Of a stretch of 36,459 nt of DNA, positions 1-36,459 are shown in pieces. Under the pieces are notes generated by a model, which worked only from the letters and a program-made list of their open reading frames with translations, did not search any database and was not told the DNA's origin. The stretch spans positions 1 to 36,459 of the forward strand of contig JAPLTJ010000046.1 in assembly GCA_026398175.1 (NCBI GenBank). Direction: 5' to 3'. The position numbers and the translations under genes are program-made. The first letter of the stretch is position 1; the number at the start of each line of letters is the position of its first letter. The DNA is from Verrucomicrobiia bacterium. Its GTDB lineage: Bacteria > Verrucomicrobiota > Verrucomicrobiia > Chthoniobacterales > UBA6821.

Positions 1-179
1 TCGATTTAAAACATTTGCTTCTTGAAGATCTTTTGTAAAATTCATCAAACTTTTTTACAACAACGATCGAAATACGTCTATCTTTTTTTAAAAGATTATT
101 TATCCATCAGCTTATTATGACTTTGACCGAGGTCTTCCTGACTCCTTATTCCGCTTTGCTTTTCCGCAGTCTTTGCTTT

Positions 180-1067
180 ATGAAAAAACCATTACTCTTT
201 TTTTTAGTGCTGCTCTCATGGGGAGAAGTTGCTTGTTATTGCTTCAATCGATTGGCTCCTGATCGTATCATCATGAGAAATGGGACTATTCAAGAGGGGC
301 TGGTCATCAAAAATGATGTTACAGTAGTTGTGTTGGAGCAACCTTCTGGCGACCGTGTTATTAAAAAACAAGAGATTGAGCGTATCGATGATGCCAACAA
401 AGACCTCTCTTATTTTGCTGATCTTGCCAATCACGATAAGGCCCCTCCTTGGCGCATGATGGTGCAAGATATGCGCTGCAATGATGCTGTAAAATCATTT
501 GTGCAAATTCCAGCAACTCGGATTAGTGCCGGTTATCTTAAAAACGTCCCCTATCTCTCCTTTAATATTAATAACCGTGCAGAGATGAATATCTATGGTA
601 ATCCTCGAGATCCTGCTTGTGTTGAGTTTGGTGCTTATGCACATGGAGAGAAATTGAAATTGCTACAGGGCATAGCCCGTCAATTTTTTGCAGGATACAT
701 CGGTTCACGTTCTGGCTTGGCAACCCTCTACCGCCTCGATCTTCGAGGAGATGAAGAGCGAGCTGGGAAGTTTTTTTATAAGGTTCAACCCTCTTCCAGT
801 CCTGATTCTCACGGGGGCTGGTGGCTTTCGATTTATGATCCAGTTCGCTTGAAGAAGGCGCGTGTGAGTGATGCTGTCTACGATCAAATGACGCTTCCTT
901 CCCATGACATCCGAGCAAAAGATGGAAAGCTTAAACATGACTTGGAGGAAAAACATCGACAGTTTTTGAATTTGAGTATGATGCGTTGGTTGGGAAAACT
1001 TCCTGGCTTTCATGGCTTCTATCGTGATGGCAACAATAAGCTGCAAGTGATGAGGAATACTAATTAG
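180..1067 (+). CDS. Secreted hypothetical protein with N-terminal SH3-like 'RNG' segment
   Basis: Function is not recognised. I start it at the ATG at 180 rather than the in-frame ATG at 117 because MKKPLLFFLVLLSWGEVAC is a signal-peptide-like beginning: a positive start, a hydrophobic run of about 12 residues, then small residues. There is a Cys near position 19 but no good lipobox, since a Glu sits three before it. After the signal the segment RIIMRNGTIQEGLVI ... VIKKQEIERI resembles the short beta-barrel 'ineffective-signal plus G-x-I-x-G' domains found in many secreted planctomycete and verrucomicrobial proteins; that is inference. The rest, about 200 residues, is mixed alpha/beta with no motif I know. 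The gene stands alone before a repeat element and is probably exported to the periplasm or beyond. Confidence 0.6.
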   Translation: MKKPLLFFLVLLSWGEVACYCFNRLAPDRIIMRNGTIQEGLVIKNDVTVVVLEQPSGDRVIKKQEIERIDDANKDLSYFADLANHDKAPPWRMMVQDMRCNDAVKSFVQIPATRISAGYLKNVPYLSFNINNRAEMNIYGNPRDPACVEFGAYAHGEKLKLLQGIARQFFAGYIGSRSGLATLYRLDLRGDEERAGKFFYKVQPSSSPDSHGGWWLSIYDPVRLKKARVSDAVYDQMTLPSHDIRAKDGKLKHDLEEKHRQFLNLSMMRWLGKLPGFHGFYRDGNNKLQVMRNTN

Positions 1068-1087
1068 GAAACATCATCAATTACTCT

Positions 1088-1380
1088 TGTCCAAAATAAA
1101 CCAATTAATAGAAAAAAAGCAGCCACTAACCATATTCTAATTACACCGTCGTCATTCCAGCGGACGCTGGAATCCAGGAGACCTTCAATGCAGAATTAAT
1201 GGTTCTATAAATAAAGCATCACTTCTTTTTTGAGAAAGCATTTCTTCCTTTTGTGACATCAACCACTTTTACGAAAACAAAAATAAAGATCCACAGCCGC
1301 CTGGTTCCTGCCTTCGCAGGAATGACGTACCAGCGTCCGCTGGAATGACGTATGGGTGTAGAATTTTTTTATTTTGGACA
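1088..1380. repeat. Composite repeat element, copy A (terminal inverted repeats)
   Basis: This fills the 326-base gap between the hypothetical gene and the GH1 gene. It is bounded by TGTCCAAAATAAA at 1088-1100 and its inverse TTTATTTTGGACA at 1368-1380. Inside are the palindrome ATTCCAGCGGACGCTGGAAT at 1154-1173, a middle part of about 110 bases ending near ACGAAAACAAAAATAAAGAT, and two more palindromes at about 1303-1350 (TTCCTGCCTTCGCAGGAA and CCAGCGTCCGCTGG). No clear target duplication is seen. Related copies lie at 2810-3131, 12126-12308 and 29637-30010. Confidence 0.8.
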
Positions 1381-1393
1381 GTAACTATTTTTT

Positions 1394-2797
1394 ATGAAAA
1401 AAAAACCACCATTCATGCTGTTAGGATTAATAGGAATTTTTCTATCAAGCTGCGTCCTATCCCCTCTCGGGCCGCTAGACAAAGCGCCTCAGCATGAATC
1501 AAAAAAACTAACGGGCTATCGTCCTTTTGCGTGGGGTATTTCTACGAGCAGTTTGCAATATGAAGATTCCGCTGTGACGCCGGGCACGAAAGATTATTTT
1601 GTGCGAGATTGGGATCTTTTAGTGGCCCAGAAAAAAGCTCCTCCAGTTGGTAACGCACTTTCGAGTTGGTCTCACTTTGATAAAGATTTGGCTGCCCTCA
1701 AAAAAATTGGCGTTAATTCTTATCGGTTCAGTATCGAGTGGGCACGGGTAGAACCTCAGCCGGGAGTTTACAATGAGGAAGCTATTCGTCGGTATGTTGA
1801 CATGGCGCGGCAGCTGAAAGAATCAGGAATCGAGCCGGTTGTTTGCTTGTGGCATTTTACTTTTCCAGCATGGCTGGTGGATACCAACAACGGAGCTCAA
1901 TCCAACTGGCTCCATCCCTTGGCACGTTCTCGTTGGAATAATTATGTCACCAAAATGGTAAAAGAACTTTCCCCTTACGTGAAATATTATGCGCCTCAAA
2001 ATGAACCTAATGGACAAATTTTGACAGCCTACATCATTGGGCTCTGGCCGCCTGGGCATTGCCTCGATTTTGATGGTTATAAAAAGGCGATGACGGCTAG
2101 TGAAGGAATGTTTCGAGATGCAGCAACGCGCATTAAGCAAATCACCCCAGATGCCAAGATCATGAGTGTTGAAGCCATTCCGTATTGGTACCGGGGTCCG
2201 CTTGATCCGGGGGGCATTATGTACAATACGGTAGAGCATAATGTGTTTGATCACCTCGATAAAATTTATGACTGCTGTGATATTATCGGATTTAATTATT
2301 ATTACAGCCAGGTTGCGGGGCCACTCAGTTTGTTGACTCAGAGCCGGCATCATGGAACTCATTTTTCAATGATGGGATGGCACATCGATCCCAAAGCTTT
2401 GGGAAAATTGATTCGAAAAATCGGAAAACGTTACGACAAGCCGATGATGATTACCGAAAATGGAATTGCTGATCTTGATGAAAACCAACGGATCAAATAT
2501 CTCCACGATCACATCGAGCAAATTCGTCTTGCTATGGATGAAGGGTACGATGTGAAAGGATATTTTGTTTGGTCCTTAGCCGATAATTATGAATGGCACT
2601 ACGGCTACGTTCCTAAATTTGGATTAGCAGTTATGGATCCAAAAACATTTGACCGTATTTTGAAACCATCAGCACTCTACTATCGCGCTGTGATCAAAGC
2701 TTCAGAGCGAGAGGGGCGCGTCGATCCGGATCCTCCTTCTTGGAAACAATTTTTCTTAGACATGAAAAAAAGAGATTCACAGGGATGGAAGCGATAG
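1394..2797 (+). CDS. Lipoprotein glycoside hydrolase family 1 (beta-glucosidase-like)
   Basis: This is a GH1 retaining glycosidase, 467 residues, close to the family's usual 440-480. Seen motifs: the N-terminal FAWGISTSSLQYE strand, SYRFSIEWARVEP, the acid/base motif QNEPNG (Glu204), the nucleophile motif ITENG (Glu355) and the C-terminal FVWSLADNYEWHYGY aglycone and sugar-binding loop. The first 20 residues are a lipoprotein signal ending in the lipobox LSSC (Cys20), so the enzyme is expected to be membrane-anchored outside the cytoplasm, unusual for GH1, which is mostly cytoplasmic. Substrate cannot be read from sequence; beta-glucosides or beta-glucan oligosaccharides are likely. The last codons and the TAG stop lie in a purine-rich repeat (2773-2807). 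The start has no Shine-Dalgarno sequence and lies 13 bases after copy A of the composite repeat. Confidence 0.93.
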   Translation: MKKKPPFMLLGLIGIFLSSCVLSPLGPLDKAPQHESKKLTGYRPFAWGISTSSLQYEDSAVTPGTKDYFVRDWDLLVAQKKAPPVGNALSSWSHFDKDLAALKKIGVNSYRFSIEWARVEPQPGVYNEEAIRRYVDMARQLKESGIEPVVCLWHFTFPAWLVDTNNGAQSNWLHPLARSRWNNYVTKMVKELSPYVKYYAPQNEPNGQILTAYIIGLWPPGHCLDFDGYKKAMTASEGMFRDAATRIKQITPDAKIMSVEAIPYWYRGPLDPGGIMYNTVEHNVFDHLDKIYDCCDIIGFNYYYSQVAGPLSLLTQSRHHGTHFSMMGWHIDPKALGKLIRKIGKRYDKPMMITENGIADLDENQRIKYLHDHIEQIRLAMDEGYDVKGYFVWSLADNYEWHYGYVPKFGLAVMDPKTFDRILKPSALYYRAVIKASEREGRVDPDPPSWKQFFLDMKKRDSQGWKR

Positions 2798-2807
2798 AAG
2801 GGATGGG
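2773..2807. repeat. Purine-rich 'ACAGGGATGGAAGCGAT' repeat overlapping the GH1 stop
   Basis: The sequence TTCACAGGGATGGAAGCGAT followed by AGAAGGGAT closely matches the inverted arms found around 14316-14483 between lpxI and leuS. Here only one arm is present. It encodes the C-terminal residues SQGWKR of the GH1 protein and its TAG stop at 2795-2797. Confidence 0.7.
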
Positions 2808-2809
2808 AG

Positions 2810-3131
2810 AAAATAAAATCTACCAACAGAAGAAAGTGCCTCGCTAACCACATTCTTCCTACACTTACACATTACCGTCATTCCAGCGGACGCTGGAATC
2901 CAGCGATTGTCGATACAGAATTGATCATCCCCTAAAATAAAGTCTCACTTCTTTTTTAAAGAAAGAATTTTCTCCTTTTGCAGTATCATAGCACTTTTAC
3001 GAAAACAAAAATAAAGATCGAGAGCCACTTGGTTCCTGCCTTCGCAGGAATGACGTACCAGCGTTCGCTGGAATGACGGTTGGGTGTAGTGTTTTTTTAT
3101 TTTGAAATATAAATTTAATTTATTTTGGACA
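2810..3131. repeat. Composite repeat element, copy B
   Basis: This occupies the 355-base gap between the GH1 gene and the OppA-like gene, in the same orientation as copy A. It has the right terminal sequence TTTATTTTGGACA (ending 3131), the palindrome ATTCCAGCGGACGCTGGAAT near 2880-2899, the conserved middle ending ACGAAAACAAAAATAAAGAT, and the paired palindromes near 3031-3080. The left outer end is eroded. Compared with copy A it carries an extra AT-rich stretch before the right end that is shared with copy C. No gene is seen in the gap. Confidence 0.8.
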
Positions 3132-3153
3132 GCAATAAATAAACTTAACTTTT

Positions 3154-4731
3154 ATGCGTTCCTTTGTGGCTATTCCCTTTTTTTTATTCCTTCTCGGATT
3201 ACTAGCGCTGACCAGTTGCTCGCAGCAGGGCAAGCGTGCTGATCTGGTCGTGGTCGTAGGAGGAGAGCCCGAATCGTTAGATCCTGCGGTCGTTACAGGT
3301 CAAGTGGATCAAGGTGTGGTGAGTGAACTTTTTGAAGGGCTTGCGCGTTTTAATAAAGCAGGTTTGTCAGAGCCTGGGATTGCTGCGTCGTGGGAGATTT
3401 CTTCTGACCATCGTGTTTACACATTTCATTTACGAGCTGATGCGCGTTGGTCTAATGGTCAACCTATCACCGCGAATGATGTTGTTGCATCATGGAAACG
3501 CGTCTTAATGCCGACGACAGGTTCAGCCAATAGTTATCAGCTTTTTGTGATTAAAAAAGCAGAGGAGTTTTCGGCTGGTAAAATTGATTTTTCCAACGTT
3601 GGTCTTGAGGTGCTCGATCAACAAACATTAAAAGTCACCTTGCGACATCCAACGCCTTATTTTATCGACCTCTGCGCCTTACCTGTCTTTGCCGTTGTTC
3701 CAACAAAGCTCATCGAGCAAGTAGGAGATGATTGGATCAAGCCACAGCGAATTATCACTAGCGGTCCTTATTTGCTGCGTGATTGGCGGATCAACGACAA
3801 GATTCGCCTGCAACGCAATCCTTTCTACTGGGATTGCAACCATGTGGCAGTGAGTACCATCGACCTGCTGCCGATTCCGCAAGCTAACACTGCCTATAAT
3901 TTTTATGCTTCGGGAGAAGCCGATATGATTTTTGGAAAATTGTTTCCTCCAGCATTGATCGAAGAACTCAAAAAAAGATCTGACTGTCATTCAGCCTGTT
4001 TTTTAGGAACAGAATTCCTTCGTTTCAATTGTGTTCAAGGTCCCTTTCGCGATCCGCGTGTGCGCCAAGCTTTTTCGCTTTGTGTCGATCAATTTTTTTT
4101 AACAAAAAAAATCGCACGTGCTGGAGAAGCTCCAGCGTACAGCCTCGTTCCATCAGAAGTTCCAGGCTATCATTCACCTCATGTCACGCGGCACGATCCA
4201 GAAAAAGCGCGTCAACTTTTAGCCGAAGTTGGGTATCCAGGAGGAAAAGGATTTCCATTAGTTAACTATCTTTATAATGAGGCACAACTCACGGAAGGAA
4301 TCGCTGTTGAATTACAATCCATCTGGAAAAAAGAGTTAGGAGTTTCTATTTTATTAGCGCGCCAAGAATGGAAGGTCTATTTGTCATCATTGAATCAACT
4401 TGATTATGGAATCGGGCGCTCCAGTTGGGTGGGAGATTATCCTGACCCCAACACGTTTCTTGATATCTTCACAACGACAAGCGGCAACAATCGCACCGGC
4501 TGGAAATCTCCTGCCTATGATCATTTGATCCAGCAAGCTTCTGTTACATTGAATCCAGAAGAACGCTTTCATTTATTTCAACAGGCCGAGCAATTGCTTA
4601 TTCAAGATCAAGCTGTCATCGTCCCTTTATTTTATTATGCTGGCATTCAAATTTATGATCCGAAACGTTGGGGCGGAATTGAGGCAAATGTTTTGGACAA
4701 ACATCCGCTATGGCAGGTTTATAGAAAATGA
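3154..4731 (+). CDS. Oligopeptide ABC transporter substrate-binding lipoprotein (SBP family 5, OppA-like)
   Basis: This is a 525-residue periplasmic or membrane-anchored solute-binding protein of family 5 (OppA/DppA). The lipoprotein signal ends in LTSC (Cys22). Typical family features follow: GGEPESLDPAVVTG, the ELFEGLARF segment, PGIAASWEISSDHRVYTFHL and WSNGQPITANDVVASWKR near residues 105-125, and a C-terminal DPNTFLDIF region. It should bind peptides, possibly including murein peptides, for import. No permease or ATPase gene of the Opp type is next to it, so it must use a transporter encoded elsewhere. The start has no Shine-Dalgarno sequence; the ATG lies 22 bases after the end of composite repeat copy B. 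Its stop overlaps the next gene by four bases (ATGA), so the two are co-transcribed. Confidence 0.93.
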   Translation: MRSFVAIPFFLFLLGLLALTSCSQQGKRADLVVVVGGEPESLDPAVVTGQVDQGVVSELFEGLARFNKAGLSEPGIAASWEISSDHRVYTFHLRADARWSNGQPITANDVVASWKRVLMPTTGSANSYQLFVIKKAEEFSAGKIDFSNVGLEVLDQQTLKVTLRHPTPYFIDLCALPVFAVVPTKLIEQVGDDWIKPQRIITSGPYLLRDWRINDKIRLQRNPFYWDCNHVAVSTIDLLPIPQANTAYNFYASGEADMIFGKLFPPALIEELKKRSDCHSACFLGTEFLRFNCVQGPFRDPRVRQAFSLCVDQFFLTKKIARAGEAPAYSLVPSEVPGYHSPHVTRHDPEKARQLLAEVGYPGGKGFPLVNYLYNEAQLTEGIAVELQSIWKKELGVSILLARQEWKVYLSSLNQLDYGIGRSSWVGDYPDPNTFLDIFTTTSGNNRTGWKSPAYDHLIQQASVTLNPEERFHLFQQAEQLLIQDQAVIVPLFYYAGIQIYDPKRWGGIEANVLDKHPLWQVYRK

Positions 4732-5549
4732 AACACGCTTCCTTCCAACTTAAAAATTCCTGCGTTCTTATCACGGGCGCTTCCTCGGGCTTAGGAGCTG
4801 AGTTTGCGCGTCAGCTAGCACCACACGCTGCAACATTGATTTTGGTGGCAAGGCGAGGTGAGGCTTTGGAAAAATTGAAAAAAGAATTAATGTTAAAAAA
4901 TGCTTCGCTCGTTGTTCATGTGAAGAGTTTAGATTTATCAAGTGCGACAGCTCGTGAAGAGCTTGCTGCTTGGCTCAAAGAGCAATCTTTGCCGCTCAAT
5001 TTTCTGATCAACAATGCTGGGCTGGGTGACTTAGGTGACTTTGGCACCGCACAGTGGGATCGTTTGGAGCCGATCCTCAACATTAATATCACAGCCCTGA
5101 CTCATCTCACTCACCTGCTCTTGCCAACTCTACGCGGACATGTTCCTAGCGCTCTCCTCAATGTCGGTTCCATAGCAGGCTTTTTTCCCCTGCCTTACAA
5201 TGCTGTCTACGCCGCTTCTAAAGCTTACGTAAAAATTTTTTCTGAAGCGCTTTCCATGGAAGAAAAAAAACAGGGTGTTGTTGTGACCTTGCTTTCTCCT
5301 GGACCGGTACCAACGAATTTTTTTGAAGTGGCCGCTCGTTCAGGAGAAAAAATTGTCATCGAGTCACGCGCGCCTGCCTGCTTTATTACTTCTCCCAATA
5401 AAGTGGTAAGAATAGCATTAAGGGCCCTCCTACAGAATCGAGCTTCCGTCATTCCCAATCGTTTGCTCTCTGCTGCGATTCTATTATTGCGCCTCATTCC
5501 CTTTTCATTTCTTTGGAGACTAAAAAAAGTAGAAAAGTTTAAGAGTTGA
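4728..5549 (+). CDS. Short-chain dehydrogenase/reductase (classical SDR, COG0300 type)
   Basis: This is a 273-residue NAD(P)-dependent oxidoreductase. The Rossmann motif is ITGASSGLGAEFA near residue 15. NNAG lies near residue 95, the catalytic serine in NVGSIAG near 146, and the catalytic YAASK with Tyr and Lys near 160. Together with Gly-rich NADP-like RRG after the second strand, this fits COG0300 enzymes. The C-terminal tail after residue 240 is hydrophobic (AAILLLRLIPFSFLWRL), which may attach the protein to the membrane; lipid or ketoacyl substrates are common for such SDRs. The substrate cannot be assigned. It overlaps the OppA-like gene by four bases. Confidence 0.9.
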   Translation: MKHASFQLKNSCVLITGASSGLGAEFARQLAPHAATLILVARRGEALEKLKKELMLKNASLVVHVKSLDLSSATAREELAAWLKEQSLPLNFLINNAGLGDLGDFGTAQWDRLEPILNINITALTHLTHLLLPTLRGHVPSALLNVGSIAGFFPLPYNAVYAASKAYVKIFSEALSMEEKKQGVVVTLLSPGPVPTNFFEVAARSGEKIVIESRAPACFITSPNKVVRIALRALLQNRASVIPNRLLSAAILLLRLIPFSFLWRLKKVEKFKS

Positions 5550-5553
5550 GCTG

Positions 5554-6627
5554 TTGAGAAGTTTCAGGAAAGATATTGCTTCAAGTTTAAGCTTCATCAT
5601 CCTTCCTACTTCTATCATTGTGAATTTCCGTCCTTATTCTTCCCAAGCCGCTGCCGATTTTACTGCTGCGATGGATTTGATTGCGCCCCACATTGCCTCT
5701 GTTGAAGAAAAGATTCGTGAGCAGGCATCTTTTTTTGAATCAGGCATTGAAGAATATATTACGTATGCTTGTGGCAGCAGCGGCAAGCGTCTTCGTCCAG
5801 CATTAGCCCTTCTTGCAGGCGGCGCCACGGGAAACGTCCATTCAGAACATGTTGCCCTTGCGGTGATCTTAGAGCTTATTCACATCGCAAGTCTCGTGCA
5901 TGATGACATTATGGACCAAGCAGAACTTCGGCGAGAACGCCCGACGCTCAATGCTAAATGGGGAAATGCACTAACAGTCTTGGTAGGGGATGTTCTTTTT
6001 GCACATGCGTTGAGGATGGCCACGCAGTTTTCCAAAGCAGATATCTGCCGTCGGATTGCTGATGCTGCCATTGGCGTTTGTTCAGGAGAAATTTTACAAA
6101 CAGAACATCGCTTTGATACCGATTTGAGCCTTTCCAATTATTATCGCATGGTCGAGATGAAGACAGGGTCGCTCTTTGCGGTCGCCTGTGAATTAGGAGC
6201 TGTGTTTAATGATGCCCCTCCTGAAGTTGTCGCAGCGTTAAAAAAATATGGGACTCAGATTGGCACAGCCTATCAAATCATTGATGATTGCATTGATCTT
6301 GTTGGTGACGAAAAAAATGTGGGCAAGACGTTGGGAACTGATTTGCTGGGTGGAAAATTCACGCTCCCTGTTTTGATGCTGCTCCAATCAGCTTCTGAAG
6401 AGGAACAAGTAGAGCTTCGGCAGTTACTGCTCAAGCAAGAAACGATGAGTCGTGAGGATTTAGTAGCCATGATTGTGGAGCAGGGAGCATTGACGGCTGC
6501 CATTGCAGAAGCGAGTCATCTCATTGATCAAGCAGAAGCAGCATTGGAAATACTTGCAGAAAATGAGTATGTGAACGGCTTGCATAGTCTTGCTTCCTAC
6601 CTGCGGGGATTGTTGCCATCGCAATAA
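5554..6627 (+). CDS. Polyprenyl (trans-isoprenyl) diphosphate synthase
   Basis: This enzyme condenses isopentenyl diphosphate onto an allylic diphosphate to make a long prenyl chain for quinones or other lipids. Seen: GSSGKRLRPALALLAGG, the first aspartate-rich motif VHDDIMD (Asp117-Asp121 from the longest start), the FARM-adjacent RRERPTLNAKWGN, GDVLFAHA, and the second motif IIDDCIDLVGDE (Asp244-Asp248). The longest frame begins at a TTG at 5554, four bases after the SDR stop. In-frame GTG at 5620 and ATG at 5671 are alternatives, and the family usually has about 15-30 residues before the first helix, which favours a later start. No site has a clear Shine-Dalgarno sequence. Product chain length is not predictable here. 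Confidence 0.9.
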   Translation: MRSFRKDIASSLSFIILPTSIIVNFRPYSSQAAADFTAAMDLIAPHIASVEEKIREQASFFESGIEEYITYACGSSGKRLRPALALLAGGATGNVHSEHVALAVILELIHIASLVHDDIMDQAELRRERPTLNAKWGNALTVLVGDVLFAHALRMATQFSKADICRRIADAAIGVCSGEILQTEHRFDTDLSLSNYYRMVEMKTGSLFAVACELGAVFNDAPPEVVAALKKYGTQIGTAYQIIDDCIDLVGDEKNVGKTLGTDLLGGKFTLPVLMLLQSASEEEQVELRQLLLKQETMSREDLVAMIVEQGALTAAIAEASHLIDQAEAALEILAENEYVNGLHSLASYLRGLLPSQ

Positions 6628-6635
6628 GCCATAGT

Positions 6636-6732
6636 CATAGGGGTCAGTTCCGTTATTTCGCTAATTTGGTGCCAGGTCAGATAATATATGCTATGGCACC
6701 AAAATTAACAAATTACGGAACTGACCCCTATG
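6636..6732. repeat. REP-like long palindrome with GGGGTCAGTTCCG ends
   Basis: The left arm starts CATAGGGGTCAGTTCCGT and the right arm ends ACGGAACTGACCCCTATG. The complementarity continues imperfectly through TTGGTGCCA / TGGCACCAA, giving a stem of about 39 bases around a loop of about 19. Palindromes with GGGGTCAG...CTGACCCC ends are often linked to IS200-like REP-associated tyrosine transposases (family knowledge). No such transposase is in this window. Confidence 0.8.
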
Positions 6733-6789
6733 CTTTTTCATGGAGTGGTGAGGTTTTTTGCTTTAGCATCTTCCTTCTTCTTTTCCAGG

Positions 6790-7479
6790 ATGAACAAAAA
6801 AATCCATGTTCCAAAAAACGAGTTGCCTCGCGAGCGGCTCTCTGCGCATGGTGCGGAGACGTTACGAGATGTTGAGTTGTTAGCGCTTTTTTTGCGGACA
6901 GGGCGCGTAGGGAGGCATGTTCTTGAAATAGCAGAAGATTTACTTTGTGAGTGGGGATCGCTTCGACGTTTGGCTGGCTGTTCTCTGGAGGAGTTATCAC
7001 AAATAGGAGGGATCGGTCCTGCTAAAGCAGCGGAGCTGAAAGCTGCTTTTGAAATGGGAAGGCGCATGACGAATGTTGAAACGCAAGCGCCGCTTTTAAA
7101 AGAGGGTAAGGAAATCTACCGCTTTATGAGTCCGCACCTCCAACTGTTGCCCTACGAGTCGCTTTGGGTGCTTCTTTTAGATGCGCGCTTTCGGCTGCTA
7201 GAGCGCAAAGAAATTTCTCGTGGAAGTCTCACGCAAAGCATCGCTCATCCTCGGGAAGTTTTTAAATGGGCCATTGCAAAACGGTCTTATGCCATTGCTC
7301 TTGTTCACAATCATCCCTCGGGCGATCCGGCTCCTAGCAAATCCGATATTAGTTTTACGAAGCGTCTCTCTCAAGCAGGTGATTTGTTACAGCTGCCGCT
7401 CATTGATCATGTCATCATTGGTACGGCCACGCTCGACCGCGCACCCTATTATAGTTTTTTTGAAGCGGGAATGCTCTAG
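6790..7479 (+). CDS. radC: RadC family JAB/MPN domain protein
   Basis: This is a 229-residue RadC protein. An N-terminal helix-hairpin-helix-like part contains LPRERLSAHGAETLRDVELLALFLRTG and QIGGIGPAKAAELKAAFEMG. The C-terminal JAMM-type metal site LVHNHPSGDPAPSKSD gives HxH...S..D. RadC function is still debated; it is often linked to DNA repair or natural transformation. I take the ATG at 6790, which gives the usual MNKKIHVPKNELPRERL beginning; the longer frame from 6730 would start inside the upstream palindrome and add an atypical hydrophobic leader. The TAG stop is part of the CTAG end of a palindromic element at 7476. Confidence 0.92.
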   Translation: MNKKIHVPKNELPRERLSAHGAETLRDVELLALFLRTGRVGRHVLEIAEDLLCEWGSLRRLAGCSLEELSQIGGIGPAKAAELKAAFEMGRRMTNVETQAPLLKEGKEIYRFMSPHLQLLPYESLWVLLLDARFRLLERKEISRGSLTQSIAHPREVFKWAIAKRSYAIALVHNHPSGDPAPSKSDISFTKRLSQAGDLLQLPLIDHVIIGTATLDRAPYYSFFEAGML

Positions 7480-7619
7480 TACATTGTAAATTCTACTATT
7501 GCGGCGAAGAGCTGCGTTGCGCCGGTGCTCGACTCGTCGAGTATTTCCATATACACTCCTCGTCTGTGCGCCGTCGCGCCTTGCTCTTCATCCGCACTAG
7601 CGAATTTCCAATGTACTAG
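7476..7619. repeat. Core-bearing palindromic element 1
   Basis: The ends are CTAGTACATTGTAAATTC (7476-7493) and GAATTTCCAATGTACTAG (7602-7619), inverse with one mismatch. Near the centre the plus strand reads CTCGTCGAGTATTTCCATAT then ACACTCCTCG. The same core, on either strand, occurs in the leuS insertion at 15380-15519 and in the element at 23908-24205. The element begins in the radC stop codon. The 402-base gap 7480-7881 contains this element, the next one and little else. Confidence 0.8.
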
Positions 7620-7802
7620 CCCGAATATTTCATGGTAAATCTATTACGGCTTGCGGAAGACCCATGCTTACTGCGTTGGACTCGAATTTCGATTTGGGCG
7701 GTATGAAACATACAGCCACTGCATCGAAATCCTTCGTCCGCCTTCTAATCATGGGCCTTGCGCGGCGCCTCACTACGATTTACCATGAAATATCCGGGCT
7801 AG
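7616..7802. repeat. Palindromic element 2, abutting element 1
   Basis: The ends are CTAGCCCGAATATTTCATGG (7616 onward, continuing TAAAT) and the inverse CCATGAAATATCCGGGCTAG ending 7802, preceded by ATTTA. It shares its left CTAG with the right CTAG of element 1. Inside, GAAGACCCATG and CATGGGCC are partly complementary. The interior core differs from element 1, so it may be a different family that uses the same CTAG ends. Confidence 0.75.
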
Positions 7803-7823
7803 ACTTTACTTGGAAGTTTTCTA

Positions 7824-7846
7824 TTCTTATTTTCGAAAACAAGAAT
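7824..7846. other. Small hairpin upstream of lpxA
   Basis: ATTCTT and AAGAAT flank a loop containing TTTTCGAAAA, itself self-complementary. Downstream, two copies of CCTGTAA precede the lpxA start. Whether this acts as a terminator or a leader structure cannot be told. Confidence 0.3.
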
Positions 7847-7881
7847 GATTTAGATTGTCCTGTAACCTGTAACCTGCTGTT

Positions 7882-8691
7882 ATGATTCACCCCACCGCCA
7901 TTGTTGATCCTAAAGCCGAGCTTGCTGACGATGTTGAGGTCGGTCCTTCTGCCATCATTGAGGCGGGAGCCACGATCGGGCCTCGTTCGCGCATTTTAGC
8001 TCATGCTGTTATTAAAAGCTGTGTTCGCATGGGAGCTGACAATGAGATTGGCTATGGAGCTATTATTGGAGCGGATCCACAAGACTTAAGTTTTAAAAAA
8101 GAGACCAAGAGTGAAGTGGTGATCGGGGAGGGAAATACGATTCGAGAATATGTAACCATCCACCGAGGCGCTGTGGCTGAGAGTCAGACGATCGTGGGGG
8201 ATCACAACTATTTAATGGTGGGGGTTCATTTAGGACACAATGTTCATCTCAGAAATAGAATTATTATCACCAACAACTGCCTGTTAGCAGGCTATGTCGA
8301 AGTGCAAGATCGTGTCGTACTCGGTGGAGGCTCTGTCTTTCATCAGTTTATTAGAATTGGAGCATTGGCTATGGTACGAGGAGGAAGCCGTATCAGTAAA
8401 AACATTCCGCCTTATTTGATGGCCTATGAAAGTAATTTAGTTTCGGGTCTCAACGCTGTAGGACTACGACGAGCAGGAATGAGTATGGAGATTCGAATGG
8501 AAATCAAACGCGCCTTTCGACTAATCTACCGTTCAGGGCTGAACGTGACGGAGGCTCTTCAAACCGCACGTCAGAAAACATGGTCATCCGAGGCGATGTC
8601 ATTTTTTGATTTTATTGATCAATCTAAAAAACGTGGCATTTGTAATGGAAGATTTAGAGGGAGTGTTGCCATCGAAGAGGAAGAGGAATAA
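7882..8691 (+). CDS. lpxA: Acyl-ACP--UDP-N-acetylglucosamine O-acyltransferase
   Basis: LpxA catalyses the first step of lipid A synthesis, acylating UDP-GlcNAc at the 3 position from acyl-ACP in the cytoplasm. The 269 residues match the usual 255-270. The left-handed beta-helix hexapeptide repeats run from IHPTAIVDPKAELADDVEVG to about residue 185. The catalytic-histidine region reads VGVHLGHNVHL near residue 112-122. It is followed by GGGSVFHQFIRIGALAMVRGG and the family-typical IPPYLMAYE. The C-terminal helical part has GLRRAGMS and AFRLIYRSG. The start has no Shine-Dalgarno sequence. It is separated from lpxB and lpxI, which lie on the other strand about 3 kb away, so it is not in the same operon here. 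Confidence 0.96.
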   Translation: MIHPTAIVDPKAELADDVEVGPSAIIEAGATIGPRSRILAHAVIKSCVRMGADNEIGYGAIIGADPQDLSFKKETKSEVVIGEGNTIREYVTIHRGAVAESQTIVGDHNYLMVGVHLGHNVHLRNRIIITNNCLLAGYVEVQDRVVLGGGSVFHQFIRIGALAMVRGGSRISKNIPPYLMAYESNLVSGLNAVGLRRAGMSMEIRMEIKRAFRLIYRSGLNVTEALQTARQKTWSSEAMSFFDFIDQSKKRGICNGRFRGSVAIEEEEE

Positions 8692-8710
8692 TGATTTTTC
8701 CAGATTGTTC

Positions 8711-8739
8711 TTGTAGATTTTTCCTTTACCTTCTATAAA
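8711..8739 (+). promoter_or_regulatory. Possible sigma-70-type promoter
   Basis: TTGTAG at 8711-8716 and TATAAA at 8734-8739 are separated by 17 bases, about 48 bases before the next start codon. It is one candidate chosen by eye in AT-rich DNA, so confidence is low. Confidence 0.3.
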
Positions 8740-8786
8740 GCAAGAGTAGTTTTTCAAAAATTCCAAACCTTAATATAAAATCAGCA

Positions 8787-9989
8787 ATGAAATTAACTGG
8801 CCCCTTCAATCAACTTCGAAGTTTTCTTCCATCTATAGTGGGTGCGAGTGGCTATCGCTTTCTCTGCATCTTCATGGCAGCTCTTCTATTCTGTGGCATG
8901 AATAGCCAGGTCATGGCTGCTTCCGTACCTCTTGGAGCTAACAATGCTCCTGCATCAGGAGATCAATTTAATAGCGAATCTTTTCTTAAAGCCAGTAATC
9001 CTAACGCTGATGATAATCAGCAATTGACATGGGGAGAAAAGATTGGAGCTGGCATATTAGGAGTTGCTCTCCTAGGAGGAGCAGTTGCTGGTGGTTACAA
9101 ATGCTATGCAAATCTCAAAAAAGTGCAAGCAGGGGGAAATGGTTTTGAATCGATTTCTTCTCATGGTGACGATTCCAGTAATTCAGCAAGAGGTGGAAGT
9201 GCGAATGTGAAGGAAATCCAAATAGAGACGCTAAAAGGGGATGGTGATCAGGGTTTTTTTGCGCCTGCAGAACAAACCTTAGTGTTAAAACAAAAAGCTA
9301 GTGAATCACTCGATTGCTTGAGAGCAGGAGCATTGATGTTAGGGCAAGGCGCCTATGATCTAGTGACTCTGAAATCTTGTCGCTCAGCAGCAAGTGCAGA
9401 GGAACTTGCAGCAAAGAAGCCTCTCATGAATCACCTCAAAGAATTTCTTACAGCTCAATTAAAGGAGGAGCTTGCTGCGCAACTGCTCCAGAGACCATTC
9501 CTAGTAAAAATTTATGACCTTGTCGCTCTTACGCAACACGCGTTGCCAAGTCATCAGACGGAAAGGCAGAAGAATTATGAAGCAATGGAAGCTCTCGGAA
9601 AGAGGCTAGCTACTCAGCTGACTGCTTCCGAAAAGTATGAGAAATATTTACCTCACTTGAATGCTAAAAACAAAAGAGCAGCAGATATCGAAGCTTTAAA
9701 TCCTGAGAATTCCATTGATGCCATCTTGGCTACTTTGGATACTGAGATGAAAGAAGCCATAGGGGAGGCATTACAAAAATACGCTGGCGACAACGATGAG
9801 CTAGGAAAAGCATTCGCCTATTTTATAGCGAAGAATCAAGACGAATGGCATCCAGGACATCTGCTTGCTTTGAATACTGCATTCGACAATATGGAAAATG
9901 ATTTAACAGCCGAAATAATTGTTAATAAAATGCATGAGGCAGTCCAAGCACGCTGGTATCAGGATAACAAGATTGCAATGAGCAAGTAA
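8787..9989 (+). CDS. Hypothetical membrane or secreted helical protein
   Basis: I do not recognise this 400-residue protein. A hydrophobic stretch, FLCIFMAALLFCGMNSQVMA (about residues 25-45), is a probable signal peptide or anchor with an unusually long N region. A second hydrophobic segment, GAGILGVALLGGAVAGGY (about 87-105), is glycine-rich and could be a membrane helix. Residues 105-160 are low-complexity and Gly/Ser-rich. The remaining 240 residues are rich in Ala, Leu, Lys and Glu and look all-helical. There are no cysteine or catalytic motifs. It is a single-gene unit with its own possible promoter and a strong terminator. The glycine-rich segment resembles those of some pore-forming or secreted effector proteins, but that is only an impression. 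Confidence 0.6.
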   Translation: MKLTGPFNQLRSFLPSIVGASGYRFLCIFMAALLFCGMNSQVMAASVPLGANNAPASGDQFNSESFLKASNPNADDNQQLTWGEKIGAGILGVALLGGAVAGGYKCYANLKKVQAGGNGFESISSHGDDSSNSARGGSANVKEIQIETLKGDGDQGFFAPAEQTLVLKQKASESLDCLRAGALMLGQGAYDLVTLKSCRSAASAEELAAKKPLMNHLKEFLTAQLKEELAAQLLQRPFLVKIYDLVALTQHALPSHQTERQKNYEAMEALGKRLATQLTASEKYEKYLPHLNAKNKRAADIEALNPENSIDAILATLDTEMKEAIGEALQKYAGDNDELGKAFAYFIAKNQDEWHPGHLLALNTAFDNMENDLTAEIIVNKMHEAVQARWYQDNKIAMSK

Positions 9990-10088
9990 GGAGGACAAGT
10001 CAAAGATTGGTAAGTTGATGAAGAAAAACTTTAACAACCAAACTCATCCCATGCGGTGATTTATCGCTGCATGAGATGTTCTGAAAAC

Positions 10089-10118
10089 AGGGAGCCTTCG
10101 GGCTCCCTATTTTTTTTT
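10089..10118 (+). terminator. Rho-independent terminator
   Basis: AGGGAGCC, a TTCG loop and GGCTCCCT form a perfect 8-pair stem (10089-10108), followed directly by ATTTTTTTTT. It ends the transcript of the upstream hypothetical gene. Confidence 0.92.
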
Positions 10119-10179
10119 GGAGCTGTAGCTAGAAGCTGAAGTAATTTTTGAAAGAAGTCTCTGCGCGTGTAGACAGCCA

Positions 10180-10331
10180 CTGGATTCCAGCGTTCGCTGG
10201 AATGACGAAGTGTGATGATGAAGCTTTTATTGCAAAAGGATATCCTTATGCGCGCAGAAATAAGAAGCTAACGTCGTTGTTATCTGCATTAACAAAAGCA
10301 CCGTCATTCCAGCGAATGCTGGAATCCAGCG
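10180..10331. repeat. Composite repeat, type II copy (F)
   Basis: Two palindromes, ATTCCAGCGTTCGCTGGAAT (10184-10203) and ATTCCAGCGAATGCTGGAAT near 10306-10325, are separated by about 100 bases. The spacer resembles that of the copy at 32957-33157 (GTGTGRTGAT...TTTTATTRC...AAGAAG) and not the middle of copies A, B, C and E. It makes up most of the 386-base gap 9990-10375 after the terminator. Confidence 0.65.
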
Positions 10332-10375
10332 GCTGTCTGTACAAACATTGAGAGCTAATCAATAAAAAAACTCAC

Positions 10376-10888
10376 TCAATTTTCTTTCCCCAACGTCTTC
10401 TGATACGCCATCAACCGCTCATAGAGCGGGCTAAGTCCTTCAGGAATGATGCGTGTTCCTGCCAAGAGAGGCATGAAGTTTTGATCGTCACGCCATCTCG
10501 GGACGATGTGGAGGTGAAGATGCTCGCTGACTCCAGCGCCTGCAGCAGAGCCGAGGTTGAGGCCAACGTTAAATCCTTGAGCGCGGACGACGCCACGCAG
10601 CAGCTCTTGAGCGTGCAAGGTGATGTTCCAAAGATCGAGAACTTCCGCTTCCGAGAGCTCGCTCATATCAGCTCGTTTTTGATAAGGCACCGCCATGAGA
10701 TGACCTACAGCATACGGATATTTATTCATGATCAAAAAAGCATTTTTTCGACGAGTTACCACCAAATGCGCAGCATCATCAGAAGAGTGTGCTGCATCGA
10801 GCAGAAAATCTTTGTCAGGCTGATGTCCGTTTTCAAAATATTCAACACGCCATGGAGCCCAGAGCGTTTCAAGATGGTTTGCTATCAT
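10376..10888 (-). CDS. HIT family nucleotide hydrolase/phosphorylase (Ap4A phosphorylase-like)
   Basis: This 170-residue protein has the histidine-triad motif SEHLHLHIVPRW near residue 122. Its beginning LETLWAPWRVEYFEN, the HLVVTRRKNAFLIMNKYPYAVGHLMAVPYQ segment and the ending FMPLLAGTRIIPE are typical of the branch that includes mycobacterial Ap4A phosphorylase. It probably acts on dinucleoside polyphosphates or nucleoside phosphoramidates in the cytoplasm. It lies 86 bases downstream of lpxB, with a hairpin repeat in the gap, so co-transcription is possible but may be attenuated. Confidence 0.9.
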   Translation of the reverse strand: MIANHLETLWAPWRVEYFENGHQPDKDFLLDAAHSSDDAAHLVVTRRKNAFLIMNKYPYAVGHLMAVPYQKRADMSELSEAEVLDLWNITLHAQELLRGVVRAQGFNVGLNLGSAAGAGVSEHLHLHIVPRWRDDQNFMPLLAGTRIIPEGLSPLYERLMAYQKTLGKEN

Positions 10889-10938
10889 AGGAAAAAAAGC
10901 TAAAGGAAATTAACCGCAAAGAAAATATTTTTAAAAGG

Positions 10939-11014
10939 AATAGCCACAAAAGAACACAAGGATCACAAAGAAATTTAATTTTTTGTGTGATCTTTGTGTT
11001 CTTTTGTGGCTATT
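10939..11014. repeat. Bookend inverted repeat between HIT gene and lpxB
   Basis: AATAGCCACAAAAGAACACA at 10939 and its inverse TGTGTTCTTTTGTGGCTATT ending at 11014 form a long hairpin with a short loop. The lpxB stop codon (10975-10977) falls in the loop, and the last 10-14 residues of LpxB are encoded by the right arm. It could serve as a bidirectional terminator-like structure. Confidence 0.85.
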
Positions 11015-12123
11015 AATTCTTTTGTAATCGCCTCCGCAGCCTTTTCGTAGGCTCCTTCCGAGCGCAGGGTCGCAGCAACAGCCATAACGTCTCTCGACAG
11101 TTGCAGTGCCGCATCCTGATGTTCTAAAAAATGAGATGCCTCCTGAGCGAGGGCTTGGGGTGTAGCGGCCCCTTGAAGAAATTCTTTAACCACAGGACGT
11201 CCTGCCAGAATGTTGATGATTCCGAGATAGGGAACTTTGATGAGCGCACGAGCAACAATGGCGGTGAGGGGTGTGGCTTTGTAGACGAGGGCATAGGGAA
11301 GACCCAGCGCTGCCGCTTCGAGGGTTGCCGTGCCGGAGCAGACCAGTCCAAAAGTCGCCCTCTGCATGAGGCTGTGAGCTTGACCAACAGTGATTGTGAT
11401 TGGGAGATGAATCTTCGAGGCCATGGTCTTCATTTCCTGGGCGTGCGCCGCAGTTGCTGCTGCAGCTTCGCAACGCACGGTTGAGTTTTCTGCGATGACA
11501 CGTTTTGCTGCCGCTGCCATCACGGGGAAAATATGATGTACTTCGCGTGAACGACTGCCAGGAAAAAGACCGAGCAAGCGCTCTTCTCGTTCTAACTTCG
11601 GTTGCAGTGCCATCAACTTTTCGACTAACGGATGTCCTGAAAAATTCGTTAACAGGCCAGAAGCTTCATAAACTTTTTCTTCAAACGGAAAAATGCAGAT
11701 CATCAAATCCAGATTGCGAGCCATTTCTGGGATGCGGCGTCGATTCCAAGCCCAAACTTGAGGGCTGATGTATTTGATAATTTTGAGTGGGAGTTTGCGA
11801 CGGCGAATCGCTTTGGCTAAACGGAGATTGAATCCGGCATAGTCGATGAGAATGATCGCTTCTGGCTTCTCTTCTTCGAGTTGTTTTAAGAGGGCTGAAA
11901 ATTTTTTGCGGAAGTAGCCATATTTTTTGATGACATCCCAGAGGCCCACTACACCAGCTTCTGCGATCCAATCATCGAATCCCTTGTGCAAAGAAATCGC
12001 TTCCATTTTTGGGCCGCCAGCTCCTGAAAAAGTAATGTTGGGAAGTTTTTTCTGCAGCTCTTCCATCAGCGCAGCGCCATGGGCATCTCCGCTGGCTTCT
12101 CCTGCTACTAATGCAATTTTCAT
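10975..12123 (-). CDS. lpxB: Lipid-A-disaccharide synthase
   Basis: LpxB joins UDP-2,3-diacylglucosamine and 2,3-diacylglucosamine 1-phosphate to form the lipid A disaccharide at the inner membrane face (GT19). The 382 residues match the family's usual length. Seen: IALVAGEASGDAHGA at the start, FSGAGGPKME, the DYAGFNLRLAKAIRR and ISPQVWAWNRRRIPEM segments, LFPGSRSREV near residue 190 and the donor-binding region GTATLEAAALGLPYALVYK near 265-285. The C-terminal residues after AITKEL are charged, atypical and encoded by a repeat arm. It lies downstream of the Gfo/Idh gene and lpxI on the same strand. Confidence 0.96.
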   Translation of the reverse strand: MKIALVAGEASGDAHGAALMEELQKKLPNITFSGAGGPKMEAISLHKGFDDWIAEAGVVGLWDVIKKYGYFRKKFSALLKQLEEEKPEAIILIDYAGFNLRLAKAIRRRKLPLKIIKYISPQVWAWNRRRIPEMARNLDLMICIFPFEEKVYEASGLLTNFSGHPLVEKLMALQPKLEREERLLGLFPGSRSREVHHIFPVMAAAAKRVIAENSTVRCEAAAATAAHAQEMKTMASKIHLPITITVGQAHSLMQRATFGLVCSGTATLEAAALGLPYALVYKATPLTAIVARALIKVPYLGIINILAGRPVVKEFLQGAATPQALAQEASHFLEHQDAALQLSRDVMAVAATLRSEGAYEKAAEAITKELIATKEHKDHTKN

Positions 12124-12125
12124 GT

Positions 12126-12308
12126 GACGTCATTCCAGCGAACGCTGGAATCCAGCGGCCGTCGATTGGAGTTTAATTGTTTATGAAAGTAAGATTTCTT
12201 TCATTTTATTAGAAGTTTTCATTTTCTTCTGTGAAATCATATCGCTTTTACGAAACCAAAACTAAAGATCCACATTCTCCTGGATTCCAGCGTCCGCTGG
12301 AATGACGG
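12126..12308. repeat. Composite repeat element, copy E
   Basis: This lies between lpxB and the Gfo/Idh gene (a 231-base gap). The palindrome ATTCCAGCGAACGCTGGAAT at 12132-12151, the conserved middle with CTTTTACGAAACCAAAACTA and the palindrome ATTCCAGCGTCCGCTGGAAT near 12284-12303 match copies A-C. The outer terminal repeats are not recognisable, so this copy is decayed or lacks the outer parts. Confidence 0.7.
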
Positions 12309-12354
12309 TAATGTAATTGAATTTAAGCTAGTGGCAATTTTGGTTTGTTGTTTT

Positions 12355-13290
12355 TTATTTTTGCTGAGCCCGATTGGTCTCTTCAATCTTGCGAGTAATC
12401 TTTAAAGCTAGATCCAAAGCGGCTGCCGCTTCATAGCCGTTGACGCGCGGCTGACTCCCCATGCGCGCACAATCAACGAAAGCAGCCAGCTCGCGTTGGA
12501 GCGGTTCTCCCTTGATGACATGGACGCGATGTTTTTTTATTTCTTTACCATTCATGCGAAGCATGTAGCCGTTCTGCTTTTGATAATTGAGAGAGAGGTA
12601 AGCATCTTCTTGAAAGATGCGAATCTTTCGGACTTTATCGCGGCTGATGCGACTGGCTGTGAGGTTGGCGACGCATCCATTTTCAAAATGAATTCGCACA
12701 TTTGCAATGTCCTCTCCGCGGCTCAGGACGGCGATTCCAACGGGATCGATGCTTTTGACAGGAGAGCGAACGAGATGCAAGACAATTTCTAAATCGTGAA
12801 TCATCAGATCGAGCACCACGCCAATATCGATGCTGCGATTGGGGTAAGGTGAGAGGCGGGTTACTTCTAAGAAGCGTGGATTCTTGAGTTGTTTTTCTAA
12901 CGCTTCCAGAGCGGGATTAAAACGTTCGACATGGCCTACTTGAAGGACGCAGTGATGCTTGTGAGCAAGCGCCGCCAATTGCTGGGCTCCTTCGGTTGTG
13001 TCGGCGAGTGGTTTTTCAATGAGAAGATGTTTTTCTCGTTGTAATAAAAAAGAACCAACTTCGAAGTGAGATTCTGTCGGAGTGGCGACCGTGGCTGCAT
13101 CGACGAGTTCTGAAAATTCTTCCAAAGAATGGCAGACAACGCCGCCATATTTTGCAGCGGCCTTCTGAGCAGCTTGTTTATTGGCATCCAGGATGGCAAC
13201 GAGTTCGCAGTTGGGGAGCTCGGAGTAGATGCGGGCATGGTTGATGCCGATGTGGCCTACGCCAATGACGCCGGCTTTGATAATTTTCAT
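12355..13290 (-). CDS. Gfo/Idh/MocA family NAD(P)-dependent oxidoreductase
   Basis: This is a 311-residue dehydrogenase. Its Rossmann motif GVGHIGINHA is near residue 9, and EKPLADT near residue 93 carries the catalytic Lys of the EKP motif. GHVERFNPALEALE near 118-131 and DLMIHDLEIVLHL near 161 follow. It is placed between lpxI and lpxB, a position seen for Gfo/Idh genes in several lipid A clusters. One known role of such enzymes is GnnA, which oxidises UDP-GlcNAc at C3 ahead of the aminotransferase GnnB so that LpxA makes amide-linked lipid A. No GnnB-like gene is in the window, so this is only a possibility; other nucleotide-sugar oxidations are equally open. Confidence 0.9.
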   Translation of the reverse strand: MKIIKAGVIGVGHIGINHARIYSELPNCELVAILDANKQAAQKAAAKYGGVVCHSLEEFSELVDAATVATPTESHFEVGSFLLQREKHLLIEKPLADTTEGAQQLAALAHKHHCVLQVGHVERFNPALEALEKQLKNPRFLEVTRLSPYPNRSIDIGVVLDLMIHDLEIVLHLVRSPVKSIDPVGIAVLSRGEDIANVRIHFENGCVANLTASRISRDKVRKIRIFQEDAYLSLNYQKQNGYMLRMNGKEIKKHRVHVIKGEPLQRELAAFVDCARMGSQPRVNGYEAAAALDLALKITRKIEETNRAQQK

Positions 13291-13332
13291 GGGTTAAGAA
13301 TAAATAAAATTAACCACAAAGAATATAAAAAT

Positions 13333-13499
13333 AATTAACCGCAAAGAACGCAAGGAGAGCAAAGAAAAAACCTGACGGCGATTTGTTTTCTCAAATTCAT
13401 AGACTTGAATGACGATACCAATGAATACAAAGCATCAAATAATGAAGTTTCTTCCTTCAATTTTTTTGCTTCTTTTTTTGCGCTCTTTGCGGTTAATTC
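13333..13499. repeat. Bookend inverted repeats between Gfo/Idh gene and lpxI
   Basis: AATTAACCGCAAAGAACGCA (13333 onward, continuing AGGAGAGCAAAG) faces its inverse, which ends GCGCTCTTTGCGGTTAATT at 13499. The spacer of about 100 bases has no gene. A weaker partial copy (TTAACCACAAAGAATA) lies just outside at about 13310, and another fragment (TTAACCGCAAAGAA) lies at about 10910. Confidence 0.8.
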
Positions 13500-13510
13500 T
13501 CTTCTTGGTT

Positions 13511-14320
13511 TTACGCTACTCCCCAAAGCGTGACGCCAAGCTGTTCGGCGAGCGCGAGTAGTTTTTCTTTTTCTAGAAGCAGCGTGCAACCAGCCTCCAG
13601 TGCGATGATGTTGATTCCGGCAGTAGCAGCTGTTTCAAGAGTCTTTGTTCCAATGACAGGAACATCAAAGCGCATGTCGTGGTTTGGCTTGGAGACTTTG
13701 ACCATGCAGGCATCGCCGCGGCCCAGCATTCCTCCTCGCTTAATGGCTTCATCGGTTCCTTCAAATCCTTCGACGGCAAGCACCGTTCCGTTTTTAACAA
13801 TAACGGTTTGACCGATGTCGAGTCGGCTTACTTCTTTGGCGATGCGATGACCAAATTCAATATTTTCTAAAGCGCGTTTGCGCAGCTTGGGACCAGCGAT
13901 CCAACCTGGAGTGACAAGACTCTCTTCCAAAAAAGTGGTGGCAGGTAATAGTGTGACGCCAGCTTTTTCAAGCTCGCGAGCCAATGTTGAAAAAAGAGAC
14001 TCCGCATTTCGCTCTTTGAGGGTAGCGAGAAGAAGAAGTGCTTTGAGATCAGGGCGGAGGTCAAAAAGGTTTTTAGGAGCGATTTGCCCGGCCATAATCC
14101 CATGAGGAATAGCGCTCTTGCGAGCTGCTGCAAGAAGTTTTCCAACTTGTCCGACGCGCATCCAAATCATCTCATCGACTTCGTCAGCAAGCGCAGGATT
14201 GGTCTCTCCTTCAAAAGCAGCGACGACAATCTTCTTCACGCCAGCAGCTCGAGCGCCGCGTGCAATCAGGAACGGATAGGTTCCGTTACCAGCGATGAGG
14301 AAGAGAGAAGAAATATTCAC
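13511..14320 (-). CDS. lpxI: UDP-2,3-diacylglucosamine pyrophosphatase (DUF1009 type)
   Basis: LpxI hydrolyses UDP-2,3-diacylglucosamine to the 1-phosphate, replacing LpxH. The sequence has the characteristic LFLIAGNGTYPFLIARGARAAG beginning in two parts, MAGQIAPKNLFDLRPD, VVKNGTVLAVEGFEGTDEAI with RGG after it, and the C-terminal MRFDVPVIGTKTLETA, whose Asp corresponds to the family's catalytic region. I choose the GTG at 14320, which gives 269 residues, the usual length. A longer frame from an ATG at 14431 would add 37 residues encoded largely by a repeat arm (FIPSIASIPV), which is unlikely. The GTG itself sits at the edge of that repeat. leuS lies upstream on the same strand. Confidence 0.93.
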   Translation of the reverse strand: MNISSLFLIAGNGTYPFLIARGARAAGVKKIVVAAFEGETNPALADEVDEMIWMRVGQVGKLLAAARKSAIPHGIMAGQIAPKNLFDLRPDLKALLLLATLKERNAESLFSTLARELEKAGVTLLPATTFLEESLVTPGWIAGPKLRKRALENIEFGHRIAKEVSRLDIGQTVIVKNGTVLAVEGFEGTDEAIKRGGMLGRGDACMVKVSKPNHDMRFDVPVIGTKTLETAATAGINIIALEAGCTLLLEKEKLLALAEQLGVTLWGVA

Positions 14321-14483
14321 AGGGATAGAAGCGATGGAAGGGATAAAAGAATTTTTTTTAAAGGCGAAGTAAAATTTTGAAGAATGGGATCGGAGTTTTT
14401 TGGAGATAATTTTAAAAACCGAAAAGCTCAAAAGCTAAATTTATTTTTGTCTTTATCTCTTCCATCGCTTCCATCCCTGTGAA
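14316..14483. repeat. Bookend inverted repeats between lpxI and leuS
   Basis: TTCACAGGGATAGAAGCGAT followed by GGAAGGGATAAA (14316-14348) faces its inverse, ending ATCGCTTCCATCCCTGTGAA at 14483. About 100 AT-rich bases lie between. The left arm contains the probable lpxI start codon and the right arm ends one base before the leuS stop codon. The same sequence unit overlaps the GH1 stop near 2773. Confidence 0.85.
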
Positions 14484-17156
14484 TCAATTCACCACAATAT
14501 TGACGAGTCGTCCTGGAACAACAATCACTTTTTGAATTTGCTTATCAGCGAGGTGAGGGGCAAGTGAAGCGTCTTTCAGGGCGGCTTGCTCGACTTCTTC
14601 TTTGCTTGCTGTTGTAGCGAGAGTAAGGCGTCCGCGGACTTTGCCATTCACTTGAAGAACGTAGGTTGTCTCTTCGAGGAGTAAAAATTTTTCATCCCAT
14701 GTGGGCCATGTTGCTTGAGAGGCCGAAATCCCTATTTTTTGAAGAGAGAGAAAAGGAGTGCTCAACTGCATCCAAAGTTCTTCCGCAAGGTGAGGCGCGA
14801 ATGGGCTCAGCAAGCGGAGCAAGGTGTGAAGGGCTTCCAAGGGGCATGGCTTAGCTGCTGTGAACTCATTGACAAAGACCATCATCTGCGCGATGGCAGT
14901 GTTGAACGAAAGCACCTTGATGTCATGAGTGACTTTTTTGATCGTGGCATGGACGACTTTTTGTTGAGCAGGGGTGAGTGGAATGTCAGCGATGTTATTA
15001 GAAACAGTCCAAGCATGTGTTGCTGAATCTTGCTGCATCCCGAGGCGCCAGACACGAGCGAGGAATCTATAAATTCCTTCGACTCCGGTGGTGCTCCACG
15101 GCTTTCCATGTTCCAGAGGGCCCATGAACATTTCGTAGAGACGCAAGGCATCAGCGCCATACTGCGAGATGACTTCTCCTGGGCTAACAACATTGCCGCG
15201 GCTCTTGGACATTTTTTGTCCATCGCTCCCAGCAATCATCCCTTGATTGACGAGGCGCTGAAAGGGTTCGCAGGTGGTGAGGTGACCCAAATCAAAAAGG
15301 GCTTTGTGCCAGAAGCGAGCGTAGAGCAAGTGGAGAACGGCGTGCTCGGTACCGCCGATGTAAATATCCACACCGCCACGCTTCTTTGAAAACTCTACTG
15401 CTGCTGCGAATTGCTGCGTCGCATCGGTGCTCGCGTCCTCGAGTACCTCTTGTACACTGCGGTGCTGCGCGCCGCTGACTCCTGGTGCTTCGCTAGCATC
15501 AGCGAGTTTTGAAAGAAGCTTTCTGTCTGAGGCATTTCCCCCCATCCAATAAGTCTCCGCATCTTTTCCGATAAAAGATTTTTTATTGTGAGGATCGCAG
15601 AAGCGCAAATAGTACCAGCATGAACCGGCCCATTGAGGCATGGTGTTGAGTTCCCGAGTAGCCGTTTCTGAATAACGAACCCATTCTTTGGCCTTGGCCA
15701 GAGGAGGCTCTGCGGTTCCTGTTGGGCGGAAGTCTTCCATCTCGGGTGGCTCCACGGGAAGTTCTTGTTCGGAAAGGCCACGATGCTTTCCATTTTCCCA
15801 AACAATCGGAAACGGTTCTCCCCAATAGCGCTGGCGTGAGAAGAGCCAGTCACGAAGCTTGTATTGAATCTTGCGACGGCCGCAGGAATGCTCCTCCAAC
15901 CAGTTGATGATTTTATTTTTACCTTCCGCTGCTGTTGCTCCATTGATGAGAGGCGAGTTGATGGCAAGGTCGTTTTCGATAACAGTGCGTATCGGAAGAT
16001 CAAACTGCTCCGCAAATTCTTTGTCGCGCTCATCGTGAGAAGGAACAGCCATGATCGCTCCCGTGCCATAGCTCATCAGGACATAGTCGGCGACCCAGAT
16101 AGGAAGGGCTTCGCCGTTGATCGGGTTGATAGCCTCAATGCCGAGGGAAATGCCTGTTTTTGTTTTGGCTAAATCGGTGCGCTCAAGATCGCTTTTTGCA
16201 TTGCAGCTCTTGCGGTAGTCAGCAAGGGCTTCTGAGGCTATTCTGAGTTCATCAAGTAAAGGGTGCTCTGGAGCTAAGACAACGTAGGTAGCTCCGTACA
16301 AGGTGTCAGGGCGAGTTGTGAAAACCGTGATGGTTTTTTCTGGCTGATCTTTGATTTTGAAAACAATCTCAGCTCCTTCGCTCCGTCCAATCCAGTTGCG
16401 TTGAAGTTGTTTGATGGAATCAGGCCAGTTGACTTTTTCAAGATCTTCGATCAGACGATCGGCGAGCGTGGTGATACGAAACATCCATTGACGCATCGGA
16501 CGACGCTCGACAGGAAATCCGCCAACTTCACTTTTTCCATCAATGACTTCTTCATTGGCTAAGACCGTTCCTAATTCCTGGCACCAATTGACGGGAATGT
16601 CCGCCACGTACGCGAGGCGCACAGCATCTGCATCAGCACCGTGGTAGGTTGAGAGTGGTTCTATTTTTTTTGTCGCTGGATTGAACCAAGCGTTGTAGAG
16701 CTGTAAAAAAATCCATTGAGTCCATTTAAAATATTCTGGATCGGTCGTGCTGACTTCACGAGACCAGTCATAGCTAAATCCCAGCTGTTGCAATTGGGTG
16801 CGAAAATTGCCGATGTTTTTCTTCGTTGTTTCCCGAGGATGTTCTCCTGTTTTAATCGCGTACTGTTCTGCCGGAAGGCCAAAGGCGTCCCATCCCATCG
16901 GATGAAGAACGTTAGCACCTTTTAAGCGATGATAGCGCGAGAGAATATCGGTAGCCGTATATCCAACGAGATGCCCGACGTGAAGTCCTTCACCGCTCGG
17001 GTAGGGAAACATGTCGAGGATGTACTCTTTTTTTTGAGCAGGATCGAAATCAGGATCGCCAGGATTTTTAGCGCGAAAGGCATTCGAGCTCAGCCAATGG
17101 TGTTGCCAGCGGGGTTCAAATTCGGGAAAGGGGTAGGAATGCTGAGGTGTGGACAT
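14484..17156 (-). CDS. leuS: Leucyl-tRNA synthetase with in-frame palindromic insertion
   Basis: This class I synthetase charges tRNA-Leu. From the ATG at 17156 it has 890 residues. It has the HIGH-type motif [14 protein letters not shown], the CP1 editing domain ([20 protein letters not shown]), the [10 protein letters not shown] segment, [21 protein letters not shown], and [11 protein letters not shown]. There is no leucine-specific domain before KMSKS. Between YWMGG and GGVDIYIGG, where other LeuRS have only a few residues, there are about 47 extra ones (residues about 546-593, from KLLSK to EFSKK). They are encoded exactly by an inverted-repeat element at 15380-15519. The frame stays open, so the enzyme is probably functional. 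The longer start at 17186 adds residues from an upstream repeat and is rejected. Confidence 0.96.
15380..15519. repeat. Core-bearing palindromic element inside leuS
   Basis: The ends GCTTCTTTGAAAACTC (15380-15395) and GAGTTTTGAAAGAAGC (15504-15519) are inverse with one mismatch. The interior aligns with element 1 at 7476: CTACT.....TGCG.A...GCT early on, then GGTGCTCG, CTCGAGTA, TACACT and GCGCCG in the same order. It adds about 47 codons without a stop. This resembles Rickettsia palindromic elements in design, not in sequence. Confidence 0.85.
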
Positions 17157-17172
17157 GGGGGAAGATTGTAAC

Positions 17173-17281
17173 GAGTAAAGAGTCAAGGGTGAAGAGTATT
17201 TTCAAAACCTCAGTAAATGAGAATTATGAAATTAATACTCAGTCGCAGCTGCCCTTTACCCTTCACTGTTCAAATCTCTTA
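17173..17281. repeat. Bookend-type repeats between leuS and the GH64-like gene
   Basis: GAGTAAAGAGTCAAGGGTGA with AGAGTA (17173-17198) faces a pyrimidine-rich counterpart containing CCCTTTACCCTTCACTG (17252 onward). The unit is a degenerate 7-8 base theme (GTAAAGAG, GTCAAGGG, GTGAAGAG). Pairing is imperfect. The 3' end of the GH64-like gene (17279) touches the right arm. Confidence 0.7.
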
Positions 17282-18607
17282 CCACCCAATATCCAATGTC
17301 AGCGTGGAGAGGTTTTCATTTGCTGGCAAAATGGCAACAGAGCTTCTGCTGCCGACGTCATCAAAGCCAAAGCCATAAGCCAACTGATCAATGCTAACTT
17401 CATGCCAAAATTTGGCCCAATCATTAGCAGGTTCTCCTTGATAATAGTTGTCAGAAAGAATCCACAAACTTGGATCGGTAGCAACGTTACGATTAATAGC
17501 AGCTGAAAACTGTGCGCCAAAGGCATTCGCATTAGTACTACCTGGAAGAAAGGCTCCGCTGCAGGTAAAAACGTCATAGCTTGTTGGTTTGGACATAGTG
17601 TAAGGCCCTTGTCCATTGCGATAAAAAGTGAGAATGTTATTCACAACGTGACCGATGTAATGATTGCCTTGGTCTCCTTTTTGATCATAAGCATCGAGCT
17701 CGTTGAGCGTGTAGTAGTTCCAAATCGTATTTAAATAATCATCAAAATAGTTGGCATAGGCTCCGCCAGATTTAAAGAGAGGGCTGTGGTAAGGAGAAAT
17801 AAGACGAATGATTTTGCCGCCGACAATCTGAGTTAATTTTTTAAAAGGATCAGCAATATTGGAAGCGGTCAAATATTTGTTGATCAAGTCATCTCGACTC
17901 GCAACTCCAGATGAAGAGCCTTGCCCCAAGGTAATTCCTCGTTGTGCAGTTGTTCCAGAAACACCTTTGATCGTAAAAGACATCGGGATGCTGAAACAAT
18001 CAATTTGGGTCATGTTGCCTCCAAAAGAAACGGTATCTAAATGAGGGTTATTAGGTTGAGGTGTTGGATCATAAGTCATCTCAAACCAATCAAAAGAAAT
18101 GGCATAATTAGGATCATTAAGATTTTCCAAATTAGGTTGGCTGTAGCCATTAGTTGTGGCATTGATTTGCATGACTAATGGATGGTTGATCGAGATATAG
18201 ATTCGCGTGCCATAATATTTTCCATCACCAGGAAGATAAAGGGTATGATTTTTTACATCAGCAAGAGTAAAGGAAGGTAATATCTCATTGGCGGTGCCAA
18301 TATTGACATTGCCAACACTTCCTGTTCCTTGTGGACCAGCCTTGATCGTTCTGTTAGCAAGGGTGACATAGCTCACCTGATCTTTGGGTAGGTTGACAAT
18401 TTGAATATAAATTTGATCGTCGTTCAGCTTTCCATTACTGCCATTGTTCAGAATTAAAGAGAAACTGCCTGCAGGAAGGTCTTCGTAAGTCGAACTGCTT
18501 GGATCTCGATGTTGAGAGGGCTTGGCTGTTGCGGTGGCGCTTAGACCTGCAATAAAAAAGCAGATTAAAAAAGCAGCGATGATTTTTTTTATCAGTTTGT
18601 TTTTCAT
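17279..18607 (-). CDS. Secreted GH64-like beta-1,3-glucanase
   Basis: From the ATG at 18607 this gives 442 residues with a clear signal peptide (MKNKLIKKIIAAFLICFFIAG, then ATATAKP). The earlier in-frame ATG at 18652 would add residues before the signal. The mature protein starts with a thaumatin-like beta fold: ILNNGSNGKLNDDQIYIQIV, then YYGTRIYISINHPLVMQI, FDWFEMTYD and QIDCFSIPMSFTIKG. It ends with AYGFGFDDVGSRSS. This order (N-terminal beta barrel, FDWxEFT-like, D-x-FSVP-like, and a C-terminal YGF.FDD motif) is that of GH64 laminaripentaose-producing beta-1,3-glucanases. Catalytic acids were not assigned with certainty. Expected substrate: beta-1,3-glucan of fungal, algal or plant origin. 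Confidence 0.78.
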   Translation of the reverse strand: MKNKLIKKIIAAFLICFFIAGLSATATAKPSQHRDPSSSTYEDLPAGSFSLILNNGSNGKLNDDQIYIQIVNLPKDQVSYVTLANRTIKAGPQGTGSVGNVNIGTANEILPSFTLADVKNHTLYLPGDGKYYGTRIYISINHPLVMQINATTNGYSQPNLENLNDPNYAISFDWFEMTYDPTPQPNNPHLDTVSFGGNMTQIDCFSIPMSFTIKGVSGTTAQRGITLGQGSSSGVASRDDLINKYLTASNIADPFKKLTQIVGGKIIRLISPYHSPLFKSGGAYANYFDDYLNTIWNYYTLNELDAYDQKGDQGNHYIGHVVNNILTFYRNGQGPYTMSKPTSYDVFTCSGAFLPGSTNANAFGAQFSAAINRNVATDPSLWILSDNYYQGEPANDWAKFWHEVSIDQLAYGFGFDDVGSRSSVAILPANENLSTLTLDIGW

Positions 18608-19044
18608 GAAATAAAGGAAAATAAAATGAATATCCAAAAAAGAAGTTAGCAATTATTTAGTTCACTACCTAGAAGAAGAAAATTGTTTAGCAAAAAAATT
18701 AGCAGAGATGTCGGAGGCTTCCAAGAAATTAGTTGCATCTTCTGCTGTAGTAGCGACCTTGAAAACAGATTTTAGGTCATCTTCATTGGGCTTCTTTCGA
18801 AACGTTACTTCTGATGCGAATGGCTGTTTCGCTCTGGTGCGTCACTCTTGGGAATGCGGGAAGCGGGCATCGAGTAGCTGGAAAGAAGTTTATTGTCCTC
18901 AAAACGTGAATGAAAATAAAAAATGTTACGCGATATATCTGGTTTTAAACTGTTCAATCATGGCTCTGGTTGGATTTTTTTTTTCAAGCTCTTCAGAAAA
19001 TTAGAATTAGCAGAATTTATAAAACCTAGTTATGATGATTTTTC
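18608..19044. other. Gene-poor stretch with possible gene remnant
   Basis: No convincing gene is seen. A plus-strand open frame of 98 codons (18708-19004) has ordinary residues but no motif and ends in a run of phenylalanines and serines. On the minus strand, 18665-18841 is open and reads like an ordinary soluble protein C-terminus (VTFRKKPNEDDLKSVF ... FLEASDISANFFAKQF) but has no start codon. The latter could be the decayed end of a gene. Confidence 0.35.
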
Positions 19045-19470
19045 GTGAATAAACCTATTGATTCTTTAAAAACTGATTGGAAATTCAAACTCCTCTATGA
19101 TGGAGAATGTCCTTTTTGCAAACGTGAGATCGCTTGGATGGCCAAGCATGACAAAAAAGGAAATCTCGCTTTTGAAGATATTACCGCTCCTAACTTTGAT
19201 CCTACACGTTATGGGCTTACTCGTAAAAAAGTCATGGGAGTCATTCATGGAGTTTTTTATGATGGTCGGATTATTGAAAAAGTAGCTGTTTTTATTGAAG
19301 CTTATCGGCTCTTAGGGCTCGGTTGGTTGGTGGCCCCGCTCTCTTGGCCACTGATTCATCCAATAGCCAACTTTGCTTATGAACTTTTTGCACGTTATCG
19401 CGTTCCTCTTGGAAATCTTTTTGGCCGTCATGGCTGTTCTTCTAGCCGTTGTAACGTAGAATTTGAATAA
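19045..19470 (+). CDS. DCC family (DUF393) thiol-disulfide-type protein
   Basis: This 141-residue protein starts at a GTG at 19045. It has the family signature LLYDGECPFCKREIAWM near residue 16, with the D-x-x-C-P-x-C site (Cys near 22 and 25), a thioredoxin-like fold with later IAVFIEAYRLLGLG and a C-terminal hydrophobic part ending in ARYRVPLGNLFGRHGCSSSRCN. DCC proteins are predicted redox proteins. Its stop is 13 bases before the ABC ATPase start, so it is probably the first gene of the ABC/AttH-like operon. A role in oxidative folding or redox handling for that system is inference. Confidence 0.85.
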   Translation: MNKPIDSLKTDWKFKLLYDGECPFCKREIAWMAKHDKKGNLAFEDITAPNFDPTRYGLTRKKVMGVIHGVFYDGRIIEKVAVFIEAYRLLGLGWLVAPLSWPLIHPIANFAYELFARYRVPLGNLFGRHGCSSSRCNVEFE

Positions 19471-19483
19471 GGAAACTAGTTTG

Positions 19484-20191
19484 ATGCCCCTACTCCAACA
19501 GCCGATTGTTCGCGTCACTAACTTAAGCAAGAGTTATCGATTTCAAACTATCTTAAAAGATCTCTCTTTTTGCTTAGAGACAGGAAAAAGAATTGCGCTC
19601 GTTGGACCGTCAGGATGTGGTAAAACAACTCTCTTAAATTGCTTGGGTGGCGTTGATCGTGTTGATACCGGATCGATTGAAATCAATGGTTTGAAACTAG
19701 AAGAACTTTCCAGTGAAGAGCTCACTCAGATGCGCAGAGAATCTATTGGAACTATTTTTCAGTTTTTCCATCTCCTGCCGACCTTATCAGTCTTTGAAAA
19801 TATCGAATTCCCATTACAGCTCCTTGGAATAAAGGGAGCAGAGCGAAAAGAGCGAGTGATGGAACTGCTGACCAGAGTCGGTTTAGTTCATCAGCTAAAA
19901 GCATTGCCTACAGAACTCTCCGGAGGGGAAATGCAGCGTGTGGCTATTGCTCGAGCACTAGTGCATCGACCCTGTCTTTTGCTAGCGGATGAACCAACAG
20001 GAAATCTAGATTCAGTCAATGGTTCAAAGGTGCTAGAGCTTCTTGCAGAGCTCTCCAATGAATATCATATCACCATGCTCATGGTAACGCATAGCCATGA
20101 AGCGGCTCGTATTTGTCATCAGGTTTTTGAAATGCAAGATGGAATGATGATTGAGAAATTAAATGGTATAGCCCAACAGGAAAACAGGTGA
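19484..20191 (+). CDS. ABC transporter ATPase, LolD/MacB/AttE type
   Basis: This 235-residue ATP-binding subunit has Walker A (GPSGCGKTT), the Q-loop (IFQFFHLLPTLSVFENIEFP), the signature LSGGEMQRVAIARAL, Walker B (LLLADEPTGNLDS) and the H-loop (MLMVTHSHEAA). The FFHLLPTLSVFENIEFPL pattern is that of ATPases that work with FtsX-type permeases in mechanotransmission rather than solute transport. I take the ATG at 19484, preceded by AAGGA at a reasonable distance, rather than the TTG at 19463 inside the previous gene. It overlaps the permease gene by four bases. Confidence 0.93.
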   Translation: MPLLQQPIVRVTNLSKSYRFQTILKDLSFCLETGKRIALVGPSGCGKTTLLNCLGGVDRVDTGSIEINGLKLEELSSEELTQMRRESIGTIFQFFHLLPTLSVFENIEFPLQLLGIKGAERKERVMELLTRVGLVHQLKALPTELSGGEMQRVAIARALVHRPCLLLADEPTGNLDSVNGSKVLELLAELSNEYHITMLMVTHSHEAARICHQVFEMQDGMMIEKLNGIAQQENR

Positions 20192-22779
20192 AAAGCTTTT
20201 TTGTGCTTTCTCTTCTTGTCAAGCGTCTGACGCTGCGGCATTGGCTTAAAGCACCTAGACAAACCTTACTACAAGTCTTTATTCTCTCTCTGGGAATAGC
20301 CGTTTTCTTTTCTATAAGGCTTGCCAATAAAGCTGCCATGAGCAGCTTCGAACATTTTACAACACTCCTTCATCAGGAGAGCGATTGCCAAATCAAAGCG
20401 ACTGCTGGAAAGCTCTCGATCAGCATTCTCAAAGAATTGAGAGGATCTTTGGGGGCAATGCCAGTAGAACTCATTCCTATTTTGGATCTCACTGCAACTC
20501 AACCCCCCACTCAACATGAAAACGTTATTTCTCGCTCTCTTTTTCAACTTGTCGGATTGGATCTTGTTGCTTTGCAAAACTTGAGATCACCTGAAGAATT
20601 AGAAATTGATTCCTCAGCACAAAATCAAAAAACAGTTGGTCTTTTTGTAAGTCATGAATTGGCCTTAGAAAAACATTTAAAGATTGGGTATCCTTTTCCT
20701 TTAGTCGTCGATGATGAGGTGATCAATTTTAAAGTGGCTGGATGGATTCCTGAGACACCCTCTCGTCCCAAAGTCTCTTCCCATCTCGTTCTGGTCGATC
20801 TTCCTCTGTTACAATTCCTCACGCATCATGAAGGAAAAATATCTCAAATTAATTGCCTTCTTCCCGAAGGTTCATCAAGAGAAGCTAGAAAAAAAGAGCT
20901 TTTTGAAATCCTGTGGAAAAATAGTCGTAGACGTTTTGAAGTAAGCAGCTCTCAGGATGAACGAAAAAAAACGGCACTCATGACACAAGCTTTCAGGATG
21001 AACCTGACTATCCTTTCTTTTATCGCTCTCTTGGCCGGCCTCTATCTTATTTTTCAAGCTCTGGATGGAGCTGTGGTTAGGAGGCGTCGTGAAATTGCTA
21101 TTCTACGCTCTCTTGGAATCACAGAACAAATCATCCGTTATCAATGGCTAATCGAGGCTCTTATATTAGGACTTTGCGGCGGTGTCTTGGGGAGTCTTTT
21201 AGGTTGGGGCGCTGCTCAGTTTGCTGTTCGGTCTGTGGCTGCTGTGGTGAGTGCGCTCTATTATACTACCACCATTGAAGCTGCTCATTTAGATAGTAGA
21301 GAATTTTTTTTAGCAATGGCTCTTGCTCTAAGTTCTGCGCTGATCACCGGCTGGTGGCCTGCACGCCAGGCTGCACGGACGCCTCCAGCGCAAATCCTTT
21401 CCCAAGAACACGATCAAGAACCTTCAACGGGTTTGTTGCAATCGATTAAATTAGGATTTCTTTTTTTGCTTCTGAGTGGATTGCTTTCTCTCATGCCAGT
21501 AGTAACTCTTTTTAAAAATGTGCGCCTTCCGCTTGGTGGATATGCAGCAACATTTTTTTTAATTTTAGGGGGAGGTTGTTTTTGCGGTTATTTTACAGAG
21601 AGACTAGGTGTTGTCGCCTCCTATTTTGCACCATTTTCTCCAGCTCTAAGGTTGGCAACAAGTCATCTTCGACCTCTCTCAAAGCGTCATTACCTGGCTG
21701 CTTCTGGCATCCTGTGTGGTGTTACCATGGCCGCTGGAATGTTGATCCTCATTGAAAGTTTTGAAACAACGATACACTGTTGGATTGAGACGACTTTTCA
21801 AGCAGATCTCTACATCAGTAATGCTGATTATCAAGGGACCTCTCTGGAGCATCAACTTTCTCCTCAAATCTGGCAGAATATTGCTCATCATCCAGCTGTT
21901 GCGGATATTCAATTGATTGCGTCACGCGCCATTACGGTACACGAGTTGCCTACGATGATTAGCGGCATTGATGTCGATTTTCTAAAACGCCATCATAATA
22001 TCCTCTGGAAGCAAGCACCCCTTAGCGATGATTTTTTTGATCAGGAAAAAAATAGCCACCTTGTTTTGGCAAGTGAAAGTTTTTTAGAGCGCTTTCAACT
22101 ACATCGTGGCGATCATGTGATCATCTCAACCCCATCTGGAAATCAAGAGATGACGATTGCGGCGGTCTTTTCTGAATATGGAAATGAAAGAGGATCACTT
22201 TTTTTAGATCGACATCATTTTAGTAACTATTTTCAGGACAATGTAGCAACAGTTTTAATTGTTGTTCTAAAGCCTGGTGTTGATGCCGAAAATTTAAAGC
22301 TGGAGCTTTCCTCTCGATTCCCAGGCCTTACTATTCTGACTAATAAAAATCTCCGCGAAGAAATTCTCCGTGTTTTTCATCAGACCTTTTCCATAACCTA
22401 CGCTTTAGAATTTATTGGAATTGTGGTTGCTATTATTGGTTTAGGAATGACTCTTTCTAATATTCTGATGGATCGAGCAAAGGAAATCACAACACTACGA
22501 GCCCTTGGTTGTACTTACCATACGATTGCCGCTTCAACAGCACTAGAGGGGGGATTGCTTGCCTTTAGTGCTGCTATTACTGGGATTATCGTGAGTCTTG
22601 CCATGGGATTGATTCTCATCTACGTGATCAACAAGCAAAGCTTTGGATGGACATTACAATTTACGGTTCCTTATTTTTCTTTATTGATTCTTGGAATGGC
22701 TGTTGTCATCTCAGGTGCTATCGTGGCCTATGGAGTGTCACGTAAATGCTCTCGACTCAAAGTAGACGTTCATGAATAA
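20188..22779 (+). CDS. Double-FtsX-domain ABC permease (fused AttF/AttG-like)
   Basis: This 863-residue inner-membrane protein starts at a GTG overlapping the ATPase stop. It has an N-terminal membrane segment (QVFILSLGIAVFFSIRLAN), a large extracytoplasmic domain to about residue 265 and a first FtsX block (LSFIALLAGLYLIFQALDG, RRREIAILRSLGI, ALILGLCGGVLGSLLGWG). A middle pair of membrane segments lies near 415-465, then a second large extracytoplasmic domain. The second FtsX block (FIGIVVAIIGLGMTLSNILM, RAKEITTLRALGC, ITGIIVSLAMGLILIYVI) is C-terminal. The duplicated layout fits permeases of the YbbP or AttF+AttG kind, moving or releasing lipids or lipoproteins. It overlaps the next gene by eight bases. 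Confidence 0.93.
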   Translation: MKSFFVLSLLVKRLTLRHWLKAPRQTLLQVFILSLGIAVFFSIRLANKAAMSSFEHFTTLLHQESDCQIKATAGKLSISILKELRGSLGAMPVELIPILDLTATQPPTQHENVISRSLFQLVGLDLVALQNLRSPEELEIDSSAQNQKTVGLFVSHELALEKHLKIGYPFPLVVDDEVINFKVAGWIPETPSRPKVSSHLVLVDLPLLQFLTHHEGKISQINCLLPEGSSREARKKELFEILWKNSRRRFEVSSSQDERKKTALMTQAFRMNLTILSFIALLAGLYLIFQALDGAVVRRRREIAILRSLGITEQIIRYQWLIEALILGLCGGVLGSLLGWGAAQFAVRSVAAVVSALYYTTTIEAAHLDSREFFLAMALALSSALITGWWPARQAARTPPAQILSQEHDQEPSTGLLQSIKLGFLFLLLSGLLSLMPVVTLFKNVRLPLGGYAATFFLILGGGCFCGYFTERLGVVASYFAPFSPALRLATSHLRPLSKRHYLAASGILCGVTMAAGMLILIESFETTIHCWIETTFQADLYISNADYQGTSLEHQLSPQIWQNIAHHPAVADIQLIASRAITVHELPTMISGIDVDFLKRHHNILWKQAPLSDDFFDQEKNSHLVLASESFLERFQLHRGDHVIISTPSGNQEMTIAAVFSEYGNERGSLFLDRHHFSNYFQDNVATVLIVVLKPGVDAENLKLELSSRFPGLTILTNKNLREEILRVFHQTFSITYALEFIGIVVAIIGLGMTLSNILMDRAKEITTLRALGCTYHTIAASTALEGGLLAFSAAITGIIVSLAMGLILIYVINKQSFGWTLQFTVPYFSLLILGMAVVISGAIVAYGVSRKCSRLKVDVHE

Positions 22780-23896
22780 AATCATCATGCTTTTCTTGTT
22801 TTTAGTGGTATTTGTGTCATGGCAACTTCAGGCAGGTAATGATAATGGCTTTTTGATTCCACAAGCAGGATACCACTTCTCCTTTCCAAAGGACTATGGA
22901 AGTCATGATGATTTTAAAACGGAATGGTGGTACATCACGGGGCATCTCTTTAATGATGAGGGAAAACGCTTTGGATTCGAATCAACTTTTTTTCGAACCG
23001 CTCTCAAACCCTTTTTAGAAGCTGAACTCGAGAAGCAAAGTGATTTTGGAACGCAAACGATTTTTTTTGCAGATATGGCATTCTTGGATGTGAAGAAACA
23101 AAAATTTCTTTTTGAGCGCCGTTGGAATCGTAATGGCTGGGATGCTTCTGCTTCAAACAATAAACTTGATGTGCGTAATGGCAATTGGTCGCTTGTTATG
23201 AATGATAACACAAAAAAAAGCATGAAGCTTTCTGGGTCCATTCGAGGAGATGTTTCTTTTCAACTCACATTAACACCACTAAAGCCATTAGTGATTTTTG
23301 GTAAAAATTCTGTTTCAAGAAAAGGAGAAGATCCTACCGCTGTGAGTTATTATATGACTTTCCCGCTTCTTCATGTAGAAGGAACACTCGTGAACGGAAC
23401 ACAAGAACAACACATTCATGGAGATGCTTGGATGGACCATGAAGTTAGCAGTAGCCAACTTGCTTCCAATCAAGTCGGCTGGGATTGGTGCTCTCTTCAA
23501 CTCAAAGACGGACGCGAAATCATGGCCTACCGAATGCGCCGCTCGGATGAAACTACCGATCCTTTTTCTACACTGACCTGGATTGATCCCCAAGGAAAAC
23601 TGACCAGCTACAATGGAAAAGAATTTTCGATGGAACCGATACGTTACTGGAAAAGCCCCATGACGCATAATCGCTATCCTATCAGCATGCGCCTTCATAC
23701 AATCGATCCAACAAATAATCAACCAGTCGCTTTTGTATTAGTCCCGCTTGCAGAGAACCAAGAACTCATTGGAAACAAAGGCCTGAGCTATTGGGAAGGC
23801 GCTTGTCGTGTTCTTGATTGTAACAATCACGAAGTTGGCTCCGCTTTCCTAGAGTTAACTGGCTATGATGCTGGTTTTCGGAAAAATTTTCGGTAG
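22772..23896 (+). CDS. Secreted AttH/CrtC-like lipocalin-fold protein
   Basis: This 374-residue protein has a signal peptide (MNKIIMLFLFLVVFVSWQLQ, cut after AG). The mature part has FPKDYGSHDDFKTEWWYITG near residue 37, GFESTFFRTAL and HGDAWMDHEVSSSQL near residue 214. GWDWCSLQLKDGREIMAYRMR follows. These match the AttH and carotenoid 1,2-hydratase (CrtC) family, two tandem lipocalin-like barrels. Placed after an ABC ATPase and FtsX permease, it fits the attEFGH layout, in which AttH is the extracytoplasmic partner. A carotenoid-hydratase function is unlikely because no carotenoid genes are nearby. A ligand-handling role at the envelope is inference. Confidence 0.9.
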   Translation: MNKIIMLFLFLVVFVSWQLQAGNDNGFLIPQAGYHFSFPKDYGSHDDFKTEWWYITGHLFNDEGKRFGFESTFFRTALKPFLEAELEKQSDFGTQTIFFADMAFLDVKKQKFLFERRWNRNGWDASASNNKLDVRNGNWSLVMNDNTKKSMKLSGSIRGDVSFQLTLTPLKPLVIFGKNSVSRKGEDPTAVSYYMTFPLLHVEGTLVNGTQEQHIHGDAWMDHEVSSSQLASNQVGWDWCSLQLKDGREIMAYRMRRSDETTDPFSTLTWIDPQGKLTSYNGKEFSMEPIRYWKSPMTHNRYPISMRLHTIDPTNNQPVAFVLVPLAENQELIGNKGLSYWEGACRVLDCNNHEVGSAFLELTGYDAGFRKNFR

Positions 23897-23907
23897 TAAA
23901 AAATGCT

Positions 23908-24205
23908 CTAGAGGGTGTCTTGAAAATGGATAAAATTGATGCAGTACAAGGAGCGAGAAGCACAGCAGAGGAGTGTATAATACCATCTCCCTAAAATAAC
24001 TGGACCATCTGACTTGTTATTTTGGCGCTGAGCTTCGTTGTCAGATCTGGCGTTATGTTCGCATAGCGCTGCACTCTTCCGCCTTGCTCAACACCAAACT
24101 TCCAGCGTCTTATTTTGGGGAGATGGTATAAGTAATACTCGACGAAGGAGAGCATCAGAGCGACGATGTAATGCGCGATTTTAGTTTTTTCAAGACACCC
24201 TCTAG
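23908..24205. repeat. Core-bearing palindromic element 3, split by a nested palindrome
   Basis: The ends CTAGAGGGTGTCTTGAAAA and TTTTCAAGACACCCTCTAG are inverse. Its core is divided: AGAGGAGTGTATAA lies before and AAGTAATACTCGACGAAGG after the inner element at 23981-24128. Without the inner part it reads GTGTATAAGTAATACTCGAC, close to the core of element 1 (GTGTATATGGAAATACTCGA). It fills the 305-base gap between the AttH-like gene and the SDR gene and supplies the SDR's TAG stop. Confidence 0.8.
23981..24128. repeat. Inner palindromic element nested in element 3
   Basis: TACCATCTCCCTAAAATAA (23981-23999) faces TTATTTTGGGGAGATGGTA (24110-24128). It is flanked on both sides by TAA, consistent with a 3-bp target duplication. 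Inside is TGCACTCTTCCGCCTTGCTC, which recalls the interior of element 1 (ACTCCTCG...GCCTTGCTCTTC), so inner and outer may be distant relatives. Confidence 0.75.
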
Positions 24206-24993
24206 CGGGCTTGAAGCTTTCCTAAGCCTCCATCTACACCTAACACCTGACCGGTAATCCAAGATTGAAGAGGATCTAAAAACCAAGTAATTGCCGATGC
24301 TAACTCAGCAGGCTCTCCAATACGACCAAGCGGATGCATTGCTGCTGACTTTTTGAGAATGGTTTCGTTCTCTGTGAATTTTTGAGTTAATCCAGTACGA
24401 ACCAATCCTGGTGCTACACAATTGACACGGATATGATAAGGAGCATAGGTAGAAGCTGCGGCAAGAGCCATGCCTTCAATACCAGCCTTAGCGGCAGCAA
24501 TGGCTTCATGATTCATGAGGCCGCGTTGCGCTGCTACTGAGGAACAAAAAACAATACTCCCTCCTTCGGGTTGCTTCATCATCACGCGTACAGAAGGGCG
24601 CAAAAGATAAAATGCTGTTTTTAGATTTAAAGATAATGTCTCTTCAAATTCTTCATCACTGATTAAGTGGGCTGGTTTAAGAAGAATGGATCCAGCACAA
24701 TTTACCATTCCATCAAGACGACCAAATTCCTTGACGATAGAATCAAAAAAGGAAGTAACAGCACTACTATCGGAGGCATCTAGCGTAGCAATCTTAAGTC
24801 GTCCAGTTCCGCTAAAAGGAGCAAGCGCCGATTCTAATTTATCCTCATGGCGAGCAGCAGCAATAACATCCCATCCCTTTGAAAGAAGTGATGCTACAAC
24901 AGCAGAGCCAATACCACCTGACGCGCCAATAACCAAGGCTACTTGCCGACGGGGGTCATTGTTATTCGGAATTGGCGAAGGAAGTCTTTCCAT
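24202..24993 (-). CDS. Short-chain dehydrogenase-like protein lacking the catalytic tyrosine
   Basis: This 263-residue FabG-like SDR has VIGASGGIGSAVVASLL near residue 21, NCAG near 98, VFCSSVAAQRG with the serine near 150, and the C-terminal GLVRTGLTQKF and ITGQVLGVDGGLG. Where classical SDRs have YxxxK, this one reads NHEAIAAAK: Lys is present but the Tyr position is Ile. A subgroup with this NHxAIAAAK segment exists to my knowledge, so this is not a reading error, and it may use another residue or act non-catalytically. The stop TAG is contributed by the CTAG end of palindromic element 3. The next gene upstream ends 5 bases away. Confidence 0.88.
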   Translation of the reverse strand: MERLPSPIPNNNDPRRQVALVIGASGGIGSAVVASLLSKGWDVIAAARHEDKLESALAPFSGTGRLKIATLDASDSSAVTSFFDSIVKEFGRLDGMVNCAGSILLKPAHLISDEEFEETLSLNLKTAFYLLRPSVRVMMKQPEGGSIVFCSSVAAQRGLMNHEAIAAAKAGIEGMALAAASTYAPYHIRVNCVAPGLVRTGLTQKFTENETILKKSAAMHPLGRIGEPAELASAITWFLDPLQSWITGQVLGVDGGLGKLQAR

Positions 24994-24998
24994 AAAGC

Positions 24999-25535
24999 TT
25001 AGGGTTTAGTGTCGAGGAGGTTTAAAATTACTTGAGCTTTATCTTTGGTGTAATCACCAGAGGCTTTTCCAAGAATAATTCCATTTTTATCAACAACCAA
25101 GATAGCAATATCTTTTGTTGAAGGAAGGCTGAGTTCCTTTAAAAAAGAAGATCGATTCGTATAGATTGTCCAAACATGAGCTCGCAGTTCTTCTTCGGTA
25201 ATGCCTCGTCTCATTCCGTGATCAATCCAGGGAGCAACTAGCTTCCAGGGATTTTGCAAAAGAGGGATTTCCAGCCAGGCTATTTTATTTTTAGGAGAGC
25301 GAAGATTCAAATGATCAATCCAAGAGCTGACAGAGTCTTGCTGTTGTCGCTTAAAGGCAACCAAGAGGAGGTTTTTCTTAGCTTGTAAATCATGAGGCAA
25401 GACCCAGCTTTTACCATTAAGATCATGAGCATGAAGCAGAGGGATTTTTACTTCCTGAGATGACATGGAAAAAGCATTAAAACAAAAAAGTAAAAAAAGA
25501 GCACTCGTTGAGTAGAAAAGAGGATGAAATTTCAT
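24999..25535 (-). CDS. Secreted thioredoxin-like protein, possibly Atp10-like
   Basis: This 178-residue protein has a signal peptide (MKFHPLFYSTSALFLLFCFNAFS). The mature part looks thioredoxin-like: NLLLVAFKRQQQDSVSSWID near residue 55, then KIAWLEIPLLQNPWKLVAPWI, DHGMRRGITEEELRAHVWTIY and DIAILVVDKNGIILGKASGDY. There is no CxxC, so it is not a disulfide oxidoreductase. The pattern F-x-R...W, GMRRGI, Y-x-x-x-x-F and DxxGxIxxxxxG recalls the Atp10 ATP-synthase assembly family; I consider that plausible but unproven. Its stop is five bases before the SDR start, suggesting co-transcription. Confidence 0.7.
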   Translation of the reverse strand: MKFHPLFYSTSALFLLFCFNAFSMSSQEVKIPLLHAHDLNGKSWVLPHDLQAKKNLLLVAFKRQQQDSVSSWIDHLNLRSPKNKIAWLEIPLLQNPWKLVAPWIDHGMRRGITEEELRAHVWTIYTNRSSFLKELSLPSTKDIAILVVDKNGIILGKASGDYTKDKAQVILNLLDTKP

Positions 25536-25594
25536 TTTAAAAAGCTAGTTTATAGCTTATTCAAAAAAATTATATCACTAAATTAACCAAACTA

Positions 25595-26200
25595 ATGAAT
25601 GAACTAATGCCGCTTTTCCTTGCAACTCGCAATCGTCATAAGACCAACGAAATTCAAACCATGTTGGGTAAAGGGGTCGTCGTACGTGATGCTACCGAGG
25701 TTCCAGAGCTTCCCGAAATTGAGGAGACGGGAACTACTTTTGAAGCCAATGCTCGCTTGAAGGCTGAAGGAATTTCGTTGCACCTTCCGGGTTTGATTCT
25801 AGCAGATGATTCCGGCTTGGAAGTCGATGCGCTCGGTGGTGAACCTGGAATTTACTCAGCACGTTATGCTGGTCCTGGTTGTAGTGATTTGCAAAACACA
25901 GAACTGGTATTGGAAAAAATGAGAGGTGTTGCGCCAGAGCAACGTGCTGCGCGATTCCGTTGTGTGCTTGCTGTGGCTCGCGATGGCAAAACAATCGCCA
26001 CGTTTGATGGCACCGTTGAAGGAATGCTAACGACCGAGATCACGGGCGGTGGGGGATTTGGCTACGATCCGATTTTTATTCCTGAAGGCTACGAAAAAAG
26101 TTTTGGAGAACTTCCGAGTGAACTCAAAAATTCCATGAGCCATCGAGGTCGCGCGCTGGAGCAGTTCCGCGTTTGGTGGGAGAAAGAGACGAAGAATTGA
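25595..26200 (+). CDS. rdgB: XTP/dITP diphosphatase (RdgB/HAM1)
   Basis: This enzyme removes non-canonical purine nucleotides (XTP, dITP, ITP) from the pool by hydrolysis to the monophosphate and pyrophosphate. The 201 residues match the family length. Seen: LFLATRNRHKTNEIQ at the start, EETGTTFEANARLKAE, LILADDSGLEVDALGGEPG with SARYAG after it, GGGFGYDPIFIPEG and MSHRGRALEQF. The first ATG at 25595 gives MNELMPLFLATRN; the in-frame ATG at 25607 is equally possible. The stop is directly against the converging hicA stop with no spacer. Confidence 0.96.
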   Translation: MNELMPLFLATRNRHKTNEIQTMLGKGVVVRDATEVPELPEIEETGTTFEANARLKAEGISLHLPGLILADDSGLEVDALGGEPGIYSARYAGPGCSDLQNTELVLEKMRGVAPEQRAARFRCVLAVARDGKTIATFDGTVEGMLTTEITGGGGFGYDPIFIPEGYEKSFGELPSELKNSMSHRGRALEQFRVWWEKETKN

Positions 26201-26413
26201 TCAAAGGTCAGTTGGACGAAGGCCAATATGCTTAGCAATTCTTGCTAGCATTTTTGGTCCAATTTCTTGCCCATCATGAAAGGCGAAAACAAAATCAGGA
26301 AAGCCTTGATGAGATAGAATACGATGAGAACCACTACAACGTTTTTGCTGCCAACCAAGACGTAGCAATCCTTTTAAAACTTTTTTAGCTTTGCAAGAAG
26401 GCCATCCACTCAT
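26201..26413 (-). CDS. hicA: HicA-type mRNA interferase toxin
   Basis: This 70-residue protein of the HicA family has a double-stranded RNA-binding-like fold. Seen: KAKKVLKGLLRLGW, SGSHRILSH with the conserved catalytic His, and FVFAFHDGQEIGPKMLARIAKHIGL, the usual C-terminal helix. HicA cleaves mRNA and is normally held by HicB. The start ATG overlaps the stop of the hicB frame by two bases (ATGA). All family positions I can check are present, so the toxin looks intact although its partner is broken. Confidence 0.87.
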   Translation of the reverse strand: MSGWPSCKAKKVLKGLLRLGWQQKRCSGSHRILSHQGFPDFVFAFHDGQEIGPKMLARIAKHIGLRPTDL

Positions 26414-26619
26414 GCAAAGGCAAAGAAGTGATGAGCGAATTCAGGAATCTTTTCTTCACTCTCAACGCGATCTGCAAGCATGCGTAATGCTAATGCTTCT
26501 ACTGTGCGTTCAGCATCCTCTTTTGACTTTCCTTAACAAAGAGCTCCGGGGAGTGTTGGGATTTCAGCAATCCAACGGCCATCATCTTCTTGCTCTAATT
26601 CAATAATAAACTGATTCAT
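26410..26619 (-). pseudogene. hicB: HicB-type antitoxin with premature stop
   Basis: The frame from the ATG at 26619 reads MNQFIIELEQEDDGRWIAEI then PTLPGALC, a TAA at 26535-26533, then GKSKEDAERTVEALALRMLA with DRVESEEKIPEFAHHF, ending in TGA overlapping the hicA start. This is the HicB N-terminal domain (degraded RNase H fold), in which PGA-x-x-x-G-x-(S/T)-x-E-E-A is expected, so one base change has created the stop at codon 29. It lacks an obvious C-terminal DNA-binding domain, as do many short HicB proteins. It could be silent, a sequencing error or suppressed. Confidence 0.82.
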
Positions 26620-26660
26620 AACGATGAATGACGCTGACATAAATTGATTTCTGAAGCAAA

Positions 26661-27762
26661 TTAATTTCTCAACTTCGCTTCAATAAAAGCATCAATATCC
26701 CCATCCATCACGCCTTGGACATCGCTTGTTTGATAATCAGTGCGGTGGTCTTTGACCATTTGATATGGCTGGAAGACGTAAGAACGGATTTGGCTGCCCC
26801 AGGCGATTTCTCCTTTTTCTCCATATTGACGATCGAGCTCAGCTCGTTTTTTATCAGCTTCAATATGATAAATTTTAGCCTTCAGCATTTTGAGAGCTAG
26901 GTTGCGATTCTTGAGCTGGCTCCGTTCCGCTTGACAGGCCACAACAACGCCGGTGGGAACGTGAGTCATGCGAACAGCTGTTTCGACTTTGTTGACGTTT
27001 TGTCCTCCTTTGCCTCCCGCGCGATAGGTATCTACATTGATATCTTTTTCATCAATTTCAATGGGGGCATCTTCAATATCAGGGATGACATCAACGCTTG
27101 CAAAGGTTGTGTGGCGGCGCTTCGCGGAGTCAAAGGGAGAGATGCGAACAAGACGATGCACGCCACGTTCTGTTTGAAGATAGCCAAAAGCATGCGCTCC
27201 TTTCACATGAAGCGTGATTGATTTGATGCCAGCTTCTTCACCCTCTTGCACATCCATGATGCTTGAAGTGTAGCCGTGGAGCTCCATCCAACGTTGATAC
27301 ATCCGAAGAAGCATCTCAACCCAATCACATGATTCGACTCCTCCTGCACCCGCATGAATTGTGAGGAGTGCGTCGGTATGATCAAACTCACCATGGAGAA
27401 GCTGTAACAGCTCAAATTTTTCGATGTCGTGCGTGAGGCTTTTAAATTCAGCTTCTACTTCACTTGCAGCTACAGCTTGCTGTTCCGGGGAGGTCTCTTC
27501 TTCTACCATTGATTTGAGAAGCTCAAGATCATTGGCTCGTTGTTCCAGCGTCGTAAGTGGCCCGAGCTTTGCGCGGATCTGCGAAATACGCTCTACATCT
27601 TTTTGGGCACTTTCACGATGATCCCAAAAAGTTGGTTCCGTCATCCGCGCTTCAATCGCAGTGAGCTCTGTTGTTAGTGTGGGAGCGTCAAAGAAACCTC
27701 CGTAATGCACTGAGGCGTTCAGTGAGTGAGGAGGTATTTAAATGAGTGAGATCGGTAGACAT
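26661..27762 (-). CDS. prfB: Peptide chain release factor 2 (programmed +1 frameshift)
   Basis: RF2 terminates translation at UGA and UAA. The gene is in two frames: from the ATG at 27762, 24 codons lead to CTT TGA (27693-27688). A +1 shift at CTT, reading GAC next, enters the long frame, for 366 residues in all, the family length. Upstream of the shift is a Shine-Dalgarno-like CGGAGG with three bases between, as in other prfB genes. In the main frame are the tripeptide region [12 protein letters not shown] (SPF marks RF2) and [19 protein letters not shown] with the catalytic GGQ. The start is seven bases after the ftsB stop, so the two are co-transcribed. Confidence 0.95.
27687..27702 (-). 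promoter_or_regulatory. prfB programmed frameshift site
   Basis: On the minus strand this reads CGGAGG TTT CTT TGA C. A UGA read poorly when RF2 is scarce, a slippery CUU and an internal Shine-Dalgarno-like element three bases upstream are the standard parts of RF2 autoregulation. Confidence 0.92.
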
Positions 27763-27769
27763 GATTGTT

Positions 27770-28114
27770 TTATTTTCTTACAGCATTCCGCGATGGGCCT
27801 AAACGAAAAATGGTTTCGTTAGGCTTCATCAAGTCAAGACGATCGCGCGCGATGAGCTCCAAATAATCTTTATCATGTTGCAATAAGTAGAGCTCTTGCT
27901 CGCGATGGGTCCCTTGATTTTTGAGCTGATCTAAATCTTGGCGCTCTTTTTGCAGTGTTTGACGCATGTGTGAAAGTTTTTTCCATTCAGGATAAAATGT
28001 CATGAGCGCTAGAGCTAAGGTGCCACAAACGATGAGCAAGATCAAAAAGCGATTCAGTAACGGAAATAAGACCGTATCTCGACGAGCTGATCGATGTGGA
28101 GCGTGACTAGGCAT
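27770..28114 (-). CDS. ftsB: Septum formation initiator (FtsB/DivIC family)
   Basis: This 114-residue bitopic protein has a short basic N-terminus, one membrane helix (FLILLIVCGTLALALMTFY, about residues 23-42), then a coiled coil (LSHMRQTLQKERQDLDQLKN and QELYLLQHDKDYLELIARDRL). It ends with the family's conserved KPNETIFRL region. FtsB/DivIC bridges the FtsQ and FtsL parts of the division complex. Length and layout match the family. It sits just before prfB on the same strand, with eno upstream beyond a repeat-filled spacer of 173 bases. Confidence 0.88.
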   Translation of the reverse strand: MPSHAPHRSARRDTVLFPLLNRFLILLIVCGTLALALMTFYPEWKKLSHMRQTLQKERQDLDQLKNQGTHREQELYLLQHDKDYLELIARDRLDLMKPNETIFRLGPSRNAVRK

Positions 28115-28128
28115 GGGAAAATGAAAAC

Positions 28129-30048
<1,920 letters not shown>

Positions 30049-30060
30049 CTGTCACTGATT

Positions 30061-31911
30061 TTACGAAAGAAAATCCGTGAACGCTTCAATTTTTTCAATG
30101 ACCATCGTGCGTTCTCCTTGCTCGTCAGGAAGGGTAATTGTTTCTCCACAACGATGGCCTAGCAATGCTTGGCCTATGGCAGCTTGGTAAGAGATCCAAC
30201 CCTTTTCAGGAGTGCTATCCCAAGCTCCTAAGATGGAATAAACTTCTTGTTTTTCTTGAGGATCTTGAAGTGTCACAACGGTTCCAATTGAAACAACCGA
30301 GGTGTCGGGATTTTCAAAGTTTGTTCCTCTGGCTTGATTAAGCATTTGTTCTAATTCTGCTTTTTGACGGAGTAGAACACCTTGTTGTTCTTTTGCTGCT
30401 TTGAACTCGAAGTTCTCGCGCAGATCACCATAGGAACGAGCCGTAGAAATATCTTTGGTGTTTTGAGGAATCAGTTTAGTGACGAGATTTTCGTATTCAT
30501 TCTTGCGACGTTCTAAACTGGACCAAGAAACAATTAAGGTTTCTTCACGAGCTGTAGAGCTTTCTTTCGAGGCATCATCCATGACAACGGTCTCCAGTTC
30601 AGGATAGAGTTTCAGGATGCGGGCAAGGAGTGATCTGCGATCAAGGTCACCCAAGGCAGGAGAGGAGGTGATTTTTCGAACAGCAAGACGAGCCATTTCA
30701 AGATCACTTTTCTGGAACAGATCAGCAATGAGTTGACGATCTTTAAACAACAATTCATGCAGGCGAGCACCTCGCTTGGCTTCGCTGTGAATGTCACGCT
30801 CCAAGGCAGAGAGGATGGCTGCAAAAAGTTCTGGGTTGATCAATTCAGGGAAGGCTCGATTTCTTTCTTCACAAATCCATTTTAAAAAATCAGAACTGAT
30901 GGAACGTTCACTAATGGCACGCATAGCGAAGACCAAAAAGGCTTCGCGAGCTTCTTGACTTTCAAAAAGGTTAAAAATTTCTCCTACCAGACGTGACTCT
31001 GCATGACGAAGAAGGTATTGAGCCTGTATCTGCCAACGCTCTTGGAAGGCCTCGGGAAAGGCAGCCAAGACGCGGCGATATTTGGCCACAGGAAGTTCTT
31101 TGAAAATGTCTGTTAGCTTTCCTGAAGTTTCTTTTAACAAAGTTACGATCGACAAGGCGGAATTTTTTTCCGTTGGAGAAGGATGATGTTTGAGAACTTC
31201 ATCGCGAGCCAAGAGGAGTTCGAGCGCTTTAGGTGCATGCATGCGGCCGCTTCGCTTAGCAGCTTCTTCAATCTCATGGGCAAGTTGACGCAAGAGGTCA
31301 GCTTCTTGTTTAAAATTAGAGATCAATTTAAGAAGAGCATCAAGAGCCGCTACTTGTTCTTTAGGATGGCGTGCCGTGCGGAATTGTTCTAGAAGACGTT
31401 CGTGGGTTGGAACGTTCATTTCTTGTAATTCAAAAGGGGCTGTCTTTTTAGCAGGAATAATAAAATGACCATCTGCTTTAAGTTTCTTTTTGGTACCATC
31501 GAACCATTTTTTAAAATCAGCTGCTGAAAAAATATCAGGCACAAAATCAGCGGTAATTTCATCTGAAGTTGCTTTTCCTCCATGGCTTTGAAGGAGCGAT
31601 CGCATGAGGGCAATCGGATTTTCTTGGGCTTCTTGACGTAGTGCTGCTGGATCAGCCGCAATGCGGGCTAGAATGTGATCTGCCGGAATAAATTCTAACG
31701 TCTCTGCCGCATACTGAAGCTGCATGGGGTGACTTTTTTTTGTTTTAAAATGGATCAAGATTTGATCTGTCAGCGGACGCCACTCAGCAATTTGTCCAAA
31801 TCCCCAACTGCGGTGCTTGCAATAGGCGCCAGTGGTAAGATGAGAAAGTTTTTCAGCAGCTTCTTGAGTGATTTTGCCAGCTTCGATACATTGGGTCAGT
31901 TCGTCGGTCAT
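30061..31911 (-). CDS. greA: GreA-type transcription elongation factor with long N-terminal extension
   Basis: This 616-residue protein has a C-terminal GreA/GreB module from about residue 470. The coiled coil includes ARSYGDLRENFEFKAAKEQQ, with the Asp and Glu that act at the RNA polymerase active centre to stimulate cleavage of backtracked RNA. The FKBP-like end contains VSIGTVVTLQDPQ and PEKGWISYQAAIGQALLGHR. GreA is normally about 158 residues; the long helical N-terminal part, beginning with an SH3-like segment (GAYCKHRSWGFGQIAEW), is known from Chlamydiae and Verrucomicrobia and supports the PVC placement. The job of the extension is unknown. No internal frameshift is seen. Confidence 0.92.
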   Translation of the reverse strand: MTDELTQCIEAGKITQEAAEKLSHLTTGAYCKHRSWGFGQIAEWRPLTDQILIHFKTKKSHPMQLQYAAETLEFIPADHILARIAADPAALRQEAQENPIALMRSLLQSHGGKATSDEITADFVPDIFSAADFKKWFDGTKKKLKADGHFIIPAKKTAPFELQEMNVPTHERLLEQFRTARHPKEQVAALDALLKLISNFKQEADLLRQLAHEIEEAAKRSGRMHAPKALELLLARDEVLKHHPSPTEKNSALSIVTLLKETSGKLTDIFKELPVAKYRRVLAAFPEAFQERWQIQAQYLLRHAESRLVGEIFNLFESQEAREAFLVFAMRAISERSISSDFLKWICEERNRAFPELINPELFAAILSALERDIHSEAKRGARLHELLFKDRQLIADLFQKSDLEMARLAVRKITSSPALGDLDRRSLLARILKLYPELETVVMDDASKESSTAREETLIVSWSSLERRKNEYENLVTKLIPQNTKDISTARSYGDLRENFEFKAAKEQQGVLLRQKAELEQMLNQARGTNFENPDTSVVSIGTVVTLQDPQEKQEVYSILGAWDSTPEKGWISYQAAIGQALLGHRCGETITLPDEQGERTMVIEKIEAFTDFLS

Positions 31912-31912
31912 A

Positions 31913-31957
31913 AGGTCAAGAGTAACGGGTAACGAGTGGCGAGTAAAGCGTAACGAG
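31913..31957. repeat. Single bookend-type arm between greA and the hydrolase gene
   Basis: AAGGTCAAGAGTAACGGGTA followed by ACGAGTGGCGAGTAAAGCG is the same kind of degenerate 7-8 base purine-rich series as at 28129 and 29568. No inverse partner is seen nearby, so this may be half of a former pair. Confidence 0.6.
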
Positions 31958-31960
31958 ATA

Positions 31961-32929
31961 CTAATAGTGTTCTATTAATTTTAATGCTTGTTCCATGGCG
32001 AGAAAACCGAAGTGACCTTGCTTGACTTCGTAGTAAGACGATCCGCGCCATGTTTCGCACAATTGTCGCAAGTAACGAGGTGGGGAAACCGCATCGTAAG
32101 TGGCTCCGATGATGGAAATATTTTTTGGATCGCAAAGCGGCTGCGCTGCTAGTGGTGCCGTGAGATGAGCATGACGATCAAGATGCGCTGCGGTGATGCC
32201 GCGTCGTCGAAGGAGTTGTCCCATGACCAAAGCAATGGGGCTTTCAAAAGTTGTGTAACCAATATCAACGATAGGTTGTAAGAGGATAGCTGCTTCGACT
32301 GGTTCGACAGAAAGGAGTAACGCAGCAACCCAGGCGCCATAGCTTGTGCCTAAGATGACTATTTTTTCTGAGTCTTGAGCACGACTCCAATGAATGAGCT
32401 GACGAACTTCTCGAACAGATTGACGCAAGGTTTCTCCATTGCGAACAAGATCGGCTGTAATGGTGAGCGCTCCGGAAGCATGACCAGCTGGCGTGCGAGC
32501 GTAGTGAAAGGGGAGGTAAGGAAAAAGAACATTCCAGCCTTGTGCATTCAGACGAGCTGCAATCTTACGATAACCTTGATTGCCTGCTGACATCAGGGCA
32601 TGCAGGATGATCAAGGTTTTTGAAGGGCTGCACTTTTTAGTCGCAGGAAAAAAAAGAGCGCGAGCGCGATGATTCTCAGGATGACCCGAAAGCGAAGGAC
32701 TCTTCCACTGGATTTCATCTTCAAAAAATGAGATTTCTTCCATGGGGCCTGCTTCAAAAAACTGAGAACGATCAAGTGCGCTTGATTCTTCAAGATAGGC
32801 CTCCAGCAAGTCTTGAGTCGTAGCATGATGACGCAGCTTCCATTGAACCCAATTCATCATGAGGCACATGATGGTGTCCATGGTTCGGTGTTTTAGTGAT
32901 GGAAACATAAACATATTCAAGTTAACCAA
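31961..32929 (-). CDS. Alpha/beta hydrolase
   Basis: This 322-residue alpha/beta-hydrolase-fold protein has the nucleophile elbow ILGTSYGAWVAALLL (Ser near residue 196), an upstream oxyanion-region strand TLIILHALMSAGN and a C-terminal ISIIGATYDAVSP (acid) with VKQGHFGFL (His). The catalytic triad is therefore complete. The overall pattern somewhat resembles the ABHD18-like family, but I am not sure. It has no signal peptide. The N-terminal start is uncertain: the ATG at 32929 or the one at 32881. Substrate unknown, probably an ester. A single-gene spacer with repeats separates it from plsC. Confidence 0.82.
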   Translation of the reverse strand: MVNLNMFMFPSLKHRTMDTIMCLMMNWVQWKLRHHATTQDLLEAYLEESSALDRSQFFEAGPMEEISFFEDEIQWKSPSLSGHPENHRARALFFPATKKCSPSKTLIILHALMSAGNQGYRKIAARLNAQGWNVLFPYLPFHYARTPAGHASGALTITADLVRNGETLRQSVREVRQLIHWSRAQDSEKIVILGTSYGAWVAALLLSVEPVEAAILLQPIVDIGYTTFESPIALVMGQLLRRRGITAAHLDRHAHLTAPLAAQPLCDPKNISIIGATYDAVSPPRYLRQLCETWRGSSYYEVKQGHFGFLAMEQALKLIEHY

Positions 32930-32956
32930 GAGGAAAAGAAACGAGGCTTTGTTTTA

Positions 32957-33157
32957 TGGAATGATCAACTCTGTATCGACGGTCTCCTGGTTCCTGCCTT
33001 CGCAGGAATTACGTACCAGCGTCCGCTGGAATGACGGGGTGTGGTGATAGAATTTTTATTACGCAAAGATAGCTCTTCTGCTCGTAAGGATGAAGAAGTA
33101 ATGTAATTGTACTTTCACTAAAAAATAACGTCATTCCAGCGGACGCTGGAATCCAGA
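32957..33157. repeat. Composite repeat, type II copy (D)
   Basis: The palindromes TTCCTGCCTTCGCAGGAA (32991-33008) and CCAGCGTCCGCTGG lie near the left. About 100 bases of spacer similar to the copy at 10180-10331 follow, then ATTCCAGCGGACGCTGGAAT (33133-33152). The last palindrome overlaps the 3' end of plsC. The middle part of type I copies is absent. Confidence 0.7.
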
Positions 33158-33874
33158 AGACTGCCGATTTTTATTTCTTTGCTTCGCGGCAATCCTCTCC
33201 TGGGCTGTCATTGGTAAATCATCATCACAAAGTTGAAATCGCTCGCAAAGCTCTTGCTGCAAAGCAGGAAAAGCAGCATTGAGTTTTTGTTGAAAAGAGT
33301 GGAGTGCTTCATTGCGATTGGTTGCGTCTAATGTGGGAGGAGCAATCGCTTTTCCAACAATGATCCAGAGAGGAGTGCGGCGGAACCAAGCATGTTTGAC
33401 ATAAAGCCGATCGGTGCCCAGCACGACGCAGGGAATCACGGAGGTTTGGTTAAGAAAACTAAAACTTGCTAGGCCTGGCTTCATCGTCGCTAGCTCTAGG
33501 ATGGAAGCGGTTCCCGAGCGAATACCTCCTTCAGGAAACATGCCAAGTGCTCGGCCTGCAGCAAGAGAGGCTCTCATTTTTTTTAAAGCGTGACGATTGC
33601 TGGCTGCTTTTTTTCCTAAGCGATCGATAGGAATAACGCGGAGGCATGAAAAAAAGCGAGCGCTCCAAGGATGCTTAAAGAGCTCATCCATGCCGATCCA
33701 ATCGAGAGCACGTGGGAAAAAAGCACTGAGCAGGGGCGGATCAAAATGGCTGATGTGGTTCGAAGCCATGATGAGGGGACCCGTTGCAGGAGGCCCCTCT
33801 AAGACCACAATATGAACGCGACAAAAAAAACGAAAGATTACTTGGGCTAAAAGACTACAGCAAGTGTAGAACAT
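33131..33874 (-). CDS. plsC: 1-acylglycerol-3-phosphate acyltransferase-like (PlsC family)
   Basis: This 247-residue acyltransferase has the HX4D motif SNHISHFDPPLLS near residue 39, RVIPIDR near 78 and the acceptor-binding FPEGGIRSGT near 112, a GG variant of the usual FPEGTRS. An N-terminal hydrophobic segment follows from FYTCCSLLAQVIFRF. It should make phosphatidic acid in the inner membrane. The start is six bases after the ald stop. The last residues (SSGFQRPLE) and the TGA stop are encoded by a repeat palindrome, so the original C-terminus has been replaced or extended. Confidence 0.88.
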   Translation of the reverse strand: MFYTCCSLLAQVIFRFFCRVHIVVLEGPPATGPLIMASNHISHFDPPLLSAFFPRALDWIGMDELFKHPWSARFFSCLRVIPIDRLGKKAASNRHALKKMRASLAAGRALGMFPEGGIRSGTASILELATMKPGLASFSFLNQTSVIPCVVLGTDRLYVKHAWFRRTPLWIIVGKAIAPPTLDATNRNEALHSFQQKLNAAFPALQQELCERFQLCDDDLPMTAQERIAAKQRNKNRQSSGFQRPLE

Positions 33875-33880
33875 TGTGCC

Positions 33881-34993
33881 TTACGCGATCAAAGAAGGAG
33901 GCGCATAAGGCAACTGATGAGCACTCGCGACCGCTTGATAAGTAATCTTTCCTTCGCAAACATTGAGACCATTCCGCAAATGTTCATCGTCTAGGAGCGC
34001 CTGTTTCCATCCCTTGTTAGCGAGTGCTAGCGTAAATGGGAGTGTTGCATTGTTGAGCGCAAAAGTTGAAGTGCGTGCGACAGCGCCTGGCATATTCGCA
34101 ACGCAATACATGATGACGCCATCAATAGTAAATGTTGGATTAGCATGCGTCGTTGCTTTCGCTCCTTCGACGCAGCCACCTTGATCGATGGCGACATCAA
34201 CGATGACAGAACCAGGTTTCATTTTTGAAATCATCTCTCGTGTGACAAGGCGTGGCGCCGCTCCACCAGGGACTAAGACGGCTCCAACGACAAGGTCTGC
34301 CTTGACGATATGTTCTTCAATGGCATCAAGCGTTGCATAAATCGTATGAAGGGAAGGGCCAAATTGGAGATCGAGTTCTTTGAGGCGATCGAGTGATTTA
34401 TCAATGACGGTGACGTGTGCTTCTAAGCCCATCGCCATGCGAGCGGCGTTGGTACCTACGACTCCACCTCCCAAAATCACAACGCGTCCTGAGGTTACTC
34501 CAGGAACACCACTCAACAAAACACCACTACCACCTTGAGCTTTTTCTAAACAATGAGCACCGGCTTGAATCGACATACGTCCTGCCACTTCGCTCATCGG
34601 AGCCAACAAAGGAAGGCCGCCGCGACGATCGGTGACAGTCTCGTAGGCGATAGCGATACAGCCTGAGTTCATGAGAGCTTTTGTCTGCTCTAAATCTGGT
34701 GCGAGGTGAAGATAAGTAAAAAGAATCTGTCCGGGACGCAGCATCAAACATTCATTGGGCTGCGGCTCTTTGACTTTAACGATCATTTCTGCTTTCTCAA
34801 AAATTTCTTGTGCTGTTGAGATGATCTCTGCTCCAGCCTTGATGTAATCAGCATCCTGGATCCCAACGCCAGAGCCTGCATTTTTTTCCACGAGAACAGA
34901 ATGTCCGTGAAAGACAAGCTCTCTGACAGAGCTGGTAGTGAGGCCAACGCGATATTCGTGATTTTTGATTTCTTTAGGAACGCCGATGATCAT
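33881..34993 (-). CDS. ald: Alanine dehydrogenase
   Basis: This NAD-dependent enzyme interconverts L-alanine and pyruvate plus ammonia. From the ATG at 34993 it has 370 residues, the family length, starting [19 protein letters not shown]; the frame's earlier ATG at 35053 would add 20 residues not seen in the family. Seen: [10 protein letters not shown] with the substrate-binding Lys, YLHLAPD with the catalytic His near 95, [16 protein letters not shown] (NAD binding, near 170) and DVAIDQGGC near 270 with the catalytic Asp. It is followed closely by plsC. Confidence 0.95.
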
Positions 34994-35109
34994 GGTAAGG
35001 AAGGTTGGTAGTGGTTTAAAAAGTTTCAAAGAGTGTAGACAGTTATTGTTCAAGAGGCGAGTAATTTACTTAGGGTGTTTTTTGAAAGATCTATTTTTAA
35101 AATTGAGGA

Positions 35110-36165
35110 TCATCCAATTTTGATCCAACCTGGAATAGCTATATCACTATTTTCTTTGATGGGAATAAACTGCGATGCTTTTTCTTTGGCTTCTTTGATT
35201 TGATCTGTCGTCAGCTGTGGCAAGATGTTTCTGATATTAGCTTCTATGGTCTGTTTAATATAAGGAGTTGTTTCTTGGGGCTCTGCTAGCAGGTACCATG
35301 TGTAGGCTTCAACTAAATCTTTAGGAACGCCATTTCCAACAAAGTAAGCATAGCCAAGAGCATTTTGTGCAGAAGGGTTTCCATGGAGCGCTCCGCAACG
35401 AAACCATTGAATAGCTTCTGCCGGGTCCTTCTTGACGCCCATTCCATCTAGATAGCAAATGCCGTAGCGAAAATAAGCTTGAGGCAGTCCTTTAACTACT
35501 GCCTTTCGAACCCACTCGGCTCCTTCAGGAAATTTTTTTTCCGAAAAAAGAATTTCTCCAAATAGTAATTCAGATTCTGGGATGCCTTGTTCCGCCGCTT
35601 TTTGATAGAGAGTAATAGCGAGGTCTTTATTTTTTGCTATATATTTTCCGTTGCCGAAAAATCCAGCTAGATAGTGCTGAGCATATCCATATCCGGCATC
35701 AGCAGATTTTTTCAGAAGTTGCATTCCCTCATCGATCGAAGCAGCGTCTGTTTTTTTAAGAAAATAATAGGCGAGGTTGAATTGTGCTCGTTGGTCATTT
35801 TGTTCCGCAGCTTTTTTATACCATGTCAGTGCCATTTCATGATCCTGAGCTGTTCCGAGGCCTTGATCATAGGCAAGAGCTAATAAAAACTGAGATTCTT
35901 TAACATCATGCTCCGCCGCTTTTTTATTCCAGTAAAAAGCTTGTTGATGATTGATGAGAATGCCAGTTCCATAGAAATTACAAAATCCCATTCTCTCTTC
36001 TGCGGGAGGGTATCCTTGATTCGCTGAGAGTAAAAACCACTTCATGGCTTCTGATTGTGAGCACGGAACACCATTGCCACGCCATAGTGCAATCCCGTAA
36101 TTAAATTGAGCGCTAGGAGAACCGAGCTCGGCACTATCGTGGAATAAAGAAACCGCTTTGTTCAT
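35110..36165 (-). CDS. Sel1-repeat (SLR) protein, 5' end lost
   Basis: This is an array of Sel1-like repeats (about 36 residues each, pattern A-x-x-x-LG-x-x-Y-x-x-G-x-G-V-x-x-D-x-x-x-A-x-x-W-x-x-x-A). Eight or nine units run through, for example AFYWNKKAAEHDVKESQFLL and AIQWFRCGALHGNPSAQNAL. The final unit before the stop has AYTWYLLAEPQE. Such proteins mediate protein contacts and are frequent in host-associated bacteria. The first ATG at 36165 lies inside a repeat unit. The frame is open upstream for another 60-odd codons of clear Sel1 sequence (CYSNGTGTEKNPADASSWL) to about 36320, with no start codon. The true start has been lost, apparently to the element that begins there. Confidence 0.85.
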   Translation of the reverse strand: MNKAVSLFHDSAELGSPSAQFNYGIALWRGNGVPCSQSEAMKWFLLSANQGYPPAEERMGFCNFYGTGILINHQQAFYWNKKAAEHDVKESQFLLALAYDQGLGTAQDHEMALTWYKKAAEQNDQRAQFNLAYYFLKKTDAASIDEGMQLLKKSADAGYGYAQHYLAGFFGNGKYIAKNKDLAITLYQKAAEQGIPESELLFGEILFSEKKFPEGAEWVRKAVVKGLPQAYFRYGICYLDGMGVKKDPAEAIQWFRCGALHGNPSAQNALGYAYFVGNGVPKDLVEAYTWYLLAEPQETTPYIKQTIEANIRNILPQLTTDQIKEAKEKASQFIPIKENSDIAIPGWIKIG

Positions 36166-36323
36166 GTCCTTTGTCTCTCCATCGCCAGAGAGATAACGGA
36201 AGGCAAGTATTTCTAATGCTTGTGGGTTTTTATGGAGTGCCGATTTTTCAAGCCAGCTGCTGGCATCAGCTGGATTTTTTTCTGTACCAGTGCCATTCGA
36301 GTAACATGCCGATACGTAGTATA

Positions 36324-36459
36324 CGCTTCGCGAATGAAAATTAAGATTTGACTTTTTTTTGGAAAGAACTTAATAGCAAAGACCGTCTTAGATATGAACG
36401 GATTGACACTCACACCTGAAGAGAGCAAAGCGCTGAAACAAGCACATCGCTTGTGCAAA
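36324..36459 (+). mobile_element. Probable IS630-type element, left end (continues beyond window)
   Basis: Sel1-coding sequence stops at about 36323 beside a TA (the IS630 target dinucleotide). It is followed by unrelated DNA (CGCTTCGCGAATGAAAATTA onward) that leads into a transposase-like start at 36394. The terminal inverted repeat cannot be confirmed because the right end is outside the window. Confidence 0.5.
36394..36459 (+). CDS. Transposase N-terminus, IS630-like (partial)
   Basis: The frame from the ATG at 36394 reads MNGLTLTPEESKALKQAHRL then CK and runs off the window. The start (LTLTPEE...LKQ.HR) matches the beginning of the winged-helix part of IS630-family transposases, which usually continues DKRxADRIKAILLL. 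Only 22 codons are visible, so this is a moderate call. Confidence 0.5.
   Translation, partial: MNGLTLTPEESKALKQAHRLCK

Follow-up and report, generated by a model that had tools for sequence, protein, structure and literature searches.

The leucyl-tRNA synthetase gene (leuS) of this genome contains, in frame, a 146-nt, near-perfectly palindromic segment that is very probably one copy of a non-autonomous, genus-specific mobile palindrome, hereafter family A, which survives within genes by virtue of open reading frames. In the window (the whole 36,459-nt stretch of DNA analysed here), leuS occupies positions 14484–17156 of the minus strand and encodes 890 amino acids from the ATG at 17156 (TIGR00396, 962.9 bits; cut-off 548); the ORF as listed starts upstream of this codon, at TTG 17186. 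The element lies at 15377–15522 (plus strand; covariance model R1, 136.7 bits, E 1.4e-33). Its terminal inverted repeat consists of a left arm at 15380–15395 (plus strand), complementary at 15 of 16 positions to the right arm at 15504–15519 (minus strand), and 108 nt separate the two arms. A preliminary description of this DNA had reported an in-frame palindromic repeat at 15380–15519, bounded by a 16-bp inverted repeat and adding about 47 residues, in what looked like a PVC bacterium. The repeat is real, its arms are as described and the host belongs to the Chthoniobacterales (Verrucomicrobiota); the element, however, runs slightly beyond the arms and amounts to 49 codons.

In the protein, the inserted stretch (KLLSK...EFSKK, about residues 542–592) sits between YWMGG and GGVDIYIGG and is read through without a stop, in the frame of the element designated '- frame 1' on the leuS strand. 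The LeuRS of the sister species (G005) reads YWKNVDLYVGG contiguously without the insert residues, so the possibility raised earlier that close relatives all carry them fails; residues 1–548 and 605–900 of the present protein directly abut there. The net difference is 56 rather than 49 codons because the loop itself is seven residues longer in this species. The LeuRS proteins of two further members of the genus (G001 and G003) are likewise short at this site, more distant genera have four or five residues plus GGVD, and the insert position corresponds in Thermus thermophilus LeuRS (1h3n) to that between residues 530 and 532, immediately ahead of VDQYIGG. Judging from these alignments, the insertion site is a naturally length-variable loop. 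The flanking loop is longer here than in every same-genus relative compared. A recombination tract was considered as the source of the longer loop, and no clear block of foreign sequence was found around the site. An AlphaFold2 model of LeuRS (23 sequences; mean pLDDT 80) matches known LeuRS structures in structure comparison, and residues 542–592 form its sole long stretch with pLDDT below 50. The insert peptide would be carried as a low-confidence, probably exposed loop of the host protein. The cell probably translates the element as 49 extra amino acids, which the enzyme would then tolerate.

Full copies of family A measure 146 nt, with a core of about 108 nt flanked on either side by an arm of about 19 nt. 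This core forms an imperfect palindrome of its own, and the whole unit folds as a single hairpin (z −4 to −8; for the leuS copy, −4.1 on the mRNA strand and −5.2 on the other strand). Most copies possess terminal inverted repeats with arms of about 16–20 nt. A BLAST search of the same genome with the leuS segment returned at least 42 matches, two of which were the query and a short palindromic match to itself; nearly all of the about 40 others had E values of 1e-12 or better, well above what chance would give. The covariance model R1 retrieved at least 118 copies from this genome (G000), at least 126 from the sister G005 and at least 56 from G002, and the low-copy members of the genus contained at least 24 (G003), 22 (G001) and 7 (G004), all of these genomes being draft metagenome bins, for each of which up to 150 candidates were scored. 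The core sequence is therefore not confined to the leuS site, a point on which the preliminary description had staked its interpretation. Family A is present in six out of six members of the genus, and none of 141 other Chthoniobacterales genomes gave a match. Plasmids gave no match, viral contigs gave none to one exact 23-base core pattern, and no Rfam family matched within the window. A second full copy, intergenic, lies at 7475–7620 (plus strand; R1, 140.7 bits), where a related element had already been pointed out at 7476–7619. The kinship proposed for 23908–24205 holds in part: this intergenic stretch (minus strand) is a degenerate copy recognised by its arms, of which only the halves at 23910–23980 and 24134–24204 match family A (BLAST, E 7e-11 and 1e-7), and its loop holds an unrelated palindrome. 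In the low-copy genomes, neighbouring copies in head-to-tail arrangement were observed at G003 C136:2394-2685, G004 C113:4427-4709 and G004 C28:3040-3308.

For the counting of frames, a copy was regarded as coding when the ORF spanning it extends 60 codons or more in each direction, as is true of 27 of the 58 distinct copies retrieved from this genome. Across all the genomes sampled, 42 copies are spanned in this way; 31 are read in one plus-orientation frame, 10 in one minus-orientation frame and 1 in another. The contiguous G005 sequence sampled, 1.14 Mb in all, contains 71 copies; 23 lie within ORFs, 21 of them in the same two combinations of orientation and frame. The two frames encode two unrelated 49-aa peptides, CAPEAPGTSSPAASFER being one example of the shared +2-frame peptides. 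In the same contiguous sequence, the length of 146 nt modulo 3 is kept in 20 of 23 coding versus 17 of 48 other copies (p=4e-5), a difference partly built into the ORF definition. Random insertion would be expected to disrupt a gene in about two of three phases, and no disrupted gene was seen among these 71 copies. Five candidate split genes in G005 turned out, from their flanks, to be intergenic copies located after aconitase-, ribosomal protein S9- and FabI-like ends or before a BioA-like start (names assigned by eye, one being left without a name). The earlier notion of a selfish repeat that persists because its reading frame is open fits these 23 in-frame and zero disrupting copies, and also the younger age of coding copies described below.

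The other copies that lie within proteins, whose existence had been left for checking, do so in frame and in unrelated hosts. According to NCBIfam and Pfam, the hosts include LeuRS, MetRS, IspH, aconitase, Tgt, MiaB, SecA, NuoG and the delta (HolA) and tau subunits of DNA polymerase III, as well as UDP-galactopyranose mutase, a TsaC-type synthase, a GATase/phosphoribosyltransferase protein (PurF-like), glucan phosphorylase, squalene/phytoene synthase, phosphopantetheinyl transferase and glycosyltransferases. For many hosts, the match to the profile is interrupted around the insert and continues beyond it; the inserts of DnaX and the TsaC-type protein are located downstream of the matched domain. 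Some coding copies carry further changes of their own. A CTG trinucleotide expansion was found within the copy of the PurF-like gene (L003:1471-1628), and an in-frame 78-nt insertion of yet another kind within the copy at L021:1394-1617.

Comparison of the two sister genomes reveals both filled and empty sites. At clean empty sites the net gain is 147 nt; identical bases precede and follow the element at about 7 of 11 such sites, and about 4 of 11 need a substitution (by eye). Among 65 full-length copies, the flanking bases are equal in 34 (52%) against about 27% expected (p=1e-5), an excess made somewhat less striking by the T-rich flanks, which raise the chance identity of flanking bases. 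Together with the net gain of 147 nt, these equal bases support the duplication of 1 bp of the target upon insertion; no longer target duplication was seen. The age of the copies was assessed with ORFs extending at least 30 codons on each side, only at sites whose orthologous site was found (about half of each genome), and with shared copies entered for both genomes. On this basis, the sister's site is empty for 12 of 15 coding copies of this genome and 11 of 14 of G005 (23/29 in total), whereas for non-coding copies it is empty in only 6 of 21 and 3 of 16, respectively, with 28 of 37 being shared (Fisher p=0.006 and 0.003). This fits coding copies being younger than non-coding ones. Coding copies make up 23 of the 32 that are empty in the sister. 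The expected coding share of new copies is about 65–75%, if 85–90% of the genome is assumed to be coding and one third of the phases tolerated; ORFs of 120 aa or longer cover 74%. The observed share is near this expectation, and thus new in-frame copies in the two genomes look nearly neutral at first and would be lost later.

The hairpin is maintained while its sequence changes. Subfamilies differ in their arms (for example, TAGACTTCTTTC, AGAACCTGTCTTC and TAGACCTCTTGC), and the arms stay complementary. In 22 aligned copies, 94.5% of the cells are standard pairs, and two-sided changes in 25 of the 46 consensus pairs account for 140 cells versus 12 with one-sided changes, where cells count sequences rather than events and are inflated by subfamily descent. 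Shuffles gave a mean of 38.7 two-sided cells, with none of 500 reaching 140, and slid structures gave 11–30. The few one-sided changes may point to one of two processes, selection on a DNA hairpin or copying between the arms. Differences of 28–35% were found in several pairs of orthologous shared copies whose flanks are mostly near 90%; arm-to-arm conversion or replacement by another copy could each have produced them.

Further palindromic families occur in the genus and are amplified to differing extents by species. An 81-nt family has at least 40 matches in this genome and at least 40 in G005; it was found in frame inside coding family-A copies at G000 L017:1488-1714 and L183:1501-1727, the orthologous G005 copies of which are without it, so that these are nested in-frame insertions. 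The palindrome in the hairpin loop of the degenerate family-A copy (23980–24129, plus strand, 150 nt) belongs to another family, C, with members of 150–160 nt and at least 40 copies in this genome; it probably spread recently, because many of these copies are 93–100% identical. A 186-nt palindrome at 7617–7808 directly adjoins the family-A copy at 7475–7620 and represents a family with at least 40 members in both G003 and G004 (the best 40 scored of 231 and 269 first-look candidates, respectively). CGTC-type REP palindromes (GTCATTCCnGCGnAnGCnGGAATC) are located at 1150–1182, 2876–2917, 10180–10343, 12126–12321, 29688–29898 and 33127–33170 of the window; their numbers are 109 in this genome, 41 in G001, 7 in G005 and 0 in G002, G003 and G004.

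A mobile palindrome with these properties probably works as follows. Machinery acting in trans would insert the 146-nt unit at many T-rich sites with the apparent duplication of one target base, through which 147 nt, or 49 codons, would be gained. As it happens, each strand of the unit offers one open frame; in-gene copies in either open phase would leave the host protein readable, and copies in the other phases would be lost together with the carrier cells. In-gene copies would be mildly harmful and disappear over time, while intergenic copies would persist and decay.

The machinery could be of more than one kind. A classical MITE, with a DDE transposase acting on the terminal inverted repeats, is one possible version, although we would not expect it to prove the right one. 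Shortness, terminal inverted repeats, many copies, no coding capacity of its own and a target duplication all agree with it. However, bacterial DDE MITE families have a fixed-length target site duplication of 2 bp or more, while the duplication in our case seems to be 1 bp alone; moreover, the terminal arms differ among subfamilies and are still self-complementary, and a half-element search over about 1.8 Mb from two genomes listed mostly short or split fragments and nothing that obviously combined such ends with a transposase in a longer element. A more novel reading, which we regard as less likely than not, is that family A represents a new class of element that moves as a DNA hairpin with a 1-bp duplication, preserves its palindrome by arm-onto-arm copying and is tuned to readability on both strands, which would let it spread through essential genes, with several unrelated families depending on common machinery. 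A further version of the machinery, which we consider doubtful, is single-stranded hairpin DNA moved by a Y1 (HUH) transposase in the REP/RAYT manner. The Y1 transposase domain PF01797 was found in exactly the three high-copy genomes (L268, L269 and L266) and is absent from the three low-copy ones; however, six genomes yield a p of about 0.05 only, family-A copies flank none of the Y1 genes (0 matches in five Y1 loci), the 186-nt family is abundant in genomes without the gene, and HUH transposition normally leaves no duplication. A RAYT was set aside as the mobiliser, its distribution being suggestive and nothing further, and the CGTC-type REPs as the partner of Y1, since their counts of 109, 41, 7, 0, 0 and 0 do not fit the Y1 distribution.

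In-gene copies might be retained for their usefulness, for example in regulation or protein interaction, and the pairing kept by two-sided changes would agree with this. We find it improbable: most coding copies are absent from the sister, nothing evident is common to the host proteins, and two-sided changes of pairs also occur in the copies shared by both genomes, nearly all of which are non-coding. It is more improbable still that the segment behaves as a small intron would, being excised from the RNA, or as a bypassing element that the ribosome skips. The RNA strand does fold into one long hairpin, as is possible for such elements, but removal would make the frame irrelevant, whereas frame and length are constrained, two open frames are used and no disrupted gene was seen among the 71 contiguous copies. 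An ordinary protein-level loop or lineage-specific domain with a coincidental likeness to intergenic DNA is scarcely credible, even though the YWM/GGVD site varies in length among relatives, as more than 100 occurrences of the same DNA, with matching ends and in two frames, are spread over unrelated genes and spacers. Inteins carry splicing motifs with terminal Cys/Ser and Asn and usually exceed 100 aa; an intein was rejected, the insert being just 49 aa long and its two frames giving two unrelated peptides.

A non-autonomous mobile palindrome of this kind has a wider bearing. Most known coding palindromes come from Rickettsia and Wolbachia, whose inserts are reported as shared by orthologs, which makes their mechanism and cost hard to study. 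Family A offers a second, apparently independent case in another phylum, in which sister species provide both filled and empty sites, and the ancestral state, the target rule, the tolerance of phases and the rate of loss become directly measurable. Equally, it is relevant to how mobile DNA can add peptide segments to essential enzymes.

Among the known systems, REP elements are described as 20–40 bp palindromes with a GTAG or CGTC tag (PMC3733652), from which family A differs in its 146 nt and its ends without such a tag. In nematomorph mitochondria, protein genes contain long inverted repeats whose two arms change in concert (PMC6649704); that account does not present them as one dispersed family sharing a core, in contrast to the one mobile family here. 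ERIC/IRU and the 107-bp Correia element are MITE-like and form in-frame fusions; TA ends and target duplications are reported for them, and a mainly intergenic location is ascribed to bacterial MITEs (PMC2229807). Family A resembles them as a small palindromic repeat with open frames, at times fused to genes, but 23 of its 32 sister-empty copies are coding and its duplication seems to be 1 bp. The closest likeness is to the Rickettsia palindromic elements (RPE; Ogata 2000, 2002), palindromes of 105–146 bp that form long hairpins, occur as several families per genome and lie in frame in conserved genes (PMC2229807, PMC10969869, PMC3767692). Family A, with 146 nt, 46 consensus pairs, one long hairpin and in-frame copies in unrelated conserved genes, shares with them its size, hairpin, multiple families, non-breaking insertions and a mobiliser that is not known. 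The Wolbachia palindromic elements (WPE; Ogata 2005), as mentioned in later papers (PMC2229807, PMC3767692), are also coding palindromes in protein genes, in a different phylum, and are compared here by description. By description and behaviour, rather than by assignment to their class, family A appears to work like RPE and WPE. On the one hand, Rickettsia orthologs carry the RPE insert at the same locus, as in R. japonica genes (PMC3767692), and RPEs are said to lose repeat identity with time (PMC6649704). On the other hand, the coding copies of family A are mostly empty in the sister (23/29), its pairing is maintained by two-sided changes, and it inhabits one verrucomicrobial genus of another phylum, where two frames are used, one per strand.
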